Assembly (NCBI GenBank): GCA_035316325.1
Contig: DATHJB010000163.1
Coordinates: 1-32,402, forward strand
Direction: 5' to 3'
DNA from: Acidimicrobiales bacterium
Lineage (GTDB): Bacteria; Actinomycetota; Acidimicrobiia; Acidimicrobiales; VFJN01
DNA: 32,402 nt
How positions within the stretch are numbered: position 1 is the first letter of the stretch; the number at the start of each line of letters is the position of its first letter. This document shows positions 1-32,402 of this stretch, in pieces. The notes under the pieces were generated by a model. The model searched no databases. It was not told the origin of the DNA and saw nothing but the letters and a program-made list of their open reading frames with translations. The translations under genes and the position numbers were made by a program.

Positions 1-230
1 TGGGCCCCGACGAACGGGTCGCTCCCCCGGCCGCGCTCGACCTCTTCCTCGGCGCAGCCGACGCGCCGGCGCGACCCCGCCGCGTCGACCCGGGGGCACC
101 GGCCGACCTCTGCGTCCTCGACCGCCCCCTCGAGGACCTCCACCGCGCCCTCGCCGGCGATGCACCCCTCGACCCCGTCGTCGTCACCATCGCCGGAGGC
201 GAGGTGATCGCCGACCGGCGCCAGCGCTAG
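1..230 (+). CDS. Amidohydrolase family protein, C-terminal end (partial)
   Basis: The reading frame is open from base 3 to a TAG at 228-230 and gives about 75 residues; the start lies outside the window. The tail has the pattern PGAPADLCVLD followed by VVVTIAGGEVIAD. This is the usual end of metal-dependent amidohydrolases (YtcJ / Amidohydro_3 type), where the small beta-sandwich domain closes with a 'PG..ADl.vld...v..t..gG.v' signature. No catalytic residues are in view, so the substrate cannot be stated. The stop codon interlocks with the stop of the convergent yaaA-like gene through a shared CTAG. The family call is an inference from a short tail. Confidence 0.6.
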   Translation, partial: GPDERVAPPAALDLFLGAADAPARPRRVDPGAPADLCVLDRPLEDLHRALAGDAPLDPVVVTIAGGEVIADRRQR

Positions 231-1030
231 CCCAGAGCGGCGACGACCACGTCGAGCTGCGTGCCCTTGGCCGTCGGGTCGCCCAGCTCGACGGTCCACC
301 CGAGGTCCCGCAGATCAGCCGCCAACCGGGCCGGGGTGCGGGGGTTGGCGCCGCTCTCCAGCAGCGACCGCACGATCCGGCCCTTGGTGGCCTTGTTGAA
401 GTGGCTCACCACCTGCCGCCGACCGTCGACCTCGTGGAGCACCCGCACGGTCGCCACCCGCCGGGCGAGCGAGGCCGGCGGCCGCCAGAAGGCGACGTAG
501 GTGCCGGAGCGGAGGTCGACCAGGAGCCGCCCGTCGCCCAGCGCCCCGGTCACCGCCGACCCCAGGTGCTCCCGCCAGTGGCCGGCGACGCTGCCGAGCC
601 CGGGCAGCGCGGCGTCGCCGGAGAGGCGGTAGGCGGGGATGCGGTCCGCCGGCCCGACCAGGCCGAAAAGGCTCGACGTGACGACCAGCCGAGAACCGGC
701 CCGCCGCTTGGCGCCCGCCGAGAGCGTCGGCACGTCGAGGGCGTCGTAGAGCACCCCGGAGTAGACCTTGTCGGCCCGGGCGGTCGGCGCCGCCCGCAGC
801 CGGGCGTTCAGCTCGACGAGGTCGGGTCGGGACGGCGGCACACCCAGCGTCGCCGCGGCCTTCTCCGGATCGCCCGCGCACAGCGCCACGAGCGCCTCCA
901 CCACCTGCTCCCGCGCCCCCGCCAGCCCTGGGAACGAGAGCGCCCCGACGTCCAGCGCCCGCCCCCGCCGAGCCGCCGTCTTCCCCTCGCTCGGCGGCAG
1001 CAGCATCAGCACTGACGGAAATCTTGACAT
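227..1030 (-). CDS. yaaA: YaaA family protein (DUF328/UPF0246), peroxide stress related
   Basis: The product is up to 267 residues, the usual length of the YaaA family. It shows the family hallmarks LLPPSEGK near the N-terminus, VYSGVLYDAL around residue 90 and SHFNKATKGRIVR near residue 210. E. coli YaaA lowers intracellular iron and protects DNA during hydrogen peroxide stress; that role is transferred by family only. The start is uncertain. ATG 1030 is the longest choice, but GTG 1012 would give the canonical N-terminus (M)LMLLPPSEGK, and ATG 1006 is also possible; none has a clear ribosome-binding site. The gene is divergent from the acyl-CoA dehydrogenase, with only 11 bp between ATG 1030 and its start, and converges with the amidohydrolase over a 4-bp CTAG. 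Confidence 0.88.
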   Translation of the reverse strand: MSRFPSVLMLLPPSEGKTAARRGRALDVGALSFPGLAGAREQVVEALVALCAGDPEKAAATLGVPPSRPDLVELNARLRAAPTARADKVYSGVLYDALDVPTLSAGAKRRAGSRLVVTSSLFGLVGPADRIPAYRLSGDAALPGLGSVAGHWREHLGSAVTGALGDGRLLVDLRSGTYVAFWRPPASLARRVATVRVLHEVDGRRQVVSHFNKATKGRIVRSLLESGANPRTPARLAADLRDLGWTVELGDPTAKGTQLDVVVAALG

Positions 1031-1035
1031 AGCGT
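1030..1035 (+). promoter_or_regulatory. Possible -10 element for a leaderless acyl-CoA dehydrogenase mRNA
   Basis: TAGCGT fits the actinobacterial TANNNT -10 pattern and ends 6 bases before the ATG at 1042, the spacing expected if transcription starts at the start codon. The gene has no Shine-Dalgarno sequence. No matching -35 is clear, and the short motif could be chance. Confidence 0.25.
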
Positions 1036-1041
1036 GCCAGC

Positions 1042-3183
1042 ATGTCGCTGGCGATCACGGATGACCATCGGGCCCTGGCGGACACGGCGGCCGATTTCCT
1101 GTCTCGGCGGGGGGCTCGTGGCGCGGCGCGGGCGCTGTTGGAGGCGTCGGAGGAGTCGAGGCCCGACTTCTGGGACGACCTGTGTGCGCTCGGCTGGTCG
1201 GGCCTGCACCTGCCGGAGAACCACGGCGGCTCGGGCTACGGGCTGGCGGAGCTGGTGGTCGTGGTCGAGGAGCTGGGACGCGCCCTCGCGCCCGGCCCGT
1301 TCGTCCCGAGTGTGGTCGTGAGCGCGGTGATCGCGGCGGCGGGCGACGACGAGCTGCAGCAGCGCCTGCTGCCGGGCCTGGCGGCGGGGACGACGACGGG
1401 CGGGGTGGCCCTCGAGGCCGACGGCGCCACCGCGGTGGTGCTGGGCGGCGGCCTGGCCGACGTGGTGCTGGTGGCGGTCGGCGACGACGTGGCCGTGGTC
1501 GACACCCACGCGGAGGGGGTGACGGTCGAGTCGCCGCGCAACTTGGATCCCACCCGTCGCAGCGCCAGGGTCCGGTTCGACCTCGACGCCGAGGGCACCG
1601 CCGTGGTGATGATCCCTGGCGCCCGCCGGACGCTCGTCGACCTGGCCCGCACGATCCTCGGCGCCGAGGCTGTCGGCGTCGCCCGGGCCTGCACCGACAT
1701 GGGCAGCGAGTACGCCAAGGTGCGCGAGCAGTTCGGCCGCCCGATCGCCACCTACCAGGCGGTCAAGCACCACTGCGCCAACATGCTCGTCGCCACCGAG
1801 CTCGCCACCGCCGCGGTGTGGGACGCCGCCCGCGCCGCCACCACCGGGGCCGACCAACTCGCCTACAGCGCCGCCATGGCCGCGACGCTCGCCGCCCGCG
1901 CCGCGGACCTGTGCGCCAACCTCAACATCCAGGTGCACGGCGGCATCGGCTTCACGTGGGAGCACGACGCCCACCTCTACCTGCGCCGCGCCAGCGTCCT
2001 GGCGGCCCTGCTCGACCCCCACGCCGCCGCCACCGAGGTGACCGACCTCACCCGGGTCGGCGTCCGCCGCACCCGTAGCGTCGACCTGCCGCCCGAGGCC
2101 GAGGCCATCCGCGACACCGTGAAGGCCTTCGCCGAGACCATCAGCGCGCTCCCCGCCGACACCCAACGCAGCGAGCTCATCGAGTCCGGCTACGTCATGC
2201 CGCACTGGCCCCGACCGTGGGGCCGCGACGCCAGCGCCGTCGAGCAGCTCGTCATCGAGCAGGAGTTCGAGGCCGCCAAGGTCCAGCGGCCGGCCTACGG
2301 GATCACCGGCTGGGTGATCCTCACGCTCGTCCAGTACGCCACCGAAGACCAGGTGGCCCGCTGGGTGAAGCCGGCGCTCAACCAGGACGTGATCTGGTGC
2401 CAGCTCTTCAGCGAGCCCGACGCCGGCTCCGACGCCGCCGGCATCAAGTCCAAGGGCACCCGGGTCGAGGGCGGCTGGCTGGTCAACGGCCAGAAGGTGT
2501 GGACCAGCGGCGCCCACATCGCCGGCCAGGGCTTCGCCACCGTCCGCACCAACCCCGACGCCCCCAAGCACAACGGCATCACCACCATGGTGATCGACAT
2601 GCACGCGGAGGGCGTCGAGGTCCGGCCCCTCAAGATGCCCACCGGCGGCTCCGAGTTCAACGAGGTGTTCTTCAACGACGTGTTCGTCCCCGACGACGAC
2701 GTGGTCGGCCCCGTCGACGGCGGCTGGACCGTCGCCCGGGCCACGCTCGGCAACGAGAGCGTCTCCATCGGCGGCGGCCAAGGCGGCATGGCCATGCCCG
2801 GCGACGCCTTCATCGCCCCCCACGACGCCCACCCCGAACGGCTCTCCGGCGGCGCCGGCCGCATCGGCCGCTACATCGCCACCCACCAGGCCATGGCCGC
2901 CCTCAACCTACGCAGCGCCCACCGGGCAGTCGCCGGCGGCGGGCCCGGGCCCGAAGGCAACGTCACCAAGCTCGTGCTCTCCGAGAACGGCCACGAAGCC
3001 GCGGCGATGCTGGCCGAGCTCACCGGGACCGACTCGGTGTTCATGGACGGCCCCGGCGCCATGGCCGGGATGCTCACCCTCATGCACCGCGCCATGTCCA
3101 TCGCCGGCGGCACCTCCGAGATCAAACGCAACCAGATCGCCGAACGCATCCTCGGCCTCCCCCGCGACCCGCTCATCGGCTGA
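1042..3183 (+). CDS. Fused two-domain acyl-CoA dehydrogenase (FadE34/ChsE3-like)
   Basis: The product has 713 residues, about twice the normal acyl-CoA dehydrogenase length, and holds two ACAD units in tandem. Unit 1 (about 1-330) has the partly degenerate N-terminal fold and the motif QVHGGIGFTWEHD, with E307 at the usual position of the catalytic base. Unit 2 (about 350-713) has the flavin-domain motifs WCQLFSEPDAGSD and VNGQKVWTSGAH, and ends in IAGGTSEIKRNQIAERILG, which lacks a Glu at the base position. This fits pseudo-dimeric enzymes such as mycobacterial FadE34 (about 711 aa), which oxidise sterol side-chain CoA thioesters. One active site per chain, with FAD contacts mostly from unit 2, is my inference. 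The substrate is unknown. The start sits 11 bp from the divergent yaaA start without a Shine-Dalgarno sequence, so a leaderless mRNA is likely. Confidence 0.9.
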   Translation: MSLAITDDHRALADTAADFLSRRGARGAARALLEASEESRPDFWDDLCALGWSGLHLPENHGGSGYGLAELVVVVEELGRALAPGPFVPSVVVSAVIAAAGDDELQQRLLPGLAAGTTTGGVALEADGATAVVLGGGLADVVLVAVGDDVAVVDTHAEGVTVESPRNLDPTRRSARVRFDLDAEGTAVVMIPGARRTLVDLARTILGAEAVGVARACTDMGSEYAKVREQFGRPIATYQAVKHHCANMLVATELATAAVWDAARAATTGADQLAYSAAMAATLAARAADLCANLNIQVHGGIGFTWEHDAHLYLRRASVLAALLDPHAAATEVTDLTRVGVRRTRSVDLPPEAEAIRDTVKAFAETISALPADTQRSELIESGYVMPHWPRPWGRDASAVEQLVIEQEFEAAKVQRPAYGITGWVILTLVQYATEDQVARWVKPALNQDVIWCQLFSEPDAGSDAAGIKSKGTRVEGGWLVNGQKVWTSGAHIAGQGFATVRTNPDAPKHNGITTMVIDMHAEGVEVRPLKMPTGGSEFNEVFFNDVFVPDDDVVGPVDGGWTVARATLGNESVSIGGGQGGMAMPGDAFIAPHDAHPERLSGGAGRIGRYIATHQAMAALNLRSAHRAVAGGGPGPEGNVTKLVLSENGHEAAAMLAELTGTDSVFMDGPGAMAGMLTLMHRAMSIAGGTSEIKRNQIAERILGLPRDPLIG

Positions 3184-3588
3184 CGAAGTTCACGGACGCG
3201 TCGCGACCCGGCAACAGGGCTACCCGGACGGCTGTCGTCGCGCTCCTCGCGGCCGCCGTGTTCGGTGGCGGACTCGCCCCCGCCTCGGCATCCTCGACGT
3301 CGGCCGCCCACCGGCACCCCCGCACGTTCGACCTCCAGGCCCACCGCGGCGGCCTCGGCCTCGTGGTCGAGAACACCCTGCCGGCGTTCGCCAACGCCTC
3401 CAGGCGGGCCTGCCCACGGCGACCCGCAGGGCGGCAAGGTGACCGACCCCGGCTACGTGCCCTTCATCGCCATCGGGGTCGACGGGATCATCACCGACGT
3501 GCCCGACCAGCTCCGCACGATCATGGCCGCCCACGGCTTCGAGCTGCCGAAGGCGTACCGCCTGCCGCGGGGAGGCGGCCACCACTAG
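3184..3588 (+). pseudogene. Decayed secreted glycerophosphodiester phosphodiesterase (GDPD)
   Basis: Three separate pieces of a GDPD survive. The first frame encodes a signal-peptide-like stretch (VVALLAAAVFGGGLAPASA) and the active-site segment QAHRGG...VENTLPAF. After about 3405 the homology moves to another frame with HGDPQGGKVTDPGYVPF, then jumps directly to GVDGIITDVPDQLR and LPKAYR, the normal C-terminus. Relative to a typical enzyme of 300 or more residues, the central barrel and a second block of about 40 residues before GVDGIITD are missing. The first frame has no ATG/GTG; it runs out of the acyl-CoA dehydrogenase stop region (CTGACG at 3180). It could be a real decay product or an assembly error, but no functional enzyme can be made. 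The stop at 3586-3588 shares CTAG with the next gene's stop. Confidence 0.8.
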
Positions 3589-3800
3589 CGGGAAACGGTG
3601 GCCCTTTTCGCGGAGCCGTTCGAGCCGTTGGTTCGGGGGCCGACGTCCGCCTGGGCCTGTCGGAGACGCGCGCGGGCGCCTTCGACAGGCCCGGGGAAGA
3701 TGCCGAGGACCTTCAGCGCGCCATGGGCGGCCCGGTCGCGGGAGCGCAGGTGGTCGGCGTGGCGACGCCATTGCGCCTGGTGGCGACGGTCATCGGCCAT
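3585..3800 (-). CDS. Small basic hypothetical protein (71 aa)
   Basis: I do not recognise this family. The product starts MADDRRHQAQWRRHADHLRSRDRAAHGALKVLG, is rich in Arg, His, Gln and Ala, and has no signal peptide or membrane segment; the first 30 residues look helical and strongly basic, which could suit nucleic-acid binding. The start at 3800 is chosen because GGAGGAGGGAGGG lies 6-18 bases upstream. The frame stays open upstream to 3890 but loses coding character there. A 19-bp palindrome lies 20 bases upstream of the ATG and a promoter-like pair lies beyond it, which supports a real regulated gene. It converges with the GDPD remnant over a CTAG. Confidence 0.5.
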   Translation of the reverse strand: MADDRRHQAQWRRHADHLRSRDRAAHGALKVLGIFPGPVEGARARLRQAQADVGPRTNGSNGSAKRATVSR

Positions 3801-3820
3801 CGTCGACCCTCCCTCCTCCA

Positions 3821-3839
3821 ACTGTGCGTGACGCACAGT
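3821..3839. promoter_or_regulatory. 19-bp perfect palindrome, probable repressor operator
   Basis: ACTGTGCGT-G-ACGCACAGT is a perfect inverted repeat with 9-bp arms around one central base. It lies between the ATG of the small gene at 3800 and its candidate promoter at 3863-3890, in the 5' untranslated region. Length and symmetry suit a TetR-type or other dimeric repressor. No T-run follows on either strand, so a terminator is less likely. The cognate regulator is not evident. Confidence 0.55.
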
Positions 3840-3862
3840 GGATCGCACATCTGACAGACCGC

Positions 3863-3890
3863 AGAGTAGCATCGCCACCACACCGAGCAA
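3863..3890 (-). promoter_or_regulatory. Candidate housekeeping promoter for the small gene at 3800
   Basis: On the minus strand TTGCTC (3890-3885) and TACTCT (3868-3863) are separated by 16 bases, a fair -35/-10 pair for an actinobacterial main sigma factor. Transcription would start near 3856, upstream of the 19-bp palindrome, so a bound repressor would act just downstream of the start. This is inferred from motif and position only. Confidence 0.35.
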
Positions 3891-3930
3891 GGGAACGTTC
3901 GGGGTAATCGCGCTGCTGTGCTAGACGAGG

Positions 3931-4824
3931 GTGATCGACCAGAAGGACAGCGGCGGTGCCCCTCGACGCACCAGCCCGATCGTCGACGCCCGCAACCTGC
4001 GCCGCCGCTTCCTCGCGGCCCGCCACGCCGCCGGCTTCGCCACCCGCAAGGCCGCCGCCGACGCCCTGGGGTTCAGCCTCCGCAAGCTCGACCTGATCGA
4101 GAACGGTGAGCGTTCGCTGCTCGCCCGCGACCTCGACGTCGTGTTCGCGTCGATGCCGGTGTCGCAGGAGGAGGGGGCGGAGTGGCGACGCCTGGCCGAG
4201 GGCGCCCGTACCCGGGGCTGGTGGGACCGCTACTCCGACGCCGAGCTCCCCCCGGGCGCCAAGCGCTGGGCCTCCTTCGAGTGGGGCGCTCGCCGCATCC
4301 GCGGCTACAGCGGCACGGTCGTCCCGGGCCTGCTGCAAACCGACGAGTACACCGAGGCGATGCTCGAGATCGGTCTCTCCACCCGCTCTCCGGAGGAGCT
4401 TCGCCGGTTCGTCACGGTCAAGGCACAGCGGCGTACCGTGCTCGACGAACCCGAGGCCCTCAGCTACCACGTCATCTTCGACGAATCGGTGCTCCACCGT
4501 GACGCCGGGCCCGGCGTGATGCCTCGACAGATCGAGCACATCCTCGACGTGATCGACACGCACCCGAACGTGACGGTCCAGGTGGTGACGTTCTCCGCCG
4601 GGCTGTACCCCGCCATGTCGGGCGCCTTCACCATGCTCGATCTCGGGATCGAGGGCGACGACGGGCTCGTGAACCTCGAGCCGGGCCTCCTTGACTCCAT
4701 CTACATCGAGGATTTCGCCCAGATCGCCACGTACAGTCGCATGTTCCAGGCAATGGCACACGACGTGGCGGAGTCGGCGTCGGATACGGTACGGGTGCTC
4801 CGTGGGGCGCGACTCCGCTCATAG
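3931..4824 (+). CDS. XRE-type HTH regulator with DUF5753 domain
   Basis: The product has 297 residues. An N-terminal helix-turn-helix (about 18-75; NLRRRFLAARHAAGF..RKAAADALGFSLRKLDLIENG) is followed by the DUF5753 domain (about 95-285), with the hallmarks YSGTVVPGLLQTDEYTEAML and EALSYHVIFDESVLHR..PGV..RQIEHI. These regulators are numerous in Streptomyces and relatives (WhiJ-like) and are typically encoded next to a small DUF397 protein, exactly as here, 20 bases downstream. Known pairs affect development and antibiotic production and have been described as toxin-antitoxin-like; no function is proven for this one. The start is GTG 3931, the only in-frame start before the HTH; GACGAGG directly abuts it, which is too close for a normal Shine-Dalgarno. 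A palindrome GAACGTTC (3893-3900) lies 30 bases upstream. Confidence 0.88.
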   Translation: MIDQKDSGGAPRRTSPIVDARNLRRRFLAARHAAGFATRKAAADALGFSLRKLDLIENGERSLLARDLDVVFASMPVSQEEGAEWRRLAEGARTRGWWDRYSDAELPPGAKRWASFEWGARRIRGYSGTVVPGLLQTDEYTEAMLEIGLSTRSPEELRRFVTVKAQRRTVLDEPEALSYHVIFDESVLHRDAGPGVMPRQIEHILDVIDTHPNVTVQVVTFSAGLYPAMSGAFTMLDLGIEGDDGLVNLEPGLLDSIYIEDFAQIATYSRMFQAMAHDVAESASDTVRVLRGARLRS

Positions 4825-4844
4825 GAGCAAAAGGTGAGGAGAGC

Positions 4845-5063
4845 GTGTTCAAGACGAAGATGCCAGTCGGTCCGTGGCGCAAGGCCAGCGCGAGCAACGG
4901 CCAAGGCGGTTGCTTCGAGTTCGCTCCGTCGGTGGGGGGCGGTGTGCTGCTCAGGGACAGCAAGGACAAGGGCCAGGGGCCGATCCTGCAGTTCGACCGC
5001 AACGAGTTCGAGGCCTTCCTCAAAGGCTGCAACGACGGGGAGTTCGACGACCTCCTCGGCTGA
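4845..5063 (+). CDS. DUF397 domain protein, partner of the XRE/DUF5753 regulator
   Basis: The 72-residue product has the complete DUF397 pattern: GPWRKASASNGQGGCFEFAP, then a VLLRDSKD motif, then PILQFDRNEFEAFLKG. The GTG start at 4845 follows AAGGTGAGGAGAG, a good Shine-Dalgarno sequence. It lies 20 bases behind the XRE gene and should be co-transcribed. DUF397 proteins are known to bind or modulate their paired XRE regulators in streptomycetes; that role is inferred here from the pairing alone. A strong hairpin follows 15 bases after the stop. Confidence 0.88.
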   Translation: MFKTKMPVGPWRKASASNGQGGCFEFAPSVGGGVLLRDSKDKGQGPILQFDRNEFEAFLKGCNDGEFDDLLG

Positions 5064-5078
5064 CCCCGGACGCGACGG

Positions 5079-5105
5079 CGGGGGTGCCCCCGCAGGGCAC
5101 CCCCG
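5079..5105. terminator. Strong hairpin between convergent genes, likely bidirectional terminator
   Basis: CGGGGGTGCCC and GGGCACCCCCG pair perfectly over 11 bp around a 5-base loop. The hairpin sits between the stop of the DUF397 gene (5063) and the stop of the convergent lipoprotein gene (5124). It has no U-run, as is common for terminators in very GC-rich actinomycetes. Confidence 0.7.
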
Positions 5106-5123
5106 ATCGTCACCCGCCGTGGG

Positions 5124-6095
5124 CTAGTAGTCGTAGTCCTCGTCCGCAGGGTCCTCGGAGTCCGTGTCCGCAGGGTCGGAGTCCGCGGGGGCCGAGTCGG
5201 CAGCGGGGACCGGGGCCTCCTTGATCAGCGTGCCGTCGGCGGCGACCACGAACCAGACCTCGCCGGAGCCCTGGCCGTTCACGTCGCCGGGGCCCGAGTC
5301 GCCGGAGAACCGGTAGAGCGGCCACTTGCCCGCCTCGAGCTGCGTCCCGCCGTCGACGCCGTCGACCAGCGTGAACACCGCCGGGTCGAGGCCCTCACCG
5401 ACCACCGGGTCGCCCTCGATCAGGTGGGCGGGCCAGGTGCCGGCGCAGTCGCCGGCGCAGGTGGGAACGCCGTCGGCGTCGTCGGTGAAGCCGTACAGGG
5501 TGTTGCCGTCGCCGTCGACCAGGATCTCGCCCAGCGGGCTGTCGGCCACCTCGACGCTGGTCGCCGCGGCCGCCGCCTCGGGATCGGACCCGCTGCCGGC
5601 CGGGGCCGGGTCACGGATCAGCTTGGCGTCGAGGCCCACGACGAACCACACGTCGCCCGAGCCCTGGCCGTTCACGTCGCCGGGGGCCGTGTCGCCCGAG
5701 TAGTAGTACAGCGGCCACTTGCCGGCGACGAGCTGCTCGCTGTCGTCGTCACGGCGCACGGTGGAGAACACGCCGCTGTCGAGGCCGGGGCCGACGGTCC
5801 AGTCGCCGCCCACCAGCACCGGCGGCCACGCATCGGCACAGGTGCCGGTGCAGGTGCTGACGCCGTCGACGTCGTTGGTGAAGCCGTAGAGGGTCATCCC
5901 GTCCTGGCCGACGAGGACCTCGCCGAGGGCGGTGGTGGCCGAACGCACGGCCACCGAATCGCCGGCCGAGGCCGACGCCGCCTGATCGGCTGGTGGTGAA
6001 GGCGCTGAGGCCTGGGTGTCGTCCTTCTTGTCGCCGCAGGCGGCGAGGGTGAGGGCTGTGGCCGCGACGAGAGCGGCGAAGGTTCGAGTGCGCAT
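5124..6095 (-). CDS. Lipoprotein with two secreted-repeat (COG4315 / PF03640-type) domains
   Basis: The product has 323 residues. The N-terminus is a lipoprotein signal peptide with lipobox LAAC (Cys20), so it should be anchored outside the membrane. Two similar domains follow (about 55-160 and 183-288), each with G(E)(I/V)LV..G.TLYGFT.D.DGV.TC.G.CA..WP, then KWPLY..SGD..PGDVNGQG...VWFVV, the signature of the secreted repeat family. Two Cys per repeat (TC.G.C) suggest a disulfide or metal site. The C-terminus is a very acidic Asp/Glu/Ala/Pro tail ending DEDYDY. It is the last gene of the ECF sigma operon, 21 bases behind the cupredoxin, with AGGAGA before the ATG. The molecular function of the family is not established; a role in extracytoplasmic redox or metal handling is inferred from the neighbours. 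Confidence 0.87.
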   Translation of the reverse strand: MRTRTFAALVAATALTLAACGDKKDDTQASAPSPPADQAASASAGDSVAVRSATTALGEVLVGQDGMTLYGFTNDVDGVSTCTGTCADAWPPVLVGGDWTVGPGLDSGVFSTVRRDDDSEQLVAGKWPLYYYSGDTAPGDVNGQGSGDVWFVVGLDAKLIRDPAPAGSGSDPEAAAAATSVEVADSPLGEILVDGDGNTLYGFTDDADGVPTCAGDCAGTWPAHLIEGDPVVGEGLDPAVFTLVDGVDGGTQLEAGKWPLYRFSGDSGPGDVNGQGSGEVWFVVAADGTLIKEAPVPAADSAPADSDPADTDSEDPADEDYDY

Positions 6096-6116
6096 GGTGG
6101 TCTCCTGTTGATCACG

Positions 6117-6566
6117 TCAGCGGACCGTGAGGGTGCCGCTCATGTCCGGGTGGATCTCGCAGTGGAAGTCGTAGGAGCCGGGCTGGGCCGGGGCGACGAA
6201 GGCGCCCGCGGTACCCCCGGACACCTGGCCCGAGTCGAAGTCGCCGCCGTCGGCGGTGGCGGTGTGGGGAGCGCCGTCGCGGTTGTCGACGGTGACCTGA
6301 CCGCCGGCGGCGACCTCCACCGACTCGAACTGGAAGCCGCTGATCTCGAGCGACGCCGGGGCCGCGGTGGCGGTGGCGCCCTCGTCCGACGAGCCCGAGT
6401 CGGCGCCGTAGCCGCCGCCCGTGTCGGTGTTCGTGTTGACGTTGGCAGCCGGTGCCGGCGCCGCGGCCGGGGTGTCGTCGCCGGGCTCCAGGAAGAGCGC
6501 TCCGGCGGCGACGCCTGCGGCAGCGACGCAGACGACGAGTGCTCCGGTGATGGTCGAGTTGCTCAT
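6117..6566 (-). CDS. Cupredoxin (plastocyanin/azurin-like blue copper protein)
   Basis: The product has 149 residues. A hydrophobic N-terminal segment (about 7-26) is a signal peptide or anchor, followed by a low-complexity Ala/Pro/Asn/Gly linker to about residue 70, then a beta-sandwich domain (71-149). All four type-1 copper ligands are visible: His101 in GAPHT, and Cys136, His139 and Met142 in FHCEIHPDM. It should carry single electrons on the outer face of the membrane. The likely partners are the polytopic membrane protein encoded upstream and the repeat lipoprotein encoded downstream. A GAACC-N15-CCGTA element lies 10-34 bases upstream, so the message may be nearly leaderless; there is no Shine-Dalgarno sequence. 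Confidence 0.88.
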   Translation of the reverse strand: MSNSTITGALVVCVAAAGVAAGALFLEPGDDTPAAAPAPAANVNTNTDTGGGYGADSGSSDEGATATAAPASLEISGFQFESVEVAAGGQVTVDNRDGAPHTATADGGDFDSGQVSGGTAGAFVAPAQPGSYDFHCEIHPDMSGTLTVR

Positions 6567-6575
6567 GGCCGTCGA

Positions 6576-6600
6576 TACGGAAGGTGCCGGGGAACGGTTC
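6576..6600 (-). promoter_or_regulatory. ECF-sigma-type promoter before the cupredoxin gene
   Basis: On the minus strand GAACC (6600-6596), 15 bases and CCGTA (6580-6576) match the -35 (GAAC) and -10 (CGTA) style of ECF sigma promoters. The -10 ends 10 bases from the ATG at 6566, so the transcript would be leaderless or nearly so. The same element with the same spacing precedes the membrane-protein gene. Confidence 0.6.
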
Positions 6601-6602
6601 GA

Positions 6603-7157
6603 TCAGACACCGGGAAATCCGACGTTCTGGAAGAACCACAGCGACGACGTGAGCCACAGCACGGTGAGGCAGGTGACCAGCAGCCCGCCGAGCACCGGCA
6701 GCGCCATCCGGGGCAGGCGGTCGCTGCGCAGGGCCAGCATCTTCGTGGTGAAGGCGCCGTAGAACGCGCAGCCGAACAGGGAGTGCGCCAGCACCCGGGA
6801 GTCGGTGTCCTGGAAGCCGAGCGACCAGAGGCAGTGGTAGGCCACCGGCAGGGTCACGACGAACGCCGCCGTCCCCGACCAGCGGTGGACGAACGGGAGC
6901 CACGGCGGCCGCGTGTGCACACCGGGCAGGTGGCCCCACATGGCCAGGGCGCTGGTCAGCTGGCCGATCGCCAGCACGAAGGCGCCGGTGGCGAGCCAGG
7001 CCTTCATCGACAGCACCGTCGGGAACCCGAAGGTGGTGATGCTGCCACCGGTCGGCTCGTGCACCCGGCCGTAGGTGCCGAGCGCCAGGGCCACGGCGGC
7101 GCCCGCGGCCGCGGCGGCCAGGAGCGCGTTGGTGTTGGGGACGGTTCGCGTCGTCAT
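6603..7157 (-). CDS. Polytopic membrane protein, possibly haem-binding (DUF6529-like)
   Basis: The product has 184 residues and about five membrane segments (roughly 10-30, 52-72, 95-115, 123-142, 153-175). Three His lie at a regular spacing in or next to these segments: His91 (VHRWSG), His108 (AYHCLW) and His125 (LAHSLFG). This resembles b561-type or ferric-reductase-like haem proteins, but I do not see a named signature beyond a likeness to the uncharacterised DUF6529 proteins, and haem binding is inferred. It sits between the anti-sigma gene (36 bases away) and the cupredoxin gene (36 bases away). It could pass electrons across the membrane to the cupredoxin. A GAACC-N15-CCGTA promoter-like element precedes it; ATG 7157 has no Shine-Dalgarno. 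Confidence 0.7.
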   Translation of the reverse strand: MTTRTVPNTNALLAAAAAGAAVALALGTYGRVHEPTGGSITTFGFPTVLSMKAWLATGAFVLAIGQLTSALAMWGHLPGVHTRPPWLPFVHRWSGTAAFVVTLPVAYHCLWSLGFQDTDSRVLAHSLFGCAFYGAFTTKMLALRSDRLPRMALPVLGGLLVTCLTVLWLTSSLWFFQNVGFPGV

Positions 7158-7166
7158 GCCCGCAGG

Positions 7167-7191
7167 TACGGAAGCCGGCCGCCCGCGGTTC
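7167..7191 (-). promoter_or_regulatory. ECF-sigma-type promoter before the membrane-protein gene
   Basis: GAACC (7191-7187), 15 bases and CCGTA (7171-7167) on the minus strand, ending 10 bases before the ATG at 7157. Spacing and distance to the start codon are identical to the cupredoxin element. The element lies in the 36-bp gap just after the anti-sigma stop codon. Confidence 0.6.
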
Positions 7192-7193
7192 GT

Positions 7194-7814
7194 TCAGGTC
7201 TGGGGCAGCTCGCCCCGCAGCACCACGACGCCCTCGGCGAGGGTGCCGCCGTCGACCGGTTGGCGGGTCACGGTGATGGCGTCGTAGCCCGCCGGGTCGA
7301 CGCCCAGCCACAGCTGGACCTCGTCCTCGTCGCCCCGCTGGTGGAACGTCCCGGCCGACACCTTGCCCTTGCCCTCGGCCACCAGCCACGCCTCGTAGAA
7401 GGTGCCCTCCGGCGCCGGGGGCAGCCCGTCGGTCGCCAGCACCACCGAGAACCCGGACGGCTCGTCGCGCAGGGTCACGGTCGCCGAGGCCGACGGCGCC
7501 TCCTCGGTCCCCGCCAGCGCCACCTCGACGCCCGACGGCGACGAGTCGCCCGTCAGCACCAGGCTGCCGCCCACCGCCAGGCCCACCACGACCACCGCCG
7601 CGGCCGCCAGCAGCCCCGGACGCTGCCACACCGGCCGCCGTCGGGGCGCCGGCGCGCGATGGCGCGGCAGCTCCGACACCGGGGCGCCGGCCGTGTCGGC
7701 CCCGAGCGCCTCCGCCAGCGTCCGCTCGCGCAGGCCCGGGGAGACCTCCGCCCAGACGGCGGGGTCGTCCAGCAGCCGGGCGAGCGTCGGGTCGACGGGG
7801 TCGGTGCCGCTCAC
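7194..7814 (-). CDS. RskA-like anti-sigma factor
   Basis: The product has 206 residues. A short cytosolic N-terminus (1-64; LARLLDDPAVWAEVSPGLRERTLAEAL) would hold the sigma factor, one membrane segment spans about 67-89, and the external part (about 95-206) matches the RskA C-terminal domain, with SGFSVVLATDGLPPAPEGTFYEAWLV and GTFHQRG. RskA-type proteins sequester an ECF sigma factor until proteolysis releases it. The zinc-anti-sigma motif HxxxCxxC is absent, as in other RskA-type proteins. It is encoded 52 bases behind the sigma gene, the standard order. The start is GTG 7814. A GAACC-N16-CCGTA element 10-35 bases upstream suggests the released sigma factor also drives its own inhibitor. 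Confidence 0.85.
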   Translation of the reverse strand: MSGTDPVDPTLARLLDDPAVWAEVSPGLRERTLAEALGADTAGAPVSELPRHRAPAPRRRPVWQRPGLLAAAAVVVVGLAVGGSLVLTGDSSPSGVEVALAGTEEAPSASATVTLRDEPSGFSVVLATDGLPPAPEGTFYEAWLVAEGKGKVSAGTFHQRGDEDEVQLWLGVDPAGYDAITVTRQPVDGGTLAEGVVVLRGELPQT

Positions 7815-7823
7815 GACGGTAGG

Positions 7824-7849
7824 TACGGTCCTGGTCGGTGGGTCGGTTC
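7824..7849 (-). promoter_or_regulatory. ECF-sigma-type promoter before the anti-sigma gene
   Basis: GAACC (7849-7845), 16 bases and CCGTA (7828-7824) on the minus strand, in the 52-bp gap between the sigma stop and the anti-sigma GTG at 7814. The spacer is one base longer than in the two other copies. Third occurrence of the same bipartite element in this operon. Confidence 0.55.
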
Positions 7850-7866
7850 GGTGGACATGACGATCC

Positions 7867-8421
7867 TCAGAACGTATCCATGCTGGGTGCGAGCGCCGCC
7901 GCGAGCTGGCGGTAGGCGGTGTGGGTACGGGACTTGACGGTGCCGAGCGGCACCCCGAGGCGCTCGGCGATCTCGGGTTGGGTCAGCTGCTCCTGGTGGG
8001 CCAGGCGGACGACGTCCCGACTGGCCGGCGGCAGGGCGTCGATGGCGGCGCGCAGCGCCCACACGTCGGCGATGTCGCCGATCGACGGCGGCTCCACCAC
8101 GGGCAGGTCGAGCGGGGCCACGTCGTCGATGTTGCGGGCCTGGTGGCGGCGCTCGCGGCGCCACACGTCGACCGCGGTGCGCCGGACGATCGACCGCAGC
8201 CACGGCCCCAAGGGCCGCTCCGGGTCGAACGTGGCGGCGGCCCGCCAGGCCTGCACGAACGCCTGCTGCACCGCCTCCTCGGCCAGGCGCCGGTCACCGA
8301 GCAGCGTGGTGGCGACGCCCAGCATCGGCCCGGCGTAGGCGTCGAAGACCTCGCCCAGGGCGGAGTCGTCGCCCGCGGTGAACCGCTCCTCGACCGACGC
8401 TCCCCGTTGCCTCCGACCCAT
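7867..8421 (-). CDS. ECF-family RNA polymerase sigma factor
   Basis: The product has 184 residues. Region 2 (about 11-80) reads VFDAYAGPMLGVATTLLGDRRLAEEAVQQAFVQAWRAAATFDPERPLGPWLRSIVRRTAVDVWRRE. Region 4 (about 118-175) reads IDALPPASRDVVRLAHQEQLTQPEIAERLGVPLGTVKSRTHTAYRQL, with the HTH. No sigma-3 or C-terminal extension is present. The start is ATG 8421, which overlaps the plus-strand ATG of the divergent lpqY-like frame; GGGCGGAG precedes it. It heads the operon sigma, anti-sigma, membrane protein, cupredoxin, lipoprotein. Gene order suggests a SigK/RskA-like switch controlling an exported redox module. The inducing signal cannot be read from the sequence. Confidence 0.92.
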   Translation of the reverse strand: MGRRQRGASVEERFTAGDDSALGEVFDAYAGPMLGVATTLLGDRRLAEEAVQQAFVQAWRAAATFDPERPLGPWLRSIVRRTAVDVWRRERRHQARNIDDVAPLDLPVVEPPSIGDIADVWALRAAIDALPPASRDVVRLAHQEQLTQPEIAERLGVPLGTVKSRTHTAYRQLAAALAPSMDTF

Positions 8422-9802
8422 GCTCCGCCCTGCCTCGTCCGCCCCTGGACAGTATCGGCAGTTTGAGGACCGGGGTGCCGGGGCAGCGTCCTCGGCCACG
8501 AGGAGAGATCGAGCCACCACGCTGCGTCGCACCGCCGGCGCCGTCACCCTCCTGCTGGGAGCGGCCACCCTGGGCTGCTCGGGCGACGCCGACGGCATCA
8601 CCACGCTGACCTGGTACATCAATCCCGACAACGGCGGGCAGGCGGCGCTGGCCGAGACCTGCACCAAGGCCGCCGACGGCAAGTACCGCATCACCACCGC
8701 GCCCCTGCCGAACGACGCCGACGGCCAGCGGGAGCAGCTGGTCCGGCGGCTCGCCGCCAACGACTCGTCGATCGACCTGATGAGCCTCGACGTGGCGTTC
8801 CTCGCCGAGTTCGCCCACGCCGGCTTCCTCGAGCCCTTCGACGAGGACACGGCGACGGAGCTCACCGACGGCGTGCTCCCCGCACCTGCCAAGTCGGCCA
8901 CCTGGGACGACAAGCTGATGGCGGCTCCGTTCTGGGCCAACACCCAGCTGCTCTGGTACCGGAAGTCGGTGGCCGAGAAGGCGGGCCTCGACCCCGACAG
9001 CGGTCCCGTCACCTGGGACCAGGTCATCGCCGCCGGTGAGCAGACCGGCACCACCGTCGAGGTGTCGGCCGCCCAGTACGAGGGCTACGTGGTGTGGATC
9101 AACGCCCTGGTGGCGGGGGCCGGCGGTGAGATCCTGTCCGACGTCGAGGCCGGTCGCGACGCCACGCCCGAGATCGACTCCGACGCCGGCCGGACGGCCG
9201 CAGGGATCATCGGTCAGCTGGGCCGGTCCTCGGTGGCCGACCCGCAGATCGACACCGCCACCGAGGAGACCGTGCGCTCCGGGTTCCAGGCCGACGACGG
9301 CGGCTTCATGGTCAACTGGCCCTACGTGTACGGCGCCGCCCAGGGCGCGGTGGCCGACGGCTCCCTCGACCAGGCCGTGTTCGACGACATCGCCTGGGCC
9401 CGCTACCCGCAGTCGGTCGCCGGCACCGACAGCGCCCCTCCCCTCGGCGGCATCCACCTGGGCGTCGGCGCCTTCGGAAGTCACAAGGACCTGGCGGTCG
9501 ACGCCGTGCGCTGCCTCACCTCGGACGACAGCCAGACCGCCTACATGCTGGCCGAGGGCAACCCCGCGGCCCGGGGCGACGTCTACGACGACGCCGACGT
9601 CCAGGCGAAGTTCCCGATGGCGCCACTGATCCGCGACTCGATCGCGTCCGCCGGCATCCGGCCGCAGACGCCGTTCTACCCCGACGTCAGCGCCGCCCTG
9701 CAGCGCACGTTCTCGCCGCCCCGCAACGTGCGCGCCTCGACCACGCCGCGCCGGGCGGCGCAGCTCATCACCGACGTGCTCAACGACGAGGCGCTGGTCT
9801 GA
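8420..9802 (+). CDS. lpqY: LpqY-like trehalose/disaccharide ABC substrate-binding lipoprotein
   Basis: The core closely follows mycobacterial LpqY: LTWYINPDNGGQAAL, QLVRRLAANDSSIDLMSLDVAFLAEFAHAGFLEPF, WDDKLMAAPFWANTQLLWYRKS, GYVVWINALVAGAGGEILS, FMVNWPYVYG and LGGIHLGVGAF. It should capture trehalose or a similar alpha-glucoside outside the membrane for SugAB-SugC. A lipoprotein signal (TLRRTAGAVTLLLGAATLGC) is clear, but it begins 33 residues after the only in-frame ATG nearby (8420; another at 8378). A CTG at 8522, 14 bases after AGGAGAG (8501-8507), would place the signal peptide at the true N-terminus, so a CTG start is possible. The stop overlaps the sugA start (TGATG). First gene of lpqY-sugA-sugB-sugC. 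Confidence 0.88.
   Translation: MLRPASSAPGQYRQFEDRGAGAASSATRRDRATTLRRTAGAVTLLLGAATLGCSGDADGITTLTWYINPDNGGQAALAETCTKAADGKYRITTAPLPNDADGQREQLVRRLAANDSSIDLMSLDVAFLAEFAHAGFLEPFDEDTATELTDGVLPAPAKSATWDDKLMAAPFWANTQLLWYRKSVAEKAGLDPDSGPVTWDQVIAAGEQTGTTVEVSAAQYEGYVVWINALVAGAGGEILSDVEAGRDATPEIDSDAGRTAAGIIGQLGRSSVADPQIDTATEETVRSGFQADDGGFMVNWPYVYGAAQGAVADGSLDQAVFDDIAWARYPQSVAGTDSAPPLGGIHLGVGAFGSHKDLAVDAVRCLTSDDSQTAYMLAEGNPAARGDVYDDADVQAKFPMAPLIRDSIASAGIRPQTPFYPDVSAALQRTFSPPRNVRASTTPRRAAQLITDVLNDEALV
8453..8478 (-). promoter_or_regulatory. Weaker ECF-type promoter before the sigma gene (possible autoregulation)
   Basis: On the minus strand GCACC (8478-8474), 15 bases and CCGATA (8458-8453) resemble the GAACC-N15-CCGTA elements further down the operon, with one change in the -35 and one inserted base in the -10. 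It lies 32 bases before the sigma ATG. It is plausible as an autoregulatory promoter but weaker than the other copies. Confidence 0.35.
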
Positions 9803-10695
9803 TGGCCGTCCGGTCGGACACGATCCGCGCCCGCGACGAGCAGCGGCTCGGCTGGTACCTGGTGGCGCCGGCGTTCCTGGTGATGCTGGCCGTCACCGCC
9901 TACCCGGTGGGCCGGGCCATCTGGCTGTCGCTGTTCCGCAACCGGATCACCGACCCGGGCGGCACCGAGTTCGTCGGCCTCGACAACTACAAGGTGGTGC
10001 TCACCGACAGCCTGTGGTGGACCGACGTCGGCACCACGGTGATCGTCACCGTGGTCACGGTGGTGGTGGAGCTGGTGCTCGGCTTCGCGCTGGCCAGCGT
10101 GATGCACCGCGTCGTCCTCGGCCGGCGCACGGTCCGCACCGCGATCCTGATCCCCTACGGGATCGTCACCGTGGTCGCCGCGTTCGCCTGGCTCTACGCG
10201 TTCTCGCTCAGCTCCGGCTTCGTCAACTCGTGGCTCGGGCTGGAGGACAAGGCCTGGTTCGGCGACCGCTGGTCGGCGCTGTTCGTGATCATCCTGTCGG
10301 AGATCTGGAAGACGACGCCGTTCATGTCGCTGCTGCTGCTCGCCGGCCTGGCGCAGGTGCCGGAGGAGCTGCAGGAGGCGGCCCGGGTGGACGGGGCGAC
10401 CTGGTGGCAGCGCCTGTGGCGGGTGACCCTGCCCAACATGAAGCCGGCGATCATGGTGGCGCTGCTGTTCCGCACGCTCGACGCCTACCGCATCTTCGAC
10501 TCGATCTTCATCATGACGGGCGGCGCCGAGAAGACCGAGTCGGTGTCGTTCCTGGCCTACCGCCAGGTGATCGTGCGCACCGAGCTGGGCCTCGGCTCTG
10601 CGGTGTCGATGCTGCTGTTCGCCACGGTCGTGCTGATCGCCTTCGTGTTCGTGAAGGTGTTCGGCACCGACCTGTCCCGGGTGCGGGGTGAGTGA
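9802..10695 (+). CDS. sugA: ABC sugar permease SugA (MalF type)
   Basis: The product has 297 residues and six predicted membrane segments (first at about 17-38, last at about 265-285). The EAA loop EELQEAARVDGATWWQRLWRVTLPNMKPA, around residue 190-220, contacts the ATPase. LpqY-like and SugC-like neighbours place it in the trehalose-type importer. Its ATG overlaps the lpqY stop by one base, so translation is coupled. The sugB gene starts 9 bases after its stop. Confidence 0.93.
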   Translation: MAVRSDTIRARDEQRLGWYLVAPAFLVMLAVTAYPVGRAIWLSLFRNRITDPGGTEFVGLDNYKVVLTDSLWWTDVGTTVIVTVVTVVVELVLGFALASVMHRVVLGRRTVRTAILIPYGIVTVVAAFAWLYAFSLSSGFVNSWLGLEDKAWFGDRWSALFVIILSEIWKTTPFMSLLLLAGLAQVPEELQEAARVDGATWWQRLWRVTLPNMKPAIMVALLFRTLDAYRIFDSIFIMTGGAEKTESVSFLAYRQVIVRTELGLGSAVSMLLFATVVLIAFVFVKVFGTDLSRVRGE

Positions 10696-10704
10696 GATGA
10701 GCGC

Positions 10705-11532
10705 ATGAGCTCCCGCCGCAGAACCGTCGGCTGGGCCGTGGCGGGCCTCCTGATCGTCACCTACACGCTGGTGCCGGTGGCCTGGATCGTGTCGCTGTCG
10801 TTCAAGAAGGGCGACGACATCGACAACAAGTCGTTCCTCCCCAAGCAATGGACCTGGGACAACTACCGGCAGGTGTTCGACACCGACCTGTTCACCTCCG
10901 CGCTGCGGAACTCGATCGGCATCTCGCTGATCTCCACGGTCCTGTCGGTGACCCTGGCGACGGTGGCCGCCTACGCGATCGCCCGGCTCGAGTTCAAGGG
11001 CCGCAAGTTCGTGCTGACCACCGCCCTGGCGATCGCCATGTTCCCCACGGTGGCGCTGGTCGGGCCGCTGTTCGACATGTGGCGCTCGATCGGCCTCTAC
11101 GACACCTGGCTGGGGCTGATCATCCCCTACATGTCGTTCACGCTGCCGCTCGCCATCTGGACGCTGTCGGCCTTCTTCCGCCAGATCCCCTGGGAGCTGG
11201 AGCAGGCCGCCCAGGTCGACGGGGCGACGCCGTGGCAGGCGTTCCGCAAGGTGATCGTGCCGCTGGCGGCGCCCGGCGTCTTCACCGCCGCGATCCTCAC
11301 GTTCTTCTTCGCCTGGAACGACTTCGTGTTCGGCATCTCGCTCACCGCCACCGACGCCGCCCGTCCGGTGCCGGCGGCGCTGGCGTTCTTCACGGGCGCC
11401 TCGTTCTTCCAGCAGCCCACCGCCGCCATCTCCGCCGCCGCGGTGGTGGTCACGATCCCCGTGATCGTCCTGGTGCTGATCTTCCAGCGCAAGATCGTGG
11501 CGGGCCTGACGTCCGGTGCCGTGAAGGGATGA
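10705..11532 (+). CDS. sugB: ABC sugar permease SugB (MalG type)
   Basis: The product has 275 residues with six membrane segments and the EAA loop [29 protein letters not shown] around residue 170-200. It forms the transmembrane pore with SugA. The start ATG 10705 lies 9 bases after the sugA stop, and the sugC gene starts 8 bases after its own stop. Typical MalG-type C-terminus with [16 protein letters not shown]. Confidence 0.93.
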
Positions 11533-11540
11533 GGTAGCCC

Positions 11541-12701
11541 ATGTCCGCGATCCGCCTCGACAAGGTCTCCAAGGCCTACGGCACCAACGACCCGGTCGTC
11601 CGCGACGTGAGCCTCGACATCGACGACGGCGAGTTCGTGATCCTCGTGGGGCCGTCGGGCAGCGGGAAGTCGACGCTGCTCCGGATGATCGTCGGGCTGG
11701 AGGACGTCACGTCGGGCGACGTGTTCATCGGCGGCGACAACGTGACCGGCAAGCCGCCCCGCGACCGCAACCTGGCGATGGTGTTCCAGAACTACGCGCT
11801 GTACCCGCACCTCACGGTGTTCGAGAACATCGCCTTCCCCCTGCGGCTGAGGAAGACCCCGCCGGCCGAGATCACCCGGCGGGTGGAGGACGCCGCCGAG
11901 ACCCTCGACCTCACCGACTACCTGCAGCGCAAGCCGGCCCAGCTGTCGGGTGGCCAGCGCCAGCGGGTGGCGATGGGGCGGGCGCTGGTGCGGGAGGCCG
12001 ACGCGTTCCTGTTCGACGAGCCGCTGTCGAACCTCGACGCCAAGCTGCGGGGCCAGGTGCGCACCGAGATCGCCCGCCTGCAGGACCGCCTGGGCGTGAC
12101 CACCGTCTACGTGACCCACGACCAGGTGGAGGCCATGACCCTGGGCGACCGGGTGGCGGTCCTGCGCAAGGGCGTGCTGCAGCAGGTGGCGTCGCCGCGG
12201 GAGCTCTACGACGACCCCGTCAACCTGTTCGTCGCCGGCTTCATCGGGTCGCCGGCGATGAACTTCCTGCCGGCCCAGGTGAGCGACGGGCGCCTGTCGC
12301 TCCCGATCGCCGACGTGCCGCTGACCCCGGCCCTGGCCGCGGCCGCCGAGGGCCACGACGTGCTGCTCGCCGGCCTGCGGCCCGAGAGCTTCGAGGCCCT
12401 CGAGATGGTCCCCGAGGAGCACCAGGAACTGGGGGTGCCGTTCCGCGCCACCGTCGACGTGGTCGAGTGGCTGGGCAGCGAGCAGTACGCCTACATCCCG
12501 TTCGACGTGCCGCCCGAGATCCGGGGTCCGCTGGCGGAGCTGGCCGAGGAGCTCGACAGCGAGCAGCTCCGCACCCAGATCGTGGTCAACGTCTCCACGG
12601 AGAGCCACATCCGCCCGGGCCAGGAGGCCGACCTGTGGCTCGACCCCCGGGAGCTCCACCTCTTCGACCCCCACACCGGCGACAACCTCACCCTCTCCTA
12701 G
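11541..12701 (+). CDS. sugC: ABC sugar importer ATPase SugC (MalK/MsiK type)
   Basis: The product has 386 residues. Walker A GPSGSGKST (37-45), Q-loop Q83, signature LSGGQ (135-139), Walker B FLFDE (156-160) and the switch His in VTHDQ are intact. The C-terminal third (about 240-386) is the OB-fold regulatory domain of MalK-type ATPases, with LRPESFE and a final WLDPRELHLFD. It powers SugAB. It is the only sugar-type ATPase in the window, so it could also energise the second importer at 17.1-20.3 kb, as multitask MsiK does in Streptomyces. Its stop shares CTAG (12698-12701) with the stop of the convergent MaoC remnant. Confidence 0.95.
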   Translation: MSAIRLDKVSKAYGTNDPVVRDVSLDIDDGEFVILVGPSGSGKSTLLRMIVGLEDVTSGDVFIGGDNVTGKPPRDRNLAMVFQNYALYPHLTVFENIAFPLRLRKTPPAEITRRVEDAAETLDLTDYLQRKPAQLSGGQRQRVAMGRALVREADAFLFDEPLSNLDAKLRGQVRTEIARLQDRLGVTTVYVTHDQVEAMTLGDRVAVLRKGVLQQVASPRELYDDPVNLFVAGFIGSPAMNFLPAQVSDGRLSLPIADVPLTPALAAAAEGHDVLLAGLRPESFEALEMVPEEHQELGVPFRATVDVVEWLGSEQYAYIPFDVPPEIRGPLAELAEELDSEQLRTQIVVNVSTESHIRPGQEADLWLDPRELHLFDPHTGDNLTLS

Positions 12702-13262
12702 GCGTCGCGGAGGCGGTAGATGGCGGTGTGGGCGGTCCGGGCGACCGGGCGGTCGCCGACGAGCTGGAGGACGTCGAGGTCGACCAGCTGGTGACCCCGC
12801 CGCTCGTGGAGGTCGGCGACCCGGGCCCGGGTCTCCACCCGGTCGCCGTCGCCCACCAGGCCGAGGAGCTGCACGCGGCTCTCCGTGTGGATCCACGGGC
12901 CCAGCACCACGTTGGCGACCAGCAGCGAGTTGGCGAAGCGCAGCAGCCAGCCGGGATGCGCCAGACCCTCGTCGCGGAACAGGGGCAGCGCCTCGCCGAC
13001 GTCGTCGAGGTACTCGTGCGCCCTGTCGGCCCGGAAGGTGGCGGCGATGCTGCCGAGGTCCGCCCCGGAAGCGGGCCGTGATCGTGCCGCCGGCCAGCCA
13101 GCGGGCGCCCCACCGTTCGGCCGGCAGAAGGCACAGGTAGGCGTACACGTCGACACCCGGCACCAGGCCGCCGCGGAACCCGAACCGCTGGGCCACCTCG
13201 TCGTCGTGGATCTTGTTCGACGAGGCCGTCGCCGTGTTGAACGCCTTGACCGTGTAGATCAT
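12698..13262 (-). pseudogene. MaoC-like hotdog dehydratase, broken by internal deletion and frameshift
   Basis: The 5' part (13262 to about 13075) encodes MIYTVKAFNTATASSNKIHDD..., the N-terminus of two-domain MaoC-like dehydratases, up to GGTITARFR. From about 13070 homology continues in another frame with LGSIAATFRADRAHEYLDDVGEALPLFRDEG through to the C-terminus TAIYRLRDA. The stretch between (end of hotdog domain 1 plus linker, about 60-70 residues in relatives) is missing, so this is a deletion rather than a simple indel. The second half has its own possible internal starts, but an active two-domain enzyme seems unlikely. It lies 30 bases behind the epoxide hydrolase gene on the same strand. 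An assembly artefact is an alternative. Confidence 0.75.
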
Positions 13263-13292
13263 CCCGGAACGTAGCCGGTGTCGGCGTAGCGG

Positions 13293-14420
13293 TCAGCGGA
13301 CGAGGCGGAAGAAGCGGCGCACCTCGTCGACGAAGAGCTCGGGCTGCTCGAAGGCGGCGAAGTGGCCGCCCTTGTCGACCTCGTTCCAGTAGCGCAGGTC
13401 GCGGAAGCGGCCCTCGACCCAGCTGCGCGGCAGCCGGGCGATCTCCTTGGGGAAGATCGAGCACCCCGTGGGAACCTCCACCGGGTCGAGCCGCCGGTCG
13501 CGGAGGCTCTCCCAGTAGAGGCGGCCCGACGAGGCCGCCGTGCCGGGAAGCCAGTAGAGCATCACGTCGTTGAGCATCTGGTCGCGGGTGAGGGCGTTCT
13601 CGGGGTGGCCGTCGCAGTCGGTCCAGGCCCAGAACTTCTCCACGATCCAGGCGCACTGCCCGGCCGGCGAGTCGACCAGCCCGTAGCCGAGCGTCTGCGG
13701 CCGGGTGGACTGCTGCCTCGAGTAGCCGGTCCCCCACTTGCGATGCTCGTCGTAGGCGGCCAGCGCCGCGAGCTCCTCGCCGGTCAGCTCCGGCCCTCCG
13801 GTCGCCGGTCCCGCCACCGGCATGTTGAGGTGGATGCCGGCGACGTGGTCTGGGTCGACCTGGGCGAGGCCGGTGGTGACCGCCGCGCCCCAGTCGCCGC
13901 CCTGGGCCCCGTAGCGGTCGTAGCCCAGCCGCCGCATCAGCTCGGCCCAGGCGGCGGCGATGCGGTCGGTCCCCCAGCCGGTGCCCGCCGGACGATCGCT
14001 GAACCCGTAGCCGGGGAGCGACGGGCACACCACGTGGAAGGCGTCGGCGGGGTCCGGCGGGTCGGTCAGCGGGCCGATCGCGTCGAGGAACTCGACGACC
14101 GAGCCGGGCCAGCCGTGGGTCATGACCAGCGGCAGGGCGTCGTCGTGGGGCGAGCGGACGTGGAGGAGGTGGATGCCCAGCCCGTCGATCTCGGTGCGGA
14201 ACTGCGAGAAGCCGTTCAGCCGCGCCTCGGTGGCCCGCCAGTCGTACTCCTCGGCCCAGTAGCGGCACAGCTCCTGCAGGTACGCCAGCGGCACCCCCTG
14301 CGACCAGTCCCCCACGGTCTCCGCCTCCGGCCACCGCGTCCGCCGCAGCCGCCCCTTCAGATCCTCGAGCTCCGCCTCCGGCACCGCCACCCGAAACGCC
14401 TCGATCGCTCCGTCACCCAT
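13293..14420 (-). CDS. Epoxide hydrolase (EHN-domain alpha/beta hydrolase)
   Basis: The product has 375 residues from ATG 14420 (ATG 14429 is an alternative). The epoxide hydrolase N-terminal domain (about 6-115) starts IEAFRVAVPEAELEDLKGRLRRTRWP and is followed by the alpha/beta fold. HGWPGS (102-107) is the oxyanion segment, GGDWGA carries the nucleophile Asp176, and GGHFAAFEQPE carries the catalytic His353. The enzyme should open epoxides to diols through a covalent alkyl-enzyme ester; the substrate is unknown. The frame stays open upstream but without coding character. It would be co-transcribed with the broken MaoC gene downstream and perhaps with the methyltransferase gene upstream (29 bases). 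Confidence 0.92.
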   Translation of the reverse strand: MGDGAIEAFRVAVPEAELEDLKGRLRRTRWPEAETVGDWSQGVPLAYLQELCRYWAEEYDWRATEARLNGFSQFRTEIDGLGIHLLHVRSPHDDALPLVMTHGWPGSVVEFLDAIGPLTDPPDPADAFHVVCPSLPGYGFSDRPAGTGWGTDRIAAAWAELMRRLGYDRYGAQGGDWGAAVTTGLAQVDPDHVAGIHLNMPVAGPATGGPELTGEELAALAAYDEHRKWGTGYSRQQSTRPQTLGYGLVDSPAGQCAWIVEKFWAWTDCDGHPENALTRDQMLNDVMLYWLPGTAASSGRLYWESLRDRRLDPVEVPTGCSIFPKEIARLPRSWVEGRFRDLRYWNEVDKGGHFAAFEQPELFVDEVRRFFRLVR

Positions 14421-14449
14421 ACCGAGCATTCTGCTCGCCGGCAGGCCGG

Positions 14450-15280
14450 CTAGGGCTTTTGGGCGAGGGCGCCGTAGTGGTAGTGGCCCTCGTGGGGGGC
14501 GTCGGGGGCGTTGGGGCGCCATTGGTCGATGGGGACGATGCCGGGGTCGACCAGGTCGAGGCCGTCGAAGAAGCGGGCGATCTCGTCGTGGGAGCGGATG
14601 GCGAACACGTACGACGAGTCGGCGGGGACCGAGGCGGACAGCTTCGCCATCTCCTCGGGGCGCATGTCGCCGGTGAGGTGCGACACCGCCAGGTAGCTGC
14701 CCGACGGCACGGCCCTCATGAACTCGGCCACGATCCCGGCGGGGTCGTCGGCGTCGCGCACGTGGTGCAGCACGGAGAGTAGTAGAACCGCCACCGGCCG
14801 ATCGAGGTCGAGGGTGGCCTTGGCCCGCCGCAGGATGGCGTCGGGCCGGCGCAGGTCGCCCTCCACGAAGTCGGCTGCACCCTCCGGGGTGGTCTTCGTC
14901 AGGGCGTGGGTGTGGGCGAAGACGATCGGGTCGTTGTCGACCGACACGACCCGGGCCCGGGGCAGCGCCGCCTGGGCGACGGAGAGGACGTTGCCCTCGT
15001 CGGGGATGCCGGTGCCGATGTCGAGGAACTGCTCGACCCCGGCCTCGAGCGCCAGATGGTGCATGACCTGCTTGAGGAACAGCCGGCTGCTGCGCGCCGA
15101 CGCCCGCGCCACGTCGATGCCACCCACCGCCGCGCCCGCCCTCAGGGCCGCCTTGCGGTCCACCTCGAAGTTGGTCGAGCCGCCGAGGAGGTAGTCGTAG
15201 ACGCGGGACTCGTGCGCCACGGTCCTGTCGATCTTGGTCGACTCCGGCCAGGCGCTGCCCGCCGCCGCTTGATCCGCCAC
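14450..15280 (-). CDS. SAM-dependent methyltransferase, DUF574 family
   Basis: The product has 276 residues. It shows the DUF574 (PF04672) pattern: RVYDYLLGGSTNFEVDRKAA near the N-terminus, QFLDIGTGIPDEGNV (SAM-binding glycine loop), VVSVDNDPIVFAH, VLLLSVLHHV and a C-terminus with IDQWRP and HYHYGALAQKP. The family is abundant in actinomycetes; its methyl acceptors are mostly unknown. The start is GTG 15280 behind GGGGGGTG; GTG 15292 is the alternative. The gene lies between the SDR gene (47 bases) and the epoxide hydrolase gene, all on the minus strand, though a shared pathway is not evident. Confidence 0.9.
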   Translation of the reverse strand: MADQAAAGSAWPESTKIDRTVAHESRVYDYLLGGSTNFEVDRKAALRAGAAVGGIDVARASARSSRLFLKQVMHHLALEAGVEQFLDIGTGIPDEGNVLSVAQAALPRARVVSVDNDPIVFAHTHALTKTTPEGAADFVEGDLRRPDAILRRAKATLDLDRPVAVLLLSVLHHVRDADDPAGIVAEFMRAVPSGSYLAVSHLTGDMRPEEMAKLSASVPADSSYVFAIRSHDEIARFFDGLDLVDPGIVPIDQWRPNAPDAPHEGHYHYGALAQKP

Positions 15281-15327
15281 TTCACCCCCCACTGCCAATG
15301 CTTGTCGGCACAAGTATGGCCGACGAT

Positions 15328-16149
15328 TCACCCTCCCGGTGACGAAGAGTGACGGCCCACGAAGTCGTCCATCGACTCGTTGACGCCCAGCAGGTCCATC
15401 AGCCGGTCGAACAGGCGGGTCGGCAGGATGCGCCCGACGGCCAGGCTGCCGATGATCGGCGGGAGGCGCAGCACGGGCTTGTCCTGCTCGACGGCTTGCA
15501 GGATCTTGGCGGCGACGTCGGGCTCGTGGAGGATCGGCAGCAGCCACGGCAGCTTCGACCGGGCGCCCTCGAACATGCCGGTGTCGATGTAGAAGGGGCA
15601 GATGGTGGTGGTCGACACGGCGGCCCCGTCCCGGCGCAGCTCCGCCCGCAGCGACTCCATGAAGCCGACCGCGGCGTGCTTCGACGCCGAGTAGTCGGTC
15701 TGGCGGGCCACACCGACCAGCCCCGCAGCCGACGCCATCGTCACCACGTGACCCTCGTCGCGCCGCAGCATCGCCGGCAGGAACGCCTGCGTCACCCAGT
15801 AGAGGGCGAGGACGTTGACGGCGAACGTGCGCTCGATCTGCTCGGGCCGCAGGTCGACCAGCCGGGCGCCCGAGATCACGCCGGCGTTGTTCACCACGAT
15901 GTCGACGGCCTCCGCACCACCGGGCACGGCGTCGACACCCGCGGCGATCGAGTCGCGGTCGGTCACGTCGACCACGCTGCGGGCCAGCAGCGCCTCGCCC
16001 AGCTCGTCGGCGAGGGCCTCGAGGCCGGGGCCGTCGAGGTCCCAGGCCACGATGCGGGCGCCGCGGGCAGAGGCCTGGAGGGCGAGCCGGCGACCGAGGC
16101 CGCGAGCCGCCCCGGTGACGAGCAGCGTCGAACCGGCGAGACGGGTCAT
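15328..16149 (-). CDS. Short-chain dehydrogenase/reductase (SDR16C-like)
   Basis: The product has 273 residues. The NAD(P)-binding glycine motif TGAARGLG (12-19), NNAG (87-90), the catalytic Ser140, Tyr153 and Lys157 (YSASK) are all present. The segment CPFYIDTGMFEG and the C-terminal LPPIIGSLAVGRILPTRLFDRLMDLLG recall the retinol-dehydrogenase-like SDR16C group, so a lipophilic alcohol or ketone is a reasonable but unproven substrate. The start ATG 16149 directly precedes the Rossmann fold; TACTGT 8 bases upstream fits a -10 for a nearly leaderless mRNA. Divergent from the secreted lipase gene. Confidence 0.9.
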   Translation of the reverse strand: MTRLAGSTLLVTGAARGLGRRLALQASARGARIVAWDLDGPGLEALADELGEALLARSVVDVTDRDSIAAGVDAVPGGAEAVDIVVNNAGVISGARLVDLRPEQIERTFAVNVLALYWVTQAFLPAMLRRDEGHVVTMASAAGLVGVARQTDYSASKHAAVGFMESLRAELRRDGAAVSTTTICPFYIDTGMFEGARSKLPWLLPILHEPDVAAKILQAVEQDKPVLRLPPIIGSLAVGRILPTRLFDRLMDLLGVNESMDDFVGRHSSSPGG

Positions 16150-16157
16150 GGCGTCGG

Positions 16158-16222
16158 ACAGTACTGACTTCGTCGAGAGATGCCCGGAACAGGCGACTCG
16201 ACGTTGACAGACGCCGTACTGT
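16158..16222. promoter_or_regulatory. Divergent promoter region with mirrored TACTGT -10 hexamers
   Basis: The 107-bp gap between the SDR and the lipase holds ACAGTAC (16158-16164) and its inverse GTACTGT (16216-16222). Read outward, each gives a TACTGT hexamer. On the minus strand it ends 8 bases before the SDR ATG; on the plus strand it lies 34 bases before the lipase ATG. They may be two -10 boxes or half sites of one operator. No good -35 is seen for either. Confidence 0.35.
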
Positions 16223-16256
16223 GACGGATGACACACCTCAGGCGGAGGGGCGGAAC

Positions 16257-17111
16257 ATGTCGACCGTGTCGAAGGTCCTGGCGGGCGTCTTGCTGGCGTC
16301 CGCTCTCGTGGTCACGCCGGGCGCACGTGCGCAGGCGTCGTCGTCCGGCGTCAACGACTGGAGCTGCCAGCCGTCGGCCGCCCACCCCCACGCGGTGGTG
16401 CTGCTCCACGGCCTGGGCGCCCCGGCCTACGACCACTGGTCGTACCACGCCTCGTACCTGGCCGGACGGGGCTGGTGCGTGTTCTACCCGACCTACGGCC
16501 AGGGCTCGCCGCTGTTCCTCAACGGCGGCCTGCGCCCGATCGCCGAGTCGGCCGAGGAGGTGGCGGACTACGTTGACGACGTGCTGGCCGCCACCGGCAC
16601 CGCCGAGGTCGACCTGGTGGGCCACTCCGAGGGCGGCTTCCTGTCGCTCTACATCCCGAAGATGCTGAACTTCGGGGCCAAGGTGCACCGGGCCTTCGCC
16701 ATGGCGTCGCCCACCCACGGCACCAGCTACGCCGGCGTGTTCGGGCTCGCCGACGGCCTCGGCATCCGCGCCACGGTGAACCTGCTGGTCACGCTGTTCG
16801 GCTGCGGTGCCTGCAACGACATGGTGACCGGCGGCCCGGCGGTCATGGACCTGAACGACGGGCCCGTCACGGTGCCCGGCGTGGAGTACACGATCCTGGC
16901 GTCGCGCTTCGACGTCCTCGTCACCCCGACGGAGACGGCGTTCGTGTACGAGCCGGGCGTGACCAACAGGTACGTGCAGGACACCTGCCCGCTCGACCCG
17001 GTCGGCCACGTCGGCCTGGCGTTCGACAGCGGGGTGGGGCAGATGATCGCCAACGCCCTCGACCCCGCCCACGCCACCCCGGTCACCTGCGGGATCGGCC
17101 CGCCGGTCTAG
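16257..17111 (+). CDS. Secreted class-2 lipase (alpha/beta hydrolase, PF01674-like)
   Basis: The product has 284 residues. It has a signal peptide (about 1-26, ending ARAQA) and the class-2 lipase N-terminus GVNDWSCQPSAAHPHAVVLLHG. GHSEGG holds the nucleophile Ser124; Asp in SRFDVLVTP and His in VGHVGLAFD are the likely remaining triad members. Cys pairs (GCGAC and late Cys) may form disulfides outside the cell. It should hydrolyse acylglycerols or similar esters. The start ATG 16257 is preferred over the upstream ATG 16221 because GGAGGGGCGG lies just before it and the signal peptide begins there. It converges with the sugar permease gene, 13 bases away. Confidence 0.9.
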   Translation: MSTVSKVLAGVLLASALVVTPGARAQASSSGVNDWSCQPSAAHPHAVVLLHGLGAPAYDHWSYHASYLAGRGWCVFYPTYGQGSPLFLNGGLRPIAESAEEVADYVDDVLAATGTAEVDLVGHSEGGFLSLYIPKMLNFGAKVHRAFAMASPTHGTSYAGVFGLADGLGIRATVNLLVTLFGCGACNDMVTGGPAVMDLNDGPVTVPGVEYTILASRFDVLVTPTETAFVYEPGVTNRYVQDTCPLDPVGHVGLAFDSGVGQMIANALDPAHATPVTCGIGPPV

Positions 17112-17124
17112 ATCGGGCCGGTCG

Positions 17125-18018
17125 CTAGCCCTTGACCGCGCCGCCCAGGCCGGCGCCGCGCAGGAACAGCCGCTGGAACACCAGGAAGATCACGATCGGC
17201 AGCGCCATCGAGATCAGCAGCGCCGCCAGGAAGATGTCCAGCTCGACGGTCTCGCGGATCGTCGGCAGGCGCACCGACAGCGGCTGGATGTCCGGGTCGG
17301 GCAGCACGATCAGCGGCCAGAGGAAGTCCTTCCAGGCGTTGAGCACCCCGAAGATCGCCACGACGCCGACGATCGGCCGCGACATCGGCAGCACCACGTA
17401 CCAGAGCAGGCGGAACGGCCCGGCGCCGTCCACCCGGGCGGCCTCGAACACCTCGCGCGGCAGGTTGTCCATGAACCGCTTCACCAGCAGCACGTTGAAG
17501 GCGTTGGCACCCGCCGGCAGCCAGATCGCCCAGTAGGAGTTGAGCAGCGACGTGCCGAACAGGGGCAGGTCGAGCACGGTGAGGAACAGCGGCACCAGCA
17601 CCACGATCCCCGGGATGAACAGGGTCGACAGCACCGCCGCGGTCACCACCCTGGCGTAGCGGGGGCGCAGCACCGACAGCACGAACCCGCCGGTCGTCGC
17701 CACCAGCAGCTGGGCGAGGCAGGCCCCCAGCGTCACCCACAGGGTGTTCACGAAGTACTTGCTGATGTCGGCCCGGTTCCAGGCGATCGACAGGTTCTCC
17801 ATGTCGAAGCCGCTGGGCCACAGCGACATCGGCGTGCGGAGGGTGTCCTGGGTGTCGCTGGTGGCGGCCTTCGCCAACCAGAGGATCGGCCCGAGGCCGG
17901 TCACCAGCAGCAGCACCAACACCCCGCCCTGGGCGAGGCGCATGCTCCAGCGGGTGCGGGCCTGGCGCCAGTCGAACGTCGACAGGAGCCCCCGCTCGAT
18001 GGAGTCGACCTCGCTCAC
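17125..18018 (-). CDS. ABC sugar permease, MalG type (second importer)
   Basis: The product has 297 residues with six membrane segments (first at about 28-48) and the EAA loop REVFEAARVDGAGPFRLLWYVVLPMSRP around residue 195-225. The N-terminus has a cytosolic extension of about 25 residues. The GTG start at 18018 overlaps the stop of the upstream MalF-type permease (GTGA), so the two are translationally coupled. Last gene of the alpha-glucoside cluster; no ATPase gene follows. Confidence 0.92.
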   Translation of the reverse strand: MSEVDSIERGLLSTFDWRQARTRWSMRLAQGGVLVLLLVTGLGPILWLAKAATSDTQDTLRTPMSLWPSGFDMENLSIAWNRADISKYFVNTLWVTLGACLAQLLVATTGGFVLSVLRPRYARVVTAAVLSTLFIPGIVVLVPLFLTVLDLPLFGTSLLNSYWAIWLPAGANAFNVLLVKRFMDNLPREVFEAARVDGAGPFRLLWYVVLPMSRPIVGVVAIFGVLNAWKDFLWPLIVLPDPDIQPLSVRLPTIRETVELDIFLAALLISMALPIVIFLVFQRLFLRGAGLGGAVKG

Positions 18019-18902
18019 GTCGTGCTCCAGGCCCGGGTGACCCGGAAGTAGATGGCGGAGAGCACCGCGAGGAACAGGGCCAGCAGCACCGACAGCGCCG
18101 TCGCCGCCCCGTAGTCGTTGAACCGGAAGGCGTAGTCGCGGATCTGCAGGAGCACCGTGGCGGTCGACCCCTGCGGGCCGCCCTCGGTCATCAGGTACGG
18201 CTCGGTGAACACCTGGAAGGTGGCGATCACCTGCAGGATCAGGGTGATGAGCAGCACGTTGCGCAGCTGCGGCAGCGTCACGTGCCACACCTTGCGCCAC
18301 ACGCCCGCACCGTCGACCTCGGCCGCGTCGTAGAGCTCCGACGACAGGCCGGCCAGAGCGGCCAGGTAGATGATCACGGTCGCCCCGGCGTTGGCCCAGG
18401 TGGCCTGCATCACCAGCGACGGCATGGCCCACGTCTTGTCCTGGATCCAGGGATAGGGGCCGAGGTGGACCCAGCCCAGGATCGTGTTGAACACGCCGGT
18501 GTCGCCGGCGTCGTAGAAGAACCGCCACAGCAGCACCGCCACCACCGGCGGGATCACCACCGGCAGGTAGGCCAGCATGCTGAAGATCCCCCGGGCCTTC
18601 CGCAGCTCGCTCATCAGCACGGCCAGCACCAACGGCAGCGGGTAGCCGAACAGCAGCGCCAGCAGCGTGAAGTAGGCGGTGTTGCGGAGGGAGGTCCAGA
18701 AGCGGGGGTCGCGCAGCACGTGCTCGAAGTTGTCGAGCCCGACCCACACCGGCGCGTCGACCAGGTTGGTCTCCTGGAAGCTCATCACCACCGCACGGCC
18801 GATGGGGAACCAGGCGAAGTACCCGAAGGTGAGGAGCAGCGGCAGCAGCAGCACGAACGTGCTCAGCCCGCCGTTGCGCACCCACCTGGTCAGGACGTTC
18901 AC
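18015..18902 (-). CDS. ABC sugar permease, MalF type (second importer)
   Basis: The product has 295 residues with six membrane segments and the EAA loop SSELYDAAEVDGAGVWRKVWHVTLPQLRN around residue 190-220. It pairs with the MalG-type permease encoded just downstream and takes substrate from the binding protein encoded 18 bases upstream. Gene order and the neighbouring GH13 enzyme suggest an alpha-glucoside substrate. Confidence 0.92.
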   Translation of the reverse strand: MNVLTRWVRNGGLSTFVLLLPLLLTFGYFAWFPIGRAVVMSFQETNLVDAPVWVGLDNFEHVLRDPRFWTSLRNTAYFTLLALLFGYPLPLVLAVLMSELRKARGIFSMLAYLPVVIPPVVAVLLWRFFYDAGDTGVFNTILGWVHLGPYPWIQDKTWAMPSLVMQATWANAGATVIIYLAALAGLSSELYDAAEVDGAGVWRKVWHVTLPQLRNVLLITLILQVIATFQVFTEPYLMTEGGPQGSTATVLLQIRDYAFRFNDYGAATALSVLLALFLAVLSAIYFRVTRAWSTT

Positions 18903-18920
18903 CCGGTTCCCCTCGGGTAC

Positions 18921-20333
18921 TTATCCGGCTTCGGCGTCGATCAACGCCTGGACGTTCTCGTTCGCGGTCTCGAGCAGGGCGTCGATGTCGGCGTTCTCAT
19001 CCGTGAGGATGGCCTGCACCACGACGTCGAGCTCGGCGTACAGCTCCTGACCCACGGCGGGCGGCTCGGCCACCAGCTCCTGGCTCAGGATGTTGTCCTT
19101 GAACCCTGTCATCTGGTCGAGCGGCACGTTGACGTAGTCGGCGATCCAGCCGTCCTGCTCGGCCAGCGTCGCCTCGTCGAACACCGGCAGCACCGGTGTG
19201 CCCAGCGGAGCGTCGCTGCCGGCCACGGCCTCGGCGTCGGCCACGGCGGACGTCTCGTCGGTCAGCTTCGACATGTAGAAGAAGTCGATCCACTTGACCG
19301 CTGCGGCCCGCTCGATCGCCGAGGCATCCGGCTTGACGCCGACGATGGTGCCGCCGCCGAGCACGCCGGAGGCATCACCCTCCAGCGGGATCACGGTGAG
19401 CCCGTAGTCGTCGGGGTTCACGTTGTTCTCCGTCACCAGGCTGTTGTAGGCGTCCGAGCCCTGGAGGTACATGCCGATCTTGCCGGCCGCGAACTCCTGG
19501 TTGATGCCTGCCCAGTCGAACAGGAAGTTGTCACCCAGCGAGTCGTCCTCCCAGCGCATGGCCTGGAGCGTCTCGAGGGCTTCCCTGGTGCCGTCGTTGT
19601 CGAGGGTGGCGGTGACCTCGTCGCCTTCACCGTCCTCGACCCGGCCGCCCAGGGCGTAGGTGTGGGTGGTGAGGACCCAGCCGCCGGTGTTGTCCTGGGT
19701 CATCTGCATGTAGCCGGCCTGGCCGGTCTCCTCGGAGATGGTCTTGGCGTACTCCCGGACCTCGTCCCAGCTGGTGGGCGGTGCGTCGGGGTCGAGCCCG
19801 GCCTCCTCGAAGAGGGCCCGGTTGTAGTGCAGGCCCATGCCGTAGGCGGCGCTGGGCACGCCGTAGATGTTGTCGTCGGCGTCCTGGATCACGTCGAGGA
19901 CGCTCGGGTTGAAGTCCGCGGCGTAGGGCAGGTCGTTCACCTCGGCGGTGATGTCGGCGAGCTGGCCCCGCGAGATCAGCGTCTGCCCGTAGGTGAAGGG
20001 GATCTCGAACGTGGTCGGCAGCGTGTTGCCGGCGAGCTGGGCACCGAACGTGCTCTGCTCCCACTCCCACTCCTCGGGCTCGATGGTGATGTTCGGGTTG
20101 GCGTCCTCGAACTCCTCGACGCGCGTCATGAACGCTTCGCGGACGCTGGCCTCCGTCTCCGGAGGCAGGTTGCTGACGTTGATGGTCACGGGCTCGTCGA
20201 TCTCGGCGACCGGGTCCCCGCCGCCGCCGGAACCGCCGGCCTCGTCGTCGTCGTCGCCCCCGCAGGCGACGAGCAGGCCCATGGCCATGGCGATCGAGAC
20301 CGCCACCCCCAGGCCTCTGTGCGTGCTCCTCAT
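18921..20333 (-). CDS. Sugar ABC substrate-binding lipoprotein (family 1, alpha-glucoside type)
   Basis: The product has 470 residues. A lipoprotein signal peptide ends at LLVACGG, followed by an acidic linker (DDDDEAGGSGGGG). The rest is a typical family-1 solute-binding protein (ITIEPEEWEWEQSTF, LDVIQDADDNIYGVPSAAYGMGLHYNRALFEEAGLDPDAPPTSWDEVREYAKTI). The start is ATG 20333 with AAAGAGGAG upstream; the frame runs further back without a better start. It lies between the GH13 gene (17 bases) and the permease genes. The likely ligand is an alpha-linked oligosaccharide, inferred from the cluster. Confidence 0.9.
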   Translation of the reverse strand: MRSTHRGLGVAVSIAMAMGLLVACGGDDDDEAGGSGGGGDPVAEIDEPVTINVSNLPPETEASVREAFMTRVEEFEDANPNITIEPEEWEWEQSTFGAQLAGNTLPTTFEIPFTYGQTLISRGQLADITAEVNDLPYAADFNPSVLDVIQDADDNIYGVPSAAYGMGLHYNRALFEEAGLDPDAPPTSWDEVREYAKTISEETGQAGYMQMTQDNTGGWVLTTHTYALGGRVEDGEGDEVTATLDNDGTREALETLQAMRWEDDSLGDNFLFDWAGINQEFAAGKIGMYLQGSDAYNSLVTENNVNPDDYGLTVIPLEGDASGVLGGGTIVGVKPDASAIERAAAVKWIDFFYMSKLTDETSAVADAEAVAGSDAPLGTPVLPVFDEATLAEQDGWIADYVNVPLDQMTGFKDNILSQELVAEPPAVGQELYAELDVVVQAILTDENADIDALLETANENVQALIDAEAG

Positions 20334-20350
20334 GTGTGCTCCTCTTTCTT

Positions 20351-21997
20351 TCAATCCCTCAGCCGCAACCAAGCAGCCGAGTCACGGACGAGCCGCTCGC
20401 CTTCGAGAGGGCTGCTGGTCAGCAGCACCTCGGCGTGCGCGAGTAGTTCGACGGGGTGGTCCGACAGGTTGACCACGCAGGCGAAGCGGGCGCCCCGGGC
20501 GAAGGCGAGCACACCGGGATCGGGTGCGTCGAGCCAGCGCAGGTCGCGGCCGTGCAGGTCAGGGTCGGTGCGGCGGATCCGCAGCGCTTCCCGGTAGAGC
20601 GTGAGGCTCGACGCCGGGTCCTCGTTCTGGGCTTCAGCGGTGAGGCCGGCCCAGTCGTCGGGCTGGGGCAGGAAGGGCTCGGCGGTGGCGTCGGGCGGGC
20701 TGAAGCCGTACGGCGTGGCGGTGCCCGACCAGGGCAGGGGGACGCGGGCGCCGTCGCGGCCGGGGTCGACGCCGCCGGAGCGGAAGTGCATCGGGTCCTG
20801 GATGCGGTCCGGCTCGATGTCCTCCACCTCGGGGAGACCCAGCTCCTCGCCCTGGTAGACGTACACCGAGCCCGGCAGCGCCAGCGCCAGCAGAGCGGCG
20901 GCCCGGGCGCGGCGGCGGCCCAGCGCCAGGTCGGTGGGGACGCCGGCCCGCTTGGCCTCGAAGGCGAACGACGTGTCCTCCCGGCCGTAGCGGGTGACCA
21001 GGCGGGTGACGTCGTGGTTCGACAGCACCCAGGTGGCGGGGGCGCCCACGTCGTCGTGCATCTGCAGCGTGGTGCGGATGCTGGTGCGGAGGCGGGCCGG
21101 CTCCCACGGGCAGGTGAGGAAGTCGAGGTTGAAGGCGCTGTGCAGCTCGTCGGGCCGCAGGTAGAGGCTCATGCGCCGGACGTCCGGGAGCCAGATCTCG
21201 CCGAGCAGCACCCGGGGCTCGTCGTAGCCGTCGGCCAGGCGGCGCCAGCTGCGGTAGATCTCGTGGAGCTCGTCGCGGTCGACGTGGACGTGCTGGCCGG
21301 GGGCGTGGTCGGGGTCGACCTCGGGGAGGTCGGGGTGCTTGACCAGCAGGGCCGCCGAGTCGATCCGCACACCGGCGACGCCGCGGTCGAACCAGAAGCG
21401 CAGGATGTCCTCGTGCTCCTGGCGGACCGCCGGGTGGTCCCAGTTGAGGTCGGGCTGCTCGGGGGCGAAGAGGTGGAGGAACCACTCGCCGGGGGTGCCG
21501 TCGGGGTTCTTGGTGCGGGTCCAGGCGGGGCCGCCGAAGTTCGACACCCAGCCGTTGGGGGCCTCGTTGCCGTCGGGGCCCCCGCCGGGGCGGAACCAGA
21601 ACCAGTCCCGTTCGGGGGCGCCCGGGCCGGCGGCCAGCGCGGCCCGGAACCACGGGTGCTGGTCGGACACGTGGTTGGGGACGACGTCGACGATCGTCCG
21701 GATCCCCAGCGCTCGGGCGTCGGTGATCAGCGCTTCGGCCTCGGCCAGCGTGCCGAACGCCGGGTCGATGGCGCGGTAGTCGACCACGTCGTAGCCGCCG
21801 TCGGCCATGGGCGACGGGTACCAGGGGTTGAACCAGAGGGCGTCGACGCCGAGGTCGTGCAGGTACGGGAGCCGGGCCCGGACGCCGGCGAGGTCGCCGA
21901 CCCCGTCGCCGTTGCCGTCGGCGAAGCTGCGGACGTACACCTGGTACACCGCGGCGCGCCGCCACCACTCACTCCCCGCTGTGACCCCCGACACCAT
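20351..21997 (-). CDS. GH13 alpha-glucosidase (oligo-1,6/alpha-1,4-glucosidase type)
   Basis: The product has 548 residues. All GH13 regions are visible: DVVPNH (104-109), GVRIDSAALL with nucleophile Asp213, LLGEIWL with acid/base Glu267 and LSNHDVTR with Asp329. GNGDGVGDL near the N-terminus and PSPMADGGYDV are typical of exo-acting alpha-glucosidases of the GH13_30/31 type. There is no signal peptide, so it should cleave imported oligosaccharides in the cytoplasm. ATG 21997 has no Shine-Dalgarno; TACGTT lies 6 bases upstream and could be the -10 of a leaderless mRNA. First structural gene of the importer cluster, 56 bases after the LacI gene. Confidence 0.93.
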   Translation of the reverse strand: MVSGVTAGSEWWRRAAVYQVYVRSFADGNGDGVGDLAGVRARLPYLHDLGVDALWFNPWYPSPMADGGYDVVDYRAIDPAFGTLAEAEALITDARALGIRTIVDVVPNHVSDQHPWFRAALAAGPGAPERDWFWFRPGGGPDGNEAPNGWVSNFGGPAWTRTKNPDGTPGEWFLHLFAPEQPDLNWDHPAVRQEHEDILRFWFDRGVAGVRIDSAALLVKHPDLPEVDPDHAPGQHVHVDRDELHEIYRSWRRLADGYDEPRVLLGEIWLPDVRRMSLYLRPDELHSAFNLDFLTCPWEPARLRTSIRTTLQMHDDVGAPATWVLSNHDVTRLVTRYGREDTSFAFEAKRAGVPTDLALGRRRARAAALLALALPGSVYVYQGEELGLPEVEDIEPDRIQDPMHFRSGGVDPGRDGARVPLPWSGTATPYGFSPPDATAEPFLPQPDDWAGLTAEAQNEDPASSLTLYREALRIRRTDPDLHGRDLRWLDAPDPGVLAFARGARFACVVNLSDHPVELLAHAEVLLTSSPLEGERLVRDSAAWLRLRD

Positions 21998-22003
21998 GGG
22001 GGA

Positions 22004-22009
22004 AACGTA
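22004..22009 (-). promoter_or_regulatory. Possible -10 for a leaderless alpha-glucosidase mRNA
   Basis: Minus-strand TACGTT fits TANNNT and ends 6 bases before the ATG at 21997, which lacks a Shine-Dalgarno. An imperfect CAA-GAG-TTG inverted repeat at 22030-22038 might be a diverged LacI half-site pair, with a 3-base rather than the 4-base centre seen upstream of lacI. Confidence 0.3.
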
Positions 22010-22053
22010 AACTATGAACTGAATCTACGCAAGAGTTGAACGGGAGATTGGAA

Positions 22054-23067
22054 TCAAGAGCGCGCTACTGGCGCCGGGCCGGTAGAGCCCCGGACGACCA
22101 GCTCGGGCTCGAACAGCAGCTCGTCGGGGTCGACCGGGCTGCCGGCGATGAGGCCCGCCAGCAGGTCGACCGCCGCCCGGCCCATCGCCTCGATCGGCTG
22201 GCGGACCGTGGTCAGCGGCGGGTCGGTGCAGTTCATGAAGGCCGAGTCGTCGTAGCCCACCACCGAGAAGTCCTTCGGCACCGAGAGGCCCGCCCGCCGG
22301 GTGGCCCGGATGGCGCCGAGGGCCATCGGGTCGCTGGCGCAGGCCACGGCGGTGACGCCCCGGCCCAGCAGGCGGCTGGCCGCGGCCTGCCCGCCCTCCA
22401 GCGAGTGGCGGGTGTACTCGATGTGGTCGTCGGGCAGCTCGAGGCCGGCGACCTTCATGGAGGCGCGGGCGGCGTCGAGCTTGCGGAGCGACGGCACGTG
22501 GTCGGGCGGGCCCAGGATCAGGCCGACGCGGGTGTGGCCCAGCGACAAGAGGTGGCGTACGGCCTGCTCGGCGGCCACCCCGTCGTCGCAGGAAACCCGT
22601 GGGAACGGCAGCTCGTCGATGCCGGCGTTGACCAGCACCGTCGGCAGCTTGCGCTCGACCAGCCGGTAGTAGTGGTCGTGGGCGCCGTCCTTGCCGCTGT
22701 AGAGACCGCCGGCGAACAGCACACCCGACACCCGCTGCTCGAACAGCAGCTGGATGTAGTCGGCCTCGGACATCCCCACGGTGTGGGTGCAGAGCACCGG
22801 GGTGAGGCCCTCCTGGGCCAGCGACCCGCCCACCACGTCGGCGAACGCCGGGAAGATGGGGTTCTGCAGCTCCGGGAGCACCAGGCCGACCAGCTTCGCC
22901 CGCTCGCCGCGCAGCTTGGTGGGCCGCTCGTAGCCGAGGACGTCGAGCGCCGTGAGCACCGCCTCGGTGGTGGCCGCCGACACCCCCGGTCGCCCGTTGA
23001 GCACCCGGCTCACGGTCGCCTCGCTCACGCCGACCTTTGCTGCAACCTCGGTAAGTCGTCCGGCCAT
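22054..23067 (-). CDS. LacI-family transcriptional repressor of the alpha-glucoside cluster
   Basis: The product has 337 residues. The N-terminal HTH plus hinge reads LTEVAAKVGVSEATVSRVLNGRPGVSAATTEAVLTALDVLGY. The periplasmic-binding-protein-like sensor domain (about 60-330) has the usual VGLVLPELQNPIF and VVGYDDSAF segments. The real start is ATG 23067; the frame continues upstream to 23106 but crosses the operator. TAACAT lies 7 bases before the ATG, so the mRNA is probably leaderless. A symmetric TTGCAAGTTCTTGCAA overlaps the -35 region, suggesting autorepression. The inducer is probably an alpha-glucoside or a breakdown product. Confidence 0.92.
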   Translation of the reverse strand: MAGRLTEVAAKVGVSEATVSRVLNGRPGVSAATTEAVLTALDVLGYERPTKLRGERAKLVGLVLPELQNPIFPAFADVVGGSLAQEGLTPVLCTHTVGMSEADYIQLLFEQRVSGVLFAGGLYSGKDGAHDHYYRLVERKLPTVLVNAGIDELPFPRVSCDDGVAAEQAVRHLLSLGHTRVGLILGPPDHVPSLRKLDAARASMKVAGLELPDDHIEYTRHSLEGGQAAASRLLGRGVTAVACASDPMALGAIRATRRAGLSVPKDFSVVGYDDSAFMNCTDPPLTTVRQPIEAMGRAAVDLLAGLIAGSPVDPDELLFEPELVVRGSTGPAPVARS

Positions 23068-23074
23068 GCGCGCA

Positions 23075-23080
23075 ATGTTA
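23075..23080 (-). promoter_or_regulatory. -10 element of a leaderless LacI gene promoter
   Basis: Minus-strand TAACAT fits TANNNT well and ends 7 bases before the ATG at 23067. No Shine-Dalgarno precedes the gene. The -35 region coincides with the TTGCAA operator. Confidence 0.5.
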
Positions 23081-23090
23081 GGACACGGGG

Positions 23091-23106
23091 TTGCAAGTTC
23101 TTGCAA
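23091..23106. promoter_or_regulatory. LacI-type operator upstream of the LacI gene
   Basis: TTGCAA-GTTC-TTGCAA: two TTGCAA boxes around four bases, each box itself a palindrome, so CAAG/CTTG half-sites face each other. This is the style of MalR/CcpA-like operators in actinomycetes. On the minus strand it covers the -35 region of the promoter whose -10 is TAACAT (23080-23075), so binding would block transcription of lacI. Confidence 0.65.
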
Positions 23107-23130
23107 TGGTTGCGGTCGTCGGCGGTTTCG

Positions 23131-24135
23131 TCACCCGCCGGCGGCCGGGCTCGGGAGGGTCACGACGAAGCCGTCGCGGGAGCGGCCGAGCACCTCGCCG
23201 TCGCGCAGCACCGACACCGGGCCGTCCTCGCTCACCGCGATCACCGTGGCCAGGGAGTCGTCGCGGCTGTAACGGCGGCCGGACGTGTGCCTCGTGCCGC
23301 GGAGCGCCTCGACCGTCTCCTCCGCCGCGGGGCTCGGGATCAGGCGGACGCCGAGCTGCCGCAGCACGCCCTCGTCGTCGAAGATGGCGGCGCCGTCGAT
23401 CTGGGCCAGCGCGTGGCGCAGCGGCGCCAGGTGCGCGGCCCGGCGGATCCGCAGCGGCGGCGGTACCGGCAGCCGCTCCTCCAGCCCGGGCGGGGCGGGG
23501 AGCGCCGGGCCCGGCCGGTAGACGAGCAGGGCGCCGATGCCCAGCGACCCCAGGTCGTGCACGGCGAACTCCAGCATCGCCAGCAGCACGTCGGGGTCGC
23601 CGTGGAGCGAGCAGGCGGTCACCGCGTCGATCCAGCTGCTGACGGGAGGCTCGTGGTGCCAGGTGAACCCGTCCCAACGGAGCACGCCGAAGCTGCCGAC
23701 CACCCGCACCGCGCCCACCGGGTGGCGCTGCACGAGCGTCGCCTCGAAGGCGTTGGCCAGCACCACCAGGTCGCGCTCGGAGCCGGCAGGCCGGTCGAAC
23801 ACCATCCACTCGTTGGTGCCGTCGGTGCGGCGCAGCAGCCAGCTCGACAGGCCGTCGGCGAAGCGGCGAGCCGCCGAGAGGGGCTGGTCGACCACCGGCT
23901 TGCGGGTGATGTCGAGCTCGGTCGCCGGCGTCCACGTGGCCGGGTCGGACAGGGGCTCCAGGATCGTGCCGCTGCTGGCCACCCGTCGCTCGTGGATCGG
24001 CGGCCGCAGCGCACGGTCGATCTCGTCGAGCAGCATCGAGCGGAACGCCTCGTCGCCCTCGGGCTTCAGGCCGCTCTCCTCGAGCTCCTCGGCGAGGCGT
24101 CGCAACCGCCCGGCTCCGGTGCGGGGCTCAGCCAT
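23131..24135 (-). CDS. Protein with a divergent diadenylate cyclase (DisA_N/DAC) domain
   Basis: The product has 334 residues. The C-terminal part (about 185-312) follows the DAC domain that makes c-di-AMP from two ATP: LGIGALLVYRP (198-207), the DGA motif in IDGAAIFDDEG (247-249), GVRLIPSP, then GTRHTSGRRYS and VIAVSEDGPVSVLRDGEV. The usual RHR motif reads RHT (282-284) here, followed by SGRR; this could change activity or mark a separate subfamily. The first 180 residues show no recognised domain and may be a sensor; they hold a Trp/His-rich patch (RWDGFTWHHEPPVSSWID, about 153-170). No membrane segment is seen. The ATG overlaps the stop of the oxidoreductase gene (TGATG), and that gene follows a two-component system, so all four are probably one unit. 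Enzyme activity is inferred, not shown. Confidence 0.75.
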   Translation of the reverse strand: MAEPRTGAGRLRRLAEELEESGLKPEGDEAFRSMLLDEIDRALRPPIHERRVASSGTILEPLSDPATWTPATELDITRKPVVDQPLSAARRFADGLSSWLLRRTDGTNEWMVFDRPAGSERDLVVLANAFEATLVQRHPVGAVRVVGSFGVLRWDGFTWHHEPPVSSWIDAVTACSLHGDPDVLLAMLEFAVHDLGSLGIGALLVYRPGPALPAPPGLEERLPVPPPLRIRRAAHLAPLRHALAQIDGAAIFDDEGVLRQLGVRLIPSPAAEETVEALRGTRHTSGRRYSRDDSLATVIAVSEDGPVSVLRDGEVLGRSRDGFVVTLPSPAAGG

Positions 24136-24974
24136 CAGCTCGGTGAGAGCTCCAGGGCCGCGGCGAGGCGGCGCCACTCGGCCAGGGGCTGGACGTCGGG
24201 GCGGTCCGTCGCCGGGGAGATGGCGACGTGGTCGGCGCCGGCCTCGAGGTGGGCGCGGACGTGGGCCGCGACGGCGGCGTCGTCGCCCCAGCAGACGAGC
24301 GAGTCGACCAGTGGGTCGGCCAGCGCCTCGATCTCCTCGTCGGTGAAGCCCATGCGGCGGAAGTTCGCCTGGTAGGTGGGGACGGTGCCGAGGAAGCCGA
24401 GCGGGCCGCGGGCGATGGACCGGGCCGTGGTGGCGTCGGACTCCAGGACGAGGATCTGCTCGACCGCCAGGGTGGTGTCGTCGGTGAGGCGGGCGCGGGC
24501 CTGCTCGGTGTAGCCGGTGGTCACCAGGACGGGGAGCGCCGCGGAGGACCGGTTGCGGGCGAGGTCGAGCATGCGCGGGCCGAGCGCCGCCATGAGGCGC
24601 CTCGACTTCGGGACGCCGTCGTCGTCCAGGCGGTCGAGGTAGGCGTTCAGCGTCGGGAGCGGCTGCGGTCCGTGGGCGCCACCGAGGCCGACGACGAAGC
24701 GGCCGGGGTGCTCGGCCTCGAGCTCCGCGTAGAGCGCGGCGATGTCGTCGGCCGGGAAGCGGTCGACCGAGAGGATCCCGGTGGCGACCCGGGCCCGCTT
24801 GGTGGCCCGCACGGCGGCGGCGACCTGGTCGAGGCTGGCGACCGGGCCACCCGACAGCCAGATCGTGTCGTAGCCCATCTCGTCCAGCTCGGCGATGGCG
24901 TCCAGGAGCTCCCCCTCACCTCCCTCACCGGGCCCGATCACCGCACCGAAGGTTCCGAGGTCGATCTTGGTCAC
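24135..24974 (-). CDS. Luciferase-like F420-dependent oxidoreductase (TIGR03620-like)
   Basis: The product has 279 residues with the bacterial luciferase-like barrel: IDLGTFGAV, ELDEMGYDTIWLSGG, KRARVATGILSVDRFPADDIAALYAELEAEHPGRFVVGLGGAHG and a C-terminal DHVAISP segment. The layout matches the small F420-dependent subfamily named after MSMEG_4141, so the cofactor is probably coenzyme F420; the substrate is unknown. Its GTG start overlaps the histidine kinase stop by 4 bases (GTGA), and its own stop overlaps the ATG of the DAC-domain gene. A location between a two-component system and a nucleotide cyclase is unusual for this enzyme type. Confidence 0.88.
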   Translation of the reverse strand: MTKIDLGTFGAVIGPGEGGEGELLDAIAELDEMGYDTIWLSGGPVASLDQVAAAVRATKRARVATGILSVDRFPADDIAALYAELEAEHPGRFVVGLGGAHGPQPLPTLNAYLDRLDDDGVPKSRRLMAALGPRMLDLARNRSSAALPVLVTTGYTEQARARLTDDTTLAVEQILVLESDATTARSIARGPLGFLGTVPTYQANFRRMGFTDEEIEALADPLVDSLVCWGDDAAVAAHVRAHLEAGADHVAISPATDRPDVQPLAEWRRLAAALELSPS

Positions 24975-26224
24975 GAAGGCAACCTAACGACGAAACGCGC
25001 TCCTGCGTGCGTGGGCTCGAGGGTCAGGGTGCCGCCGTGGGCGGTGACGATCTGCTGGGCGATGGCAAGTCCGAGGCCGGCGCCGCCCCGGTCGCGGGAA
25101 CGGGCGTCGTCGCTGCGGAAGAAGCGCTCGAAGATGCTCTCCCGCCGCTCGGCCGGCACGCCGGGACCGTCGTCGGTGACCGTGACCTCCACGTGGGACC
25201 CGTTCTCCTGCACGGTGACGACGACCTCGCCCCGGCCGTGGCGCTCGGCGTTGTCGAGCAGGTTGTGGACCACCCGTGTGAGTGCGTCCGGGTCGGCGAC
25301 CACCTGCACCGGGTGCACCGCGCCGGCGTCGATGCGCACCTTGCCCCGTACACGGAGCCGCCGGACGCCCTTGAGGACGAGGTCGTCGAGGTCCACCAGC
25401 TCGCGCTGCGGCCGGTCGACCGGGGCCTCGGCCCGGGCCAGGACCAGGAGGTCGTCGACGAGCCGCTGCAGGCGGAGCGTCTCGTCGAGCACCTCGCGCT
25501 CGGTCGCCTGCCAGTCGGCGGTCTCGGGGTGGGCGAGGTCGACCTCGAGCTGGGCCCTCATGCCGGTGAGGGGGCTGCGCATCTCGTGCGACGCGTCCGC
25601 GACGAAGCGCCGCTCCCGGGCGGCGGCCTCGTCGACGGGCCGCAGCGCCCGGCCGACGACGACCCACGTGAGCGCTGCGACCATGAGGAGCAGCAGCGGC
25701 GCGCCGATCGCCAGCGTGGTGCCGAGCTCCCGCACGGACTCGTCGACCGGTTCGAGGCTGGCGCCGACGTAGAGGCTCAGCACGCTCGGGCCGCTGCGGA
25801 CCTGGCGGCCGACGACGGTGAACGCGGTGTCGCTGAGGGCGCCGATCTCGACCGGGTGGGCGACGTAGCCGGAGGTGGGGACCGCGAAGGAGGCGAGGAC
25901 CGGCTCGCCCTCCACGTTCGGGCTGGCCCGCACGACCTCGCCGGACCCGTCGACGATCTGCGCGAACGCCCGGTCCTCCACCGGGACCGCGACGCTCTCG
26001 GGCAGCTCCCCGGCCGCGAGCGCGGCGCCGAGGTCGTCGGCCCGCAACCGCACGGTGGTCTCGAGGTCGGCGGTGAGGGCGCTGCGCTGGCGGTCGACGA
26101 CGAACCATGCCCCGGCCGCGAGGGCGACGGAGAACGCGAGGGTCGCCGCGATCGTGGCGCGGACCCGGACGCCGTGGCCCACGCGGCGCCGCCACCCCAC
26201 GCGACCCGGCCGGCGCTCAGGCAC
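24971..26224 (-). CDS. Sensor histidine kinase (OmpR-type partner)
   Basis: The product has 417 residues. There are two membrane segments (about 24-43 and 169-190) flanking an extracellular sensor of about 125 residues. A short HAMP-like linker is followed by the H box FVADASHEMRSPLTGMR with phospho-acceptor His213. The N box NLLDNAERHG, G1 DDGPGV, F box IFERFFR and G2 GGAGLGLAI are all intact. It should phosphorylate the response regulator encoded directly upstream. The GTG start at 26224 overlaps the response-regulator stop by 8 bases. The sensor domain has no recognised ligand motif. Confidence 0.93.
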   Translation of the reverse strand: MPERRPGRVGWRRRVGHGVRVRATIAATLAFSVALAAGAWFVVDRQRSALTADLETTVRLRADDLGAALAAGELPESVAVPVEDRAFAQIVDGSGEVVRASPNVEGEPVLASFAVPTSGYVAHPVEIGALSDTAFTVVGRQVRSGPSVLSLYVGASLEPVDESVRELGTTLAIGAPLLLLMVAALTWVVVGRALRPVDEAAARERRFVADASHEMRSPLTGMRAQLEVDLAHPETADWQATEREVLDETLRLQRLVDDLLVLARAEAPVDRPQRELVDLDDLVLKGVRRLRVRGKVRIDAGAVHPVQVVADPDALTRVVHNLLDNAERHGRGEVVVTVQENGSHVEVTVTDDGPGVPAERRESIFERFFRSDDARSRDRGGAGLGLAIAQQIVTAHGGTLTLEPTHAGARFVVRLPS

Positions 26225-26897
26225 CTTCGGCGGCGAGCCGGTAGCCGGCGCCGCGCAGCGTGTGGATCGTGGTCCGGCCGAAGGGCTCGTCGATCTTGCG
26301 GCGCAGCCGGCGGACGTAGACCTCGACGGTGTTGGGCTCGCCCTCGAACTCGAAGTCCCAGACCGAACCGAGGATCTCCGTCTTGGTGACCACCTCGTCC
26401 GCGCGGCGCAGCAGGAACTCGAGCACCGCGAACTCCCGGGCGGTCAGCCGGATCTCCTGGTCGCCCCGCCACACGCGACGGGAGGCCGGATCGGCCCGGA
26501 GGTCGCCGGCGGTGAGGACGACCGGGCGCTCGCGGGCGCCCCGGCGCAGCAGTGAGCGCAGCCGGGCCACGAGCACGACGTAGGAGAACGGCTTGGACAG
26601 GAAGTCGTCGGCGCCGGTGTCGAGAGCCTCGGCCTCGTCGTACACGCCGTTCTTGGCGGTGAGCATGAGGATCGGGGTCCAGTTCCCCTCCTCACGCAGC
26701 CGCTCGCAGACCTGGTAGCCGTTCACGCCCGGCAGCATCACGTCCAGGACGATCGCGTCGTAGGGCTGCTCCCGGGCCAGCCAGAGGCCCTCGTCGCCGT
26801 CACAGGCGACGTCCACGGCGAACCCCTCGGCTTCGAGGCCGCGCCTGACCGCCGCCGCGACTCGCTTCTCGTCCTCGACGACCAGCACTCGGGACAC
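26217..26897 (-). CDS. OmpR/PhoB-family response regulator
   Basis: The product has 226 residues. The receiver domain (1-118) has the acidic pair in VVEDE, phospho-acceptor Asp52 (IVLDVMLPG), Thr in MLTAK and Lys in SKPF. The winged-helix domain (about 128-224) has LTAREFAVLEFLLRR and NTVEVYVRRLRRKID....IHTLRGAGYRL. The start is GTG 26897, behind GGTGGAGGGAG; an upstream GTG at 26912 lies before that ribosome-binding site. It heads the operon with the kinase, the F420-type oxidoreductase and the DAC-domain protein. Phased repeats directly upstream are its probable binding sites. Confidence 0.94.
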   Translation of the reverse strand: MSRVLVVEDEKRVAAAVRRGLEAEGFAVDVACDGDEGLWLAREQPYDAIVLDVMLPGVNGYQVCERLREEGNWTPILMLTAKNGVYDEAEALDTGADDFLSKPFSYVVLVARLRSLLRRGARERPVVLTAGDLRADPASRRVWRGDQEIRLTAREFAVLEFLLRRADEVVTKTEILGSVWDFEFEGEPNTVEVYVRRLRRKIDEPFGRTTIHTLRGAGYRLAAEGA

Positions 26898-26945
26898 GAC
26901 AACTCCCTCCACCGGGGTGACCTTGCCCTGTCGTACCTTGACGTG

Positions 26946-26998
26946 CGCTGAACGCCCGCTGGACGGCCCGTTCAGCTCACGTCAGCGAGCGTCCAGCG
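26946..26998. promoter_or_regulatory. Phased repeat array, probable response-regulator binding sites
   Basis: Between the divergent starts at 26897 and 27020 lie CGCTGAACG (26946) and CGCTGGACG (26957), 11 bp apart, then CGTTCAGC (26969), CGTCAGCG (26980) and CGTCCAGCG (26990), 11 and 10 bp apart. The second group is the reverse complement of the first, so one CGTnCAGCG motif occurs about five times on the same helical face. OmpR/PhoB-family regulators bind such direct repeats with 10-11 bp periods. The array could control both the two-component operon and the small exported protein gene. Confidence 0.6.
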
Positions 26999-27019
26999 GC
27001 GAGGGCGGATACTCGGCCC

Positions 27020-27286
27020 ATGGACGAAACCAACACCCCGACCACCCCCACCAATCCCCTCCGGCGGCGCCGCAAGGCGCTGCTCGCCGCCCTGGCCGTC
27101 GCCGTGCTGTCGTTCGGCGCCGTGGGCGCGGCGCGGGCCGACGACGACGAGGAGGTCGACGGTGTCGACTGCGTCGACGGGATCGTCGCCGCCACCGGCG
27201 CCGAGTGCGACGGCGGCCCCGCCGCCAACCCGACCGACGACAGCGCCGAGGACAGCGCCGAGGACCAGACCGAGGCAGCCGACTAG
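27020..27286 (+). CDS. Small acidic exported protein (88 aa), function unknown
   Basis: I do not recognise a family. A basic stretch RRRRK (15-19) precedes a hydrophobic segment (about 20-40, LLAALAVAVLSFGAVGAARA) that looks like a signal peptide with an ARA cleavage site or an anchor. The rest is strongly acidic (DDDEEVDGVDCVDG...AECDGGP...DSAEDSAEDQTEAAD) with two Cys about 13 residues apart. It might bind divalent cations, but no defined motif is present. It is transcribed away from the two-component operon, with the phased repeats between, and is a plausible target or sensed partner of that system. ATG 27020 lacks a close Shine-Dalgarno. Confidence 0.6.
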   Translation: MDETNTPTTPTNPLRRRRKALLAALAVAVLSFGAVGAARADDDEEVDGVDCVDGIVAATGAECDGGPAANPTDDSAEDSAEDQTEAAD

Positions 27287-27403
27287 TGCCGCGTCAGGCA
27301 ACGTCTGCCCCGTCCTCTACCGGCACTTCGGTGGCAGTGGCCTACGTCGAGGAGGATGGGTTCGCCGGCGGACCTTCGTCGGGTGCGCTGGTGGGCCGTT
27401 GCC

Positions 27404-28375
27404 ATGACCGGAATCGAAGCTTTGACCTCTCCGCTTGCCTTGCCGCGCTGGTTCGGACCTAGAGCCAGCCCAGATGACCCGGCCGTCTCGGCCCTGATCG
27501 ACCGCGTCGCGCGCGGGGCCGGATGGGCAGACATCGGCGGTGGGTTCAACCTCAACCTGCGGATAGACGCTGAGCCGCCGGTTGTCCTCCGGGTTCACAG
27601 GCCCTGGGTCCGCCGCGGGCGGGTCGCGGGACTGCGGCGCCTGCGGGAACGGCTCCAGCGGACGCAAGTCCGCGTCGCTGGGCCGATTCGGATTTCCGGC
27701 TGCGACCTCCTGAGGGTCGCTGATCGTTGGGCTGAGATTGAGGAGTTCATCGATCACGTCCAGCCACGGGCGGACGAGGACTCCTACGTCCGCCTATTCG
27801 AGGAGCTCGGACGCCTTCACACTGCGCTCAAAGCCGTCTGGGAGCCCAGCCCGCCCGAACCCCTCGACGACCACAGAACCTTCGGCCAACTGCGTTACTC
27901 GGTCGGCTTCACACGCCGCAGGCTCGGACCCCGCAGCGAGCCGGTCGTGCATCGGATGCGTCAACTGACCGGCGAACTCTCCAAGCTCTGGAAGGAGGTC
28001 GAACTGCCATGCACTCCGATTCATGGGGACTACAAATTGGGCAACGCGGGAGAACTGTCAGACGGCTCATGGGCCACCTTCGACCTGGATTTCGCGAGGG
28101 TCAGGGAGCGGCTGTACGACATCGCGGCCAGCCTGCACCATGTCGCACAGGGCGGCGAATTGCTCGAGCCGCGACGACTGCTCGACGCCTACGAAGGCAC
28201 GGCTCCGGAACCGCTGACTCGCGACGAGCACCGTTGGCTCCCCGGGGCTGTAGCCCTTGTACCCCTGCACTGGGCTGCCACCGCGGGGCTCGTGGGCGAC
28301 GGCATCCACGAGGCTGAGAGCGCAATGACCGCCGCCGAGGCCTGGTGGTCGCGCCGGGCTGAACTCTCGTCGTAG
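27404..28375 (+). CDS. APH-family phosphotransferase (aminoglycoside/homoserine kinase-like)
   Basis: The product has 323 residues from ATG 27404; ATG 27356 would add 16 residues but has GAGGAGG directly against it. The kinase-like fold is shown by VVLRVHRP (the ATP-lobe Lys position is not obvious), the Brenner motif IHGDYKLGN (206-214) with Asp209, and TFDLDFA (225-231) supplying the metal-binding Asp. FIDHV, LGRLH and the late LHHV/LHW helices are usual for PF01636 proteins. It transfers phosphate from ATP to a hydroxyl on a small molecule; an antibiotic, sugar or amino alcohol cannot be told apart here. Codon use is less GC-extreme than in the genes to the left, suggesting acquisition. 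Confidence 0.85.
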   Translation: MTGIEALTSPLALPRWFGPRASPDDPAVSALIDRVARGAGWADIGGGFNLNLRIDAEPPVVLRVHRPWVRRGRVAGLRRLRERLQRTQVRVAGPIRISGCDLLRVADRWAEIEEFIDHVQPRADEDSYVRLFEELGRLHTALKAVWEPSPPEPLDDHRTFGQLRYSVGFTRRRLGPRSEPVVHRMRQLTGELSKLWKEVELPCTPIHGDYKLGNAGELSDGSWATFDLDFARVRERLYDIAASLHHVAQGGELLEPRRLLDAYEGTAPEPLTRDEHRWLPGAVALVPLHWAATAGLVGDGIHEAESAMTAAEAWWSRRAELSS

Positions 28376-28602
28376 CCCGGCGGCCGCGCTAGGGGGACTG
28401 GAGTTCTGAGGCTAGAGAACCGCACGGTATCGCTCCGAGCTGAACTGCCCCTGATCACCGGTTCAGCGGGACGGGGCCCGACAGACATTGCGAGCGACGG
28501 CATTCTTGACGGCCCGACCACGGGCGTCCGCGTTCAGGGCGGGGAGCTCGAGATGTCCGTCGTCGACCGATGAGTCGGCGACGCCAGCTGAGTCGTAGGG
28601 GC
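28376..28602. other. Intergenic region, no gene recognised
   Basis: A plus-strand frame without a normal start is open through this gap and ends at a TGA near 28573 with GVRVQGGELEMSVVDR; I cannot assign it. It may be the end of another eroded gene. Confidence 0.3.
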
Positions 28603-28707
28603 ATGGCCAAGGTGCTGACTCGCACATGCATGTCACTCGACGTGTTCGTCGCGCACCCCGACGACAACCGGGCACGCCGCCCCGAAAACGAAGGACACGC
28701 ACGATGA
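28603..28707 (+). pseudogene. N-terminal stub of a DHFR/RibD-C family protein
   Basis: The frame reads MAKVLTRTCMSLDVFVAHPDD and stops after 34 codons. This matches the conserved N-terminus of actinobacterial dihydrofolate-reductase/RibD C-terminal-like proteins (M.KV....SMSLDGF.A.PDD), with the usual Gly replaced by Val in LDVF. The remaining 150 or so residues are missing: after PDD the frame becomes Arg-rich and ends at the TGA overlapping the next gene's ATG (ATGA). It may now serve only as a leader that couples translation into the oxidoreductase gene. Confidence 0.6.
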
Positions 28708-29534
28708 CCGATTCGACGGCAACACGCCAGACCAGACCGTTCCGATTCGGGGTCCTTGCCCCACTCAGGACTGACCTGCCGACGTGGCGGGACCAGGTGC
28801 GCCGCATCGCCGACAGCGGCTATTCGACGCTGCTGATGCCCGACTTCCCGCAGCTGCAGCCGGCTCCTGCCCCCACGCTGGCCATGGCGGCGAGCCTTGC
28901 CGACCTGCGGGTGGGCACCTGGGTGTATGCGTCCCCGCTGCGCCCGGTTTGGAGCACTGCGTGGGAGGCGCACTCGCTGTCGGTGCTCACCGAGGGGCGC
29001 TTCGAGATGGGCGTCGGCACCGGCAGGCCAGGGATCGAGGACGAGCTCCGCGCACGCGGCATGCCCGTGGTCCCACGGAGCGAGCGGCTGGCCCAGGTGC
29101 GTGAGATGGTGACGACGCTGCGAGATCTCGACGGGCCCGACCTTCACACGCCGGTGGTGATGGCCGTGCGCGGGCCGAAGGCTCAGGCGGTGGCGGCCGA
29201 GGTCGCAGATACGGTCGCCTTCGCGTTGATGCCGGGAGAGGATCGGGTCGAAATGACACGGGTGGTACGCGACTTCCGCGCCATCCGAGACGTCGAACTC
29301 GCGCAACAGGTGGCGGTGATCGGCGACACTGTCGCGCCACACCTGGCGATTCCCGACACCGACCCTGCTGCGCTTCGCGCGGCGGACTCACTGGCGGTAC
29401 TTCCGGATGACCCGGCGGCGGCCGCCGAGGAGATTCAGCGGCGACGTGAGGAGATCGGCTTCTCCTACTTCGTCTTCGGCGCCGTCTCCGCCGACTTGCT
29501 CGCTCCGGTCGTAGCTGAGCTGGCCGGACACTAG
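28704..29534 (+). CDS. Luciferase-like F420-type oxidoreductase
   Basis: The product has 276 residues with the luciferase-like barrel: FRFGVLAPLRTDLPTWRDQVRRIADSGYSTLLMPDFP, APTLAMAASLADLRVGTWVYASPLRPVWSTAWEAHSLSVLTEGRFEMGVGTGRPG and ERLAQVREMVTTLRDLDGP. It should use F420 or a flavin to reduce or oxygenate an unknown small molecule. ATG 28704 has AAGGA 8 bases upstream and overlaps the stop of the DHFR-like stub; the open frame upstream of it is not coding-like. It is not closely similar to the other luciferase-like protein at 24.1-25.0 kb. Confidence 0.88.
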   Translation: MTDSTATRQTRPFRFGVLAPLRTDLPTWRDQVRRIADSGYSTLLMPDFPQLQPAPAPTLAMAASLADLRVGTWVYASPLRPVWSTAWEAHSLSVLTEGRFEMGVGTGRPGIEDELRARGMPVVPRSERLAQVREMVTTLRDLDGPDLHTPVVMAVRGPKAQAVAAEVADTVAFALMPGEDRVEMTRVVRDFRAIRDVELAQQVAVIGDTVAPHLAIPDTDPAALRAADSLAVLPDDPAAAAEEIQRRREEIGFSYFVFGAVSADLLAPVVAELAGH

Positions 29535-29759
29535 GCCCGCGGGCCAGCCAACAGATGGCTGGCAGACTGCACATCGGTACCGAGGCCGCGATTGAGCAGC
29601 CGTCGTTTGAGGACTGCTCGGCGGCCCCGCAGAACACTTCGCGCGCCGTATTCGGGGATCTGCTCACCGAGCACGGGTGACGCCGTACCCAGACCACGCA
29701 CCTGCTCCGTTCTGAGTGATCTCACCAAACGCCGGGTCCGTGACTCGTTCAAGGTGGCA

Positions 29760-29852
29760 GGATCTGGGTCTGCCCGCCCTAGATCGACCTAGCCGGTAAA
29801 GGTCGATCCGAGTCGGAGAGGGAGGCTGCCCGTTCGAGCCGGGCCGGGTCCG
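29760..29852 (+). ncRNA. tRNA-like structured RNA or degenerate tRNA remnant
   Basis: GCCCG-TTCGAGC-CGGGC (29828-29844) is a textbook T arm: 5-bp stem with a 7-base loop fitting TTCRANY. Directly after it CGGGTCC (29845-29851) can pair with GGATCTG (29760-29766) over 7 bp (two G-U pairs), then G and CCA follow at 29852-29855, as in a tRNA 3' end. However, the middle holds an 8-bp stem with an 11-base loop (GATCGACC...GGTCGATC, 29782-29808) instead of a normal anticodon arm, and the D arm is poor. It is therefore not a convincing working tRNA; it could be a decayed class-II tRNA, an attachment-site fragment or an unrelated small RNA. Confidence 0.3.
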
Positions 29853-29879
29853 CCACCGGGGGCGCAAGCCCCCAGGTGG
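29853..29879 (+). terminator. Strong GCAA-tetraloop hairpin, possible terminator
   Basis: CCACC-GGGGGC-GCAA-GCCCCC-A-GGTGG forms an 11-bp stem with one bulged A and a GCAA tetraloop. It directly follows the tRNA-like stretch and precedes the HTH fragment. There is no U-run, so it may be a terminator of the GC-rich type or part of a larger RNA. Confidence 0.45.
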
Positions 29880-29936
29880 GTATCCCCTACCACCGGCTAC
29901 GAGGGACTATGACCTCTTGGCGGGCCGGGCCGCCGG

Positions 29937-30185
29937 ATGGGCGACAGGGTCAAGAAGCTCGCCACCCAGTTCGGTATCCACCGCGACACGGTGCACAACA
30001 TCCTCAAGCGGCAAGGCGTGCTGCGACCGCGGGGGCTCCAGCCAGATGAGCTAGTGAAGGCTATTCGTCTCTACGAGGATGGCTGGTCGCCGGGCTGGTT
30101 GGCCACCGAGTTCGACGTCTCGCCCAGAACGGCCAACCGCGCCCTGCGTCAAGCCGGCGTGAGGTGTCGGACCAGGAACCACAGC
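29937..30185 (+). pseudogene. HTH fragment of a resolvase/recombinase-type protein
   Basis: The frame GDRVKKLATQFGIHRDTVHNILKRQGV followed by GLQPDELVKAIRLYEDGWSPGWLATEFDVSPRTANRALRQAGVRCR has two successive helix-turn-helix units, as found in the C-terminal part of serine recombinases and related small DNA-binding proteins of actinomycetes. A stop codon lies 9 codons upstream, so no catalytic domain precedes it. Downstream the frame runs on without protein-like sequence into antisense of the next gene, so the natural end is lost. I read it as a remnant of a mobile element. A standalone HTH protein is less likely. Confidence 0.5.
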
Positions 30186-30325
30186 CCAAGCGCGACCCCG
30201 AGCACGACCCCGCCCGCCGCCGAAAGGGTCGAGGTCACCACGTCTTCTGCGACCGACCCGGCCTCGCTCCCGTCGGGGGCGCATGACTGCGCCCACCCGT
30301 CGGACTTCCCGTTACGGGCCGCCAC
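30149..30325 (-). CDS. Possible 58-residue single-pass membrane protein
   Basis: A GTG at 30325, preceded by GAAGGCGG, opens a frame MAARNGKSDGW.. with a hydrophilic half followed by one clear membrane segment (LSAAGGVVLGVALGLWFLV, about 33-51) and a short tail RHLTPA. It overlaps the 3' end of the HTH fragment on the other strand. The amphipathic order and ribosome-binding site favour a real gene, but it is short and of no known family. Confidence 0.35.
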   Translation of the reverse strand: MAARNGKSDGWAQSCAPDGSEAGSVAEDVVTSTLSAAGGVVLGVALGLWFLVRHLTPA

Positions 30326-30367
30326 AGGTGCCGCCTTCGTAGGGGGGTCTCTGCTGTCTGCGAGTCC

Positions 30368-31285
30368 TCATGGACGAACGCTGATGATCGTCTTCCCCTT
30401 GCGTCGCTCGGTCGGGTTGAGGGCCGCAACGGCGTCGTCGAGGGTCGCGATGTTGCCGATGTTCGTCCGCAGTCGTCCGTCCCGCACCCGCTGGACGATC
30501 TCACTCAGTTGGGCGCGATCGGACATGACAACGAAATCGATCGCCAGGCCGTCAGCGGGACGCGCCTCGGGCGGCCCGACGACCGACACCAATGTTCCTC
30601 CGGCTCGAACCACACCCGCGGACCGCTTCTGGATGTCGCCGCCGATGACATCGAAAACCAGATCGACTCCGCCGACGTCTTCCAGCGCGTCGTCGTCGAG
30701 GTCGACAAACTCCTGCGCGCCGAAGTCGAACGCCGTCTGACGATCGGCGGCGCGTCCGGTACCGATGACGTACGCGCCAAACTCGCGTGCGAGCTGCGTC
30801 ACCATCGACCCGACTGCACCGGCCGCGCCATGCACGAGGACACTCTGCCCCGCCCGAAGACGGCCGTGGTCGAGGAGTCCCTGCCACGCGGTCAGGCCCG
30901 AGATCGGCAGGCTCGCGCCCACCGTGAAGACGACATCGCCCGGTAGCGGCGCGAGGTTGCGTGCCTCGACGGCCGCGTACTCCGCCAGAGTGCCGTCGCG
31001 ATACCAGTCGGTGAGGCCGAACACCCGCTGTCCCACCGACAGCCCCCCCGTGCCATAGCCGAGAGCGGTGACCACTCCGGCCAGCTCGTGGCCGGGGATC
31101 GACGGTGTCCGGTCACGGTCGAGGCGATCGGTCCAGGTCGAGGGCCACGCCAGCTCAGTCGGGACAAACCCCGACGCATGAACCTGAACGACGACGTCGT
31201 TGATCGCCGGTTCCGGCTCGGGCCGCTCCACCAACGTCATCCCGGCCGTCCCCGCAGCCTCATCCGTCACCACGATCGCTTTCAC
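30368..31285 (-). CDS. Zinc-independent NADP-dependent quinone oxidoreductase (MDR family)
   Basis: The product has 305 residues. The GroES-like domain (about 1-120) has VVVQVHASGFVPTELAWP and IPGHELAGVVTALGYGTGGLSVGQRVFG, followed by the Rossmann part with VLVHGAAGAVGSMVTQLAREFGAYVIGTG (nucleotide-binding AAGAVG). The structural-zinc Cys cluster is absent, which places it with quinone reductase/enone reductase types. GKTIISVRP is the usual C-terminus. The start is GTG 31285 with GGGAGGTG upstream; the longer open frame to 31435 is not coding-like. It is a standalone gene in the accessory region. Confidence 0.92.
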   Translation of the reverse strand: MKAIVVTDEAAGTAGMTLVERPEPEPAINDVVVQVHASGFVPTELAWPSTWTDRLDRDRTPSIPGHELAGVVTALGYGTGGLSVGQRVFGLTDWYRDGTLAEYAAVEARNLAPLPGDVVFTVGASLPISGLTAWQGLLDHGRLRAGQSVLVHGAAGAVGSMVTQLAREFGAYVIGTGRAADRQTAFDFGAQEFVDLDDDALEDVGGVDLVFDVIGGDIQKRSAGVVRAGGTLVSVVGPPEARPADGLAIDFVVMSDRAQLSEIVQRVRDGRLRTNIGNIATLDDAVAALNPTERRKGKTIISVRP

Positions 31286-31804
31286 TTGGACACCTCCCTG
31301 CAGCAGTCCTCCCCTACACGACATCGGTTCACCAACATCAGCGGCGCGAAACCTCGGCGTGCCACCACGCAGATCGAGGTGGCCTAGAAGCTGATGCCAG
31401 GTGCAGGCGGACGCGGCTCCGGCGGCGGTCCACATGCAACTTCACGCCCGTAGCTGCCATAGTGCTCGTGATCGACCGCGGGCCATCATCAGATCCCGAG
31501 ATCCTCCCCGGTCGAGCTCGAGAACAGTCACGGAAGGGCGAGGGAGCCGGCGGTCCCGACCTACTGTCGCCATCGGGCGGGGCCACGGCAGCGCCCAGTA
31601 ACAGTCGTCCTGAGCTGCCGCCGGCCCGTCGTGGACCGTCCAAAACGATCCCCGCACGTGTCACTGTCGCTGTCCCGCGGGCGTTATGTCTGCGCTAGAT
31701 GTTCGTTCCGAACGGCACCTCGGGGGCGGGGCCTCCAAGCCAGGCCTGGGGTGATTTGTTCGGAAGGTACTGGTCCGTCGATGCTGCCCGTCGAGGTGTG
31801 CGCT
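31286..31804. other. Intergenic region of about 520 bp, no gene recognised
   Basis: It lies between the divergent starts of the quinone oxidoreductase and the lipase-family gene. Several short open frames exist on both strands, but none has a convincing start or a family signature. It presumably holds both promoters; I cannot place them. Confidence 0.4.
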
Positions 31805-32402
31805 ATGACGTCCCAGCGAGCAGTCCTGCCACCCCGGACCGACCTGGCGACCCGGCGCAAGCGCGTGGCCGCCAAGGCCGCTGTCCAGGCCGAGAACCTC
31901 CATGAGCGGCTGAAGTCACGGGTGCTGCTCGACGTCACACCTCCGACAGACGATCCCTTCTACGGGGCTCCCGGCAACCTCCAGGCGTTCCGTCCGGGCG
32001 AGGTTCTCGACGGTCGCTCCGTGCAGGTCCGAGGGATCCGCCACGCGCTCGAGGCTGACGCATGGCACATCAAGTTCCGATCGGCCGATGGGACAGGTGC
32101 TCCGAGTTGGGGCGTTGCCACGGTGATGATTCCCCGGCGAAGCTTCGTGGGACCGGTGCGGCCGCTGCTGTCCTATCAGTGTGCGATCGACGCCTTGGGG
32201 GCGACCGCCGATCCGTCCTACACACTGCGGCGCGGTGACCAGCTGGAGCTCCCGTTCATCGCCCTGGCCCTCCGTCGCGGGTGGGCCGTCGTCACGACCG
32301 ACTTCAACGGGCCCCAGCACGCCTTCGGCGCGTACCCACTCGTTTCCCGGTTCGTGCTCGACGGCATTCGAGCCGCTATCAGCTTCGAGCCGGCTGGCTT
32401 CG
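31805..32402 (+). CDS. Secretory-lipase-family (LIP) protein, N-terminal part (partial)
   Basis: ATG 31805 follows GAGGTG by 6 bases and the frame is open to the window end (199 residues). The pattern DDPFYGAPGNLQAFRPGEVLDGRSVQV, then IKFRSADGTGAPSWGVATVMIP, LLSYQCAIDALGATADPSY and FIALALRRGWAVVTTDFNGPQHAFGAYPL is that of the secretory lipase family (PF03583), alpha/beta hydrolases that cleave lipids or esters. The nucleophile Ser motif lies beyond the window. No classical signal peptide is seen; the N-terminus is charged (RTDLATRRKRVAAKAA), so export is uncertain. Confidence 0.8.
   Translation, partial: MTSQRAVLPPRTDLATRRKRVAAKAAVQAENLHERLKSRVLLDVTPPTDDPFYGAPGNLQAFRPGEVLDGRSVQVRGIRHALEADAWHIKFRSADGTGAPSWGVATVMIPRRSFVGPVRPLLSYQCAIDALGATADPSYTLRRGDQLELPFIALALRRGWAVVTTDFNGPQHAFGAYPLVSRFVLDGIRAAISFEPAGF

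Follow-up and report, generated by a model that had tools for sequence, protein, structure and literature searches.

Three promoter-like elements as predicted targets of the resident ECF sigma factor in an operon of an Acidimicrobiales bacterium

An operon on the minus strand of the analysed DNA, a stretch of 32,402 nucleotides from an Acidimicrobiales bacterium (the window), carries three exact copies of a two-box element, GAACC-N15/16-CCGTA, placed shortly before the start codons of an anti-sigma factor, a DUF6529 membrane protein and a cupredoxin. From the sequence, we consider these elements with a probability of about 0.87 to be −35/−10 promoters read by polymerase in complex with the product of the ECF sigma gene (7867-8421), feedback on the anti-sigma factor included. 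The promoter reading had been put forward in a preliminary description and has gained support, as the boxes are conserved, their spacing is fixed and their presence tracks the sigma orthologue within the order. The features concerned are as follows.

8453-8478, minus strand: GCACC-N15-CCGATA ahead of the sigma gene; proposed fourth site, rejected
7867-8421, minus strand: ECF sigma factor gene, 184 aa (Pfam Sigma70_r2 1.1e-15, Sigma70_r4_2 1.1e-13)
7824-7849, minus strand: site 1, promoter-like, exact match to GAACC-N16-CCGTA before the anti-sigma GTG; predicted start ~7817
7194-7814, minus strand: RskA-type anti-sigma factor gene with a GTG start (Pfam RskA_C 5.8e-17)
7167-7191, minus strand: site 2, promoter-like, exact match to GAACC-N15-CCGTA before the DUF6529 ATG; predicted start ~7160
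6603-7157, minus strand: DUF6529 membrane protein gene (Pfam PF20139 3.6e-72)
6576-6600, minus strand: site 3, promoter-like, exact match to GAACC-N15-CCGTA before the cupredoxin ATG; predicted start ~6569
6117-6566, minus strand: cupredoxin gene (Pfam Cupredoxin_1 2e-09)
5124-6095, minus strand: lipoprotein gene with secreted repeats, Lipoprotein_15 (Pfam PF03640 1.6e-46)

The five genes are read in the order ECF sigma factor, RskA-type anti-sigma factor, DUF6529 protein, cupredoxin and repeat lipoprotein (5124-8421). The sigma protein has the make-up of an ECF (group 4) factor, with Sigma70_r2 at 26-92, Sigma70_r4_2 at 122-173 and no match for region 3, and its orthologues in syntenic loci are 42-45% identical. 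The adjoining protein carries an RskA_C domain and was assigned as an RskA-type anti-sigma factor on this basis. Upstream of the lipoprotein gene, there is a normal AGGAG ribosome site and the motif is absent; the gene is probably co-transcribed with that of the cupredoxin. A sigma-70 scan of 4900-8700 found no housekeeping-type promoter. The cupredoxin and the repeat lipoprotein suggest envelope redox chemistry as the role of the predicted regulon. For DUF6529, of which no mention was found in the literature searched, His91 and His125 are invariant across 62 sequences, and the predicted structure is a confident helical bundle (pLDDT 91.9). Foldseek with this model gave no significant match to any solved structure; the non-significant helical-bundle matches include designed diheme proteins and cytochrome b561, and since such matches may reflect no more than a shared arrangement, we make no claim of a haem function.

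The claim that the motif recurs three times at a fixed short distance from start codons was borne out. All three copies are exact, the last A of CCGTA is separated from the start codon (ATG, ATG and GTG) by exactly 9 nt at each of them, and the window holds these three and no more, while 100 dinucleotide shuffles of the window gave a mean of 0.09 matches and never three. Site 1 begins just past the sigma stop codon. If the C of CGTA is taken as position −10, transcription would start at a G at 7817, 7160 and 6569, and the predicted messages would have 3-nt leaders. As for the spacers, described earlier as not conserved, they do differ from one another, but both N15 sites share ...CTTCCGTA. The boxes themselves are of the GAAC/CGT type that is given as the hallmark of ECF promoters in PMC8103513; ECF factors were first defined by their AAC and CGT boxes, and ~55% of them are predicted to be autoregulated (PMC8103513).

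The conservation of the element was followed through DUF6529, which occurs in 26 out of 397 genomes from the order and is absent from all six same-family genomes examined. A scan of named genomes yielded 69 DUF6529 loci, mainly from Acidimicrobiales and Ilumatobacter bins, Kribbella and some Streptomyces; no relatives were found on viral contigs. In many of the Acidimicrobiales loci, the sigma/anti-sigma pair is divergent from the DUF6529, cupredoxin and lipoprotein genes. In relatives, GAAC and CGTA lie 17 nt apart, sometimes 18, and the boxes stand before DUF6529 and at the sigma/anti-sigma junction. Among loci with enough upstream DNA, DUF6529 was preceded by the motif in 28/36 of those with a neighbouring cupredoxin or lipoprotein gene vs 0/30 of those lacking such a partner (p = 1e-11, uncorrected for relatedness); these counts are not independent, as the relatives are for the most part metagenome bins from related lineages. 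Thirteen relatives also have the motif at the sigma/anti-sigma junction; in three of them (G307, G355 and G137) the pair lies away from DUF6529. In locus L128, separate copies precede DUF6529, a divergent cupredoxin gene (9 nt from its ATG) and the lipoprotein gene; the cupredoxin gene of L151 also has its own copy, and the Kribbella locus L131 has several, one of them before an anti-sigma/sigma pair. Thus, comparison of orthologous operons, which the preliminary description had named as a check, found the boxes kept before the DUF6529, cupredoxin and lipoprotein genes and before the anti-sigma gene in many relatives.

Further regularities emerged around the boxes of the relatives, whose sites were chosen for exact boxes, the flanking bases playing no part in the choice. 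A purine follows GAACC in 41/41 sites and a pyrimidine precedes it in 40 of the 41; a G occupies the third base past CGTA in 36/41, and an A/T-rich stretch lies ~13-20 nt upstream of the boxes. All three window sites have the pyrimidine and the purine. They lack the A/T tract, and two of the three also lack the G; because of these two features, they score under the relatives' own sites on the matrix. The putative DUF6529 promoters of relatives have longer leaders than those in the window, and near-leaderless use would therefore be lineage-specific at best.

It might be argued that the repeats reflect chance, GC-rich composition or conserved codons rather than a DNA signal. In most relatives the junction site overlaps the 3′ end of the sigma gene, where it encodes an ANQ tail in one frame, and this single-frame overlap was counted in nine relatives, as expected if the peptide were the conserved entity. 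In the window, however, the sigma gene stops ahead of the junction site, and in L103 the sigma stop codon overlaps GAACC; with the site outside the sigma frame in these two cases, peptide conservation cannot explain the motif. The DUF6529 sites are upstream of their gene and share no frame with it, and the shuffles quoted above speak against composition, so that we give this explanation a negligible probability. It is the DNA element that persists as the coding context changes. The sigma tail of L117 (position 648) has ANQ two times over (AANQTSSANQ), as would result from a duplication of the −35 box.

The two remaining alternatives accept the element and question its reader. Twenty genomes of the order that bear DUF6529 were searched with a profile built from six sigma proteins. 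All ten motif-bearing genomes gave a sigma match of E 1e-59 or better, six of them being in the profile by construction; the four independent ones (G307, G355, G076 and G137), with the sigma gene away from DUF6529, have orthologues at E 1e-59 to 1e-80. Genomes with no motif before DUF6529 reached at best 1e-26 to 1e-37 or had no match, except G060, which is intermediate with a match of 1e-51 and no motif at that place. A blind order-wide pattern scan matched the sigma loci of G307 and G076. In the wider phylum, a sigma orthologue was found in five of nine motif-bearing genomes, three of the other four having been scored incompletely; in L128, the motif is present and no clear sigma orthologue was found. 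Motif copies also lie near the sigma loci of Herbidospora and Kribbella sindirgiensis. That the promoters are real and read mainly by a different ECF factor of the genome might be envisaged, as three more of its sigma factors fall within E 1e-22 and GAAC/CGT boxes are common to many ECF groups. It is the window sigma, however, whose orthologues accompany the motif in the order, and in many lineages a site lies inside this sigma factor's own sigma/anti-sigma pair, which makes a different reader improbable. Binding of the two boxes by another regulator, the element then being no promoter, is very improbable: a pair of short conserved boxes with constant spacing would suit some activators or repressors too, but the boxes here do not repeat one another, have the ECF hallmarks, lie as far from the starts as promoter boxes would and follow the sigma gene across the order.

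The sigma gene itself is probably outside the promoter set. A weaker fourth box, which had been proposed before it (8453-8478), is present in its letters, but on the matrix built from relatives' sites it scores −11 to −20 bits, that is, as background, and relatives with the sigma gene divergent from DUF6529 have no comparable site at the equivalent place. A cognate promoter upstream of the sigma gene, the mark of positive autoregulation, was thus not found in the window. As the motif was not found before the sigma gene in most of the order, the loop would be negative, not positive. More distant relatives differ in this respect: in genome G060, the motif stands before the sigma gene itself and before a gene for a secreted protein (L206:1995 and 3003), the autoregulated layout; L203 possibly has it before the sigma gene as well, and in L151 it lies before the sigma gene or an operon that includes it. 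This distribution suggests a rewiring. That it is a lineage-wide rewiring of this ECF group, in which distant members keep the promoter before the sigma gene and the window's order has it at the junction, is a tentative proposition to which we give somewhat less than even odds. If true, the sigma factor switches on its own inhibitor and the effectors and not itself, and the junction site would escape motif predictors that look upstream of sigma operons.

The following course of events is proposed for the preferred reading, transcription by the resident sigma factor. A signal would free the sigma factor from its membrane RskA-type anti-sigma factor, and the holoenzyme would bind YGAACCR at −35 and CGTA at −10. 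Transcription would start ~3 nt ahead of the anti-sigma GTG and of the ATGs of the DUF6529 and cupredoxin genes, with the lipoprotein carried on the cupredoxin transcript. Activation would hence yield envelope redox-type proteins plus more anti-sigma factor, not visibly more sigma factor, and with the anti-sigma factor made in this way, the response would shut itself down.

The preliminary description had also recommended a genome scan, which found no clear excess outside the operon. The 6.37 Mb genome holds nine exact-motif matches, six of them outside the operon, vs seven for the reversed control, so that the three sites form a local cluster and exact copies do not make up a large regulon. 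One of these matches, GAACC-N15-CCGTA upstream of a WhiB-like gene (L003:1501-1525; contig C157:19760-19784, plus strand), is probably due to chance, as a G, not a pyrimidine, precedes the −35 box. The extended motif YGAACCR-N14-16-CGTA gave 31 genome matches vs 19 for the control; most of these have a spacing that the real sites do not use and are likely in coding DNA, and what remains is one good intergenic candidate and one or two weak ones. The good one, CGAACC-N16-CGTACTGG, is intergenic before a gene for a secreted repeat-rich protein (L209:1501-1526; contig C20:26685-26710, plus strand); it agrees well with the extended consensus of the relatives and may be a further regulon member outside the window. 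A weaker candidate is an extended match between the genes of an HxlR-like regulator and an acyl-CoA dehydrogenase (L232/L099; contig C205:14613-14638, minus strand).

Taken together, these results provide an uncharacterised actinobacterial ECF sigma factor with a well-supported predicted target motif and a small, coherent predicted regulon of anti-sigma factor, DUF6529 membrane protein, cupredoxin and repeat lipoprotein. The conserved putative promoter at the junction represents a feedback design open to comparison between lineages. Its placement would be overlooked by standard prediction, which relies on the DNA in front of autoregulated sigma genes.

Among known systems, SigK-RskA of Mycobacterium tuberculosis (PMC7509140) resembles the window in pairing an ECF sigma factor with an RskA-type membrane anti-sigma factor, whereas the target genes differ. 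Identity with SigK was rejected, the window sigma scoring 87.3 bits against a cut-off of 226 for NCBI NF007228; it has no cysteines, whereas two are typical of the SigK group. The likeness to SigU-RsuA of Streptomyces coelicolor, whose regulon includes SCO0930 (PMC6295645), amounts to one regulon gene family: the window lipoprotein is closest to the family named after SCO0930, although under its cut-off (183 vs 275 bits). No SigU promoter consensus was found in the literature searched. The closest parallel in wiring is SigH-RshA of Corynebacterium glutamicum, in which a SigH-dependent promoter within sigH was shown experimentally to drive only rshA; sigH is transcribed from other promoters, and the rshA promoter was proposed to shut the response down (PMC3489674). 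A sigma-dependent promoter inside the sigma/anti-sigma pair, as predicted in the window, thus has a precedent, and the negative-feedback wiring is not new in kind. The earlier remark that several internal promoters of one type are unusual consequently holds for the three tandem copies, but not for the occurrence of such a promoter before an anti-sigma gene. SigH-RshA differs in its GGAA/GTT boxes, its large stress regulon and its single promoter of this kind in the operon, whereas the window has three tandem putative promoters of the same type, two of them for effector genes. What appears unusual, from the sequences compared, is the combination of three separate tandem putative promoters with leaders of ~3 nt and the conserved placement before the anti-sigma gene only.
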